A stretch of 44,423 nt of DNA from a virus. A model generated the notes under the pieces. The model saw nothing but the letters and a program-made list of their open reading frames with translations. It searched no databases and was not told the DNA's origin. Of the stretch, positions 1 to 44,423 are shown piece after piece (the stretch's first letter is position 1; the number at the start of each line of letters is the position of its first letter). The position numbers were made by a program, and so were the translations under genes. The stretch covers positions 1 to 44,423 of IMG/VR virus record IMGVR_UViG_3300043172_000201; one strand, given 5' to 3'.

Positions 1-195
1 GCTTACCGTGTTCCAACAGGGCAACCATGACGCATGGATTGAGAGGTGGGCTGTGCGGGGCGGGGCTAAGAGCCAGGCAATACACAGCCTTGTGTCGCTA
101 AAGGAACACTTCGCCAAGGACAGGGCTAGGTTTATTTGGATGCCAGAGTACGGAATGCCCATTAAGCTCCACGACAAGCTAAACTGTGTTCACGG
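1..195. repeat. Terminal overlap, left copy
   Basis: Bases 1-195 match 44229-44423 except at position 127 (T versus A) and 136 (T versus C). Both are silent third-codon changes (Ala, Ile) in the phosphoesterase. This looks like assembly overlap of a circular map from a mixed population, rather than an exact terminal repeat. Confidence 0.9.
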
Positions 196-505
196 GTGGT
201 CTTATTGCAGACACGCTGCTGGCAAGCACCTTGACCTGACTAAGACTAAATCGCTAATATTCCACCACACCCATAGGATGCAGATGGATGTTGCTGGCGA
301 TTACTGGAATGGTGATTCAATACAAGCCATGTCTGCTGGATGTCTGTGCCAGAGAAAGCCTATGTATAAGCATGACAAATCCCCGACACAGTGGGTGCAT
401 GGGTTCTGGGTGGCCTATATCGGCAGAGATAGTTTCACGATGTATCCGGTATTGATTGACAAGGGGCAAGCCGTGCTGCCGTGCGGGACTGAAATCAAGG
501 TATAA
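1..505 (+). CDS. Metallophosphoesterase, C-terminal part (gene wraps from 43804)
   Basis: This is the downstream part of a calcineurin-like metallophosphoesterase whose start lies at 43804; the frame is open from base 2. The segment begins at the GNHD motif (QGNHDAWIER), a metal-binding signature of the family, and carries later His residues (HGWSYCRHAAGKH, FHHTHR) of the kind that complete the two-metal site. Joined across the circular junction, 43804-44423 plus 196-505 gives about 309 aa. The family hydrolyses phosphodiesters or phosphomonoesters; the substrate here is unknown. The stop codon is part of a TATAAT string at 501. The function class is a clear motif match; a role in nucleotide or nucleic acid processing is inference. 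Confidence 0.85.
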   Translation, partial: LTVFQQGNHDAWIERWAVRGGAKSQAIHSLVSLKEHFAKDRARFIWMPEYGMPIKLHDKLNCVHGWSYCRHAAGKHLDLTKTKSLIFHHTHRMQMDVAGDYWNGDSIQAMSAGCLCQRKPMYKHDKSPTQWVHGFWVAYIGRDSFTMYPVLIDKGQAVLPCGTEIKV

Positions 506-517
506 TTGCCATACAAC

Positions 518-536
518 TGTTGCAAAATATGCAACA
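518..536. promoter_or_regulatory. Inverted repeat after the phosphoesterase gene
   Basis: A perfect 7-bp dyad, TGTTGCA and TGCAACA, surrounds an AAATA loop 13 bases after the phosphoesterase stop. There is no T tract, so it is not a classic terminator; it may be an operator or an mRNA 3' hairpin. Function is inference. Confidence 0.4.
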
Positions 537-674
537 ACTCGTCATAATAGGCGAGATAGGGTATAAAAGCACGAAACAGCCCTTGATTATGTGCATGACC
601 GCACTGAAAGTGGGTGTGATTATACCCTTTGGGTGTGGTTTACTATGTAATTATGGTAATGTGATGGCAGAAAT

Positions 675-708
675 ACATATATATGTAGTATTTTCCTATT
701 TAGGAAAA
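675..708. promoter_or_regulatory. Two adjacent palindromes upstream of the methyltransferase gene
   Basis: ACATATATATGT (675-686) is a perfect 12-base palindrome. Five bases later TTTTCCTA (691-698) and TAGGAAAA (701-708) form a perfect 8-bp dyad with a 2-base centre. The tiny spacer favours a protein-binding operator over an RNA hairpin. They lie 87-120 bases before the methyltransferase start, just upstream of a TTGACA box. No repressor is identified. Confidence 0.4.
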
Positions 709-735
709 CAGGCAATTATACGATAGTGTCGATAA

Positions 736-764
736 TTGACAGTTTCAGGCACATATTGTAAGGT
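736..764 (+). promoter_or_regulatory. Possible promoter for the methyltransferase gene
   Basis: TTGACA at 736-741 is a consensus -35 box. Seventeen bases on, TAAGGT (759-764) is only a weak -10. If real, it would need an activator or an alternative sigma factor. Confidence 0.3.
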
Positions 765-794
765 ATGGTTGGCAATAAACCAGAAAGGTGAATA

Positions 795-1364
795 ATGAAA
801 GTATTGGTAGCGTGTGAATTTAGTGGCAGGGTTAGGGATGCGTTTATTAAGAAAGGGCATGATGCTTATAGCTGCGACCTGTTGCCAGGTGAGGGTGAAT
901 TTAAGTCCTATCACATACGATGGGACGTGTTAGACTTATTACAAAGGGATTGGGACTTGATAATTGCCCATCCACCGTGTACTTTTTTGTGTAACTCTGG
1001 TGTTCGATGGCTAGGGGAGATTCCTGGCAGGGTGGGTGAGATGCAAAGTGCGTGCAGGTTCTTTAAGTCTATACTGGAAGCCGATTGCCCTAAGATAGCA
1101 GTCGAGAATCCGATACCGCACAAATACGCTGTTCAGGGCATCGGCAGGAAGTACGACCAGATAATCCAGCCTTGGCAATTCGGGCATGGCGAGACAAAGG
1201 CTACTTGCTTATGGCTCAAAGGGCTTCTAATGTTAGTCCCGACAAACATCGTTGACGGCAGAGAAGCCAGGATACATAAGATGACGCCTGGCCCAGAGAG
1301 GTCGAAACTGAGATCAGTGACGTACCAAGGCATAGCCGACGCAATGGCCGACCAGTGGGGCTAA
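795..1364 (+). CDS. C5-cytosine DNA methyltransferase-like protein
   Basis: 189 aa. It begins with a Rossmann-like start (MKVLVACEFSGRVRDAF) resembling SAM-binding motif I of C5 methyltransferases. It has the catalytic Pro-Cys in AHPPCTFLCNSG (about residues 56-67) and a motif IV-like ENP in AVENPIPHKY. The protein is short and appears to lack a full target-recognition domain, as in a widespread phage family annotated as DNA cytosine methyltransferase. It probably modifies phage DNA against host restriction, but low activity or a non-DNA substrate is possible. The start has an AAAGGTG ribosome site 8 bases upstream. It converges on the minus-strand operon ending at 1392. Confidence 0.8.
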   Translation: MKVLVACEFSGRVRDAFIKKGHDAYSCDLLPGEGEFKSYHIRWDVLDLLQRDWDLIIAHPPCTFLCNSGVRWLGEIPGRVGEMQSACRFFKSILEADCPKIAVENPIPHKYAVQGIGRKYDQIIQPWQFGHGETKATCLWLKGLLMLVPTNIVDGREARIHKMTPGPERSKLRSVTYQGIADAMADQWG

Positions 1365-1387
1365 TACGGCCTTCCGTGGCCTAGCCC
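1358..1387. terminator. Hairpin between convergent genes
   Basis: GGGCTA (1358-1363) pairs with TAGCCC (1382-1387), and inside it GGCC (1368-1371) pairs with GGCC (1378-1381). It sits exactly between the methyltransferase stop and the end of the minus-strand operon. It lacks a T tract, so it may be a bidirectional transcript end or pausing hairpin rather than a textbook terminator. Confidence 0.45.
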
Positions 1388-1391
1388 GTGG

Positions 1392-1583
1392 TTACTCTTG
1401 CAGCGACTCTCCGTAGCGGATAATGGCGGCCTCGCCAGCCTTGCCCATCCACTGAACGTCTTGGCCGATGCCTTGCACCATGCCACAGCCCTGCGCCAAG
1501 AACATCATAAGCCCGATGATTGCGATGAGCAGCCACTTTGTGATTACATTGTCCAGTTCCTTGATTGCGTTAATCCAGTTCAT
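1392..1583 (-). CDS. Entericidin-like small lipoprotein or membrane peptide
   Basis: 63 aa from the ATG at 1583, which is preceded by GGAAAGG at good spacing; a longer start at 1604 lacks this. A hydrophobic segment (KWLLIAIIGLMMFLAQGC, residues about 16-33) ends in a lipobox-like AQGC. The following GMVQGIGQDVQWMGKAGEA closely follows the entericidin pattern, Cys then a G-x-G-x-D-[IV] core and a G-x-A. Entericidins EcnA and EcnB are small bacterial lipoproteins linked to lysis and stress. Here a charged N-terminal extension precedes the membrane segment, unlike a normal signal peptide, so lipidation is uncertain. It is the last gene of the minus-strand operon. The family resemblance is by eye. 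Confidence 0.65.
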   Translation of the reverse strand: MNWINAIKELDNVITKWLLIAIIGLMMFLAQGCGMVQGIGQDVQWMGKAGEAAIIRYGESLQE

Positions 1584-1740
1584 GTTTTGCCTTTCCAAAT
1601 GCAATTCGTTCCAGTTTCTCGACCTGTATAGCGCACATTTGCTCGTTTTCTTTGTTCGGCTTGCAAGGAAAGCACCCCTGCATGGCCTGTGCGCTGATAA
1701 GCCGACTTTTCCAGTATGCTAAATTGTTTTGTGCTTTCAT
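1570..1740 (-). CDS. Small hypothetical protein, 56 aa
   Basis: A 56-aa reading frame with AAAGGGAC ribosome site and correct spacing; it overlaps the entericidin-like gene by 14 bases, as expected for translational coupling. The sequence (start MKAQNNLAYWKSR) is mainly helical and charged, with a CFPC Cys pair. No family is recognised. Confidence 0.6.
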   Translation of the reverse strand: MKAQNNLAYWKSRLISAQAMQGCFPCKPNKENEQMCAIQVEKLERIAFGKAKHELD

Positions 1741-1810
1741 AATAGTCCCTTTCTACTCAAAGTATACACTGGATTTAGGCCGAGTCAAGTAACCGAGGTG
1801 GAATTATTAT

Positions 1811-2062
1811 TTAGGCCAAGTAAGCTTCCCACAAGCCCATTTCTTTTAACTCACGCTCGCACCACTCGTCCCAAGGGTATTCAATACAGAAGTCGCGCCT
1901 TTCGCTGTACATGCGGCAGGTTTTGCCATCAGCATCAAGGGCGGTGCAATCGTCTTCGTATTCAGACTCTAAGTTGTCGAAGTCGAAAGCCATATCGCCC
2001 CGACCCTTACAGCACAGCCCGCAACGCTGGCATACGTGCGGCTCGGTTCGTTTAAAGTTCAT
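1811..2062 (-). CDS. YkgJ-type cysteine-cluster protein
   Basis: 83 aa. It has the cysteine signature CQRCGLCCKGRGD near the N-terminus (residues 11-23), then further Cys at DDC, KTCRMY, DFC and EWC. This arrangement is characteristic of YkgJ/CxxCxxCC proteins, which bind zinc or an iron-sulfur cluster. The C-terminus is acidic and aromatic. It overlaps the upstream gene by 11 bases. The phage role is unknown. Confidence 0.7.
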   Translation of the reverse strand: MNFKRTEPHVCQRCGLCCKGRGDMAFDFDNLESEYEDDCTALDADGKTCRMYSERRDFCIEYPWDEWCERELKEMGLWEAYLA

Positions 2063-2240
2063 TTAGCCACTCCTTTAAGCACCGAACATCGTTTTTAGTT
2101 AAGCTGATTTCACAGCACATTGCGGCCTTGTCAACGAATATGCGGTTCTTGCCGTCCCTTTCCATCTTGAACCACGACTCATGCTTTCGGCAAGTACACT
2201 CAAATATTATATCCGAGTCTGTCACTTCGTATATTCTCAT
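2052..2240 (-). CDS. Hypothetical protein, 62 aa
   Basis: Predicted from the operon tiling: start and stop overlap the neighbours (ATGA-like overlaps). The sequence MRIYEVTDSDIIFECTCRKH has a CxC pair and reads like a small beta-rich protein. No family recognised. Confidence 0.6.
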   Translation of the reverse strand: MRIYEVTDSDIIFECTCRKHESWFKMERDGKNRIFVDKAAMCCEISLTKNDVRCLKEWLNEL

Positions 2241-2437
2241 AATCCTACCCTTTCAAAAGTGAACTTCTTGTCCGAAAACTCATAATCCCCCGCACACGTC
2301 ATCAGCCCCGCCCTGACGGTCTTAATGTGGTCGCAGGTAAATACGCGGTCAAAGGCTGCTTGGCGCGGCAGGGACTCGCCCATGCCGTTGTGGGGGTCTT
2401 TGTCGTATGCCTTGAAGCACTGGCCGATCTTAATCAT
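2237..2437 (-). CDS. Hypothetical protein, 66 aa
   Basis: 66 aa, 4-base overlaps with both neighbours, plausible ribosome site within the preceding gene. It begins MIKIGQCFKAYDKDPHNG and has three Cys, but no recognisable motif. Confidence 0.6.
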   Translation of the reverse strand: MIKIGQCFKAYDKDPHNGMGESLPRQAAFDRVFTCDHIKTVRAGLMTCAGDYEFSDKKFTFERVGL

Positions 2438-2739
2438 TTCGCCCTCCGTTTCTTGTCCAGTTCGACGAGTTTGGCGTAGAAGGCTTTGGGCTCTGCTAGA
2501 TAATCATAGCCCTCGCTATTCACGCAGTGGAAGTCATCGTCCACTTGCCTTGCCGGACAACCACAGCAAGGGTCTGTGTACAAGCAAAAGAAGCACGCAG
2601 AGCCATGTATCAGTTCAGGGTAGCCATTATCGACAAGCCACGCCCCTTTAGCACGATGGACGTTAGAATACTTCTCGTAATTCTCACTCACCCACTTCCA
2701 CATCCGCAAGCATTCTTCCCATGTTTTGTCTAATGTCAT
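2434..2739 (-). CDS. Cysteine-rich hypothetical protein, 101 aa
   Basis: 101 aa with a Cys cluster in the middle (ACFFCLYTDPCCGCPAR), a likely zinc-binding knuckle, flanked by helical stretches rich in Trp and Lys. AGAAAGGAAG precedes the start. It is separated from the upstream gene by a structured 76-base leader (2740-2815). Function unknown; similar small zinc proteins are common in phage early regions. Confidence 0.65.
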   Translation of the reverse strand: MTLDKTWEECLRMWKWVSENYEKYSNVHRAKGAWLVDNGYPELIHGSACFFCLYTDPCCGCPARQVDDDFHCVNSEGYDYLAEPKAFYAKLVELDKKRRAK

Positions 2740-2764
2740 AATCTTCCTTTCTGTTTAAGTTAAG

Positions 2765-2809
2765 CCCGCCCCTGCATCGAAACAGGACTAATCTGCGGCC
2801 TGCGGCGGG
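2765..2809 (-). promoter_or_regulatory. Structured leader between minus-strand genes
   Basis: CCCGCC (2765-2770) pairs with GGCGGG (2804-2809), and next to it CCTG (2771-2774) pairs with CAGG (2783-2786). The GC-rich fold lies in the only real gap of this operon. It may be a processing or attenuation site; there is no long T tract on the minus strand. Confidence 0.4.
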
Positions 2810-2815
2810 TTGGGG

Positions 2816-3028
2816 TTAGGCCAGTGCCTTGGTCTGCTCCAGATACGGCATTGACAGGTCTGGTATCTGTTGCTGGATTACTGCCGCCGCCAATAACACT
2901 TTCTGGGCGTTTATGATCTTGCCGCAGGTGTTATTAAACTCGGCGGCGGTTTTGACGTCAACGCTGCCGTCAAGCAGTCCCTCTGCTACCTCTGATGCTC
3001 TTTTAGTTAGTTCGTGGATGTTGTTCAT
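2816..3028 (-). CDS. Hypothetical phage protein, 70 aa
   Basis: 70 aa, mainly helical (LTKRASEVAEGLLDGSVDV, then FNNTCGKIINAQKVLLAAA). Small proteins with this pattern of deduced residues (a LLDGxxDVKTA segment followed by GKIINAQKV) are frequent in phage early operons; I know no function. It overlaps the upstream gene by 26 bases. Confidence 0.65.
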   Translation of the reverse strand: MNNIHELTKRASEVAEGLLDGSVDVKTAAEFNNTCGKIINAQKVLLAAAVIQQQIPDLSMPYLEQTKALA

Positions 3029-3458
3029 TTTGCTTCCTTTCTCTTAGTATTCGGGTTATTTTAATATGTTCACGTTTTAGGTCTATTAGCCATTGGGGTA
3101 TATGTTTGGCGGCGAGGGTAGAATTTGCTGTTAGTCGCTGCCTAACGTAAAAGTCAACCAACTCTTTTTTGTCTATCTTTCGCTTAATATTGATTTCGTC
3201 CCTCCGCCTATCAACGGAAGCCCTTTGTTGACGTTTCACCCTATCGGGGTGTTTATCGCGGTGTCTTGCCGTTGCAGCCAAATACGCATCCATATTAACT
3301 TTCTGGTGCATTGATTTATAAGCGGCTATTTTCTCTTTGTTCTCGCGACGGTATTTTATCTTATAGGCGGCTCTTTTCTTTTTGGCGTCGGGGTTGGACA
3401 TGTACTTTTCCTGAGACACCTTTTTTGCCGCTTTCCGTTCTTCTTCATTCATGGCCAT
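3003..3458 (-). CDS. Basic, HNH-associated-type phage protein
   Basis: 151 aa from ATG 3458, with AAAGGA 8 bases upstream; a TTG at 3464 is less likely. It is very rich in Lys and Arg with long helices (KKKRAAYKIKYRRENKEK). The C-terminus (VDFYVRQRLTANSTLAAKHI then LIDLKREHIKI) matches a common phage hypothetical family, sometimes annotated as HNH-associated, that is probably nucleic-acid binding. No catalytic HNH residues are visible. It is the first gene after the minus-strand promoter at 3482-3509. Confidence 0.65.
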   Translation of the reverse strand: MAMNEEERKAAKKVSQEKYMSNPDAKKKRAAYKIKYRRENKEKIAAYKSMHQKVNMDAYLAATARHRDKHPDRVKRQQRASVDRRRDEINIKRKIDKKELVDFYVRQRLTANSTLAAKHIPQWLIDLKREHIKITRILRERKQNEQHPRTN

Positions 3459-3481
3459 AATCAAATTCCTTTCTCTCTTAC

Positions 3482-3509
3482 AATATACACCCTTATCGGA
3501 TGTTGTCCA
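3482..3509 (-). promoter_or_regulatory. Minus-strand sigma70 promoter
   Basis: On the minus strand TGGACA (3504-3509) and TATATT (3482-3487) are separated by 16 bases. It lies 23 bases before the start of the first gene of the left operon, divergent from the plus-strand promoter at 3550. Confidence 0.6.
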
Positions 3510-3549
3510 GTAAAAAATAAAATAATTCTCAATAAATGCAAAGTTTTTC

Positions 3550-3577
3550 TTGTAACCGGCTAAATCCGTGGTATAAT
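3550..3577 (+). promoter_or_regulatory. Plus-strand sigma70 promoter
   Basis: TTGTAA (3550-3555), 16-base spacer, then consensus TATAAT (3572-3577). It is 18 bases upstream of the sigma-like gene start. The 11-mer GTATAATAATG at 3571-3581 recurs at 8740-8750. Confidence 0.65.
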
Positions 3578-3595
3578 AATGCTGAAAGGAAGCTT

Positions 3596-4099
3596 ATGAA
3601 TGATAGAGTCAGGATGGTTTACAAGATCACAATCGACATGCGGTGGGATAACGAGAACGTGGACGAATTAGTAGCCGAGGTGTTCATAGCCCAGAACGGG
3701 TACGTGATGACCTGCCCGATTGAGCATGTATTCACCACGGCTAAGTACGCAATTCTTAACTACCACACAAAAATCACCGGCGGGACGCATGACAAGAAGC
3801 GGGTCAAGCAAAGCACGCAACTCACCAAAAAGAGGATTGCAAACCCTCTACCAGCATACGAGTTCGCCTATGGAGTCATAGATCACACGCTAAACCACGA
3901 GGATATAGCAGATGCCAGAGAAATATTCGATATTTACGTGGAAATGCAAAAAACACGGTATCAAGAAATCCTAAAGTGGGTACTTCTATATGGCAGAACA
4001 TACCGTGACGTGGCCAAGATTGTTGGCTGTTCACTTTCTACGGTGTGCCTGGTGGTGAGAAAAGCTAAAAGAGAGATGAAGAAATTAGGGCAAGGCTAA
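3596..4099 (+). CDS. Sigma-factor-like (region 4 helix-turn-helix) regulator
   Basis: 167 aa from ATG 3596, with AAAGGA 8 bases upstream; a longer frame from 3536 overlaps the promoter and is rejected. The C-terminal segment GRTYRDVAKIVGCSLSTVCL followed by VVRKAKREMKKL is a sigma70 region-4-type helix-turn-helix. The N-terminal two thirds are not recognised and no clear region 2 is seen. Likely a phage transcription regulator, perhaps directing host polymerase to middle or late promoters. It could instead be a small-terminase-like or ECF-type DNA-binding protein. It sits at the divergent promoter region and directly before the structured non-coding region. Confidence 0.65.
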   Translation: MNDRVRMVYKITIDMRWDNENVDELVAEVFIAQNGYVMTCPIEHVFTTAKYAILNYHTKITGGTHDKKRVKQSTQLTKKRIANPLPAYEFAYGVIDHTLNHEDIADAREIFDIYVEMQKTRYQEILKWVLLYGRTYRDVAKIVGCSLSTVCLVVRKAKREMKKLGQG

Positions 4100-4104
4100 A
4101 CCAT

Positions 4105-4762
4105 GAACCATGTAAAGAGCTAGTTGCCCAGTTCCCGCAGCCGAGCGGGGTGAGCCTGTGGTATTCGGTGTTATACTGCTGTGGGCTTTAAAATAGAATA
4201 ACAGTTAGGGTTTTGAGCGTAGTTTAACAGGTCGCAGCCAGCGAGGTGACTGTCCTCAAGGTGAGCAGCAAAAGAACGGTCGCCGTCGAGCGATAAATGT
4301 GTAGTCAGGCCAGCTACATCGCGGATAAGCCTTTTACAATAGAATAATGCTTAAAGCGGCTAAAATAGGTGTATCTGGTTACCTGCGGGAATCACCGAGG
4401 TACTAAAGTATCGAGACACGGCCAGAAGTCGTTTTAGACAAGTTAATACGGTGTATACGTGTGCAATCGGAGCACGGTTATAGAGAGCTTGTAGTGCGGG
4501 AGCTATTTATGACGATGAAGCGGGTTCGACTCCAGCTTTACACTTTTATATAATTGATTCAGAGTAGTACCTGTACTATGTAGGCTCTCAGGGGCAAACA
4601 GGAGACACTGACGGCGAAATAAGGCCGTTTCCACACAAAGACCTGACTGGTCACATCCCGCACTGCTAAGTCAGGCCACCGCCGAGCGTATTTTGGGCAT
4701 AGTATGGTGAGCAATACGCGGGGATTGATACGGTCGACCTTTATACGGGTCAATTTTAACAA
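4105..4762 (+). ncRNA. Candidate large structured RNA with T-arm-like element
   Basis: No convincing gene lies in this stretch. Hairpins follow one another: CCCGC/GCGGG (4134-4149), GGTAT/ATACT closed by GCC/GGC (4153-4187), GAGG/CCTC (4244-4258), GCGA/TCGC stacked on TGTAG/CTACA (4290-4322), GGTAC/GTATC with TAAA loop (4399-4412), GTGC/GCAC (4461-4475). A T-arm-like stem-loop with TTCGACT loop (about 4518-4538) is followed by CTTTACA, which can pair with TGTAAAG near 4110 and so close the first 435 bases. Further on: TAGTA/TACTA (4564-4577), CCTGACT/AGTCAGG (about 4642-4675), GCGTATT/AATACGC (about 4685-4719). Such density suggests an ornate phage RNA of the GOLLD or ROOL kind. Identity and exact ends are inference. 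Confidence 0.5.
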
Positions 4763-4787
4763 TTTCCTCCTTTAATTAGGGGGAAAT
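4762..4787 (+). promoter_or_regulatory. Strong hairpin containing an anti-Shine-Dalgarno-like strand
   Basis: ATTTCCTCC (4762-4770) pairs with GGGGGAAAT (4779-4787) around a TTTAATTA loop, 9 bp with one G-T. The left arm with its loop reads CCTCCTTTA, like the 3' end of 16S rRNA. It closes the structured non-coding region. No T run follows, so a terminator is unlikely. Confidence 0.4.
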
Positions 4788-4852
4788 CCACCTATCTCCC
4801 ATTACCGGGTCAGTATAAAGGCGCAACACTAACATAAGGCCAGCAATGCATC

Positions 4853-5032
4853 ATGCAGAACATAGACCAGATAGTCGAAGCAGTATCAGCCTTACAACTA
4901 TCATTCACCTTTTTAAAGTCTGATGCTGAGGTTGCAACACCCCGGAAGCTCATGGCTAAGCTAGAGCAGTTCAGGGACTTGGCCTGTGATGTGGCTGATG
5001 CGTGTGATAGCAAGATTCAAGGTTTAAAATGA
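4853..5032 (+). CDS. Small hypothetical protein, 59 aa
   Basis: 59 aa beginning MQNIDQIVEAVSALQ, an amphipathic, mostly helical protein of normal composition. A weak AAGG precedes the start at about 13 bases. The stop overlaps the next start (ATGA at 5029-5032), which supports both being translated. It is the first gene after the structured RNA region. No family recognised. Confidence 0.6.
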   Translation: MQNIDQIVEAVSALQLSFTFLKSDAEVATPRKLMAKLEQFRDLACDVADACDSKIQGLK

Positions 5033-5145
5033 CCGACAACCAGATAATCGAATACATGAAACAAAACCCCGACAAGGCCGAGCAGGCATGGGCAGAAGTG
5101 CTTGCTGAAGAGGTTGAGCGGGGTTGTATCAATAATTGTTTTTGA
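5029..5145 (+). CDS. Small hypothetical protein, 38 aa
   Basis: 38 aa (MTDNQIIEYMKQNPDKAEQ start), acidic and helical, ending in CINNCF. Coupled by an ATGA overlap to the 59-aa gene. No family recognised; coding status rests on the overlap and composition. Confidence 0.5.
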   Translation: MTDNQIIEYMKQNPDKAEQAWAEVLAEEVERGCINNCF

Positions 5146-5203
5146 ACAGCAGTAAAGCTCTCGAATTTGAGTCTAATAGCGTGTAGTGCGTCCAAGTGAC
5201 GTT

Positions 5204-5242
5204 AAAAAAGTACCCCCGGTCTAGGTGGGACTAGGCCAGGGG
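5204..5242 (-). terminator. Rho-independent terminator of the minus-strand operon
   Basis: CCCC.GG.CTAG (5213-5224) pairs with CTAG.CC.GGGG (5231-5242), a stem of about 11 bp with one mismatch and a GTGGGA loop. On the minus strand it is followed by TTTTTT (5204-5209). It lies 20 bases past the end of the gene at 5263, so it closes the 8583-5263 operon. Confidence 0.75.
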
Positions 5243-5262
5243 CAAAGTGCAGTGAATACGTG

Positions 5263-5529
5263 TTACAAAACAGGAATTGCGCTTTGGGCTATTTCCACGA
5301 TAAGGTTGGCCAGTTGCTCAGCGGCATTGGGTGAGTATTCGTCCACGTCTTTAAGTTCGGCTAAATTTAGGTCGATGCTGCATTTTTGGCAAAAATAGCA
5401 CGAAACTCCTCGGCTGAAAGTGGAATGCCTTTTGTTGTAGTTGAAGAACGTCCAGTCTTTCGGCGTAGTTTGCCTGCTTTCTTCTGTTGATGTGCGGCAT
5501 TTATCACAAACAAATTTGTATATCAACAT
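5263..5529 (-). CDS. Zinc-ribbon-like hypothetical protein, 88 aa
   Basis: The ATG at 5529 is 7 bases from GAAAGGA; a second ATG at 5532 is too close. It carries CDKC near the N-terminus and CYFCQKC in the middle, a four-Cys pattern typical of zinc ribbons. The C-terminal half is helical. Last gene of the operon. Function unknown. Confidence 0.65.
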   Translation of the reverse strand: MLIYKFVCDKCRTSTEESRQTTPKDWTFFNYNKRHSTFSRGVSCYFCQKCSIDLNLAELKDVDEYSPNAAEQLANLIVEIAQSAIPVL

Positions 5530-5548
5530 CATAAATCCTTTCTAAAAG

Positions 5549-5737
5549 TTAAACTTCATTTAACACCAGCAACACTGCCAGCACGTTCTTGATCGACGCA
5601 GATCGCCCAGGAGTATCAAGGTACAGTCTTAGCCCGTAGAACTCCGAAAGTCGTTCTAAGCGAGCCACAGACAGCTTCTTGACCCTGATACGCTGCCGGA
5701 TGAACTCTTTGATCTCTTTATCGGTTGGTATTATCAT
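5549..5737 (-). CDS. Hypothetical protein, 62 aa
   Basis: Start chosen at ATG 5737, just after GAGGTC and overlapping the stop of the upstream 53-aa gene (ATGA). It reads MIIPTDKEIKEFIRQRIRVK, a basic N-terminal helix followed by a hydrophobic C-terminus (NVLAVLLVLNEV). No family recognised. Confidence 0.55.
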   Translation of the reverse strand: MIIPTDKEIKEFIRQRIRVKKLSVARLERLSEFYGLRLYLDTPGRSASIKNVLAVLLVLNEV

Positions 5738-5895
5738 TTTGACCTCCAGAAGAGCCACCACTTGCGGGTGTAGCTACCGCACGGATAGACTAAGTTTGTT
5801 TCTTCGGGGCTGACATACTTACGGGTCGCAGAACACCAATAGCAATATTTTGAACTTATCCATAGAATATACTTACAATCCTTACATCGTTTCAT
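5734..5895 (-). CDS. Small zinc-finger-like protein, 53 aa
   Basis: 53 aa with CKDC near the N-terminus and CYWC at residues 18-21, a four-Cys ribbon, and an aromatic basic tail (KWWLFWRSK). Both ends overlap neighbours by 4 bases (ATGA), strong support for a real operon gene. Confidence 0.65.
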   Translation of the reverse strand: MKRCKDCKYILWISSKYCYWCSATRKYVSPEETNLVYPCGSYTRKWWLFWRSK

Positions 5896-6212
5896 TTCTC
5901 ACCTTCGGCTTTCAGGGCGAGAGTAGCAAATTCATCCACAAGCACCATCAAGCTAACGGCATTGTCATTGATTGCGAATTTCTTGCGGTAAGCCACAACA
6001 AGCTCATCAAATAGCTGTGATTTCTCTACAAGCCCCGGATAAGCCTCGGCCTTATTCCTTGCTTCTGCCAATTCTACAACAACATACCCGACAGCGGCGT
6101 AATCGCAGGGAAAGGCGTTGCAAGTATCGCATTTCATTATCTGGATTCTATTTGTGCCTACAATTTGAGCTATCCAGCCTTCGCCCTTGCAGGTTTTGCA
6201 TTTATCAGCCAT
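5892..6212 (-). CDS. DnaJ-type zinc-motif protein, 106 aa
   Basis: 106 aa. The N-terminus carries CKTCKGEGW, a CxxCxGxG motif of DnaJ-like zinc fingers, and later CDTCNAFPC. The remainder is helical (ELAEARNKAEAYPGLVEKSQ). The J domain is absent. Probably a small zinc protein of unknown role. TAATG overlap with the upstream gene. Confidence 0.65.
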   Translation of the reverse strand: MADKCKTCKGEGWIAQIVGTNRIQIMKCDTCNAFPCDYAAVGYVVVELAEARNKAEAYPGLVEKSQLFDELVVAYRKKFAINDNAVSLMVLVDEFATLALKAEGEK

Positions 6213-6352
6213 TATCCTATCCTCTCAGTAACAACAGATTTAACTTCATATTCCGGTGCTGTCTTGCAGGCCTTCTGCCACTGCTCTACTTCGTCAATGT
6301 CATAGGTCCAGTCCAGTACCACGCCGGCTTTGGTGATGAGTAAGAATTTCAT
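6212..6352 (-). CDS. Small hypothetical protein, 46 aa
   Basis: 46 aa, MKFLLITKAGVVLDWTYDID start; its stop overlaps the next gene start (TAATG at 6210-6214). Composition is globular. Between it and the 21-aa frame upstream are only 4 bases. No family recognised. Confidence 0.6.
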   Translation of the reverse strand: MKFLLITKAGVVLDWTYDIDEVEQWQKACKTAPEYEVKSVVTERIG

Positions 6353-6356
6353 AGTT

Positions 6357-6422
6357 CTAGCTCCAAATAAAATAGATCACGGCTATTATTATACAAACTG
6401 CCCTTGCTTCTCGATAAGTCAT
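6357..6422 (-). CDS. Membrane microprotein, 21 aa
   Basis: MTYREARAVCIIIAVIYFIWS: a basic N-terminus and one hydrophobic segment, preceded by GAGGTG at 7 bases from the ATG. Possible single-pass membrane peptide. Coding status rests on the ribosome site and its position in a tight operon. Confidence 0.4.
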   Translation of the reverse strand: MTYREARAVCIIIAVIYFIWS

Positions 6423-6489
6423 AATATCACCTCATATAATGCCCCAAACCCACCGCAGCATACGGCAGGAATGAGGCGTTGAAGGGTCG

Positions 6490-6885
6490 TTAGTTAGTCC
6501 TGAATACATACCACTCGATAATACTATCAACGGCCACTTCGTATTCGTTACCATCGTAGCCGCTGAAGTGGTGGCCGTAGCCGTCTGCGTCAATGCAATT
6601 TTGGACGGTTTTATTCCAGTCGATTTCAATCCACCAAGGCAGTTCTTTTTGGCCGCCAAGGTAGCATTCCTGAACTAAATCGGAGATTTCCTCTTGAGCA
6701 ATATCCCGAATAACATCCTCGGAAATAAAGCGATACTCGCCGCCGTCTATTTCGACAGTGAAATCAGAGTTGCACTCCATATTTCCATTTAACTCGGTGG
6801 CAGATTCGCCGTTAAAGGTTAGGCCGATCTCATTACGGCACACACTGAATACTTCTCTTGCGGTTCTTGTAGCTTCTGTAAGCAT
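6490..6885 (-). CDS. Acidic hypothetical protein, 131 aa
   Basis: Start placed at ATG 6885, preceded by GAAGGGAAAGAAC, which matches the leader pattern of the other genes in this operon; upstream starts to 6957 would run through that leader. Sequence is acidic with a Trp-rich centre (ELPWWIEIDW). It resembles no family I know. The leader carries a CGATAGTAA motif (minus strand of 6933-6941). Confidence 0.6.
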   Translation of the reverse strand: MLTEATRTAREVFSVCRNEIGLTFNGESATELNGNMECNSDFTVEIDGGEYRFISEDVIRDIAQEEISDLVQECYLGGQKELPWWIEIDWNKTVQNCIDADGYGHHFSGYDGNEYEVAVDSIIEWYVFRTN

Positions 6886-6980
6886 GTTCTTTCCCTTCAT
6901 TACACCGGCATAATCGCCGGATAAGCCCTGACTTACTATCGAAAGCAATACGCCCAAACATCGGCGGCCAGGGTGAGATA

Positions 6981-7025
6981 TTACTTTGTAGCTTTGGCGA
7001 TTGCTTGCCTGCCTTTGTTTGCCAT
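6981..7025 (-). CDS. Possible 14-aa peptide
   Basis: MANKGRQAIAKATK, preceded by GAAGGGGTAGTATA, the same leader and ribosome-site pattern as its neighbours. It is extremely short and basic. It could be a leader peptide or a remnant of a deleted gene. Confidence 0.3.
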   Translation of the reverse strand: MANKGRQAIAKATK

Positions 7026-7088
7026 TATACTACCCCTTCAATAAAACTCGATTTATAAAGCCATTAGCAGAACACCTGGCTGAGGGTT
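7026..7088 (-). repeat. Operon leader repeat, copy 1
   Basis: Intergenic leader sharing GTGTTCTGCT.ATGGCTTTAT on the minus strand with the leader at 7530-7615, and ending in the TTGAAGGGG ribosome site. Repetition suggests gene duplication with leader or a shared control element. Confidence 0.5.
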
Positions 7089-7325
7089 TTAAGCAATTAT
7101 CGGCGGCTGGTTCTTTGTGGATCTTCTGTTCTCAACAACCTTGCTTATGCGATAATACAACCGCACTTTCTCGCATGTCTGGCGGTTGAACAGAAAGAAA
7201 TATTCGCCCGGGAAGTCTTGCCATTGATTATAGCCATTTTCCCAATAAACCTGAACAGCATCGGCCATAACAGACTTGCGTATTCCTTTTGCTACCATTT
7301 CAAAGCCTTTTCTTGCGTTTCCCAT
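7089..7325 (-). CDS. Hypothetical protein, 78 aa
   Basis: 78 aa, start MGNARKGFEMVAKGIRKSV, basic N-terminus, aromatic middle (GEYFFLFNRQTC). The ribosome site is the TAAAGGG overlapping the stop of the upstream gene. Unknown family. Confidence 0.6.
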   Translation of the reverse strand: MGNARKGFEMVAKGIRKSVMADAVQVYWENGYNQWQDFPGEYFFLFNRQTCEKVRLYYRISKVVENRRSTKNQPPIIA

Positions 7326-7337
7326 AATAGCAACCCT

Positions 7338-7529
7338 TTATGATAGTCTTAAATTTCTTTCTGCAAGATCCACAACATCACCGGAGGGGATCATTTTAAA
7401 CGATCCATTACCAAGAGGATCTGCGCCATAATCACCGGCTTTTGTAAGATCAACGCTCTGACGGTAGTTTTTGCCTTGCTGGGCGTCTTTGATCTGTTGC
7501 CAAGTTAAGCCTACGATTAAATCGCTCAT
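7338..7529 (-). CDS. Hypothetical protein, 63 aa
   Basis: 63 aa, MSDLIVGLTWQQIKDAQQGK start, preceded by TTGAAGGGAT. It reads as a small globular protein. Only 12 bases separate it from the next gene. Unknown family. Confidence 0.6.
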   Translation of the reverse strand: MSDLIVGLTWQQIKDAQQGKNYRQSVDLTKAGDYGADPLGNGSFKMIPSGDVVDLAERNLRLS

Positions 7530-7615
7530 TTTCCTATCCCTTCAAGTAAAACCTAATTATAGTCAATAAAGCCATCAGCAGAACACCCGCCGAAACAGGT
7601 GCAAAGCTGAGGACT
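7530..7615 (-). repeat. Operon leader repeat, copy 2
   Basis: 86-base leader. On the minus strand it holds a CACC/GGGTG stem followed by GTTCTGCTGATGGCTTTAT, matching copy 1 (7026-7088), and ends in TTGAAGGGAT before the start. The same order of elements occurs in 7919-8006. Confidence 0.5.
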
Positions 7616-7918
7616 TTAAGCTGCTAATTCCAAAAACCGCTTATAATTCATCACGGGAACATCTAACATCTGCTCGGTACTCATATACATAGTTAATTCT
7701 CTTGTGCTGCCGTCCTTGTTGTAAACGCCATATAAAGCCCATGAGCCGCCGCGATAAGGTGTCAGCATAATACAGCTTATACCCTGCCCGGACAGTTTAC
7801 GCTTGTAATACTTCAAAGCTTTGGCGATATGTTCGCTTGCTTGCTGGTTTGTTTTAACGCCGATTGCCTGCCTGACTTCTCTGTATAGCCTTGCAATGTC
7901 TTTTTGTGTTGATCGCAT
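7616..7918 (-). CDS. Hypothetical protein, 100 aa
   Basis: 100 aa with a basic helical N-terminus (MRSTQKDIARLYREVRQAIG) and beta-rich C-terminal half. Preceded by CTGAAGGGTATTGTATT. No family recognised; the basic helices allow nucleic-acid binding as a guess only. Confidence 0.6.
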   Translation of the reverse strand: MRSTQKDIARLYREVRQAIGVKTNQQASEHIAKALKYYKRKLSGQGISCIMLTPYRGGSWALYGVYNKDGSTRELTMYMSTEQMLDVPVMNYKRFLELAA

Positions 7919-8006
7919 AATACAATACCCTTCAGTTAAACTCGATTAACATTAAGCCAACTGCCGGAATCGAACCGGCACGAACCGTTGCTGGCTGGGT
8001 GATTGA
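7919..8006 (-). repeat. Operon leader repeat, copy 3, with a tRNA T-arm-like hairpin
   Basis: On the minus strand this leader carries GCCGG-TTCGATT-CCGGC (7963-7979), a perfect T-arm mimic. It is enclosed by GTT and GGC segments (7987-7995) that pair with GTTGGC (minus strand of 7956-7961). The element occupies the same place as the stems of the other two leaders and shares the GC.G.TGGCTT.AT tail. It is not a complete tRNA. Confidence 0.5.
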
Positions 8007-8342
8007 CTACTCTTCCCATTTTACAAGCTTATTGTCCGCCAGTGGGTTTAATAGGTATTGAGGTGCATTCTTAAGGAATTTTTGAGACTCTTCTAGTTTA
8101 TTGTCGGGGAATAGGTAAACGTCTCTAATATGCGGTCTTCCAATGCCGTGTAATATCATTTTATTGCGTTTTTGTGCAAAGGTAAAGAATAAATCGTGCA
8201 TATCGGCTATAACCTGAACCGAATCAAGTGTAGCCTGCGGTAGTTTATCATACTTGTCGAATGCGTTTACACACTCTTCAATGGTTGCAATGCTGATAAA
8301 CGGTAAATCAAAGCTTTCTAGTTTGTCTCGTAATGTCTTCAT
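8007..8342 (-). CDS. Hypothetical protein, 111 aa
   Basis: 111 aa, MKTLRDKLESFDLPFISIAT start, preceded by ATGAAGGGTTTGAATT. Soluble composition with no visible motif. Its leader shares CGATAGTAATA with the leader of the first gene of the operon. Confidence 0.6.
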   Translation of the reverse strand: MKTLRDKLESFDLPFISIATIEECVNAFDKYDKLPQATLDSVQVIADMHDLFFTFAQKRNKMILHGIGRPHIRDVYLFPDNKLEESQKFLKNAPQYLLNPLADNKLVKWEE

Positions 8343-8394
8343 AATTCAAACCCTTCATTAAAGTAATGTAATTGTTAACTGTTATTACTATCGG

Positions 8395-8583
8395 TTAAAC
8401 GTTGACCGGGCATTTAATACTGCCGATCTTATGCTCAACACCTGATTCATCCCGGTATTTACGGGCCGATATTTTGGTACAAACCTGAAAAAAGCTGGTT
8501 GCATAAGGATTGCTGGAGTTGATAAAGTCGAATTTATCGCCAATACCTAACAGCCTGAATTGCTTGCGTTCTTTAATGTCCAT
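8395..8583 (-). CDS. Hypothetical protein, 62 aa
   Basis: 62 aa and first gene of the minus-strand operon. It reads MDIKERKQFRLLGIGDKFDF, likely a small beta-barrel-like protein, with two Cys. Ribosome site TGAAGGG. Unknown family. Confidence 0.6.
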   Translation of the reverse strand: MDIKERKQFRLLGIGDKFDFINSSNPYATSFFQVCTKISARKYRDESGVEHKIGSIKCPVNV

Positions 8584-8637
8584 GATTTAACCCTTCAAAA
8601 AGTTATTAAGTTTCAATTACTATTACTATCGACCTAA

Positions 8638-8665
8638 AGACTACCACAACTTGAACAATAGTCAA
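8638..8665 (-). promoter_or_regulatory. Minus-strand promoter of the 8583-5263 operon
   Basis: On the minus strand TTGACT (8660-8665), a 16-base spacer and TAGTCT (8638-8643). The -35 is good, the -10 moderate. It is the only promoter-like pair between the operon and the divergent terminase gene. Confidence 0.5.
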
Positions 8666-8715
8666 CAATAAAATTGATTAAATAATCACACTATACGCTA
8701 AACTACTATAAACGC

Positions 8716-8746
8716 AAGACATACAAGCGTAAAATAAATGTATAAT
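8716..8746 (+). promoter_or_regulatory. Plus-strand promoter before the virion operon
   Basis: Consensus TATAAT at 8741-8746 within GTATAATAATG, the same 11-mer as at 3571. The -35 (AAGACA, 8716-8721) is at a long 19-base spacing, so activation may need a phage factor. Confidence 0.45.
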
Positions 8747-8798
8747 AATGTAACACGAACAGCAATAATAACTAAGTGAATACAATCACAAGGACATA

Positions 8799-9257
8799 AT
8801 GCCAGATAAACCACTAACAGCCAAACAAGCTAGCTTTGTGCAATACTACGCTGATCCTGGTAGTGATACGTACAACAATGCAACCAATAGCGCAATTAAG
8901 GCTGGATATGAGGCTAGATCAGCTAAAGTATCGGGACATAACAATATAACAGCATATAACGTAAAACAGGCTATAAATGGGTATAAGACCGAAACAGCGG
9001 CCATATTGGACCATAACCGGCAAATAGCCATTGATCTGTTGAATGAGAATATCACCATGCTCGACGCTATAATCCTCGATCAGCCCTTGAATGTAGCAGC
9101 GGTAACGGCCAGGACCGGCGCAATCCGTGAGTTAAACAGTATCAGTATGCTACACGGCAGCAACCTGGTAGTGGCTAGTGATGCACCGGCAGACATCCCA
9201 GCCGCAGACTTGGAGCGGGTTGAGGCCATGGCAAGGCAGGCATTAAAGCTAGCATAG
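8799..9257 (+). CDS. terS: Terminase small subunit
   Basis: 152 aa. The N-terminal segment LTAKQASFVQYYADPGSDTY followed by NATNSAIKAGY and an S/G-rich turn is the signature of Terminase_2-type small subunits, a helix-turn-helix DNA-recognition domain. The C-terminal half is helical (oligomerisation). It would recognise the packaging site and load the large subunit. It is the first gene of the virion operon and is 0.9 kb before the large subunit, with two small genes in between. An ACAAGGACATA ribosome site precedes it. Confidence 0.85.
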   Translation: MPDKPLTAKQASFVQYYADPGSDTYNNATNSAIKAGYEARSAKVSGHNNITAYNVKQAINGYKTETAAILDHNRQIAIDLLNENITMLDAIILDQPLNVAAVTARTGAIRELNSISMLHGSNLVVASDAPADIPAADLERVEAMARQALKLA

Positions 9258-9350
9258 CCGAGAAGGCACCTGACAGCCGCGCCAGTGCAATAACTACTCC
9301 AACCCTACCCAGGGCAGGGTTAAGACATTAAATGGCTTAGAATCGAAGCA

Positions 9351-9418
9351 GGGCAGGTATGGGCAAAGGCAAAGCCCCCATTGGGGCCGGGCGGGGATGT
9401 ATACATAAGCCCCTGCCC
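9351..9418 (+). other. GC-rich foldback after the small terminase gene
   Basis: GGGCAGG (9351-9357) pairs with CCTGCCC (9412-9418), enclosing GCCCC/GGGGC (9374-9387). The adjacent 9258-9350 shows no gene. It could be a processing site, a pac-related site or an attenuator; its position next to the packaging genes makes a packaging site worth considering. Confidence 0.4.
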
Positions 9419-9461
9419 AATATTTGTGGTGACATCAGAAACAAGACCTTTGAGGTGTAGT

Positions 9462-9548
9462 ATGATAACAAGGATAATACTAGCTCTTATTCACGGCCCG
9501 GCGTGGGGCACATGGGACCCGGTGGCGTTGATTCAGTGTTTTTACTAG
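9462..9548 (+). CDS. Possible 28-aa peptide
   Basis: MITRIILALIHGPAWGTWDP start, preceded by GAGGTG at good spacing. The N-terminal half is hydrophobic. Evidence is only the ribosome site and an open frame. Confidence 0.3.
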   Translation: MITRIILALIHGPAWGTWDPVALIQCFY

Positions 9549-9660
9549 GGTTACGAACAGTAGCAGATATATACTAAGTTGAATAAATCGCCATTGATTG
9601 CCTTAGAATGGACTTTGGCCTTCGTGGAGTAAAAATATATTCTCACAGGGCTAGGGGGCG

Positions 9661-9705
9661 GCAGAGGCAACTCCCGTTTCCCCTCTGTGGGAGTAATTAG
9701 TTTTT
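9661..9705 (+). promoter_or_regulatory. Interleaved hairpins ending in a T run (attenuator-like)
   Basis: CAGAGG (9662-9667) pairs with CCTCTG (9682-9687), while ACTCCC (9670-9675) pairs with GGGAGT (9689-9694). The two stems overlap, so they exclude each other or form a tight pseudoknot. AATTAGTTTTT follows the second stem as in a terminator. It sits 20 bases before the next start. Confidence 0.5.
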
Positions 9706-9724
9706 GATTTGGAGAAATGAGAAA

Positions 9725-9937
9725 ATGGAAGTCGCAGAACTGATAGACCCTACCCAGCACTTCATTGATACTGGCATGAAAGCGGTGGCTTTGACTGATT
9801 GTGTGTTGACGAAGAATGTAATCCTTGGCCGGATGTGCATGGGAGACATACCGGACGAAGATGAGATTAGGAAGATAGAGAATAGATTTGATAATATAAT
9901 CTTGAAGGCATTTGGTTTTAAGGAGAAAGCAGAATGA
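9725..9937 (+). CDS. Hypothetical protein, 70 aa
   Basis: 70 aa from ATG 9725 (GGAG 10 bases upstream), acidic and helical (MEVAELIDPTQHFIDTG). Its stop overlaps the start of the membrane peptide downstream. Unknown family. Confidence 0.6.
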   Translation: MEVAELIDPTQHFIDTGMKAVALTDCVLTKNVILGRMCMGDIPDEDEIRKIENRFDNIILKAFGFKEKAE

Positions 9938-10065
9938 AGATCAATAAGATATGTGGTGCTATTTTAAGTTTATCAGGCTTATCGGTGATTGTGTGTTTTG
10001 TTGGTTGGATGCCTGCCCTTGGAGTATTTTTATGTCTCTGGGGCAATAACATGGAACAAAGTTAA
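9934..10065 (+). CDS. Small membrane protein, 43 aa
   Basis: 43 aa with two closely spaced hydrophobic stretches (AILSLSGLSVIVCFVGW and MPALGVFLCLW), a helical hairpin typical of very small phage membrane proteins. ATGA overlap with the previous gene and AGGAGAAAG ribosome site. A holin-like role is possible but not shown. Confidence 0.55.
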   Translation: MKINKICGAILSLSGLSVIVCFVGWMPALGVFLCLWGNNMEQS

Positions 10066-10153
10066 ACTCCGAGAGGTATATGGTACGATGTATAATACTA
10101 ATACTTATGATTTATATATGGATATGGACAGGCCGAGATAAGTACGGACACAA

Positions 10154-11800
10154 ATGACAAAGATTACCAATGAAATGCTGAGAAAAGTCAACGCCGGTGT
10201 ATGGGCGTCCCAATGGGGCATCAAACTCCAGTCGTGCAAGTTCTCGTTCAAAGACCACGAGTACCAGAAAGAGCCTATGAGTTCCAAGGCTCGGCGTAGA
10301 TGCTACATGAAGGCCACACAGGGCGGTTGGACAGAGATCGAGGTTCTTCGCTCGCTTCATGCTATGATTATGGGCTTCCATCCGCAGGGCGACCTTTATA
10401 TGTTCCCGACTACAGACGATGTGCAGGAGTTTAGTAAGTCTAGGTTTAATCCGTTGATTGTGGCTAACAAGACATCTATTGGTCAATATGTTAAGTCTGG
10501 CGGCAAGGGTACTGACACGGCTTCATTGAAGAAGATTGGCGAGTCCTTTCTTTATCTCCGTGGAGCAAGACTATCGCAGAAGGTTAGTGACCAGAACGAG
10601 AGCTCTAAGATGCGTGGTATTCCGGTTGATTCGGTTAAGTTTGACGAGCTTGACCTTATGGATGAGTCTGTAATAGCTAAGGCTCGCGGCAGGATGGGAC
10701 ACTCAAGGGTTAAAGAAGAAGTTTACCTGAGTAACCCTTTAGTTCCGGGAGAAGGCATTGATAAGATATTTACTCAGTCTGACCAGAGATATTGGTGGAG
10801 GCTTTGTGGTACTTGTGGTAAATACACTTGTGCCGAGAAGTTCTTCATGGAAGACCCAGAGCGGTGTGTGGGTAAAGACAAAGATGGCAAGGGGTATATA
10901 GCCTGTCACAACTGTGGCAGACCTCTTAGTGTCTACTACAAAGAAGGCGCTGGTATTAGTTTTAGAGAAAGCGAGTGGCGGCCTGATGTTCCAAGTAACT
11001 CTGACTTCATGCACGGCTATCAGCACTCTCAGCTAACCTCAGTCTTTAACGACCCGCTGGAGATACTTGACGCGTTCCGTAATCCACCCGAAGGTAATCT
11101 GGCTGATGTTTACCGACTACGGTTGGGTTTGCCTTATATCGCGGCAGAGGACAGGCTGACCAAAGCACAGGTTATAGGATGCTGTGATAAGAACCAGCCA
11201 CTCCATCGACACGCAGGCCCGTGTGCTATGGGTGTGGATGTTGGCAAGATTAAGCATGTAGTGATAGGGCTAAGAACAGGCGACGACCAGTACCAGATTA
11301 TCAAGGTTGCCCAGTTGTCAGAGTGGAAAGACATAATGGACTTGGCCAACAACTTTGGTGTTAAGTCTGCCGTGGTTGACATTCGACCCTACGAGGACAG
11401 CGCAAGGCGATTCCAGAAAGAGGCTAAGTTTAAAACATTCTTGTGCGAGTACAAAGAGAACACTCCACATGGAATTGTTTATAACGACAATACTGGTATA
11501 GTTGCGGTAAATAGAACTGAGATATTCGATGCTACTCATAGGATGACAGTGACTCCAGGCATGTTGACAATACCAAGATATGATGATGCGATTGCCGAGT
11601 TTGCAAAACAGATGTGCGGGGCTTATAAAGTCTTAGAGCTAAACAAGAAAACCGGCACTTCGGTATATAGATACAAGGGCAAGAACGAGCATTACCGCAA
11701 CGCCCTGAATTACTTTAAGCTCGCCGCAAGCGGTGGTAAGATAAGCAGGGTAGGCGCTAACCGCAGCAGACCCAAGAAAGCAAAGAATGCCCAAAGATAA
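10154..11800 (+). CDS. terL: Terminase large subunit
   Basis: 548 aa. ATP-driven DNA packaging motor and nuclease. Near residue 53 MKATQGGWTEIE is in the position of a (degenerate) Walker A; VKFDELDLMDES (about 175) is a Walker B with adjacent acidic residues. A zinc knuckle CGTCGKYTC...CHNCGRP lies near residues 220-260, as in GpA-type large terminases. The C-terminal RNase-H-like nuclease starts at MGVDVGKIKHVVIG (first Asp), then AVVDIRPYED and a later DDAIAE. Length is normal. It works with the small subunit at 8799 and the portal at 11983. Confidence 0.9.
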   Translation: MTKITNEMLRKVNAGVWASQWGIKLQSCKFSFKDHEYQKEPMSSKARRRCYMKATQGGWTEIEVLRSLHAMIMGFHPQGDLYMFPTTDDVQEFSKSRFNPLIVANKTSIGQYVKSGGKGTDTASLKKIGESFLYLRGARLSQKVSDQNESSKMRGIPVDSVKFDELDLMDESVIAKARGRMGHSRVKEEVYLSNPLVPGEGIDKIFTQSDQRYWWRLCGTCGKYTCAEKFFMEDPERCVGKDKDGKGYIACHNCGRPLSVYYKEGAGISFRESEWRPDVPSNSDFMHGYQHSQLTSVFNDPLEILDAFRNPPEGNLADVYRLRLGLPYIAAEDRLTKAQVIGCCDKNQPLHRHAGPCAMGVDVGKIKHVVIGLRTGDDQYQIIKVAQLSEWKDIMDLANNFGVKSAVVDIRPYEDSARRFQKEAKFKTFLCEYKENTPHGIVYNDNTGIVAVNRTEIFDATHRMTVTPGMLTIPRYDDAIAEFAKQMCGAYKVLELNKKTGTSVYRYKGKNEHYRNALNYFKLAASGGKISRVGANRSRPKKAKNAQR

Positions 11801-11990
11801 CACAAGAGAAATCAAAGACGCCATTGTCCGCTCCCACAAATGGGGCAAGTGCGACATAGACGGCGTGAGCATAAGAGACGGCAATGGCGGTATGACTGCC
11901 AAGCCCAGATGTATGTCAGGGTGTAACGCGAGAACATACGTATACAGAGATGGCAAGATGGTATTAAAACAGGAAGCATATAATGGCTGA
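11787..11990 (+). CDS. Small protein between terminase and portal, 67 aa
   Basis: 67 aa, basic, with two Cys (RCMSGCNART). Overlaps the terminase end by 14 bases and the portal start by 8. Small genes in this position occur in many podoviruses. No known function. Confidence 0.6.
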   Translation: MPKDNTREIKDAIVRSHKWGKCDIDGVSIRDGNGGMTAKPRCMSGCNARTYVYRDGKMVLKQEAYNG

Positions 11991-13626
11991 TGAACTCGTA
12001 GTAGATAAGCGGGCACAGGAAATCATATCCCTAGAAGAGCGTGAGCGAGGCAAGCAGTCAAACTTCCGCACTCTATGGCAGGACACGTCAGACCTTAACT
12101 ATCCTCGCGAGAACCGGATTGTAGATAAGACTACTCCCGGCGAGGAGAAGATGAACCGCGTGTATGATACCACGGCTATCACCGAGAGCCAGAATATGGC
12201 ATCAGGTCTTTCCCAAAACCTAGTCCCGCCCGGCCAGAGGTTCTTTGCATTGAAAGCTTCTAATAGAGACATACAAGAGGTTGACGCGGTAAAGAGTTAT
12301 CTCAACAAAGCCACCGAGACAATCCATGACTTGTTGTTTGCATCTAACTTCATGCTTCAGCTTGTGGAGACACTTAGATCGTTAGTGGTGTTTGGCACTG
12401 GCAACCTCTTTTCGGAGTTCAGCCAGCAGACGCAGAGCCTTAACTTCAAAGACTATGCCATTGGCACTTACCAAATACTAGAGAACGCCGCAGGCAGGGT
12501 TGACACTGTAATCTTAAAGTTCCCATTGACTGCAAGACAAGCATCACAGGAGTTCGAGAACCCCGGTAAATCTGTTACCGAAGCATTGGATAAGCCAGAT
12601 TCTTCCGAGAAAGAGTTTGAGTTCATTCATATTGTACGCCCAAGGAAGAAACGAAACCTAAACCTCACTGACAACTTGAACATGCCATTTGAGTCTTTGT
12701 TCGTAGCGGTTAAAGACCAAGAGGTTATTGATGAGGGCGGGTTTGAGGATATTGCTTTCCAAGTCCCACGTTGGCTCAAGTCTTCTACGGAAAAGTATGG
12801 TCGCGGTATTGGCACAGAACTACTTCCGCATACTCGTATGCTACAGAATATCAAAGCTGACCTTAACGAGACCAGCGGTAAATACGCGAGACCTCCACTA
12901 GAGGTTCTTGAGTCGTTTGAGGGTGAAGTTGACATGAGTGATGATGCTCTTAATTATGTTGCAGAGATGGGGTCTATCAAGGCTATTGAGCGTGACGCAA
13001 GAGGCAACCCGATAATCACCGACAAGTTCCTTGAGATGGAACGGCAGGTAACAAGAGATGCATACTTCTCAAGTGCATTCTCTCCGATCACTGGACTCAC
13101 AGGCGACCGCAGGAACATGTTAGAGATACGCCAGAGAGTCTTAGAATCGTTCAAGAAGATAGGCTCTCCTATTGGCAGAATCCAGTCAGAACTATTCACG
13201 CCTACGATTGAACGTGTTGTTGGGCTTTTGCTAGTAAACCGCAAGCTCCCTGAGCCGCCGCCGGAACTACAAGGCCAAGACTTCAAGGTTGAATACATCG
13301 GTGCATTATCTTTGGCTCTGCAAAGTAGTGAAGTTGAAGCAGCCCAGCAGTGGATTGGTGTCATAGCAGAGATTGAACAGATTGAACCTGGCGCTAAAGA
13401 CCACGTAAACTTCGGAGAGACTATTCGCAGGATGGGTAGAACATTCGGTGTTAATGAGGAAGACATTGCCAGCCTTGAAGAAGTTAAGGTAAAGAGGGAG
13501 AAACGTGCCAAGGCTATTGCTGAACAGAAACAGCTAGAAGCTACGGCGATAGCAGGTCAGGCTTATGGGCAAACAACTGGTGCGCCTGAAGAGGGTTCAC
13601 CTGCTGCTGCATTGATGGGGACATAA
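11983..13626 (+). CDS. Portal (head-tail connector) protein
   Basis: 547 aa. The start (LVVDKRAQEIISLEERERGK then WQDTSDLNYPRENRI) and the later QNMASGLSQNLVPPGQRFF are typical of T7-gp8-type head-tail connector portals of podoviruses (Head-tail_con family). Twelve copies would form the vertex ring for DNA packaging and tail attachment. The C-terminal tail is Ala/Gln-rich and helical, as in the family's barrel. Length fits (T7 gp8 is 536 aa). Confidence 0.85.
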   Translation: MADELVVDKRAQEIISLEERERGKQSNFRTLWQDTSDLNYPRENRIVDKTTPGEEKMNRVYDTTAITESQNMASGLSQNLVPPGQRFFALKASNRDIQEVDAVKSYLNKATETIHDLLFASNFMLQLVETLRSLVVFGTGNLFSEFSQQTQSLNFKDYAIGTYQILENAAGRVDTVILKFPLTARQASQEFENPGKSVTEALDKPDSSEKEFEFIHIVRPRKKRNLNLTDNLNMPFESLFVAVKDQEVIDEGGFEDIAFQVPRWLKSSTEKYGRGIGTELLPHTRMLQNIKADLNETSGKYARPPLEVLESFEGEVDMSDDALNYVAEMGSIKAIERDARGNPIITDKFLEMERQVTRDAYFSSAFSPITGLTGDRRNMLEIRQRVLESFKKIGSPIGRIQSELFTPTIERVVGLLLVNRKLPEPPPELQGQDFKVEYIGALSLALQSSEVEAAQQWIGVIAEIEQIEPGAKDHVNFGETIRRMGRTFGVNEEDIASLEEVKVKREKRAKAIAEQKQLEATAIAGQAYGQTTGAPEEGSPAAALMGT

Positions 13627-13883
13627 TGGAAAATAGCGAGAGAGCACAAGTAGAACTGGGCGTCATTCAGGATTTTAACGAGACATTCTCTACCCCGCAC
13701 GGGCAGAGAACCCTTGAAAGAATCGCCAAGAAGTGTTGTGAGAATGACGAGTGCTTTAAGAGTGGCAAGTCAACAGACGATGTTTTGTTTGACCTTGGCA
13801 AGAGAAGCGTAATACTGTTTCTACGGAAGCAGTTAAAAAGAATAGATAAAGAAGACAGACAAAAGAAAGCGGAAAACAAATGA
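13626..13883 (+). CDS. Small head-region protein, 85 aa
   Basis: 85 aa, charged and helical, ending in a Lys/Arg/Glu-rich tail (KQLKRIDKEDRQKKAENK). Overlaps portal stop and scaffold start by 1 and 4 bases. Unknown; a scaffold partner or assembly factor is possible. Confidence 0.6.
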   Translation: MENSERAQVELGVIQDFNETFSTPHGQRTLERIAKKCCENDECFKSGKSTDDVLFDLGKRSVILFLRKQLKRIDKEDRQKKAENK

Positions 13884-14728
13884 CAGAGGTAGCTGAAGCA
13901 TCGGTAGAAACACCGGAAGTGCCAGTCTCAAACCAGAGTTACATTGGAGAGAATGGCGAATTCACAGAAGACTGGATGGGAAAGGCAGGCGTATCTGAAG
14001 ACCTGCACAGCAACCAGACATTGCAGACAACTAAAAGTGTGGCTAGTATGGCCTCGCAGTTGGTCAATGCACAGAAGATGATTGGCAAAAACCCAAACAT
14101 GGTTGTATTGCCAACCGAGCAATCAACGGAACAGGAATGGTCAGACTTCCACAAAGCCGCGGGCAGACCTGACACCCCAGACGAGTACCAGATTACTCAT
14201 GCCGAGGGCATGGGCGAGATTAACGCCGAGACGGAAACGGTGTTTAAAAACTTTGCTCACTCCGAGGGTTTGAGACCGTCAACGGTACAGAAACTTGCCG
14301 CACTTGACGACCAGAGAGTTATGGCTCTAAAGCAGTCTATCATCGACCACAAGGAACAACAGAAGGCCGATTGCATAGAAGTTCTGAACAAGAAGTGGGG
14401 CGGCGCTATGGCAGAGAGAACGGCTCTTGCTGAACGCATGATAAACGAGAATGCCTCAGAAGAGAACAGAGAACAAATGCTGGAGGCTATTGGCAACAGT
14501 CCGGCAGCGGCAGATTTCCTTGCTAATATCGCAAAGAAGTTTGTTGAACACAAGATTATATCTGCTGATGTGAACACCCCGACACCAAACGATGCACTGG
14601 CAGCAGCAGAGACGTTGCGTAATACGCCTGGTTATATCAACGGAGAGCTTGCTAACACAAGTCCGGCTCGATATAAACAAATTACGCAGGAAATAAGTAA
14701 GCTCATGGAACAAGCGTACCCAGAGTAA
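13880..14728 (+). CDS. Capsid scaffolding protein
   Basis: 282 aa, acidic, Ala/Glu/Gln-rich and almost wholly helical. It lies directly between portal and major capsid genes, the invariant place of the scaffold (T7 gp9). Features such as FHKAAGRPDTPDEYQ occur in podovirus scaffold proteins. It would form an inner core for procapsid assembly and then leave. Confidence 0.75.
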   Translation: MTEVAEASVETPEVPVSNQSYIGENGEFTEDWMGKAGVSEDLHSNQTLQTTKSVASMASQLVNAQKMIGKNPNMVVLPTEQSTEQEWSDFHKAAGRPDTPDEYQITHAEGMGEINAETETVFKNFAHSEGLRPSTVQKLAALDDQRVMALKQSIIDHKEQQKADCIEVLNKKWGGAMAERTALAERMINENASEENREQMLEAIGNSPAAADFLANIAKKFVEHKIISADVNTPTPNDALAAAETLRNTPGYINGELANTSPARYKQITQEISKLMEQAYPE

Positions 14729-14785
14729 CCTCGATAGGTAACTGGTAGCCGTAAGGTCAGTAGTCAATCGGACTTTAAGCGAAGA

Positions 14786-14825
14786 TATAGGTCTCATAAG
14801 AGATAGCCTCGTCGAAAAACCTATA
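14786..14825 (+). promoter_or_regulatory. Hairpin in the capsid gene leader
   Basis: TATAGGT (14786-14792) pairs with ACCTATA (14819-14825), with a small CTC/GAG stem inside. It lies 21 bases before the capsid start in a 118-base gap. Such leader hairpins can stabilise or process the abundant capsid mRNA; that role is inference. Confidence 0.4.
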
Positions 14826-14846
14826 ACTTTAATTAAGGAACGTAGT

Positions 14847-15776
14847 ATGTCTAGTGCCATAAGCACAGTCACAACTGCCTTTACGGAACAGTATTCCGCC
14901 TTACTTTACATCCTCTCGCAGCAGAAAGGCTCCAAATTCCGGGGTCTGGTTCGCAACGAGACTGTAAGTAATGCTCGCAATGCCTATTTCGAGAGGCTCG
15001 GAGTTGCTACTGCCCAAGAGATTACGACTCGTCATGGCGATACGCCGTTGAACGAGATTCCGCATAGTAGACGCAGGCTCACACCTGTGCCCTACAATAC
15101 AGCGACACTCTTGGATACCGCAGATCAACTAAGAATGTTAATTGACCCTAAGAGTCCTTACGCAAACGCGCAGGCGATGGAGCTTGGCAGAATCCAAGAT
15201 GACATTATAATCGCCGCTGCATTAGGTGACGTTGCTACCGGCCAGTCCGGTGGAACCACTATTGCGTTTAAGGATGATTCTCGTAGCATGAATGGTAACG
15301 GGACTATCACTGAGATTGGAACTCTAGCTTCGGCTGGAACCGAGACAGATATTACCCTTGCCAAGATTCTTGCTATGATGAATCTGTTCAACGAGGAAGA
15401 CGTGGACGCTGACATACCTAAGATTTGGGCTGTCAGTCCCCGTGAAATCCAAGTAATGCTTGACATTGAAGAAATCGGAAGTGCTGACTTTAACACAGTC
15501 AAAGCTCTCGCTGCCGGAAAAGTCGAGACATTCAGTGGTTTCAAATTCTTCTGGACAAACCGGCTTCCACTCGATGCGGCTAGTGAAACTACTAGACGCA
15601 CAATCGCATGGGCGCAGGATGGTTTGATTCTCGGAACGGCTGAGAATATCACCGCAAAAATCTCCGAACGAGACGATAAGAACTATTCTGTTCAGGTTTA
15701 CGCCGAACAGGACATGGGTGCTATCCGTCTTGAAGGAGCTAAAGTTCACGAAGCCCTTATGGACCTCGCATCTTAG
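14847..15776 (+). CDS. Major capsid protein
   Basis: 309 aa. The segment with SRRRLTPVPYNTATLLDTAD and MLIDPKSPYANAQAMELGR, then IIIAAALGDVATGQSGG, is the hallmark of a large phage capsid family with the HK97 fold. It follows the scaffold and has an AAGGAACG ribosome site. Length is in the normal range for unprocessed podovirus capsid proteins. Confidence 0.85.
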   Translation: MSSAISTVTTAFTEQYSALLYILSQQKGSKFRGLVRNETVSNARNAYFERLGVATAQEITTRHGDTPLNEIPHSRRRLTPVPYNTATLLDTADQLRMLIDPKSPYANAQAMELGRIQDDIIIAAALGDVATGQSGGTTIAFKDDSRSMNGNGTITEIGTLASAGTETDITLAKILAMMNLFNEEDVDADIPKIWAVSPREIQVMLDIEEIGSADFNTVKALAAGKVETFSGFKFFWTNRLPLDAASETTRRTIAWAQDGLILGTAENITAKISERDDKNYSVQVYAEQDMGAIRLEGAKVHEALMDLAS

Positions 15777-15789
15777 AAAGGAGTATCTT

Positions 15790-16584
15790 ATGAGTGTTAC
15801 AGGTAGAACAGAAGTAGCCGAATTAGTACTTCCTAGAGGTATTATCCAAGGCGACGTTGAACAGCCTTACCAGACTGTTTATGAACAAAGCGTAACCCCC
15901 AATTATTTACTTGGTACGAAACTTGAGTATAACGATGGCAGGGTGTTTAGATATGCCCGTGCCGGAGCGGTTGCTCTTGTAAAAAGTCTGATGTGTCAGA
16001 ACGCTGTAGCTGACGCAGACTATAACAACGAAGACCAGACGGGGAACTTCCCTGTCATTGGTGACACTACTATTATAGTAGAGGTTGCTACGGGTCTTGC
16101 GTTGATTATTGCAAAAGACTTTTTGGCTGGTGGTCAAGTTATGGTAATGAGCGGGCCTGGCATTGGTGATATGTATAATATCATCGGTAGTGAGTTTGGC
16201 TCAACCGATACCAATGTAGCTCTGGTTATCGACTCGCCCATTAGGACAACTTGGACGACTGATACCAATATTGGCATCACACCAAGTCTCTGGTCGAACA
16301 CGTTGGTCTTTGCAACTACCACGTCTGGTACTGCATGTGGTGTTCCGCTAGTGGCTGTTGACGTTGGTTTTTACTACTGGTCACAGACAGAGGGACCGAC
16401 TCCCATTATCTGCGATGCAACAGAAACCACCACAGTTGGTGGTCAAGTTGGCGCACCTGCTACTTTGGGTGTTGCTGGTAGGGTTGGCCTTGCTGTTACT
16501 GTAACCCAGAAATGGGGCACAGCTATGACAGCGGAATCAACCGCAGCTGAAGCAATTCCGATTTGGTTGGACTTGCCAGGTTAA
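15790..16584 (+). CDS. Probable head decoration or accessory protein
   Basis: 264 aa from ATG 15790, with AAAGGAG 9 bases upstream. Beta-rich, Gly/Thr/Val-rich (VATGLALIIAKDFLAGGQVM), few Lys, typical of capsid-binding proteins. It follows the capsid gene by 13 bases. No exact family recognised; assignment is by position and composition. Confidence 0.55.
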   Translation: MSVTGRTEVAELVLPRGIIQGDVEQPYQTVYEQSVTPNYLLGTKLEYNDGRVFRYARAGAVALVKSLMCQNAVADADYNNEDQTGNFPVIGDTTIIVEVATGLALIIAKDFLAGGQVMVMSGPGIGDMYNIIGSEFGSTDTNVALVIDSPIRTTWTTDTNIGITPSLWSNTLVFATTTSGTACGVPLVAVDVGFYYWSQTEGPTPIICDATETTTVGGQVGAPATLGVAGRVGLAVTVTQKWGTAMTAESTAAEAIPIWLDLPG

Positions 16585-16600
16585 TTGTAATTTATTAAGG

Positions 16601-16626
16601 TAGGGCGGGCGTAAAACCCCGTCCTA
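16601..16626 (+). terminator. Hairpin between capsid genes and sugar-transfer genes
   Basis: TAGGGCGGG (16601-16609) pairs with CCCCGTCCTA (16617-16626), 9 bp with one G-T. Only ATATCTT follows, so termination would be partial. The next gene (16633) has no ribosome site between hairpin and ATG, while AAGG lies just before the hairpin, so folding may bring it near the start. Confidence 0.45.
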
Positions 16627-16632
16627 TATCTT

Positions 16633-17193
16633 ATGAAAACATTGTTAATATTATCTTCTGGTAGGGATGTCTGGGACGAAGTAGAAAAGGTTCGTCCTAT
16701 TATTGGTGAGCATGATACGCTGGCTATTAACTATATGATTATACTGTGGCCGGACAAACTAGACTATGCTGTATCATGGCATCACGACCTGTTGCCACGA
16801 ATAGTTGACGTTCGTACCTACAGGAATAAAAAGAATAGGCCGGTTACTATCGGACCAAAACCGTTTGAAGGCGTTGACCGTGTAGGCAGATTTTATGATG
16901 GCGATATTGAATCAAGCGGGATGTACGCTGTTCACGTCGGCGCACACCTTGGCTACGACAAGATTATAATTACTGGCGTTCCGTTTGATTGCGCTGGACA
17001 TTTTTATGACCCGGCAGAAGAACACGATTTGTTTAAGAACTGTGCGACCATTAACGATAAGCACAGATATGTTGATACGGCAAAGAATATGTGGAAGAAA
17101 ATGGCGAAGGAGTATGGAGACAGAGTTAGGGCGGTCTCTGGGAACTTGGCAGATTGTTTCGGAAAGGTAACAGAAGAATGGATGGCGTCTTAG
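16633..17193 (+). CDS. GT42/DUF115-like glycosyltransferase
   Basis: 186 aa. The N-terminus MKTLLILSSGRDVWDEVEK then DTLAINYMIILWPDKLDYAV follows the nucleotide-sugar-type beginning of Maf/DUF115 and GT42 sialyltransferase proteins (a GxS-like loop, then xAxN, then PDxAxS). SSGMYAVHVGAHLGYDKII and TGVPFDCAGHFYD strongly resemble the SG.Y...A..LGY..I...G conserved block of CstII-type sialyltransferases. The adjacent gene makes CMP-nonulosonate, the donor used by both families. It could transfer the sugar to a virion protein or to host surface glycan. Shorter than CstII (about 260-290 aa). Family call is by eye. Confidence 0.5.
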   Translation: MKTLLILSSGRDVWDEVEKVRPIIGEHDTLAINYMIILWPDKLDYAVSWHHDLLPRIVDVRTYRNKKNRPVTIGPKPFEGVDRVGRFYDGDIESSGMYAVHVGAHLGYDKIIITGVPFDCAGHFYDPAEEHDLFKNCATINDKHRYVDTAKNMWKKMAKEYGDRVRAVSGNLADCFGKVTEEWMAS

Positions 17194-17882
17194 CATTTAT
17201 CCCAGCTAGGTCTGGGTCAAAAAGAGTACCCAACAAGAACATTAAGTTGCTTGGTGGAATACCTCTGCTTGCACACAGTATCCTTACGGCCAAGAACACG
17301 CCAAGCATTACGAGAATAATAGTTTCAACTGATTCGCCTGAATACGCAGAAGTGGCAAGAGAGTATGGTGCTGAAGCCCTTTTGAGACCCATAGAGATTT
17401 CAGGGGACAATAATACAATATGTGAAGCGGTAGTGCATTTAACTGAGAACCTAGATGACCTTCCAGAATTTATAGTGCAGTTACAGCCAGCAACTCCGAT
17501 TAGGGACATTGGCGTGGTTGAGGATGCGATAAGAACCTTACAGTCAAGACCAGATATAGACTCGTTGAGTTCAGTGGACGAAACCCCTTGTAATGGATGG
17601 AGATGCAAAACAATAGAGGGCGGGTTCTTAAAAGACTACAAGGACGAGGTTTACAAGATTGGCAACAGGAACAGACAGTATGTGGTAAAGACGTACAACC
17701 AAAATGGATATGTCTATGTATGGCGAACATCAAATATTATAAAGACTAAGAAGATATGGGGAACTAAAACGCTTGCATATAAGACCCCCGTTACAGTTGA
17801 CATTGATACGAACGAAGATTTTAAATACACAGAATTTAAGATAATGTGCAAAGAGAAACAGGCATATTACACAGTGCACTAA
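17178..17882 (+). CDS. neuA: CMP-N-acylneuraminate (nonulosonate) cytidylyltransferase
   Basis: 234 aa from ATG 17178, with GGAAAGG 11 bases upstream. IPARSGSKRVPNKNIKLLGG is the CTP-binding signature of CMP-sialic acid synthetases. VQLQPATPIRDIGVVEDAI matches the second conserved block (LQPTSPLR), RPIEISGDN the RPxExxxD region, and TPVTVDIDTNEDF the metal-binding IDID end. It activates a sialic, legionaminic or pseudaminic-type sugar with CTP. No synthase (NeuB) or epimerase (NeuC) is present, so the sugar must come from the host. It overlaps the glycosyltransferase-like gene by 16 bases, so the two are probably made together. Confidence 0.85.
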   Translation: MDGVLAFIPARSGSKRVPNKNIKLLGGIPLLAHSILTAKNTPSITRIIVSTDSPEYAEVAREYGAEALLRPIEISGDNNTICEAVVHLTENLDDLPEFIVQLQPATPIRDIGVVEDAIRTLQSRPDIDSLSSVDETPCNGWRCKTIEGGFLKDYKDEVYKIGNRNRQYVVKTYNQNGYVYVWRTSNIIKTKKIWGTKTLAYKTPVTVDIDTNEDFKYTEFKIMCKEKQAYYTVH

Positions 17883-17896
17883 TTAAGGAATAGATT

Positions 17897-18664
17897 GTGG
17901 CTTTAATACAAGCTGAAGTAGACATTGCAAACCAAAGCCTAGCCAAGATTGGCGCAAACAGGTTCACGCTAGCGACAGCAGCAGGCGAAGAGGGCGTTGT
18001 ATCAACCCTACTGTTTGCCCAGACCAGAGATTCTTTAACGAGAAGCTATTGGTGGGCATTTCCTAGTACGAGACTAAGACTGGTCAGCGCATGGCTTACG
18101 GCTACTGTGTATACAACCGACCAGTACGTATGGGAAGATTCAGTACCGTACAAGTGTGCAGAGGCTCATACATCAGACGACTTCGCTACTGACCTTGCTG
18201 CTGTTAAATGGGTGGACGTTTCCGCAACAGTCAAAACCGACTTCGGCAATAAATACGACGTACCAGAGACTATGCTACGGTTGCTAGAGTTTTTATACTT
18301 GGACGATGTTATCAAGAGCGTTCGTGGTAAGAGGACATGGCGACTCGAAGGCAACACAATCCTAACCGACGAAGAAGCTGTAGACATTCTTTACATTGAC
18401 CAGCAAATAGACACAACCGAATGGGATTCGTTATTCACAGAACTATTTATACTTCAACTTGCTATAAATCTAACCGGCCCATTAACAGGCGTTGGTAGTG
18501 GTGGATTGAAGTTGAAAGAATTACTCTTGAAAGAGATGCAGATTTTAAAGAAACAAGTCCGTACCATTGCCAGACAAGAGGGTAGGGGCGATGACAGGCG
18601 TTTGTCATATAACGAATCAAGACTTACCAATGGTGGCAGAATAGACTCAAGGTTAGGAAGTTAA
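17897..18664 (+). CDS. Tail adaptor / tail tubular protein A-like
   Basis: 255 aa with a GTG start at 17897 (AAGGAATAGATT upstream). EVDIANQSLAKIGANRFTLA then RDSLTRSYWWAFPSTR is the typical N-terminal signature of T7-gp11-like adaptor proteins, which join portal to nozzle. A small insert (DQYVWEDSVPYKCAEAHTSD) resembles a carbohydrate-binding-like loop seen in some phage tail proteins. Length is above T7 gp11 (196 aa). Confidence 0.8.
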   Translation: MALIQAEVDIANQSLAKIGANRFTLATAAGEEGVVSTLLFAQTRDSLTRSYWWAFPSTRLRLVSAWLTATVYTTDQYVWEDSVPYKCAEAHTSDDFATDLAAVKWVDVSATVKTDFGNKYDVPETMLRLLEFLYLDDVIKSVRGKRTWRLEGNTILTDEEAVDILYIDQQIDTTEWDSLFTELFILQLAINLTGPLTGVGSGGLKLKELLLKEMQILKKQVRTIARQEGRGDDRRLSYNESRLTNGGRIDSRLGS

Positions 18665-18666
18665 AT

Positions 18667-18864
18667 ATGAGCGGATTACTAGGCGATACGCCAGAAGCAA
18701 TTAAAGCACCAGCAGTCCCAGAACCACCTCCAGTTCCGGTTGTTCAGGACGAAGCAGAAGAGTTCGCATTACGTGAGGAAAAGAAGAAGTCTGGCTTCCA
18801 GTCAACTTTCTTGACCGGCAATCTGACTCCGAAATCTACTGGAAAGAAATCATTACTTGGCTAA
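18667..18864 (+). CDS. Small Pro-rich virion-region protein, 65 aa
   Basis: 65 aa: a Pro/Val-rich N-terminus (APAVPEPPPVPVVQDEAEE) then a charged segment and SGFQSTFLTGNLTP. Small proteins ending like this lie between adaptor and nozzle genes in many podoviruses. Function unknown. Confidence 0.65.
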   Translation: MSGLLGDTPEAIKAPAVPEPPPVPVVQDEAEEFALREEKKKSGFQSTFLTGNLTPKSTGKKSLLG

Positions 18865-19285
18865 TGAACTGTGGACAGATTATTATTCTGGAAATCTTCT
18901 CGATGCGTACGTCTTCAAGAAGTCGGACGATGAGGTTTTTGATGAAGCCGATGGCGGTAACACATTTGAAGTGTGGCAAGACGGAAACGTATTAAATTAC
19001 GACATCCCGATGACCGACCAAGGTGACGGGTATTACACGGTTGATTTTCCTGCGGCCATCACGGGCACAGACCCAACCCCGTACAGAGTGGTTATAAAGT
19101 TAAGAGTTGGTGCAAATGCTGCCGTTGGTGATACAAAGCTATCCCAAATGGAGATTATCTGGGACGGCAGCAAAGAGGTTGATATTGGCACGGTGTTCAA
19201 CACGACCACATCAGTAACCAACGTCTACAATGAAGAAGTAAACCCATCTCCGATTACAGTTATTGACGAGACATTAAGACAATGA
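18857..19285 (+). CDS. Hypothetical virion protein, 142 aa
   Basis: 142 aa with a likely TTG start at 18857, GGAAAGAAA upstream, overlapping the previous stop; no ATG suits. Beta-rich with an acidic start (DDEVFDEADGGNTFEVW), consistent with an immunoglobulin-like or capping protein. Precedes the nozzle locus with a 4-base overlap. Confidence 0.6.
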   Translation: MANELWTDYYSGNLLDAYVFKKSDDEVFDEADGGNTFEVWQDGNVLNYDIPMTDQGDGYYTVDFPAAITGTDPTPYRVVIKLRVGANAAVGDTKLSQMEIIWDGSKEVDIGTVFNTTTSVTNVYNEEVNPSPITVIDETLRQ

Positions 19286-20514
19286 GCAATCTGGGCGTAA
19301 CACAATTTAATTCTGGTGAGATTACACCACAGCTTGACGCTGCCAAGCAGCTTGAGAAGTATGCCGGTGGCTGTCGTCGCTTAGAGAACATGATACCAGA
19401 CCTGTACGGTAATTCCACTCGTAGACCGGGCACAGAGTTGATCGTCGCTGGCAATGGCGCGGCTTGTTACTATGAATTTACTGCCGACCCGTCCAAGATT
19501 GGTATTAGTACAATGGAAGACCTTGCCAAGATAGGTAATGACGGCGGATTTCCTTTGGATGGAGACTATGAATTATTGAACAAACTTGACGCCTCTGGGT
19601 TTGGTGTATGGATTCCAATAGGCGATGATGGCATAAACCAGCCAACATCAACTCCGTTCACTGGAACATTTGACGGTAATTTTTTCACCATAAATGGACT
19701 TGTATGCGAACAGCCTCACGGCACAGCAGACTATGGTTTGTTCTCGCAAATAAAAGGTAATACTATTGTGGAAAATCTAGTACTGTCGAATGTTAATTTT
19801 ACAATAGCAGACAATGGAATATGCGGTGGAATTGCTGGGCAGGCGACGGACGACCTCACTTCATACACTACTATTATCAGAAAATGCAAAGTGACGGGAA
19901 CTTTCACTAAGACTGGCGGAAGTATTTTTCCTAGAACTGGCGGAGTAGTAGGTGCTACTGGCAAGGCGTTGACACAAGAGTGTGCGTCCGAGGTGAACAT
20001 TGTTACTATCGGAAATGAAGCCTACTTTGGACTTTGTGGATTAGTGGGAGATATGGGGGCGGGTAAATTTGAAGATTGCTATGCGCAAGGGACATTAAGC
20101 AATTCAACAGACACAGGCAATATAAACCTTCAAGGCCCGTTTGGCGCAGATGTTGCAACTATTGGCACAGCACCGATATACAGAAGATGTTACAGTGCTA
20201 TGACAAACGAGTTAACGGTAGGCGGCACTGGATTCGTTGGTGGATTTCTAGGTAGAGACAGGGTTGGCATTGTCGTAGAATATACAGACAATCACTGGGA
20301 CCAGACCTTAAATCCAACCCTTGACGACAAGGGGGCGACTGCACCATTAGATATAGTCGGTGTTGACGCAGAGACTACAACTGCTATGCAAACCCAATCA
20401 ACTTTTACGAATTGGGATTTCGGCACAATTTGGAAAATGCCTGCCGGTGGTGGCTATCCAGTACACCAATGGACGGAACTATCAGACATTAAGGAGAATT
20501 GCCAAAGTGTCTAA
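19282..20514 (+). CDS. Nozzle N-terminal segment with GLUG-like repeats, copy A
   Basis: 410 aa. The first 55 residues (GVTQFNSGEITPQLDAAKQL then GGCRRLENMIPDLYG and TRRPGTELI) are the N-terminus of T7-gp12-like nozzle proteins, which normally continue into the body. Here it runs instead into a beta-solenoid-like region with GLUG-type units (FTGTFDGNFFTINGLVCEQ, then DYGLFSQIKGNTIVENLVL and GGIAGQ). The protein ends with FTNWDFGTIWKMPAGGGYP. GLUG repeats occur in adhesins and surface proteins. It likely attaches a binding domain to the tail. Paralogue of copy B; ATGA overlaps its upstream neighbour. Confidence 0.75.
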   Translation: MSNLGVTQFNSGEITPQLDAAKQLEKYAGGCRRLENMIPDLYGNSTRRPGTELIVAGNGAACYYEFTADPSKIGISTMEDLAKIGNDGGFPLDGDYELLNKLDASGFGVWIPIGDDGINQPTSTPFTGTFDGNFFTINGLVCEQPHGTADYGLFSQIKGNTIVENLVLSNVNFTIADNGICGGIAGQATDDLTSYTTIIRKCKVTGTFTKTGGSIFPRTGGVVGATGKALTQECASEVNIVTIGNEAYFGLCGLVGDMGAGKFEDCYAQGTLSNSTDTGNINLQGPFGADVATIGTAPIYRRCYSAMTNELTVGGTGFVGGFLGRDRVGIVVEYTDNHWDQTLNPTLDDKGATAPLDIVGVDAETTTAMQTQSTFTNWDFGTIWKMPAGGGYPVHQWTELSDIKENCQSV

Positions 20515-21673
20515 TATAGGCCGAACAAATTTTAATGGTGGCGAGTTTACTCCAAAGCTCGACGTAGGCGTGCGCATTGAGAAGTATGTGAGCGGATGCA
20601 GGCGACTTGAGAATATGATACCTACGGTTTATGGCGTGACAACACGCAGGCCGGGGACTGAACTAATCGTGGCCGGTAATGGGGCAGCTTGTTACTATGA
20701 ACTTACGCCAGACCCGGCAAAGATTGGAATAACGACGGTAACCGAACTCGCTCTTATCGGGAATGACGGTGCATATCCCCTTGATGGTGACTATGAACTT
20801 CTTAATAATTTAGACTTAGACGTAGCCCCATATAACACAGGAACAGGCTGGCCGGGGATAGGTGGAGTTTTTAACGGCGGTAGCGAGTTTGAAGGCACTT
20901 TTAACGGCAACTACTTTACTATCTCGAATATGTTCATAGATAGAGCAGTTGACGGATACGGGCTATTCAGGGCGGTCAGGACGAAATCCGCATCCGTAGC
21001 CACGGTAAGTAATTTAAGGGTAGATGACGCAAACCTAACAGTGGCAGGGTTTTCTGGAGTGATGTATGGGCAAGGCGGAACAACAGCGGCGCACCCTGAG
21101 CCAGTGTTTACAAACTGCTACGTTAGCGGAAGCATTACGGGGGCTGGCACTTTTTTGCAAACTGGCGGCTTTACTGGGAATACATCGGCTACGCACATAA
21201 GATGCGCGGCCGAGGTTACGCTAGACAGAAATGGTAGGCCATTTGGCAATCTAGGCGGGTTTGCGGGAACGAATGACGGCATATATACAGATTGTTACGC
21301 TACGGGTGGAATAACCGGCGCGACTAGTCTTAATATAGCGGCAGGCGGGTTCGGGGCTTCTCTTAACGGAACGCACACAAATTGCTACGTCACTGGACTT
21401 AATGATGTAGTTGACCAGCCACAAGATTGTGGTGGATTCCTTGGTGACGGTGGAACTACGTCGGATTGTTTCTGGGACACAGAAGTCACAACACAGGACA
21501 CAGACTACGCAGGAGCCACGGGGAAGACTACCGCCCAGATGTATGCGCAGGCAACATTTACTAACTGGGACTTTGACGACGTCTGGGAAATAGACGAAGG
21601 TTCTGATTATCCGCGACATCAATGGTCTAGTGAAACAAATATTAAAATACACTGTCAGGCGGTAATAACATGA
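20507..21673 (+). CDS. Nozzle N-terminal segment with GLUG-like repeats, copy B
   Basis: 388 aa from GTG 20507, which has AAGGAGA 9 bases upstream. An ATG-initiated frame from 20360 would overlap copy A and is not favoured. The first 100 residues are close to copy A (shared CRRLENMIP, TRRPGTELIVAGNGAACYYE, NDG.YPLDGDYELLN), so the pair is a tandem duplication. The rest again carries GLUG-type units (FEGTFNGNYFTISNM; GGFTGN; GGFAGTNDGIYTDCYATGG). It ends with IKIHCQAVIT, then overlaps the nozzle body by 4 bases (ATGA). The body would normally be fused here. Confidence 0.75.
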   Translation: MSNIGRTNFNGGEFTPKLDVGVRIEKYVSGCRRLENMIPTVYGVTTRRPGTELIVAGNGAACYYELTPDPAKIGITTVTELALIGNDGAYPLDGDYELLNNLDLDVAPYNTGTGWPGIGGVFNGGSEFEGTFNGNYFTISNMFIDRAVDGYGLFRAVRTKSASVATVSNLRVDDANLTVAGFSGVMYGQGGTTAAHPEPVFTNCYVSGSITGAGTFLQTGGFTGNTSATHIRCAAEVTLDRNGRPFGNLGGFAGTNDGIYTDCYATGGITGATSLNIAAGGFGASLNGTHTNCYVTGLNDVVDQPQDCGGFLGDGGTTSDCFWDTEVTTQDTDYAGATGKTTAQMYAQATFTNWDFDDVWEIDEGSDYPRHQWSSETNIKIHCQAVIT

Positions 21674-23748
21674 CCAGAATGGTTCCTTTTAAATTCAGCG
21701 CAACAATAGCCTATATGATAGAGATGGGCAATGAGTTTGCCTCATTCTTCTTTGACGGTGCTTTGCTTAACGGTGACGGCTCGCCGATAGAAACTCCATA
21801 CCTTGAGGCGGATTTGCCACAGCTTCAGTTTGAGCAGGTAGGCGACGTGATATGGATTACACACCCAAGTTATGCACAAAGAAAGCTATCAAGAACCACC
21901 ACTACGACATTCTCATTGGACGAGATAGTATTCACCACAGGCCCGTTCCTTGTCCGTAACGACATCTTGAATGATGACGATGTTACCATGAAATATACCG
22001 GAACACTCACGGCGGGCGCAACGGGAACGCTGATAAGCTCGGCTGATTACTTCTTAGCAGGGCATGTTGGGTCATTATTCCAGTTAGTCCACCCACGTAG
22101 CTTGACTGACTCTAAAGTGTCTACGACCGGAGCGTCTGATTCAGGAGAACTAGCCATAAAGGGCAACTGGTCATTCAACACGCACGGTACATGGACTGGC
22201 ACAGTAACAATCCAAAGGAAAGAGGGCGATAACGAATTTGAGGTATTCAGGACATTTATAAGCACCAACGACAGAAACGTACAGTTCTCGGCTACTGAAA
22301 TCGAAGAGAATACTGTATATAAAATAGTAACCGAAGATGGTATGTCGGCAGGGTTCAGTGCCGACCTCACGGCTAACACAAGTACCACTAAGGGTATTGT
22401 CCGTGTAACGTCGCTCACAAGCGCCACAGAGGTCGCCTGTACCGTTGTATCGCTTATGGGGGGAACTTCCGCTGACACAACCCTAAGATGGTCAGAGGGG
22501 GCGTGGAACGGCGTACAGGGCTTCCCTGTGTCCACCACGTTCTTTGCCAGCAGATGTGTATATGGCGGGCGCAGGTTTGGCTGGCAGAGCAAGGTTGGTG
22601 ACTTTGAGAACTTCAGCACCGGAACACTTGATGACCAAGCATTTACTATTGAACTGCCCACGGGCAACCAGATTGCATGGGTTGACACCGTAGACAAAAC
22701 CATCGTATATGGAACATCAGGCACTCCGTGGACATTACAGAGCAACAAGGTTGGCACAGTATTAACCCCGACAAACTTCACAATCGACGAACAGGCTGGG
22801 CAGGGGTCGGCTAATATTCAGGGTCTAAAGATAGACAATGCTATTATATTCGTAAGCAGGAACGGCAAGAAGCTCATGGAGTACGCATGGGGGCCGAACC
22901 AGAGCAAATATGTAACCAACGAAATCACTGTACTAGCAGAGCATTTCACCAACACCGCCAAGGTAACGTGGCTTGCCTACCAAAGACGGCCAGAATCTAT
23001 AATCTGGTTTGGTATGGATGACGGCACAGCCCACTCCTTTAGCTACCAGCGAGACCAGAATGTATTGGCCTATGCTAAACACCCGACTGACGGCACAGTG
23101 AACTCCGGTGCGATTATTCCAGGCTCTAACGAGGACGAGATATGGTTCTCGATTGAGAGGGCTTTAGATGCTGGCACTATCACAGCAATAGAACGCATGA
23201 CGCAACGAACAATAACCACGGATGAAGATGTTCACCATGTTGATTCGGGGGTTATATATGACTCCACTCCAACTACTACAATTACAGGTCTTGACCATCT
23301 TGACGGTGAAGTTTGTGATGTTTGGTCTGATGGTGCTAATGTTGGCCCGGCGACACCTGCTGGGGGGTCGATAACCTTAGCCGTAGCCGCTTCAGTGGTT
23401 CATGTTGGGCTGCCGTTTACTCCAATCACCAAACCAATGCGACTCGACGTTGATACCGCAGGTGGCACAACTCACGGCTCGATTAAGAATATACCAGAGA
23501 TAGCCATAAGCGTGCTTAACTCTAAAGACGTGCAGTTTGGCTCAGTCGAAACCGACCTTAGAACCGCAGATTTAACCAGACCAAAGCTTGTGAATAACAG
23601 TACAGTTGATGGTTTGTTTACGGGTGACTTTACCGAAGCTTTCACAAGCGGGTACAGTGTTGACGACCCAATCCTTATTTCGTGTGCAGGGGCAGCGCCT
23701 CTCACGGTAAGGGCAATAATAGCCAGATCAACAAAGACGGGGAGATAA
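21670..23748 (+). CDS. Tail nozzle body (tail tubular protein B-like)
   Basis: 692 aa. MTRMVPFKFSATIAYMIEMG then YLEADLPQLQFEQVGDVIWI and HPSYAQRKLSRTTTTTFSLD are classic internal motifs of gp12-like nozzle proteins. But the usual N-terminal QFxxGE...RPGT segment is missing here and is found in the two upstream genes. The central and C-terminal parts (GGRRFGWQSKVGDFENFSTG; NIQGLKIDNAIIFVSRNGKK; PESIIWFGMDDG) follow the family closely. It forms the DNA exit tube below the adaptor. The start is coupled by ATGA to copy B. Probably assembles with one or both upstream segments. Confidence 0.8.
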   Translation: MTRMVPFKFSATIAYMIEMGNEFASFFFDGALLNGDGSPIETPYLEADLPQLQFEQVGDVIWITHPSYAQRKLSRTTTTTFSLDEIVFTTGPFLVRNDILNDDDVTMKYTGTLTAGATGTLISSADYFLAGHVGSLFQLVHPRSLTDSKVSTTGASDSGELAIKGNWSFNTHGTWTGTVTIQRKEGDNEFEVFRTFISTNDRNVQFSATEIEENTVYKIVTEDGMSAGFSADLTANTSTTKGIVRVTSLTSATEVACTVVSLMGGTSADTTLRWSEGAWNGVQGFPVSTTFFASRCVYGGRRFGWQSKVGDFENFSTGTLDDQAFTIELPTGNQIAWVDTVDKTIVYGTSGTPWTLQSNKVGTVLTPTNFTIDEQAGQGSANIQGLKIDNAIIFVSRNGKKLMEYAWGPNQSKYVTNEITVLAEHFTNTAKVTWLAYQRRPESIIWFGMDDGTAHSFSYQRDQNVLAYAKHPTDGTVNSGAIIPGSNEDEIWFSIERALDAGTITAIERMTQRTITTDEDVHHVDSGVIYDSTPTTTITGLDHLDGEVCDVWSDGANVGPATPAGGSITLAVAASVVHVGLPFTPITKPMRLDVDTAGGTTHGSIKNIPEIAISVLNSKDVQFGSVETDLRTADLTRPKLVNNSTVDGLFTGDFTEAFTSGYSVDDPILISCAGAAPLTVRAIIARSTKTGR

Positions 23749-24170
23749 TGGAATTTAGAGAATCAACAGACGAAGACTTGGCTTATGTAAGGTCGAATCC
23801 TTTTGAAGAAGCTGTTAAGGGCTTTCAAAGTGCTTTGCCGGAGAACACATTTACGGCCATCTTTGAGAGCCAGATTGTAGGCATTGGCGGTATTCATATA
23901 ATCTGGCCGGGCGTGGCATGGGCATGGGTTACGCTTACCAAGGACTGCAAGAAACGTGGCCTGCATGGAATTATTGCACTCAAGGCCATACAAGACAAAA
24001 TGGAATTACTATTAGAAAACAATAATATTAAACGGGTACAATGCACAGTCAACCCAGACTTCCCCGCCGCTATCAAGATGGTAGAGTTCTTTGGGTTTAA
24101 GTTGGAATGTTGCATGGAATCCTACTACCCAAACGGTGAAAACGCTTTTCTATATTCAAGGATTAACTGA
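23748..24170 (+). CDS. GNAT-like protein, T7 gp13 counterpart
   Basis: 140 aa from ATG 23748, overlapping the nozzle stop (TAATG). MEFRESTDEDLAYVRSNPFE then VTLTKDCKKRGLHGIIALKA and NPDFPAAIKMVEFFGFKLE match the GNAT acetyltransferase fold. In T7 the gene between nozzle (12) and gp14 is gene 13, whose product is GNAT-like (DUF2833). The acetyl-CoA loop is modified (KDCKKRGLHG), so enzymatic activity is uncertain; it may be an ejection or assembly factor. Confidence 0.75.
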   Translation: MEFRESTDEDLAYVRSNPFEEAVKGFQSALPENTFTAIFESQIVGIGGIHIIWPGVAWAWVTLTKDCKKRGLHGIIALKAIQDKMELLLENNNIKRVQCTVNPDFPAAIKMVEFFGFKLECCMESYYPNGENAFLYSRIN

Positions 24171-24673
24171 TGTCGGGAGTATTTGAACAACTAAGCGGCG
24201 CAAAAGGGATAAGAACCGAAGGCGAGTCTGCACAGAACATAGCCAACTTCAATGCTGATGTTGCAGAGGCTAATGCCAAAGCAACAAGGATACGGTCTAA
24301 CTTTGACAGCATCCAGCAGGCTAAGGACGCCCAGAGGATTAAAGGCCAAACCGCTGCCGCCATTGGTAGTGCCGGTGGAACTGGAACTCCCGTAGCCTTG
24401 GACATTACAGGCGAACAGGCAAGCGAACTTGAACTTGAAAATCTCCTGATTGGATTTGAAGGTGAAACCCGTGCGGGACAACTTGAACAGCAAGCTATAC
24501 TTGACAGACTTCAGGGCAAGGCGGCAAAACAGGCTTCTAAGTCTGCCGCACGCAGGGCTAATATTGGATTTGGGTTTGCGGCTGCACCGTTCTTAGCGTT
24601 CGGATTATCTAATGTAGTTGGAAGTAAAGCTATACCTGGCAGCGTTGGATTCAGCGGACCAGCACCATCATAA
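24170..24673 (+). CDS. Internal virion protein, T7 gp14-like
   Basis: 167 aa. Ala/Gly/Gln-rich helices with EANAKATRIRSNFDSIQQAK and AIGSAGGTGTPVALDITGEQ, then a hydrophobic C-terminal segment (FGFAAAPFLAFGLSNVVGS). The pattern and position fit the gp14-like protein that is ejected to form an outer-membrane channel. T7 gp14 is 196 aa. Confidence 0.7.
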   Translation: MSGVFEQLSGAKGIRTEGESAQNIANFNADVAEANAKATRIRSNFDSIQQAKDAQRIKGQTAAAIGSAGGTGTPVALDITGEQASELELENLLIGFEGETRAGQLEQQAILDRLQGKAAKQASKSAARRANIGFGFAAAPFLAFGLSNVVGSKAIPGSVGFSGPAPS

Positions 24674-24682
24674 GGATAAAAC

Positions 24683-26056
24683 ATGGGACAGTTTAAAATA
24701 CAACGAGCAAGACAAAAACTGGGCTTCACCCCATCAACCGCTGTACGGGCTAACATCGACGTAAGGGGCACGGGTGGCACTGGGGCTGCTGTGGGGCAGG
24801 CGTTGATTGGTGGGTTGAAGATATTCCAGCAATATGACAACCAGCAGGCCAATGTCGAGTTTAATCGGTTCAAGAACTTCGCCAACAAAGAGATGGAAGA
24901 GCTTGAGATACGCAGGATTGGCGAGCTTGACCCAGACAAGTACCAGAAAGACTTCGAGGAAACACAGGCCAGAATACAGGCAGGTAACACGGGCAGGAAA
25001 CGGGCTGTTGCCGCTGGTAATATGTGGCTTGGCTCAAAGACTCCTGGCTGGCAGTCGCAGTCAATTAAAGCACAGATGGCAAGGTCTGATGATAACTGGC
25101 TTGCAGGGTACTCAGAGATAGCCGCCAAGGGCGATTTAGACTCATTCAACAATGCGAAACAGATGCTAAGAATTAAGCAGGCTGGGCCAAGGCCATTAGA
25201 TGCTACTACCGCTGAAAGGCTGAAAAATCTATCTGAAAAGCAACTCATTACAAAGCAATATCAAGACGTGATAGACGCAGGTGGAACACGCAAGGATGCT
25301 TTTGGGGTTATAGAGAGGGCGGTAGACCAAGGGCTTGTTAGTCCCACCGAAAAGAACACTCTGACAGAAAATGCAAGCGGTTATCATAGCCGCACGAATA
25401 ATGCCAGGACTAATGCCGCCAAGAAGACGACCGAGGAAACCTACTCTGACTTAACCGATTCAATCTCGTCTGGTCTGCTAGAGTTCAAAGACATTGAGGT
25501 GAGCAAACTTGCCGTAAAAGACAAAGAGAAGTGGGTTGGTTACGTTAAGGGTTCATATAAACAGCCCCCGATCAAAAGTGACCCAGACGCTAGTGTTGAG
25601 GCTTTTAATGCTGCATACGGGGCTTCTACAAAACAACTAACGCCCCAAGAGGCTTACGACAAAGTGCTTGTGCCAAGATTTACGCCCGGCAAGAAAGACA
25701 AGATGAGCGATAAGGAGTACAAGTGGGCAATCGACAAGATCAAGAACCCGTACCCGCCAAAGATTGCTGAAAGCGCCAGAACAATACTAGACTCAAACAA
25801 AGCCCTGTTTAACAAAGGCTTTAACGAGCCAAAAAGAAGGCAGACGGTTAATAATCAATTCCTAGAGTGGCTTGACGGTGAACTAAAAGACGGTAAATCA
25901 CCATCGCCAATCGAGATGAACGCCATGAACTCACAGTTTAGAGTACGAGGCGGGACTTTGGTTGATGTTGGGCAGGTAGTTAAACGCGGAGGCCGTGATT
26001 ATGAAGTTATCGGTTTTGATGGAGACGGAGAACCTATGGTGGAGCCACTTGACTAA
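24683..26056 (+). CDS. Internal virion protein, T7 gp15-like position
   Basis: 457 aa, helical and charged, with Gly-rich start (RGTGGTGAAVGQALIGGLKI). It lies where T7 gene 15 lies (747 aa in T7), so it is a short counterpart or a different core protein. Sequence similarity is not evident by eye. It would form part of the ejected core or periplasmic tunnel. Confidence 0.6.
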   Translation: MGQFKIQRARQKLGFTPSTAVRANIDVRGTGGTGAAVGQALIGGLKIFQQYDNQQANVEFNRFKNFANKEMEELEIRRIGELDPDKYQKDFEETQARIQAGNTGRKRAVAAGNMWLGSKTPGWQSQSIKAQMARSDDNWLAGYSEIAAKGDLDSFNNAKQMLRIKQAGPRPLDATTAERLKNLSEKQLITKQYQDVIDAGGTRKDAFGVIERAVDQGLVSPTEKNTLTENASGYHSRTNNARTNAAKKTTEETYSDLTDSISSGLLEFKDIEVSKLAVKDKEKWVGYVKGSYKQPPIKSDPDASVEAFNAAYGASTKQLTPQEAYDKVLVPRFTPGKKDKMSDKEYKWAIDKIKNPYPPKIAESARTILDSNKALFNKGFNEPKRRQTVNNQFLEWLDGELKDGKSPSPIEMNAMNSQFRVRGGTLVDVGQVVKRGGRDYEVIGFDGDGEPMVEPLD

Positions 26057-29000
26057 TGGCAATTAAGCTATCAGACATACCAAGCGAGCCTGTTAATACC
26101 AAAGAGGTAGAGGCTCTGGCTAATCGCGAGTTCGATTACGCAGACAGGAATAATGTCTCGTTAAGAGAGGCTCGTGTCAGGGTTGGTGAAGAACTTGACG
26201 CTAAACTCAAATTCGACCAGATCAACGAAATCAACAAGGTCTTTGGTTTTGGGTTGTCGAACCCGCCACCTCCAATTAGACGGAGCGAGTTAATACAGGG
26301 GTATGGAGACTTTACGTTTGCCGAAAAAGCAATCCAGATAGGCGGCTCTCTCCAAAGAGGTGCTAGTTCTGTTGCTAAGTTGCCTGGAATAGCGTTAAAA
26401 GCAATAGGCGAACAGGCTCTTACAAGAGCGGAAGTCGAGAAACTTAGGGTGTCACCATCTGGTTTACAACGGACACGATCTAAAACGATGGACAGTCCAT
26501 TAGGCAAAGCGGCTAGGAGTGGTATGAACATGCTCCGCAAGTCTGGCAATAAGTACATAGATATATTAAATGAACAATCCTTTAAAGAGTCCCCAGAGTC
26601 AAGGGGAGTGAGGGCTGGCTCGTTCACAGATGCACCTTTCTACCGAACAGCAACAGCGATAGGGGAATCAGCCCCGTCTTACGGGCTTGCAGTGGTAGCC
26701 TCTCTAACCACATCCAATCCAGCAACAGGGCTTGCTATACTTGGCGCAACATCAGCAAGTTCGTCATACGAAAGACTTAGAGAGATGAATGTTGACCCCG
26801 ACCTTGCTCTTATTGGTGCAACGATTGAGGGTTCTATTGAGGTGTTGACAGAGAAAATCCCGATGGACATTCTGATGAAAGGTGGCGGGAGGCCATTGCT
26901 CGTGAGGGCGATGAAGCTTGGCACAGCAGAGTCATTCCAGGAGTTATTCGCTAATCTAGGACAGAACTATGTTAGTGCTGTCGTACAGGACGTTGACCCT
27001 AATAATTACGGAACAGCACTGGCTGCTGCCCGTCAAGAGTGGGCTATCATAGCCGAGGGATGGGAAGATTCAATGGCTGCTGGGTTCTTTATGGGTGCTG
27101 GCGCTGCTGGGTTTTCACCGTCGCCTAATTTTGGCCGTAACGCAGACCAACTTAGAGAACAGTACGGCTTTGTGCCAAGGAATGCCAATGAACTTTTATC
27201 CTTACATGAACAGATTAAACAGCATGTCAAACAGGTTGAAAAAGTTGCAAAGCAGGTTGAAGAAAAGCCCGTAGTTGCCACGGAAGCAGTGAAAGCCAAG
27301 GCTGATGAATTAGGAACTACCGACTTCTTTGAAGCCGCACCGCCAGTACGCGAAAAGATCGTAGCAAAACTGTCTCGCAAGGAACTTCAGGCTCAAGCCA
27401 AAGAATTAGGTATAAAGGCCACCCAAAGCACTGCCGCACTTCAAGAGCAAATATCACACACAAGAATAGTTCCAACCAAGGATATAGGTGAGGGCGAAGT
27501 CAAGCCAAGGGGTTCGTCCGTGGGAGTTCTGGCGAGAGCGATAGAGAATGAACTGGTTGCACAAAACGCAACCGAGTTGGACGAGATACCTACCTTTAAG
27601 CAAATGAACATGAAGGTTCAGGCCGAGAAGTCTTTAGCCTTAATTGAGGCTGACCTTGAACAAGCAAAGAGGGTTGCGTTCTACCAAGAAACATCTCCAG
27701 ACCCTGACTTGTACCCAGAGAATGTATTTGCGGCACTTGAGGTCTATGGAAAAATGACCTTGGATACCGACCTGCTTATGGACTTAGCCCTGAACGAGGA
27801 CGCAGCCAGAGAGAAAACAATTCTCGGCAAGCGGATTAAGTCCCTGGATACCAACCAAGACAACATCAGCCCAGTTAGAGCTATTAAAGAGATAGTAGTA
27901 GCTCGTAAAGAGAAATTGATACGTGACAATGCAGATGTGGCGGCACTGGAAGCAAAACTAAGAGAGCTTGGAGATAAGGTTGATGCTGCAAAGAAATCTA
28001 TTGGCGAGTTTACAGGTAAAGTTGTAAAGCGGTACGGTGCAAAGAACACCATAGTAACTCAGACTGAATACAACAGTATTATCGACCGCAGAAACAAAGA
28101 AGTCTCATTGCTTCCGCATAGTAGAGCGAGAGGTGCGGCTTACGTTCCGAATGCTCAAGATTTTATCGACATAGCAAAAGTTGCTACATTCCACCTTGAG
28201 GCTATGGGCAGAGACTTTGCCAAGTGGTCGCACCAGATGACTAAGGATTTTGGCGAGTGGATAACCCCTAGTCTTAGAGGTGAATACGACAAAGCACTGG
28301 CCGAGGCCAAGGCCGCTGGTATTGATATAAAAGAATCCAAGCGGCTTACGACTAAAAAGAAAAGGCTTGTCACTGAAACTAAGAAAGCAGCAGGTAAACT
28401 TGCCGCATTCGACCTCTCTAAAGACCCAAGAATACCAATAGAACTTGACGCTGAGGGTGAGAAACTTCAAACTAGGTATGAATCCGCCAGAGATGCCCTT
28501 AAAGCGGCACAGGCAGCTGCTGGTATCATTACCGAACAGGAAGTGGCTATTATTGCCAGACTCAGCAGGGACGTAGCACAACGCAAGGAAGTCATGGAAT
28601 CGTCCAAACGCAGGACTGAGGGCAAAGGCGCGACTAAGACCGAGGCTGCTTATGGAACAACCCTGTTCGTATACAAAGAGTACGTTGACGGGCTAAAGGA
28701 AGAGGCTAATAAGAAAACAGTCAAGCAGAAAGTTAAAGAGTACATTAAAGACCCATCTGATATACTAAATGATACATTTGCCATAATGAAGAACCTCAGG
28801 GCTACATGGGATAATAGTTTCATCGGCAGGCAGGGAAGAAGGACTTTCCTAAAGGGTATCACGGGAGATGTCCAATCAGCAAAGATATGGTGGAAGACAT
28901 TCTTTAGATCGTTTAAGGTTATGTGGGGGACGCTGAAAAAGGAAAAGGTCAAGATGGCGTTGTTTGCTGAAATAGTATCAGACCCAGACTATGCACTATT

Positions 29001-29910
29001 AAAAAGAAGCGGGCTTGCTCTTAATGTAATTGAAGAGGATATACCAACTCAGATACCAGAGAAGATACCGTTTTTAGGTATAACCTTTGAGATAGCAGAT
29101 AATGCTTTTACTGAATCTGCTAAGTATATGAGATACCACCTTGGAAAGCAGTATTTGAGTATTTGGAGAAAGAGCGGCAAAGTTTTAACGAAGCAAGAAT
29201 TGACCAGTATCGGCAATCTGTCTAATTCTCAGACTGGCCGTGGCTCTGGAGCAAGTGTTGGAATCTTGAACAATGTCTTTTGGTCGCCCGGAAATCTAAG
29301 GGCACATATTGACACTTTGACAGCCCACATGTTCGACAAAGGCGTAAGTAGGTATGCTAAATACCAAGCCGCTAAAAACTTACTAAGATACATTTCAGGT
29401 GCGGCCATGATACTCCAGATGGCTAAATGGATTGACGATGACAGCGTAACGTGGGACTCAAATAATTCTGACTTTGGAAAGATTAAGATTGGCCCTACTC
29501 GATTCTCCGTAGGCGGTGGCATGGAAGTGCTTATTGTTCTGGTTTCAAGACTAGCAACCAGAGGATTCACCAGCAGTACCACTGGAGCTAAAAAGTCAAT
29601 AGACTCAAATAGGTTCGGCGCAACAAGCGGAAAAGACTTGGTTTTTAGCTTCCTAGAGAATAAGTTATCGCCCGGAGCGGCCTTAGCTATGTCGCTTGCT
29701 GACCAAGCAACTTGGAGCGGAGACAATCTTACAATACCACAGATGATTAACGACAGCCTAAGCCCGTTGATAGTCAGCCAGATCATGGAGTCCGCTGATT
29801 CTGAGGACGCGGCTAATGTTCTAGCGGTTCTGATGGCAGAGGCACTAGGCGTAAACGTCCAAACTTACACAAATGAAACCAAACAGTCTAAAGCTGATTG
29901 GGAACTCTAA
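26056..29910 (+). CDS. Large internal virion protein, T7 gp16-like position
   Basis: 1284 aa, almost the size of T7 gp16 (1318 aa), and in its place. Long helical regions, a hydrophobic stretch (AVVASLTTSNPATGLAILG, about residues 214-232), and a C-terminal part with membrane-like segments. I see no clear lytic transglycosylase motif at the N-terminus, where T7 gp16 has one, so murein cleavage may be absent or lie elsewhere. Probably forms the DNA-translocation channel on entry. Family call rests on synteny and length. Confidence 0.65.
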   Translation: MAIKLSDIPSEPVNTKEVEALANREFDYADRNNVSLREARVRVGEELDAKLKFDQINEINKVFGFGLSNPPPPIRRSELIQGYGDFTFAEKAIQIGGSLQRGASSVAKLPGIALKAIGEQALTRAEVEKLRVSPSGLQRTRSKTMDSPLGKAARSGMNMLRKSGNKYIDILNEQSFKESPESRGVRAGSFTDAPFYRTATAIGESAPSYGLAVVASLTTSNPATGLAILGATSASSSYERLREMNVDPDLALIGATIEGSIEVLTEKIPMDILMKGGGRPLLVRAMKLGTAESFQELFANLGQNYVSAVVQDVDPNNYGTALAAARQEWAIIAEGWEDSMAAGFFMGAGAAGFSPSPNFGRNADQLREQYGFVPRNANELLSLHEQIKQHVKQVEKVAKQVEEKPVVATEAVKAKADELGTTDFFEAAPPVREKIVAKLSRKELQAQAKELGIKATQSTAALQEQISHTRIVPTKDIGEGEVKPRGSSVGVLARAIENELVAQNATELDEIPTFKQMNMKVQAEKSLALIEADLEQAKRVAFYQETSPDPDLYPENVFAALEVYGKMTLDTDLLMDLALNEDAAREKTILGKRIKSLDTNQDNISPVRAIKEIVVARKEKLIRDNADVAALEAKLRELGDKVDAAKKSIGEFTGKVVKRYGAKNTIVTQTEYNSIIDRRNKEVSLLPHSRARGAAYVPNAQDFIDIAKVATFHLEAMGRDFAKWSHQMTKDFGEWITPSLRGEYDKALAEAKAAGIDIKESKRLTTKKKRLVTETKKAAGKLAAFDLSKDPRIPIELDAEGEKLQTRYESARDALKAAQAAAGIITEQEVAIIARLSRDVAQRKEVMESSKRRTEGKGATKTEAAYGTTLFVYKEYVDGLKEEANKKTVKQKVKEYIKDPSDILNDTFAIMKNLRATWDNSFIGRQGRRTFLKGITGDVQSAKIWWKTFFRSFKVMWGTLKKEKVKMALFAEIVSDPDYALLKRSGLALNVIEEDIPTQIPEKIPFLGITFEIADNAFTESAKYMRYHLGKQYLSIWRKSGKVLTKQELTSIGNLSNSQTGRGSGASVGILNNVFWSPGNLRAHIDTLTAHMFDKGVSRYAKYQAAKNLLRYISGAAMILQMAKWIDDDSVTWDSNNSDFGKIKIGPTRFSVGGGMEVLIVLVSRLATRGFTSSTTGAKKSIDSNRFGATSGKDLVFSFLENKLSPGAALAMSLADQATWSGDNLTIPQMINDSLSPLIVSQIMESADSEDAANVLAVLMAEALGVNVQTYTNETKQSKADWEL

Positions 29911-31106
29911 TGGCCGCTTCCAACCCCCTCATCGACATCCAGCTTGACCGCGGCACGGCCACGAACCAGGTCCCGGTCTGGAACGACGCCACGCAGCGGT
30001 TTGTGCCAAGCACCACCCTGTCCGGCCTCACCTTTGTCTCGCCGATAATCAGCGGTGACTTCTCTTGGACGGGTGATTCTGATTGGGATTGCACTGACGA
30101 CGACAAGGTGGTGAGAATTAACGCAAGCGGGGAGTTTACTTTCCTCGACGCTAACATAGTCAAGTGGTTTCAACTTGACCCCGGTAGCAACGTCATATCT
30201 TTCGGCAACGCCACCACCAACCCCGCCATAAACTTCCCCGGCTCTGGCACAGTCAGCATGGGCGGCGACGCAGTAGTAACAGGCGACCTTACCGTAGGTG
30301 CGACGGCTTTTGATGTGGACTCCGTGAATCTGACTGTTGGGGTGGGTGTGACGGCGGGAACTAATGCGGCTCTTACGGCTAGATTTCTCGGTGAAAATTC
30401 TACCGAGGACAGGAGTGTGTTTTTATTCGTTGCCCAGGAAGATGATATAACTACTCCTGACCTAGACTTCAGTATTATGGCAGGGGCATACAGCCTACAA
30501 AACAGCAGTGTTGATGTTGCTAATATGTTTGGCCTTTGTTTGCAACTTGGAACACTTGGGTCAACTTTCACCTCTGATGTTGCTAACGTCGCGATGTTTG
30601 ATTCAAGGATAAAGTTGGACGGTAACTCCAGAACCCCCAATACTTATGCACTGACAAGCCACGCATACCATCATGCCGTTACTAAGGGCGCCAGTGCCAC
30701 CCTAACGACCGTAGCCTCTCTTTACATGGAAGAAGAAACCGTAGGCGAAACCAACTGGCAGATATTCTCAGTAGGTGGGGATAACCATTTCGGAAGTGGC
30801 ACACACGACTTCGTTGGCATAACCGCTACGCAGGGCCGTATCAAGAACACCACAAGGGTTACTACGACATACCAGATACTCGCAACAGACGACCGCATAT
30901 TCTGTGATACTGATTCCGCAGGATTCACCGCGACGCTACCGGCAAGCCCGACAGATGGACAAACACACAGAATAATCAACGCCGGAAGCAACACCTTAAT
31001 AATCGGCAGGAATAGTGAAACCATAGTAGGCTCGGCATTAGACGTAACTCTTAATGCTGGCGATGTAATAATATTAACCTTTGAAACCACAGAGGGATGG
31101 TGGTAA
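29910..31106 (+). CDS. Tail fibre-like virion protein
   Basis: 398 aa from ATG 29910, which overlaps the previous stop. The N-terminal part is repetitive (GTATNQVPVWNDATQRFVPS) and GC-rich compared with its surroundings; then TGDLTVGATAFDVDSVNLTV shafts; the C-terminus has RIINAGSNTLIIGRN. Position matches T7 gene 17. It does not resemble gp17's conserved N-terminus, so the attachment mode may differ. A host-binding role is inferred. Confidence 0.65.
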   Translation: MAASNPLIDIQLDRGTATNQVPVWNDATQRFVPSTTLSGLTFVSPIISGDFSWTGDSDWDCTDDDKVVRINASGEFTFLDANIVKWFQLDPGSNVISFGNATTNPAINFPGSGTVSMGGDAVVTGDLTVGATAFDVDSVNLTVGVGVTAGTNAALTARFLGENSTEDRSVFLFVAQEDDITTPDLDFSIMAGAYSLQNSSVDVANMFGLCLQLGTLGSTFTSDVANVAMFDSRIKLDGNSRTPNTYALTSHAYHHAVTKGASATLTTVASLYMEEETVGETNWQIFSVGGDNHFGSGTHDFVGITATQGRIKNTTRVTTTYQILATDDRIFCDTDSAGFTATLPASPTDGQTHRIINAGSNTLIIGRNSETIVGSALDVTLNAGDVIILTFETTEGWW

Positions 31107-31107
31107 T

Positions 31108-31917
31108 ATGAGTAGAATAGGAACAACAGACTTCTTATTGGAAGTGGCAAAAGGCAAGGTAGAGGGCCACTACCCTGTAAACAAATTCGGGTCTTCAACC
31201 TTTATACAAGAAGCCCCTACAGATGTTTGGGATAAAGACCAGCAAATTTGGCTAGCACCGACTTCTGCACAAACACATCAGATAATATCTACATCTGATG
31301 AGGACTCTGACACAGGCGGCACAGTTGCTCAAGGGGCAGGGGCGAGAACAATAAGAGTGTATGGGCTTGAGACATGGGATAGCAAGGAAACAAACGAAGA
31401 TGTTATTATGGACGGTACTGCAACCGGCGGAAACTCCGTGGATACAGTAAATTCTTATGTCATCATACACAGGATGAAAGTCTTGACGACGGGTTCCGTT
31501 GGGCCATTCAGCAATGTTGGCATTATTTCTGCTATCGCAAACGGAGACGGGACTACCACCGCACAGATAGCCGCTGTTAAAGGCCAAACACAGATGGCGA
31601 TATTTGGTGTGCCTAGTACGCAAAAGTTTTATATGTATAATTATGCCGCTGCTATTGCCCACACTTCTCCGGCTCCAAATACCGCAGATTCAGCAGGAGT
31701 AATTATTATGCAGTCTACGGATATAGAAAACAACCCAACAGTTTTCACATTTAAACATACGGCGGCAATTCAAGACAATGGCCTAACTTCTCTGGATAGT
31801 TTTTTCAGTCCACCGAAAGTATTTGAGGGGCCTTGCGTTATAAAAATACAAATGGTTGCGTCAATCGAAAACGCATTTACAGACGCTTCATTCGATGGAG
31901 TTTTGGTAGATAACTAA
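31108..31917 (+). CDS. Virion-associated protein, 269 aa
   Basis: 269 aa from ATG 31108. Beta-rich with typical fibre-region composition (TSDEDSDTGGTVAQGAGART). Similar proteins occur next to fibre genes in uncultured podoviruses as unknown virion proteins. Function unknown; receptor-binding or fibre partner is a guess. Confidence 0.5.
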   Translation: MSRIGTTDFLLEVAKGKVEGHYPVNKFGSSTFIQEAPTDVWDKDQQIWLAPTSAQTHQIISTSDEDSDTGGTVAQGAGARTIRVYGLETWDSKETNEDVIMDGTATGGNSVDTVNSYVIIHRMKVLTTGSVGPFSNVGIISAIANGDGTTTAQIAAVKGQTQMAIFGVPSTQKFYMYNYAAAIAHTSPAPNTADSAGVIIMQSTDIENNPTVFTFKHTAAIQDNGLTSLDSFFSPPKVFEGPCVIKIQMVASIENAFTDASFDGVLVDN

Positions 31918-32388
31918 ATGATACCAGAAAATAAACAAGGCGACTGGCGGATTAAGCACCAGACAATAAAAGGCAAAACCTCTACTATTCTGTATCGGGG
32001 CAAGACGTTTGTTATGATGTCACCATATCCAGCAGACGATACGGTTGAGATAGCCAGAACCTTTCACGGCAAAGTCCTGATAGGTGGGCTTGGGCTTGGG
32101 TACGTAGCCAGTATACTACCAGACGAAGTAACGCATGTGGACATAGTAGAGAACTCGCAGGACGTTATCGACCTTGTATGGAAGCACCTTGACTTTGACG
32201 ACAGATACGAACTGCACCATGACGATATATTTAACTGGGAGCCAGACGGGTATGATTTTGTATACCTTGACACTTGGGATATGTCAGACAAGGCAGGGTA
32301 TGAGATGTACTTGAAACTAAAACCAATATTCCCCGACGCTTATTGTTGGGCAGAACAGGAGATGATATGTCGGTACAAAAAACAGTAA
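31918..32388 (+). CDS. SAM-dependent methyltransferase-like (spermidine-synthase fold) protein
   Basis: 156 aa. GKVLIGGLGLGYVASIL is a motif I Gly loop, HVDIVENSQDVIDLV the acidic motif II, and YDFVYLDTWD motif IV. The arrangement resembles spermidine-synthase-type domains and phage proteins annotated as methyltransferase. Substrate unknown. Begins immediately after the previous stop. Confidence 0.7.
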   Translation: MIPENKQGDWRIKHQTIKGKTSTILYRGKTFVMMSPYPADDTVEIARTFHGKVLIGGLGLGYVASILPDEVTHVDIVENSQDVIDLVWKHLDFDDRYELHHDDIFNWEPDGYDFVYLDTWDMSDKAGYEMYLKLKPIFPDAYCWAEQEMICRYKKQ

Positions 32389-32600
32389 CAATTTCAGACA
32401 CGTTTTGGCAGAGGCTTCTTAATGCTCCCGGTGATGTGCCGCTGGACAAGAACCAAGACCCGGTAATGACACAACAAAAGTATGCCCAGAAGTGGGTATT
32501 TGAGACAATCCGTGCTGCCGTGATAAAGGCTGAACATGTAGCAGCGACCCTGGCATTACAAAAACAACCCGTAACCGAAGAAGATTTTAGTATAGATTAA
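32367..32600 (+). CDS. Hypothetical protein, 77 aa
   Basis: 77 aa from ATG 32367, with AGGAGATG just upstream, overlapping the methyltransferase-like gene. Helical, MSVQKTVTISDTFWQRLLNA. Unknown family. Confidence 0.6.
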   Translation: MSVQKTVTISDTFWQRLLNAPGDVPLDKNQDPVMTQQKYAQKWVFETIRAAVIKAEHVAATLALQKQPVTEEDFSID

Positions 32601-32611
32601 GGAGAAAGAAA

Positions 32612-32785
32612 ATGAACAAAGAAGAAACCAAGAAAATCAAGACCCAGATCGACAAGTTAAAAGTAAAAGGCCATGGCTATTTTGTTGCCAGAGAGCAAGG
32701 GAACACAATGGTTGCCAACGCCAATAACGCTTTAATGCAGAATCTAAACGAAATACAGCAATTAGAGGCTAAACTCAAGGAGTAG
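32612..32785 (+). CDS. Small helical protein, 57 aa
   Basis: 57 aa, MNKEETKKIKTQIDKLKVKG start and a coiled-coil-like end (MQNLNEIQQLEAKLKE). AAGGAGAAAGAAA ribosome site. Four bases before the next gene. Unknown. Confidence 0.6.
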   Translation: MNKEETKKIKTQIDKLKVKGHGYFVAREQGNTMVANANNALMQNLNEIQQLEAKLKE

Positions 32786-32789
32786 CAAC

Positions 32790-33107
32790 ATGGCAAAGGA
32801 AGTACACGGATACATCAAGACATTGTTGGTGATAGCGGCGGTTATCTTCGCAGGTGGCGGATACGCTATGAAAATCAACGGGAACTCGACGGCAATCATC
32901 AAGGGAAGCGAGAAGATCGAGGCTGTCGAGGCCGACGTTGTAGACCTGAAGCTCCAGTATAAGGATATGGAGAACCTTGCCAAGTCGTCTGATACGTCAC
33001 TCAAGAGCATAAACAACGGCATATCCACGCTCGTACAGGACGTACAGGCAATGAAAACCGATATGGCCGTTACGAAAGTCAAAATAGAAACTCTAACAAA
33101 GGACTAA
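32790..33107 (+). CDS. Membrane-anchored coiled-coil protein (spanin-like layout)
   Basis: 105 aa. One N-terminal membrane segment (IKTLLVIAAVIFAGGGYAM) followed by a long amphipathic, coiled-coil-like region (EKIEAVEADVVDLKLQYKDM...). Inner-membrane anchor plus periplasmic coiled coil is the layout of an inner-membrane spanin, and it lies at the end of the virion operon. No outer-membrane partner is seen beside it. Alternative: tail-assembly or holin-like protein. Confidence 0.55.
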   Translation: MAKEVHGYIKTLLVIAAVIFAGGGYAMKINGNSTAIIKGSEKIEAVEADVVDLKLQYKDMENLAKSSDTSLKSINNGISTLVQDVQAMKTDMAVTKVKIETLTKD

Positions 33108-33109
33108 TC

Positions 33110-33205
33110 ATGCCCAGACACACACCGAAAGAAAAGGCCAAGAACAAGGTCAGGCAGAAAAAGAACAAGGTGAAAGTAAAGAAGCACAAGGTTAAACGAC
33201 GCTAG
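33110..33205 (+). CDS. Very basic 31-aa peptide
   Basis: 31 aa with more than half Lys/Arg (MPRHTPKEKAKNKVRQKKNK start). It follows the membrane protein by 2 bases. The last gene before the operon terminator. It may be a nucleic-acid- or envelope-binding peptide. Confidence 0.45.
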   Translation: MPRHTPKEKAKNKVRQKKNKVKVKKHKVKRR

Positions 33206-33225
33206 AATTTCATTCTCCTCCTCCG

Positions 33226-33263
33226 AAGTCACGGCTGGCATGGGCTGGTCGTGGCTTTATTTT
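33226..33263 (+). terminator. Rho-independent terminator of the virion operon
   Basis: AAGTCACG (33226-33233) pairs with CGTGGCTT (33250-33257), 8 bp with one G-T, then TTTATTTT. It is 20 bases after the last gene of the operon. Confidence 0.8.
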
Positions 33264-33335
33264 CACTTATTATCCCCATTTCTGAGCCAGCACCGGCGAT
33301 TCTCAAAGTATTTTCACTTTATTGCAAAAAATATA

Positions 33336-33363
33336 TAGACAACCCCAAGCTATGTGCTATAAT
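33336..33363 (+). promoter_or_regulatory. Plus-strand promoter of the right arm
   Basis: TAGACA (33336-33341), 16-base spacer, TATAAT (33358-33363), with TGC just before the -10 (extended type). Strong sigma70-like; 43 bases before the RHH-like gene. Confidence 0.7.
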
Positions 33364-33405
33364 TACCATAGACTTGTTAACCTTAACTTATAGAGGAATA
33401 ACGAA

Positions 33406-33546
33406 ATGGCAAACATTTATGTATCAGACGAAACTAAAGAACTACTTGAGAAAGTGAGCAAGGCGGATAGGCGCACGCAGGACGGCGAGATAATCTACAT
33501 GCTCGAAAAAAGAGCCGAAGAACTTCGGGAAGACGGTGAACTGTGA
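33406..33546 (+). CDS. Ribbon-helix-helix-like small protein, 46 aa
   Basis: 46 aa. MANIYVSDETKELLEKVSKA is a beta strand followed by a helix as in Arc/MetJ-type RHH proteins; the second helix (DGEIIYMLEKRAEELR) fits. First gene after a strong promoter, so it may autoregulate it. Stop overlaps the next GTG start. Confidence 0.65.
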   Translation: MANIYVSDETKELLEKVSKADRRTQDGEIIYMLEKRAEELREDGEL

Positions 33547-34022
33547 GGGCGATTAAATTTATCAATAAAGGATTCGCCATAGTAGACGACGAAGACCACG
33601 CCATGGTGTCTAGGCATAAGTGGTATGGCAAAAAGAATGCCGCCCTAACGACATACGCTAACGCCAACACCTATATAGATAAGAAGCCGGGAATCATATC
33701 TATGCACAGGCTTATTATGGGCGAGCCAGAAGGCAAAGAAATAGACCATATCAACGGACATGGATGGGATAACCGCCGATCTAACCTCCGGGTTTGCACA
33801 ACTACGGAGAATCACCAGAATAGCAGGCCGTACCGAAATGGGACATCTAAATACAAGGGTGTTTCGTGGTCTATGAAAGAGGGCAAGTGGATATGCAGCG
33901 TGAACCACAAGACAATAGGGCTTTATGAGTGCGAATTGGACGCGGCGGTGATGTATGACGAATTAGCCAGAAAAGAATTCGGAGAGTTCGCAAGGACGAA
34001 CTTCCAAGCAATAACCATTTAA
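33543..34022 (+). CDS. HNH homing endonuclease with AP2-like domain
   Basis: 159 aa with a GTG start at 33543 overlapping the previous stop (GTGA). HRLIMGEPEGKEIDHINGHG with DNRRSNLRVCTTTENHQN is the HNH core of phage homing endonucleases; the C-terminus (SKYKGVSWSMKEGKWICSV ... YDELARKEFGEFARTNF) is the AP2-type DNA-binding unit common in these proteins. Free-standing: no intron is seen around it. Probably a selfish element inserted near the promoter. Confidence 0.85.
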   Translation: MRAIKFINKGFAIVDDEDHAMVSRHKWYGKKNAALTTYANANTYIDKKPGIISMHRLIMGEPEGKEIDHINGHGWDNRRSNLRVCTTTENHQNSRPYRNGTSKYKGVSWSMKEGKWICSVNHKTIGLYECELDAAVMYDELARKEFGEFARTNFQAITI

Positions 34023-34036
34023 TAAGGAGTATGAAC

Positions 34037-34267
34037 ATGAAGACAACAAAAATCTATGAAGGCACAGTAATCGCAGTAACCGAGGACTTACACGAGGGTT
34101 CGGGCGTGCTCAAGGGCACGTACCGGAAGCCTATTGTGTTCCGTATGCCCCTTGAAGCGGCAAACGAGACATCAGCCAAGCACGAGCTTATTCAGGCGGC
34201 ATTGCTGATTGAGCCTAAGCTTGACCTTGACACAGCGGAGATCACTTGCTGCCCTTTTTGCGGGTAG
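34037..34267 (+). CDS. Hypothetical protein ending in CPFCG, possibly frameshifted
   Basis: 76 aa from ATG 34037, 8 bases after AAGGAG; an ATG at 34031 is too near. The frame ends just after CCPFCG. In the +1 frame the next codons read GSTTCSDELWG and continue to a stop at 34392-34394 with normal composition (LLDYLAAQGKCRNILESLG). CPFCGSTTC is a usual zinc-motif order, so a frameshift at the G run near 34260-34264 is possible. Confidence 0.5.
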   Translation: MKTTKIYEGTVIAVTEDLHEGSGVLKGTYRKPIVFRMPLEAANETSAKHELIQAALLIEPKLDLDTAEITCCPFCG

Positions 34268-35133
34268 TACAACCTGTTCGGATGAGCTTTGGGGACGTAG
34301 CCCCCTGCTTGACTACCTCGCCGCCCAAGGCAAGTGCCGAAACATCCTTGAGTCCCTCGGAATGCCCTCCGACACCTACATCAGACGTCTCTAGCTACAC
34401 CCCCGCCGTGGGCGATGTGGTGGAGTTTGAGCGAGAAGGCGACACTTGCAAGGGTGTGGTATTTACGGACAGCATAGGAAGTCTAGTCATCACTAGATAC
34501 ACCATAAAGAATGGGCACTCGTGCTTTGGTACAGTTGATGGGAATCTCAAAACCGTCTACAAGGATATTCGTAAAACTGGCACGTCCAGCCTTGACCTTG
34601 ATGGACTGAGTTGTACCATAGCCTCAGATAAAGCCAAAGCCTACTTCGCCCAAGAGCAAGAGATTGAAGAAGTTGCAGAACACCTGACTGGCTCAGATGA
34701 GTCCAAGTACAAGGTCGGTCAGTTGGTGGAAGTTGTGCGTAGAAGCATGAATGCTGCCTGTGTCGCGGGCGATGTGGTTTTAGTTGTAGAGTGCGGCTGT
34801 GGCAATCCGGTAGTACGGGATAAAGAAGGTGTGACTTGGTTCGTTGAACCAGACAGCTTCCGCCCCCTGTCCGGCACATACGCCGAGCGTCAGGCCAAGT
34901 TTATCGACTTCTATGATTTAAAGGTCGGCTCAAAGGTCAAGGTTGTGCGGAAGTTTGACTGTGGCGAAGGCGGCAATAATGCAAGGTCATGGGATTCGTG
35001 CCGAGATAAAGCCGCTATGCAAGGTGGCACGTTTGAGTTTCGGAATTCAAGTGACACTAGTGTTTGTCTTTGGACCGCAGATAAGGGTGATTGGTGGTGC
35101 TTCCCCTACTTCGCCCTAGAACCAGTAAAGTAA
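34246..35133 (+). CDS. Hypothetical protein with three KOW-like repeats
   Basis: 295 aa if begun at 34246 (TTG). Three segments share a GDxVxV pattern: TPAVGDVVEFEREGDTCKGV, KYKVGQLVEVVRRSMNAACV and DLKVGSKVKVVRKFDCGEGG, suggesting small SH3/KOW-type beta-barrels. The first 50 residues are Pro/Ser-rich and may be out-of-frame sequence of the upstream gene; GTG 34408 is another start. Function unknown. Confidence 0.5.
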   Translation: MLPFLRVVQPVRMSFGDVAPCLTTSPPKASAETSLSPSECPPTPTSDVSSYTPAVGDVVEFEREGDTCKGVVFTDSIGSLVITRYTIKNGHSCFGTVDGNLKTVYKDIRKTGTSSLDLDGLSCTIASDKAKAYFAQEQEIEEVAEHLTGSDESKYKVGQLVEVVRRSMNAACVAGDVVLVVECGCGNPVVRDKEGVTWFVEPDSFRPLSGTYAERQAKFIDFYDLKVGSKVKVVRKFDCGEGGNNARSWDSCRDKAAMQGGTFEFRNSSDTSVCLWTADKGDWWCFPYFALEPVK

Positions 35134-35187
35134 CGCGATAGCAAGCCAGTCCCGCGAGGCTGGTGGCAATTATTCATGGAGATTATT

Positions 35188-35376
35188 ATGACCGCAGAAC
35201 AAGAACGAAACCTAGACGCCACTCTAGGCATAATCAAGATTGCCTTTGACCTGCTCAAGATCGAGGAGAAAGACCTCAAGGCTATGGGCATGGACAGAGA
35301 GGCACAAATGATAAACCAGTCCTTAAAGGCGATCAGCATTGCTACGGTCTGGATTGTAGAGGAGATAGATAAATGA
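35188..35376 (+). CDS. Hypothetical protein, 62 aa
   Basis: 62 aa from ATG 35188, GGAG 6 bases upstream; helical (MTAEQERNLDATLGIIKIAF). Overlaps the next start by 4 bases. Unknown. Confidence 0.6.
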   Translation: MTAEQERNLDATLGIIKIAFDLLKIEEKDLKAMGMDREAQMINQSLKAISIATVWIVEEIDK

Positions 35377-35603
35377 AAATTGGCGAACACAATAGAATAG
35401 TGAATGAAGTTAATGGGTTAAGGGATTTGTTTATCAAGGGCAGGTCTAATCCATACCGAGTATCCACTAAGGTCTGGAAATACATGCTGTTGAATGAAAA
35501 AGATAGGGTTGTTATTGACGGTGCTGTTCGTAGGCTGAGTGCCAAAGGCATGGGTGCGGGCGTTTATGAGATTTCCGTAAGCACGGTGGGGGTTGTCCGA
35601 TGA
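35373..35603 (+). CDS. Hypothetical protein, 76 aa
   Basis: 76 aa, coupled at both ends by ATGA overlaps. MKIGEHNRIVNEVNGLRDLF start; C-terminus beta-rich. Unknown. Confidence 0.6.
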   Translation: MKIGEHNRIVNEVNGLRDLFIKGRSNPYRVSTKVWKYMLLNEKDRVVIDGAVRRLSAKGMGAGVYEISVSTVGVVR

Positions 35604-35776
35604 ACGAGCCTAAATGTGCTAAATGCGGAAACCCAGACATATACAAGTCATGGGACTCAGTGTTTCGTGAAGGCAAAACAGCCCTGTGTCGGATATGCTT
35701 TGAGGACTTATTCTCAGATATGCTAATAGTAAGAAAAGAACTGGAACTATGTGAAAGGTGTAGAGATGAGATTTAG
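35600..35776 (+). CDS. Zinc-ribbon-like small protein, 58 aa
   Basis: 58 aa with CAKCGN, CRICF and CERC pairs, a double four-Cys arrangement. ATGA overlap with the preceding gene and 11-base overlap with the following one support it. Unknown; binding of nucleic acid is possible. Confidence 0.6.
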   Translation: MNEPKCAKCGNPDIYKSWDSVFREGKTALCRICFEDLFSDMLIVRKELELCERCRDEI

Positions 35777-36215
35777 AGATATTCAAAACCAGACAACATG
35801 GGTTAAGCAATGCGAAGTTGAGGTGCTTGATGTAGGCTCGCCAGAGGTCGCTCAGTTTGGCTGGTGTCAGGTCATTGACGTTAAGGACGGGCAGGGCGTG
35901 GCTGGGTGCTTAAACGTGTTCCTAGACGACCTCATGGGCGTTGTGCTGTCAGGTGAGACAGGTAAGCAGTGGTACGACATTAAGTGGGATAGGCAGAAAG
36001 AATACTACAAAGCCCGCCCTGCCCTTGCTCCGCCAAAGATTCAGGAAGCACCTGTGCATGAGCCTACAGCAGAAGACGTTAAGGGGCGTAGGGATGTTAA
36101 GGTGGATTGTATTAGAAGTGCAGTGATATTTCTACCCGACAGCGCAAGAGTGTCTGATGCAGGCAAGGTCATAGAAGTAGCAGATGTGTTTTTAAATTGG
36201 ATATATAAATCATAG
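35766..36215 (+). CDS. Hypothetical protein, 149 aa
   Basis: 149 aa from ATG 35766, with AAAGGTG upstream; a GTG at 35751 is less favoured. The first half is soluble and aromatic (FGWCQVIDVKDGQGVAG), the second linker-like. Near the recombination genes. Unknown. Confidence 0.6.
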   Translation: MRFRDIQNQTTWVKQCEVEVLDVGSPEVAQFGWCQVIDVKDGQGVAGCLNVFLDDLMGVVLSGETGKQWYDIKWDRQKEYYKARPALAPPKIQEAPVHEPTAEDVKGRRDVKVDCIRSAVIFLPDSARVSDAGKVIEVADVFLNWIYKS

Positions 36216-36230
36216 CGAAGAAAGGAAAAG

Positions 36231-36632
36231 ATGGAATTACTAAACAAGATACAAAAAGAGTTGAGCGTGCCTAAGAATAGGCGTAACACATTTGGAAACT
36301 ACAATTATCGGAGTTGCGAGGATATACTGAACGCCGTTAAGCCTCTGTTGGGCGAGAGTACGCTTGTCTTAACCGACAGCGTGACAGAGTGCGGTGGCAG
36401 GGTGTTCGTAGTAGCAAAGGCTATCCTTAATGACGGAGCGAATGAGGCTATTGTTGAGGGGTGTGCCGAAGTGCCACCACAACGTAAAGGCATGGACGCT
36501 TCGCAGATTACAGGGTGTGCCTCTAGTTATGCTAGGAAGTACGCATTAAACGGCTTGTTCTGTATTGATGACGTGAAAGACGCCGATTCAGACGAGCATA
36601 ATGAGAAAGAAGAAAGTGGAGACGAATGGTAA
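36231..36632 (+). CDS. erf: ERF-type single-strand annealing recombinase
   Basis: 133 aa. Helix LLNKIQKELSVPKNRRNTFG then YNYRSCEDILNAVKPLL followed by GCASSYARKYALNGLFCIDD is the order of the ERF/Sak family core, especially the SYARKYALxxLFxIDD motif. It anneals complementary single strands in phage recombination and replication. An acidic tail follows. AAAGGAAAAG ribosome site. Next gene is SSB-like. Confidence 0.85.
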   Translation: MELLNKIQKELSVPKNRRNTFGNYNYRSCEDILNAVKPLLGESTLVLTDSVTECGGRVFVVAKAILNDGANEAIVEGCAEVPPQRKGMDASQITGCASSYARKYALNGLFCIDDVKDADSDEHNEKEESGDEW

Positions 36633-36928
36633 TGGCTAAAGAAAAGATTTTTATTGACGGAATGATAATAAAGAAACCGCACGCAAATGCACCTGATTTT
36701 GTCAAGTGCAGTATGTCGTTTAAGATGGTGGACTTTATTGCATTCGCACGGAAGCACCAAAAAGACGGCTGGATTAACGCAGACCTCAAGGTGTCTAAAG
36801 ATGGCAAGCTGTACGCTGAACTAGACACATGGGAACCCAAACAGGATTCTGGCGGGGACGATTGGAGCGCACCCAACAAAGAGCCAGAGGCGGAAGCGAA
36901 AGGCGCCGACGATGACATCCCGTTCTAA
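36632..36928 (+). CDS. SSB-like single-stranded DNA-binding protein
   Basis: 98 aa from ATG 36632, overlapping the ERF stop (TAATG). An OB-fold-like body (VKCSMSFKMVDFIAFARKHQ; GWINADLKVSKDGKLYAELD) and an acidic tail ending DDDIPF, the tip by which bacterial SSBs recruit partners. Short for an SSB; body resemblance is modest, but the tail and ERF neighbour support it. Confidence 0.65.
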   Translation: MAKEKIFIDGMIIKKPHANAPDFVKCSMSFKMVDFIAFARKHQKDGWINADLKVSKDGKLYAELDTWEPKQDSGGDDWSAPNKEPEAEAKGADDDIPF

Positions 36929-37142
36929 GTGGTGCGATATATGCGGCGGCAACCTAATCAACGGTAGCTGCCCAGAACACAGGACTCCATCGCTTCCTCT
37001 AGAGAAGAAAGGCGTAGATACGTTACACAACGACACTTCGACTCTTGATGAAGTAGAACTTAGCCCCTCACGCCTCGGTGGCGTGGGGCGGCTTTTAACT
37101 AAGCGAGAAATAGAGCTATTGAATAACCCTTTTGGGAGATAA
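36912..37142 (+). CDS. Zinc-motif hypothetical protein, 76 aa
   Basis: 76 aa overlapping the SSB-like end by 17 bases. CDICGGNLINGSCPEH gives a four-ligand zinc knuckle at residues 8-23. The rest is low complexity and basic. Unknown. Confidence 0.55.
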   Translation: MTSRSKWCDICGGNLINGSCPEHRTPSLPLEKKGVDTLHNDTSTLDEVELSPSRLGGVGRLLTKREIELLNNPFGR

Positions 37143-37146
37143 GAAA

Positions 37147-37392
37147 ATGAAGATTAAGGAACGAACTTTAACTGAGGCGGCATCAGAAGACAATGATTAC
37201 CGCGATGCCATTGAAATCTTTGATGGCGAAACAGAGATATTCAGTGCACACGATGGCGAGTGTGAAGACAACACACTAGGCAGAAATTTCAGTGATTGCT
37301 GGAATGTCGTTGGCCTGATGAAAGCGGCTTATGACGCTGGTGTGGCCGGTGAGGGATTCACAGTTGAACACGAACAAGTTGACGAAATGTAA
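37147..37392 (+). CDS. Acidic hypothetical protein, 81 aa
   Basis: 81 aa from ATG 37147, GGGAGATAAG upstream. Very acidic (MKIKERTLTEAASEDNDYRD), could be a DNA-mimic-like or regulatory protein, but this is only composition. Unknown family. Confidence 0.55.
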   Translation: MKIKERTLTEAASEDNDYRDAIEIFDGETEIFSAHDGECEDNTLGRNFSDCWNVVGLMKAAYDAGVAGEGFTVEHEQVDEM

Positions 37393-37403
37393 GGAGCAGT
37401 AAC

Positions 37404-37814
37404 ATGAAATACCCAGTACAGGTAGCCAGTGGACAGCTCATCGGGCTTGACAAGGATAGGTGGTCGAAGATGATACACTCAAGCAAGGACGGTGACTACG
37501 AGATACTGTTCAGGAAAAAGGTAGAATGGGATGTTACGCAGATGAATAACTGGTTTCACGGGCCTGCGTTGGACTTTGTGCGGGAACAGTTCAGAAAAGC
37601 CAAGCGTCTATACAGCAAGAAGAAACTCAAGGAGATGCTCAAGGACGAGCTTGGCCCCAGAGAACATATCAAGATTGGAACAAAGCTTATATGGGACGTG
37701 AAATCAACTGGTGACTATACTTACGATGAATACTACAAGTTCCTATTTGATTTAAACCAGTGGTGCGTAGAGTGCTTTAAGTGCGAGTTGCCACCAAGTG
37801 ACCAGATAGAATAA
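37404..37814 (+). CDS. Possible phage recombination-associated protein, 136 aa
   Basis: 136 aa. The core MNNWFHGPALDFVREQFRKA and a C-terminus DEYYKFLFDLNQWCVECFKC with ELPPSDQ recall a common phage family in recombination regions (NinB-like or of the same order). Position next to ERF and NinG-like genes agrees. Not certain. Confidence 0.45.
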   Translation: MKYPVQVASGQLIGLDKDRWSKMIHSSKDGDYEILFRKKVEWDVTQMNNWFHGPALDFVREQFRKAKRLYSKKKLKEMLKDELGPREHIKIGTKLIWDVKSTGDYTYDEYYKFLFDLNQWCVECFKCELPPSDQIE

Positions 37815-37834
37815 CATTTAATTGGAGAATAGAC

Positions 37835-38341
37835 ATGGACAAGAATCAAGCAAAATTAGACGAATTAACCGCACACCGAGATCACACGAACGGCAGGATA
37901 GAGGAACTAGAACAGCTTATCGCCGAGGAACAGAAGCCGAAGCTGAGGCATGGGGATTATGGGTACTTTTTATCGGGTGCAAGGTGGCTTATTATCAAGA
38001 GGAATGAAATCCTAGAGATTTCTGGCGGTTGCTCTGCAAGCGGGATGAAAGCGTCGGCATTGCCGAGTTATGACCGTGATGGCTATGTCGGCAACATCTT
38101 CGACGACCTCGCAGCCATGCAAGAGGATGTGACGGAGTTTGAGGTGAAGTCTCCCTCTCATCAGACAACAGGTTATCTCGTACATGGGCGACAATCCGGC
38201 GATGGCAACGGATTTATTTTAGAGGTTACAAATTACGATGGCAAGTATCAGAGTGTTAGACTTGACTCGCCACAGATGAAGAAATTGGCCCTCAAGCTAC
38301 GCCAGATGGAAGCCACGCTCAAGCGGAGGGCGGGCAAATGA
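37835..38341 (+). CDS. Hypothetical protein with N-terminal coiled coil, 168 aa
   Basis: 168 aa. Residues 1-35 form a coiled coil (LDELTAHRDHTNGRIEELEQ); the rest is globular, with SGGCSASGMKASAL and a basic C-terminus. TTGGAGAATA ribosome site. Unknown. Confidence 0.6.
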   Translation: MDKNQAKLDELTAHRDHTNGRIEELEQLIAEEQKPKLRHGDYGYFLSGARWLIIKRNEILEISGGCSASGMKASALPSYDRDGYVGNIFDDLAAMQEDVTEFEVKSPSHQTTGYLVHGRQSGDGNGFILEVTNYDGKYQSVRLDSPQMKKLALKLRQMEATLKRRAGK

Positions 38342-38619
38342 AAGACTTTATGAAAATCTTCATACTGCTATTTATGGGTAGCATAATTGGGCTACTCTGC
38401 CACGAATGTTCTCCGAGCAGGCAAGGCACGGAAGCTGACACAGGCACGGATGCCTCTTATTACTACATCGTCTCAGACAAGGCCAGAGGCTACATTGACG
38501 GCGTAGAGACCAAAACCTTTGAGGATTACCAAGAGGCCGTAGGGACGAAGCCAGACGGCAAAGCAGGGATTAACACATGCACGGCTACTAACTTCTATAA
38601 TGCACAGGAAGGAATATGA
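38338..38619 (+). CDS. Secreted or lipoprotein-like protein, 93 aa
   Basis: 93 aa with a signal-like start (MKDFMKIFILLFMGSIIGLL then CHEC). The remainder is polar and probably extracytoplasmic. The Cys after the hydrophobic stretch could be lipidated, but the lipobox is poor. Unknown; lysis or exclusion role possible. Confidence 0.5.
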   Translation: MKDFMKIFILLFMGSIIGLLCHECSPSRQGTEADTGTDASYYYIVSDKARGYIDGVETKTFEDYQEAVGTKPDGKAGINTCTATNFYNAQEGI

Positions 38620-38999
38620 AGCGTAAATCTATCATCGGTCGCATGGACACCCTTGCCCGCAAGATAATCCGGCTCAGGGACGTGACCTGTCAGTGCCCAG
38701 AGTGTACCCACGGCATGAATTTACAAGTTGCCCATGTAGCCATAATCCGCAGGTACTACCTAGCACGCTGGGACTTGATTAACCTCTTGCTCATGTGCGA
38801 GAAGTGCCACCAGAAGTTCGACACCAACACGGCTTGGGGCATGGCTTGGTTCTTAGAGACGTTCCCTGCCAGATTCAAGTACCTTGCAGAGCTAAAGATA
38901 CTCAAGAACAGCCCCGCAGAGAGAACAAGGACGTGGCGGGATTGTGACCTGAAAGAGATCGAAGATTACCTTAGAGAAAAGCTAGGAGAAATGACATGA
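38616..38999 (+). CDS. NinG/Rap-like HNH nuclease
   Basis: 127 aa. DTLARKIIRLRDVTCQCPEC, LQVAHVAIIRRYYLARWDL and MCEKCHQKFD match the Cys/His core of NinG-type (lambda Rap, Holliday-junction) nucleases and similar HNH proteins. With ERF and SSB nearby it likely acts in DNA recombination. Overlaps neighbours by 4 bases at both ends. Confidence 0.7.
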   Translation: MKRKSIIGRMDTLARKIIRLRDVTCQCPECTHGMNLQVAHVAIIRRYYLARWDLINLLLMCEKCHQKFDTNTAWGMAWFLETFPARFKYLAELKILKNSPAERTRTWRDCDLKEIEDYLREKLGEMT

Positions 39000-39538
39000 A
39001 AGACAAGCAGGAATCGAATCGTCCATGGGAACACGGAGAAATTGACGACCCTTGGGATGCTTACGGGCAATGGCTTGAATGGATGGATGAAAAAGTGGCC
39101 TGCCTGGAACACGTACAAGAGGCTTGGGAAGATATGCCCGAATCTGTCAAACCGCATATCTATGGAATTATGTGCGACATCACCGCCACCCGCCCCAAGC
39201 CCGACACGGGCGATGCACCAGTGGCAATCATCCGCAAGACGTGTGTTGCAATAGCCGAGTACAACAAGCACCGCGAGGGCGAGTGGCATGTTACTACAGA
39301 AATATACCGGAAGATACTGAACGCTGTATGGGAGACGCCTGACGTTGACACCACCGACAGCGACAAAATGCTTGAATTAAATCAAGGTGTCATTGAGGAC
39401 ATGACGGAGCAACTCGCCGCCAAAGACAAGACTATCGCCGGGCTGGAGGGGATAATAGCCGACCTAGACTTCCAGAGCGGTTGCTCGTGGTGCGAGAAAA
39501 ACATAGCCATCGTCACCCCAACACCGGAGACGAAATGA
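38996..39538 (+). CDS. Hypothetical protein with C-terminal coiled coil, 180 aa
   Basis: 180 aa. N-terminal part acidic and aromatic (DDPWDAYGQWLEWMDEKVAC); C-terminal coiled coil (LNQGVIEDMTEQLAAKDKTI) and CSWCEKN at the end. Unknown. Confidence 0.6.
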   Translation: MKDKQESNRPWEHGEIDDPWDAYGQWLEWMDEKVACLEHVQEAWEDMPESVKPHIYGIMCDITATRPKPDTGDAPVAIIRKTCVAIAEYNKHREGEWHVTTEIYRKILNAVWETPDVDTTDSDKMLELNQGVIEDMTEQLAAKDKTIAGLEGIIADLDFQSGCSWCEKNIAIVTPTPETK

Positions 39539-39924
39539 ACGAGCACATGAAACAGTTCGACATAGCCCGCACTCTCTACCCAGGCTCAAAGCGGGGCTGT
39601 GCCAACGAGTTCAAGGGTTTTGTCACCAACAGCCTGTACCCGCCCAAGGGCATGTGCAAGTACGACATCAAAGTGGTTATTCCTTTGCTAGAGCCTGCTA
39701 TTAAGCGACAGATACAGTGGCGGGCTGAGGCTAAAGGAGAATTTAGGCCGGAGTGGAAAGGGTTCTCGGTCTGGATTAACGACCAGTACTGGGAGTTTGA
39801 ACCGCCTGTTGGTAAGGTAGTAGCACCTAGGACATGCCGTATCTGCGGCGAAGCGGGGCATGTGTCGGTCGGCAATAAATGGTTCTGTGGGGCGCCTCAC
39901 AGGAAACAGGAAATGGGATGGTAA
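39535..39924 (+). CDS. Hypothetical protein with C-terminal zinc ribbon, 129 aa
   Basis: 129 aa from ATG 39535, overlapping the previous stop (ATGA). Body WWINDQ-type beta strands; C-terminus CRICGEAGHVSVGNKWFCG is a zinc ribbon. Unknown. Confidence 0.6.
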   Translation: MNEHMKQFDIARTLYPGSKRGCANEFKGFVTNSLYPPKGMCKYDIKVVIPLLEPAIKRQIQWRAEAKGEFRPEWKGFSVWINDQYWEFEPPVGKVVAPRTCRICGEAGHVSVGNKWFCGAPHRKQEMGW

Positions 39925-39951
39925 ACGAATATTGTTTTTAAGGAGCAAGAC

Positions 39952-40530
39952 ATGAAATACAGACTATTGTTTTACAAATCAAAATGGGGCGACTGGAAGT
40001 GGATAGATAACCTCATATCCCTCGTAACGCTGGTCTATAATTGGTTTTCGCCCGATGCGGCTCATGTTGAGGTGTGGTTGCCGGACAGCGAGGGCGTATT
40101 CTGTGGCATGGGGGGCGGGCTAAAAGTTATAAGCCCTTATAGTTGGTACGGCACATGCCTAACCTCCACCATGCGTGGCGACAACAACGGCACAGTCATG
40201 CGCCCAGCCAGCGAAGTCCTGAAGCACCCTGCCCGCTGGTTCTATTACGAGTTTGAGTGTGAAGAGGTTGACTTTGATATGGCTCGGCAATGGGCTGACA
40301 GGGCATGTTTGGACAACAAGGGCTACGGTAAGCTTACCTTGCTCAAGTTCATCGGTATTAACTGCGTTGATAAGCTACGCAAGATATGCTCACAGATAGG
40401 CTACAAATGGAGTACCTTGTGTGGCAACTTTGACATGCCCAAAGGCAAAGACGACGGCAGGTTTGTTGTAAGCCCACGGCGATTAGCCGCGATGTGCGAA
40501 AAGCTGGGGCTGGAAAGGAAAGAATTATGA
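39952..40530 (+). CDS. Papain-like (YiiX/NlpC-P60 type) hydrolase candidate
   Basis: 192 aa. The start LLFYKSKWGDWKWIDNLISL and AAHVEVWLPDSEGVF with a later WSTLCGNFDM resemble permuted papain-fold enzymes in which His precedes the catalytic Cys. Such enzymes cut peptides or amides; in a phage this could be the endolysin or a virion-entry enzyme. There is no cell-wall-binding domain. Ribosome site AAGGAGCAAG. Best, but weak, candidate for a lysis enzyme in the window. Confidence 0.45.
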   Translation: MKYRLLFYKSKWGDWKWIDNLISLVTLVYNWFSPDAAHVEVWLPDSEGVFCGMGGGLKVISPYSWYGTCLTSTMRGDNNGTVMRPASEVLKHPARWFYYEFECEEVDFDMARQWADRACLDNKGYGKLTLLKFIGINCVDKLRKICSQIGYKWSTLCGNFDMPKGKDDGRFVVSPRRLAAMCEKLGLERKEL

Positions 40531-40730
40531 TTATGGGTGGATGTCCTTACTGTGACGCTTCTGTTATGACAGGGGTAGGCAACCCTCCGTGCTGGTCTAA
40601 AGAGGTGTGCCCTGAATGTGGCAAAACTTATTGGCTCAAGCACTCAAGGTTCGACCCAGAGGCGTGGACGCAAGAACTGTTTGATGATAAATACTATATT
40701 GATGGCAAGACAATTAAGGAGATAGTATGA
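40527..40730 (+). CDS. Zinc-ribbon protein, 67 aa
   Basis: 67 aa from ATG 40527 (ATGA overlap). CPYC near the N-terminus and CPECGKTYW form a zinc ribbon; Asp-rich C-terminal half. Unknown; common small phage zinc protein type. Confidence 0.6.
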   Translation: MIMGGCPYCDASVMTGVGNPPCWSKEVCPECGKTYWLKHSRFDPEAWTQELFDDKYYIDGKTIKEIV

Positions 40731-40828
40731 GCACTAAGCAGAGCATTGTAATAGTATGGATACTGGCGTTTACAGCCCCATTGATAGAGATGTTAAAGGA
40801 GACCCCAAATGACCGACCGACTATTTAA
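40727..40828 (+). CDS. Small membrane peptide, 33 aa
   Basis: MSTKQSIVIVWILAFTAPLI start: one membrane segment, then a polar tail. AAGGAG lies 6-7 bases upstream and ATGA overlaps the previous stop. Candidate small membrane/lysis-region peptide. Confidence 0.5.
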   Translation: MSTKQSIVIVWILAFTAPLIEMLKETPNDRPTI

Positions 40829-41114
40829 ACTAATCATAACGGCGTGTATAGCGTTCGCTATGCTTGCCCTGAGCGTGGCCTGTGGTGGCTGTATGCGCAC
40901 CGACAACCACCGTGAGGAATATTACCGCAACGGCAACCTCAAGAGCCTGCATTACACTAGCAGCACGTCATGGGCTACAGATTCAGGCTCAGACCTGATA
41001 AGCATTGACCCGAATGGACTGGTCAAGGCGGTGAACTACGGCAAGCAAGAGGATAGTATTAAAGTAAAGGTAAATCCAACACTAAATCAATATGAACTTG
41101 AAACGGGAGAATGA
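40809..41114 (+). CDS. Putative lipoprotein, 101 aa
   Basis: 101 aa. A signal-like segment (IITACIAFAMLALSVACGGC) ends in a Cys pair, then CMRTDN and a polar tail. LSVAC is a credible lipobox. Follows a membrane peptide, so an outer-membrane partner in lysis is possible, but no typical spanin Pro-rich tail is seen. Confidence 0.55.
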   Translation: MTDRLFKLIITACIAFAMLALSVACGGCMRTDNHREEYYRNGNLKSLHYTSSTSWATDSGSDLISIDPNGLVKAVNYGKQEDSIKVKVNPTLNQYELETGE

Positions 41115-41275
41115 ACATGATGCCACTAGACGCTTACGTAGAAACTAAAATTATTTGCGGAGACATATGGGATGATTTGGGGGTTTTAGGGAAAATAACC
41201 CTGTTTCCTTTGCTTGTGCTTCTTACCCCTGTCATGTATTTTATAATGTTATGTGCAAAAGGAGAATCCAAATGA
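41111..41275 (+). CDS. Small membrane protein, 54 aa
   Basis: 54 aa, with one hydrophobic segment (ITLFPLLVLLTPVMYFIMLC) and an amphipathic N-terminal part. ATGA overlaps both neighbours. Candidate holin-like or accessory membrane protein. No family recognised. Confidence 0.55.
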   Translation: MNMMPLDAYVETKIICGDIWDDLGVLGKITLFPLLVLLTPVMYFIMLCAKGESK

Positions 41276-41892
41276 AAATCTTAGGCATATCAGGACACAA
41301 GGGCGCGGGCAAGGATACAGTAGCCGAATCGCTACAGGATTTTTGGCCATGCACAAAGCCAAGCATTATAAGATTTGCTGGCTCAGTAAAAGAAATTGTT
41401 GCCCGTGTTGTATTTGCTAAGGCAAAGTTTGTTGAGGGTATGAAGTATGAGACCGTCCACGGAAGGACTGGAACAGAATGGCTTCAGTTAATAGGCACTG
41501 ACTGGTTCAGAAACGAACTGCCTGATTGCTGGGTTAATTGCTACAAGGCCACTGTAAACGCTATAGTGGAATGGGGCATAGAGAACGACTTGGGCGAACA
41601 TTGTATTGTCCTCACCCCAGACGTACGCTTCCCCAATGAGGTCAAGGCCATCCACGACCTCGGCGGGCATGTAATCCGGCTCACGCGCACGCCCTTCCCA
41701 GAGGATAAGCATGAGTCTGAGACGGCTTTGGATGAGTGCGAGCATATCTCAGGCAAGTTTTTAGCTGGGATGAAATTTATTAAGCCTACCAGTATGGAGT
41801 TATTTGACGCCATCACAGACAACGCCAATATGACAGTAGACGAGTGTAACAAGGCTGTGCTGGAACTGGTGCAGGAACGGGGGTGGGTGTGA
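41272..41892 (+). CDS. Deoxynucleoside monophosphate kinase
   Basis: 206 aa from ATG 41272, AAAGGAG upstream. GHKGAGKDTVAESL is a P-loop; TGTEWLQLIGTDWFRNELPD and TPDVRFPNEVKAI are typical of phage dNMP kinases (T4 gene 1 type). It phosphorylates dNMPs to feed DNA synthesis. Next genes are a nucleotidase and Cys-rich proteins. Overlaps its upstream neighbour by 4 bases. Confidence 0.85.
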   Translation: MKILGISGHKGAGKDTVAESLQDFWPCTKPSIIRFAGSVKEIVARVVFAKAKFVEGMKYETVHGRTGTEWLQLIGTDWFRNELPDCWVNCYKATVNAIVEWGIENDLGEHCIVLTPDVRFPNEVKAIHDLGGHVIRLTRTPFPEDKHESETALDECEHISGKFLAGMKFIKPTSMELFDAITDNANMTVDECNKAVLELVQERGWV

Positions 41893-42089
41893 TGAAGGTA
41901 TTCTGTGGAGACTGCAAATATTACTGGGAAGGTCACATTTGTGGTGGCGGTTACTGTGACGCAAAAAGCAACTTAACTGACACCTATCTCAGCCGTGGAG
42001 GAAAGCGAACTTCGCCGCCCTCTTTTAAGAACCAAACTAATGATTGCTCTGACTTCCGCCCTAAGTGGCATAAAAGAAGGAGGTATTAA
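41892..42089 (+). CDS. Cysteine-rich small protein, 65 aa
   Basis: 65 aa from ATG 41892 overlapping the kinase stop. MKVFCGDCKYYWEGHICGGG and a late DC give a five-Cys array with a basic C-terminus (KWHKRRRY). Similar Cys-rich proteins occur next to kinases in phages. Unknown. Confidence 0.6.
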   Translation: MKVFCGDCKYYWEGHICGGGYCDAKSNLTDTYLSRGGKRTSPPSFKNQTNDCSDFRPKWHKRRRY

Positions 42090-42090
42090 C

Positions 42091-42300
42091 ATGAACTGTT
42101 TTATGCAAGACAACGATGACAACACCTACATCGTGCCTGTAGCAAGGCGGGACTACTTCCTGGACCTGCTGGCACTGTGCGAGGAACACGGCGAGTGCGG
42201 GGCGTTTAGTAACGAGTTTAACGAGTACATAACCCCGTACCCGATAAATAACTATTGCTTTGATAATACCAGATTGATTGAGGATTCTGATGCAGAGTAA
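42091..42300 (+). CDS. Acidic hypothetical protein, 69 aa
   Basis: 69 aa from ATG 42091, with AAGGAGG 7 bases upstream; the longer frame from 41995 overlaps the Cys-rich gene. MNCFMQDNDDNTYIVPVARR start. Unknown. Confidence 0.6.
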   Translation: MNCFMQDNDDNTYIVPVARRDYFLDLLALCEEHGECGAFSNEFNEYITPYPINNYCFDNTRLIEDSDAE

Positions 42301-42313
42301 GAAAGGGAACAAA

Positions 42314-42889
42314 ATGATTAAATGCTTCTTAGATCTAGACGGCGTATTAGTTGATTTTATGAAAGGCGCACACGAACATCACGGCCTGCCTTACTCTTAC
42401 GATGACTACCCCTACAACCTAAACGAGTGGGATTGCCTGCCACCAGAGAAATCAGGTATGACTGCGAGAGAGTTTTGGGACGGGCTGACATCGGATGTAT
42501 GGGCTAACCTTGAGTGGCATGATGACGGGCGAGAGATACTGTCTGTTGTGGAGAGATTCTTTCCGCCAGAGAATATCTGCATCTTGACCAGCCCTACATC
42601 TAATGGTGCATCTGCTAAAGGTAAAATTCAGTGGATACAAAAGAACATGCCAAAGTACCGGAGGAAATACCTTATCGGCCCTTGTAAGCATTTCTGTGCA
42701 GGCAAAAACAGCATCTTAATAGACGATGGCAACCATAATATAGACGCTTTCAGGGGCGCTGGCGGGCTAACCGTGCTTGTGCCCAGAAAATGGAACTCTG
42801 ACCACGCCTTAGACGGGCACGCCGCGAGTTGTGTAGCTGAACAGCTTGGTATGCTGGAAAGGACTTTCGATGAACGATTTAGTCAATAG
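42314..42889 (+). CDS. 5'(3')-deoxyribonucleotidase, HAD family
   Basis: 191 aa. MIKCFLDLDGVLVDFMKGAH is the HAD motif I (DxDGV) with the extra Asp typical of 5' nucleotidases; ICILTSPTSNGASAK is motif II; SILIDDGNHNIDAF motif III. It removes phosphate from dNMPs, balancing the adjacent dNMP kinase. Start chosen for its distance from AAAGGG. Confidence 0.85.
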   Translation: MIKCFLDLDGVLVDFMKGAHEHHGLPYSYDDYPYNLNEWDCLPPEKSGMTAREFWDGLTSDVWANLEWHDDGREILSVVERFFPPENICILTSPTSNGASAKGKIQWIQKNMPKYRRKYLIGPCKHFCAGKNSILIDDGNHNIDAFRGAGGLTVLVPRKWNSDHALDGHAASCVAEQLGMLERTFDERFSQ

Positions 42890-43127
42890 CATATTTGAGC
42901 TTGGCGGTGGATTGCTTATCACCCTGAACTGTTTTAGGCTCTATAAAGATAAAGTGGTTAAGGGCGTGAGTGTAGCCACGGTAGCGTTCTTCTCATTGTG
43001 GGGCTACTGGAATATCTACTACTACCCATCGTTAGGGCAGACGCTGAGCTTTATCGGTGGCATTGTTATAGCCGTGGCTAATACAGTATGGGTTGGGATG
43101 GCTATATATTATGCAAAGCGAGACTAG
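42870..43127 (+). CDS. Three-TM membrane protein
   Basis: 85 aa from ATG 42870 (AAAGGA upstream), overlapping the nucleotidase. Three membrane segments with GVSVATVAFFSLWGYWNIYY and LGQTLSFIGGIVIAVANTVW. It resembles a widespread phage inner-membrane family with a SWEET-like WxxWNxYYYPxLGQ stretch. Function unknown; not a standard holin. Confidence 0.65.
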   Translation: MNDLVNSIFELGGGLLITLNCFRLYKDKVVKGVSVATVAFFSLWGYWNIYYYPSLGQTLSFIGGIVIAVANTVWVGMAIYYAKRD

Positions 43128-43299
43128 GCTCTTATTCCACTGCAACAAGTGCAACAAGGATGATAAAATCCCGCCCAGAGATATACAGGTGGGTAACGTG
43201 GCCTGCCCCCGATGTCGGGAGAAGCAGGAATATATTAACTATGGTTATGGATTTAAGGAGATAGACAATGGACACGGAATCAGCAAGAATGATATGTGA
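43111..43299 (+). CDS. Zinc-ribbon protein, 62 aa
   Basis: 62 aa from ATG 43111. CNKC and CPRC pairs form a ribbon. Overlaps its neighbours on both sides. Unknown. Confidence 0.55.
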   Translation: MQSETRLLFHCNKCNKDDKIPPRDIQVGNVACPRCREKQEYINYGYGFKEIDNGHGISKNDM

Positions 43300-43363
43300 A
43301 CAAATAGACCACTCAGCCGTATGGATATGTTGGTGGCTATTCTTAGGGCTGTTTTTCAACTAA
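43268..43363 (+). CDS. Membrane microprotein, 31 aa
   Basis: 31 aa ending in VWICWWLFLGLFFN, a strongly aromatic membrane segment. AAGGAGATAGACA ribosome site directly before ATG. Small but well supported. Confidence 0.5.
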   Translation: MDTESARMICEQIDHSAVWICWWLFLGLFFN

Positions 43364-43394
43364 CCCCACCCCTCGTAGACTAAGGAGATAAGAC

Positions 43395-43802
43395 ATGGCA
43401 ATCCAAGAGTACAAGTACCAGCGGGCAACCGACGCCCAGCTTCGCAAGTGCATCAAGTGGTGTTGTAACCAGTTCCAGCTACGGGACTGGGAGATATTCC
43501 TTGTGGTGGGGGCAACCCGGCCACCAGAGTTCAAGGATACATCCCCGTCAGTCGAACAGGCTGAGGTTGTCTACGACGAGAACAGGCTTAAAGGGGTTAT
43601 TTGGATAAATAATGCCGTCATTCCCAAGGCCAACACTAGCCTGTATTCTGCGGTGATACATGAAATGTTACATATCGTGGTCGGGCGGATATACGACAAC
43701 GAAAAGGACGAACCCATAGCAAGGGCACTTGAGCCAATGATATACCGGCTTTACTGCAAAGAGAATGGAATCAAAATAACCCCAATTAAGGAAGGATACT
43801 AA
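43395..43802 (+). CDS. HExxH metallopeptidase-like protein
   Basis: 135 aa. VIHEMLHIVVGRIYDNEKDE carries HExxH and a downstream acidic helix as in SprT/ImmA-type zinc peptidases. Two Cys near the N-terminus (KCIKWCCNQFQ). Ribosome site TAAGGAGATA. It could cut host or virion proteins, or a repressor. Unknown target. Confidence 0.7.
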   Translation: MAIQEYKYQRATDAQLRKCIKWCCNQFQLRDWEIFLVVGATRPPEFKDTSPSVEQAEVVYDENRLKGVIWINNAVIPKANTSLYSAVIHEMLHIVVGRIYDNEKDEPIARALEPMIYRLYCKENGIKITPIKEGY

Positions 43803-43803
43803 C

Positions 43804-44423
43804 ATGATACCAGTAGCACTACAAAACAAGATACTTAAATCTATCACGGCTGGCATGACCCACAGGGAAGTGGCGAGGGCTTTTGGTGTCGGGGTTGGAA
43901 CAGTTAGTTCTATCCGCAACTCTATCCCTGCCCCTATTTATGACAAGGGAGTGCTGGACTTAACCCAGATGTTTGAGCCGACCTTTAGAGTGTTTGGGTT
44001 CACGGACATGCACATTCCTAATCACGATCTCTTGGCTACCGAGGTGGCTATGCGGGCGCATGAGGCATTCCAGCCTGATGTCACTATCATAGGCAATGAC
44101 TTCGTAGAGTGTACCCCGTTCACACAACACCCCTTTAATAAGCTCAAAGAGGCGCAGGCTAATGACTTCAAAGATACTACTATCGAGCCTGCCAAGGCTA
44201 TCATAGACCGCATACAGGACAACACTAAGCTTACCGTGTTCCAACAGGGCAACCATGACGCATGGATTGAGAGGTGGGCTGTGCGGGGCGGGGCTAAGAG
44301 CCAGGCAATACACAGCCTTGTGTCGCTAAAGGAACACTTCGCCAAGGACAGGGCAAGGTTTATCTGGATGCCAGAGTACGGAATGCCCATTAAGCTCCAC
44401 GACAAGCTAAACTGTGTTCACGG
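43804..44423 (+). CDS. Metallophosphoesterase with N-terminal HTH, 5' part (continues at 1)
   Basis: From ATG 43804 (AAGGATACTAAC). An N-terminal helix-turn-helix (GMTHREVARAFGVGVGTVSS, residues about 17-36) is followed by the first phosphoesterase motif, FTDMHIPNHD, then the GND motif (TIIGNDFVEC) and GNHD at the end. Joined with 196-505 it gives about 309 aa. The HTH on a phosphoesterase suggests DNA-directed action or self-regulation. Confidence 0.85.
   Translation, partial: MIPVALQNKILKSITAGMTHREVARAFGVGVGTVSSIRNSIPAPIYDKGVLDLTQMFEPTFRVFGFTDMHIPNHDLLATEVAMRAHEAFQPDVTIIGNDFVECTPFTQHPFNKLKEAQANDFKDTTIEPAKAIIDRIQDNTKLTVFQQGNHDAWIERWAVRGGAKSQAIHSLVSLKEHFAKDRARFIWMPEYGMPIKLHDKLNCVH
44229..44423. 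repeat. Terminal overlap, right copy
   Basis: Repeat of bases 1-195 with two silent differences (44355 and 44364). Supports a circular or permuted map. Confidence 0.9.

Follow-up and report, generated by a model that had tools for sequence, protein, structure and literature searches.

A NeuA-type synthetase gene and a transferase-like gene in the virion operon of a metagenomic podovirus: a possible cassette for sialic-acid-like decoration

The window, that is, the whole stretch of DNA analyzed here, is a viral record of 44,423 bases. Its ends are near-identical: the first 195 bp match the last 195 bp at 193 of 195 positions, which makes a complete genome probable. The late (virion) operon holds the terminase and portal genes, then a scaffold-position protein (+ strand) between the portal and major capsid genes, and beyond the capsid a putative accessory protein. 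Two genes, P0002 and P0001, occupy the gap between this capsid accessory gene and the tail adaptor, also on the + strand, as are the adaptor and the other late genes beyond it. The features of the record and the operon are:

1..195, no strand assigned: terminal direct repeat, matching 44229-44423
10154-11800, + strand: terminase, late operon context
11983-13626, + strand: portal, late operon context
14847..15776, + strand: major capsid protein (PF19821, 3.9e-64; phrog_3437, 2e-65)
15790..16584, + strand: putative capsid decoration/accessory protein, with homologues right after the capsid gene in the relatives L004 (32%) and L005 (44%)
16596..16633, + strand: GC-rich hairpin that separates the capsid accessory gene from P0002 and ends on the start codon of the latter (-19.3 kcal/mol, z -3.5)
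16633..17193, + strand: P0002, transferase-like, 186 aa, member of an uncurated phage family (family alignment, profile against the PDB, AlphaFold2, Foldseek)
16948..17010, + strand: P0002 family signature LG-x7-GVP-x5-HFYD, used to find relatives (34-sequence alignment)
17178..17882, + strand: P0001, a 234-aa CMP-nonulosonate synthetase of NeuA/PseF/LegF type (CTP_transf_3; PF02348, 1eyr, motifs)
17897..18664, + strand: tail adaptor (phrog_394, 9e-23; by synteny, it comes after P0002-family genes in many relatives)

A sequence-only reading of this DNA had placed the pair between capsid and tail adaptor genes, and the PF19821 match upstream and the PHROG 394 match beginning at 17897 bear this out. 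From its position, the product of 15790..16584 is likely a capsid decoration or accessory protein, and it is a candidate acceptor. The hairpin before P0002 gives a terminator-like match, though the count of such matches is no higher than in shuffles; it is a possible attenuator or terminator and may hold expression of the cassette below that of the capsid genes. Further downstream, the overlapping late ORFs at 19282-20514 and 20360-21673 both match one protein of L005, which suggests a tandem duplication, and the second of them shows weak GLUG repeats (E 0.025, below the cut-off).

P0001 starts at ATG 17178, with an alternative in-frame TTG at 17154 possible, and follows P0002 with an overlap of 16 bp. 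It had been read as a CMP-sialic or nonulosonate synthetase, and this call is confirmed: the quoted motifs are present, the profile match to PF02348 is far beyond chance (2.1e-26; 93.5 bits, cut-off 22.6), and the protein aligns with NeuA of N. meningitidis (1eyr) at 1.7e-20 over residues 5-222, nearly its full length. The motifs within the gene are:

17202..17240, + strand: PARSGSKRVPNKN, CTP-binding motif, residues 9-21, aligned with 1eyr and fitting PARxGSKxxPxKN
17481..17504, + strand: LQPATPIR (LQPxxPxR), intact, which separates CMP-nonulosonate synthetases from KdsB
17799..17810, + strand: DIDT metal-binding motif, intact

An identity as KdsB was ruled out, the match to KdsB being 1.2e-7 and covering only the N-terminal half, against the far stronger match to 1eyr. 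The best NCBIfam model is the PseF equivalog TIGR03584, though P0001 scores 115.3 bits, under its cut-off of 205.7; NeuA proteins of other viral clusters score similarly against this model, and the scanned viral NeuB proteins lean toward NeuB/NnaB, every one below the cut-offs. Judged by its family and active-site motifs, P0001 is a CMP-nonulosonate synthetase. It shares full-length homology and the CTP-binding, LQPxxPxR and DIDT motifs with NeuA, PseF and LegF, but differs in being phage-encoded, in having no NeuB partner, and in falling below the PseF equivalog cut-off. As had been noted earlier, neither NeuB nor NeuC is found anywhere in the 44.4-kb record, and the earlier conclusion that the sugar would have to be taken from the host follows from this absence.

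P0002 begins with ATG and has no match to any Pfam, PHROGs or NCBIfam model. It is a real gene, since a profile of its phage relatives, with the window sequence left out, recovers it at 1.4e-35. Scans of viral contigs for P0001 and P0002, by single protein or by two sequences, gave no match, the chosen peptides not being conserved. An isolated phage with a relative is Paracoccus phage Pkon1, in which the gene for p38 (E 3e-4) is the next one after that of the major capsid protein. P0002 and Pkon1 p38 served to derive a DNA pattern for LG-x7-GxP-x5-HFxD; verified on both, it found 55 stretches in viral contigs, which yielded 42 family loci and 33 distinct sequences. In the resulting family alignment, A3 (34 rows), positions S95, L106, G107, G115, P117, H123, F124, D126 and G170 are invariant, and N33, H50, R61, W154, R164 and S169 nearly so. 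The conserved residues are mostly polar or glycine, apparently as in a ligand-binding or enzyme pocket.

In searching the A3 profile against PDB sequences, the nine best matches are GT42 or related sialyltransferases, with seven Cst-II entries (E about 0.001), Cst-I (0.01) and another sialyltransferase (0.067) on top; the Cst match is limited to a local segment, SSG...LGY..I.L.G (E=0.001), and the single P0002 sequence reaches 0.12 against Cst-I/Cst-II. For the AlphaFold2 model made with A3 (pLDDT 87, pTM 0.86), the MptE-type HPPK 8sd5 comes first in Foldseek (E 0.0029, prob 0.99, TM 0.45), followed by thiamine pyrophosphokinases, with the Maf transferase 5mu5 further down (prob 0.95). The best matches by E-value are pyrophosphokinases with TM about 0.45, none having E < 0.001, and among the best 50 PDB fold matches listed GT42 is absent and Maf is present. 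Compared with viral models, it matches, among those that carry a name, MptE-like, DUF115 and GT29 proteins and a sialyltransferase from a herpesvirus.

An assignment of P0002 to GT42 was dropped because the position aligned with His188, the catalytic histidine of CstII, is Thr in P0002 (single-sequence alignment); the invariant H123 and near-invariant H50 lie elsewhere. P0002 also goes unmatched by the MptE-like/DUF115 family PF01973 up to E=0.1, whereas neighbors of other viral neuA genes do match it, e.g., at 1e-9. The earlier description as a GT42/DUF115-like transferase survives as a probable fold class, with sialyltransferases recovered by the sequence profile and MptE, thiamine pyrophosphokinases and Maf by the fold; it does not survive for the GT42 catalytic His or the PF01973 match. 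On its profile and predicted model, P0002 is a probable member of the sialyltransferase/MptE/Maf superfamily and a probable sugar-transfer enzyme. In further comparing the proteins, Cst-I and Cst-II share the segment matched by the profile of P0002 relatives but are about 260-290 aa against 186 aa, and the P0002 family has its own signature, GxP-x5-HFxD and then SGxT...LG. The predicted fold may be like that of Maf flagellin nonulosonate transferases and MptE-like PF01973 proteins, although P0002 is a single domain with no flanking Maf domains and no Pfam match. The Maf_flag10 domain itself is reported to resemble Cst-II, and a Maf from C. botulinum takes both Neu5Ac and Kdo (PMC11339370).

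The two closest relatives, L004 and L005, have neither P0002 nor P0001 at the site. In L005 (portal 65%, capsid 73% identical) the accessory gene leads directly to the adaptor, and in L004 (portal 74%, capsid 91% identical) a GDSL-lipase-domain protein and another gene fill the slot. As both relatives do without the two genes, the pair is dispensable; the capsid-adaptor slot is an accessory-gene hotspot. The GDSL-lipase-domain protein (L004:15374-16693) has an N-terminus matching the virion structural family phrog_10356, with a 178-aa protein beside it. An essential assembly role for P0002 was considered and lowered, as relatives with capsids 73-91% identical lack the gene at this site.

Among wider relatives the recurrent order is portal, small protein, scaffold-position protein, capsid, small decoration-like protein, P0002-family gene and adaptor. 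In many related podoviruses, including distant ones, and in the siphophage Pkon1, a P0002-family gene is found directly behind that of the major capsid protein. Among the genes sharing the slot are a GT2 (L160), SAM methyltransferases (L166, L182 and others), and an FkbM methyltransferase plus a sulfotransferase-like protein (L159). NeuA occurs in 0 of the 32 contigs carrying strict P0002-family members other than the window's, thus the family is independent of NeuA. Reverse-transcriptase-like genes separate the P0002-family gene from the tail adaptor in some contigs (L166:7181-8239, L192:8752-9810 and L204, oriented 4652-5830); the one in L204 comes after a protein resembling a diversity-generating retroelement target, making such retroelements in the slot possible.

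NeuA was not found in isolated phages among 50,697 phage records searched with three different NeuA queries, the matches being one metagenomic phage and a bacterial contig, from Moritella, filed among them. In environmental viral contigs, a motif scan gave at least 120 stretches; NeuA is the unusual member of the window's pair, yet it is recurrent in such contigs. The pair had been called unusual for a podovirus structural module, which holds for NeuA and fails for the P0002-type gene, a regular slot resident in related podoviruses. NeuB accompanies NeuA in 15 of 17 viral contigs tested. In a set of 104 viral neuA loci (dereplicated, with model-building loci removed), a sialyltransferase/MptE-superfamily gene is present in 33 and adjacent to neuA in 19, among the matches listed. 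Adjacent superfamily genes lie upstream of neuA in 17 of 20 cases, mostly with a 4-bp overlap, again among the matches listed; an upstream, overlapping transferase-like gene is also the arrangement of the window. With the window left out of its making, the P0002-family profile had 10 matches, of which six are neuA neighbors against a background of 15% (hypergeometric p=0.0012, a value that exaggerates the strength since related contigs were retained). Large glycan islands house many of the other viral neuA genes, together with NeuB, aminotransferase-like genes and several glycosyltransferases, and some of these islands need not involve virions. In the NeuB-NeuA clusters L129, L130, L131, L135 and L136, a 415-450-aa class III aminotransferase-like protein comes right after NeuA and may define an unusual nonulosonic acid.

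Transferase and NeuA pairs beside or inside head or tail genes are present in at least three other lineages, which likewise counts against calling such a pair unusual at structural genes. In one (G053, contigs L113/L209) the order is capsid (phrog_1005), connector-position genes, sialyltransferase, NeuA, NeuB, HAD protein and tail-position genes; the transferase matches PHROG 4603 'alpha-2,3-sialyltransferase' at 4e-20, and the tail-position genes, which include a long tape-measure-like ORF, take their roles from position and length, not from matches. In L103, a portal-like and a prohead protease-like gene (head-gene roles here are a reading of the sequences) are followed by a transferase-like gene (weak, 2.8e-4), NeuA and an HK97-type capsid-like ORF, with no NeuB within the 19-kb fragment. 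In the T4-type contigs L013, L048, L060, L064 and L102 the pair adjoins a gene homologous to a prohead-protease-like ORF and, in contigs that extend far enough, one homologous to a phrog_138 capsid protein. It is possible, if short of probable, that podovirus, HK97-type, PHROG 1005-capsid and T4-type phages have independently put nonulosonic-acid transferase and CMP-synthetase cassettes beside or inside capsid and tail operons in order to cover their own virions with sugars like sialic acid; the window would then be a minimal, scavenging version without NeuB.

Superfamily genes were also observed in two named phages. In Caulobacter phage CcrColossus, gp126 (L215:6064-6714, 'alpha-2,3-sialyltransferase') has a tail protein before it and methyltransferase and glycosyltransferase genes after it; this isolated phage resembles the window in its superfamily gene, but is about 280 kb and has no cytidylyltransferase annotated near gp126. 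In Xanthomonas phage XacN1, two overlapping sialyltransferase/MptE-superfamily genes stand in tandem (L216:4968-6277), followed by a protein reading like a methyltransferase and glycosyltransferase; all are annotated as hypothetical.

As the pair lies amid particle genes, where unrelated phages repeatedly have similar pairs close by, sialic-acid-like sugars are probably placed by the virus on itself or on the host surface. Virion modification, proposed from the sequence at the outset, is retained as the leading reading with the pair inside the virion module. At close to an even chance, the two genes form a nonulosonic-acid activation and transfer cassette in which a host sugar is activated by P0001 and moved by P0002 onto a virion protein. 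P0001 would make CMP-nonulosonic acid from CTP and host nonulosonic acid, and P0002, putatively a small soluble transferase co-translated with it, would move the sugar in the cytoplasm. The acceptor, going by position and fold, would most likely be the major capsid or decoration protein encoded just upstream. Maf provides a likeness, as it works in the cytoplasm with CMP-nonulosonates on a self-assembling protein. Speculatively, the virus would gain particles whose surface is negatively charged and self-like, altering adsorption, aggregation, protease resistance or recognition, and family members in phages lacking NeuA might draw on host CMP-nonulosonate or CMP-Kdo. The capsid-adjacent position, accessory character, glycan-gene neighbors and recurrent pairs are in favor of this cassette; against it are a P0002 family lacking NeuA outside the window, the Thr in place of His188, the pyrophosphokinase fold matches and the missing Pfam match.

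Apart from the Pfam result, these last points would suit a P0002 that is a nucleotide-binding, pyrophosphokinase-like protein, or a head-assembly helper with such a fold, the adjoining NeuA being a chance insertion. HPPK and thiamine pyrophosphokinases head the Foldseek list, and the family is widespread without NeuA, including by capsid genes in siphovirus-type loci with no nearby sugar genes noted. However, sialyltransferases are the sole convincing matches in the sequence-profile search, the family profile marks neuA neighbors in unrelated contigs, the slot neighbors are glycan- and methyl-transferases, and L004 and L005 lack the gene despite otherwise conserved head genes; we regard this explanation as rather unlikely. 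Slightly less likely still is that the target of the pair is the host envelope (LPS, capsule or flagellin), for instance to mask receptors against superinfection or to release progeny from receptor-bearing debris. GT42 and Maf do act on bacterial surface glycans and flagellin (family knowledge; PMC11339370), and the broad glycan islands around other viral neuA genes would fit, but several unrelated lineages have these genes within or next to the late virion operon, no membrane or secretion feature was noted in the short P0002 domain, and superinfection control would be ill served by late expression. An assembly artefact or misbinned host DNA, which the metagenomic origin and the lower GC of the NeuA gene (41.6% against 46.8% for the record) might suggest, is very improbable with phage structural genes on both sides on one strand, the gene overlap, the near-identical ends and syntenic relatives; host contamination was ruled out because of the synteny.

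Virion glycosylation by phage enzymes is already known in a few mycobacteriophages: in the available text of the reports, phage-encoded glycosyltransferases modify capsid and tail proteins of Che8, Corndog and Myrna (PMC12363180, PMC12619734). Those glycosyltransferases differ from the proteins described here, and that text mentions neither nonulosonic acid nor an activation enzyme. Titles, abstracts and selected passages of open-licence papers gave no account of phage virions bearing nonulosonic acids. If the virion cassette proves true, phages would bear a class of sugar that bacteria use on flagella, on capsules and for host mimicry, with a bearing on phage adsorption, the behavior of phages in animals and the unexplained glycan genes of environmental phages. 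It would also give a testable function to an uncurated, capsid-adjacent gene family that has no PHROGs or Pfam entry.
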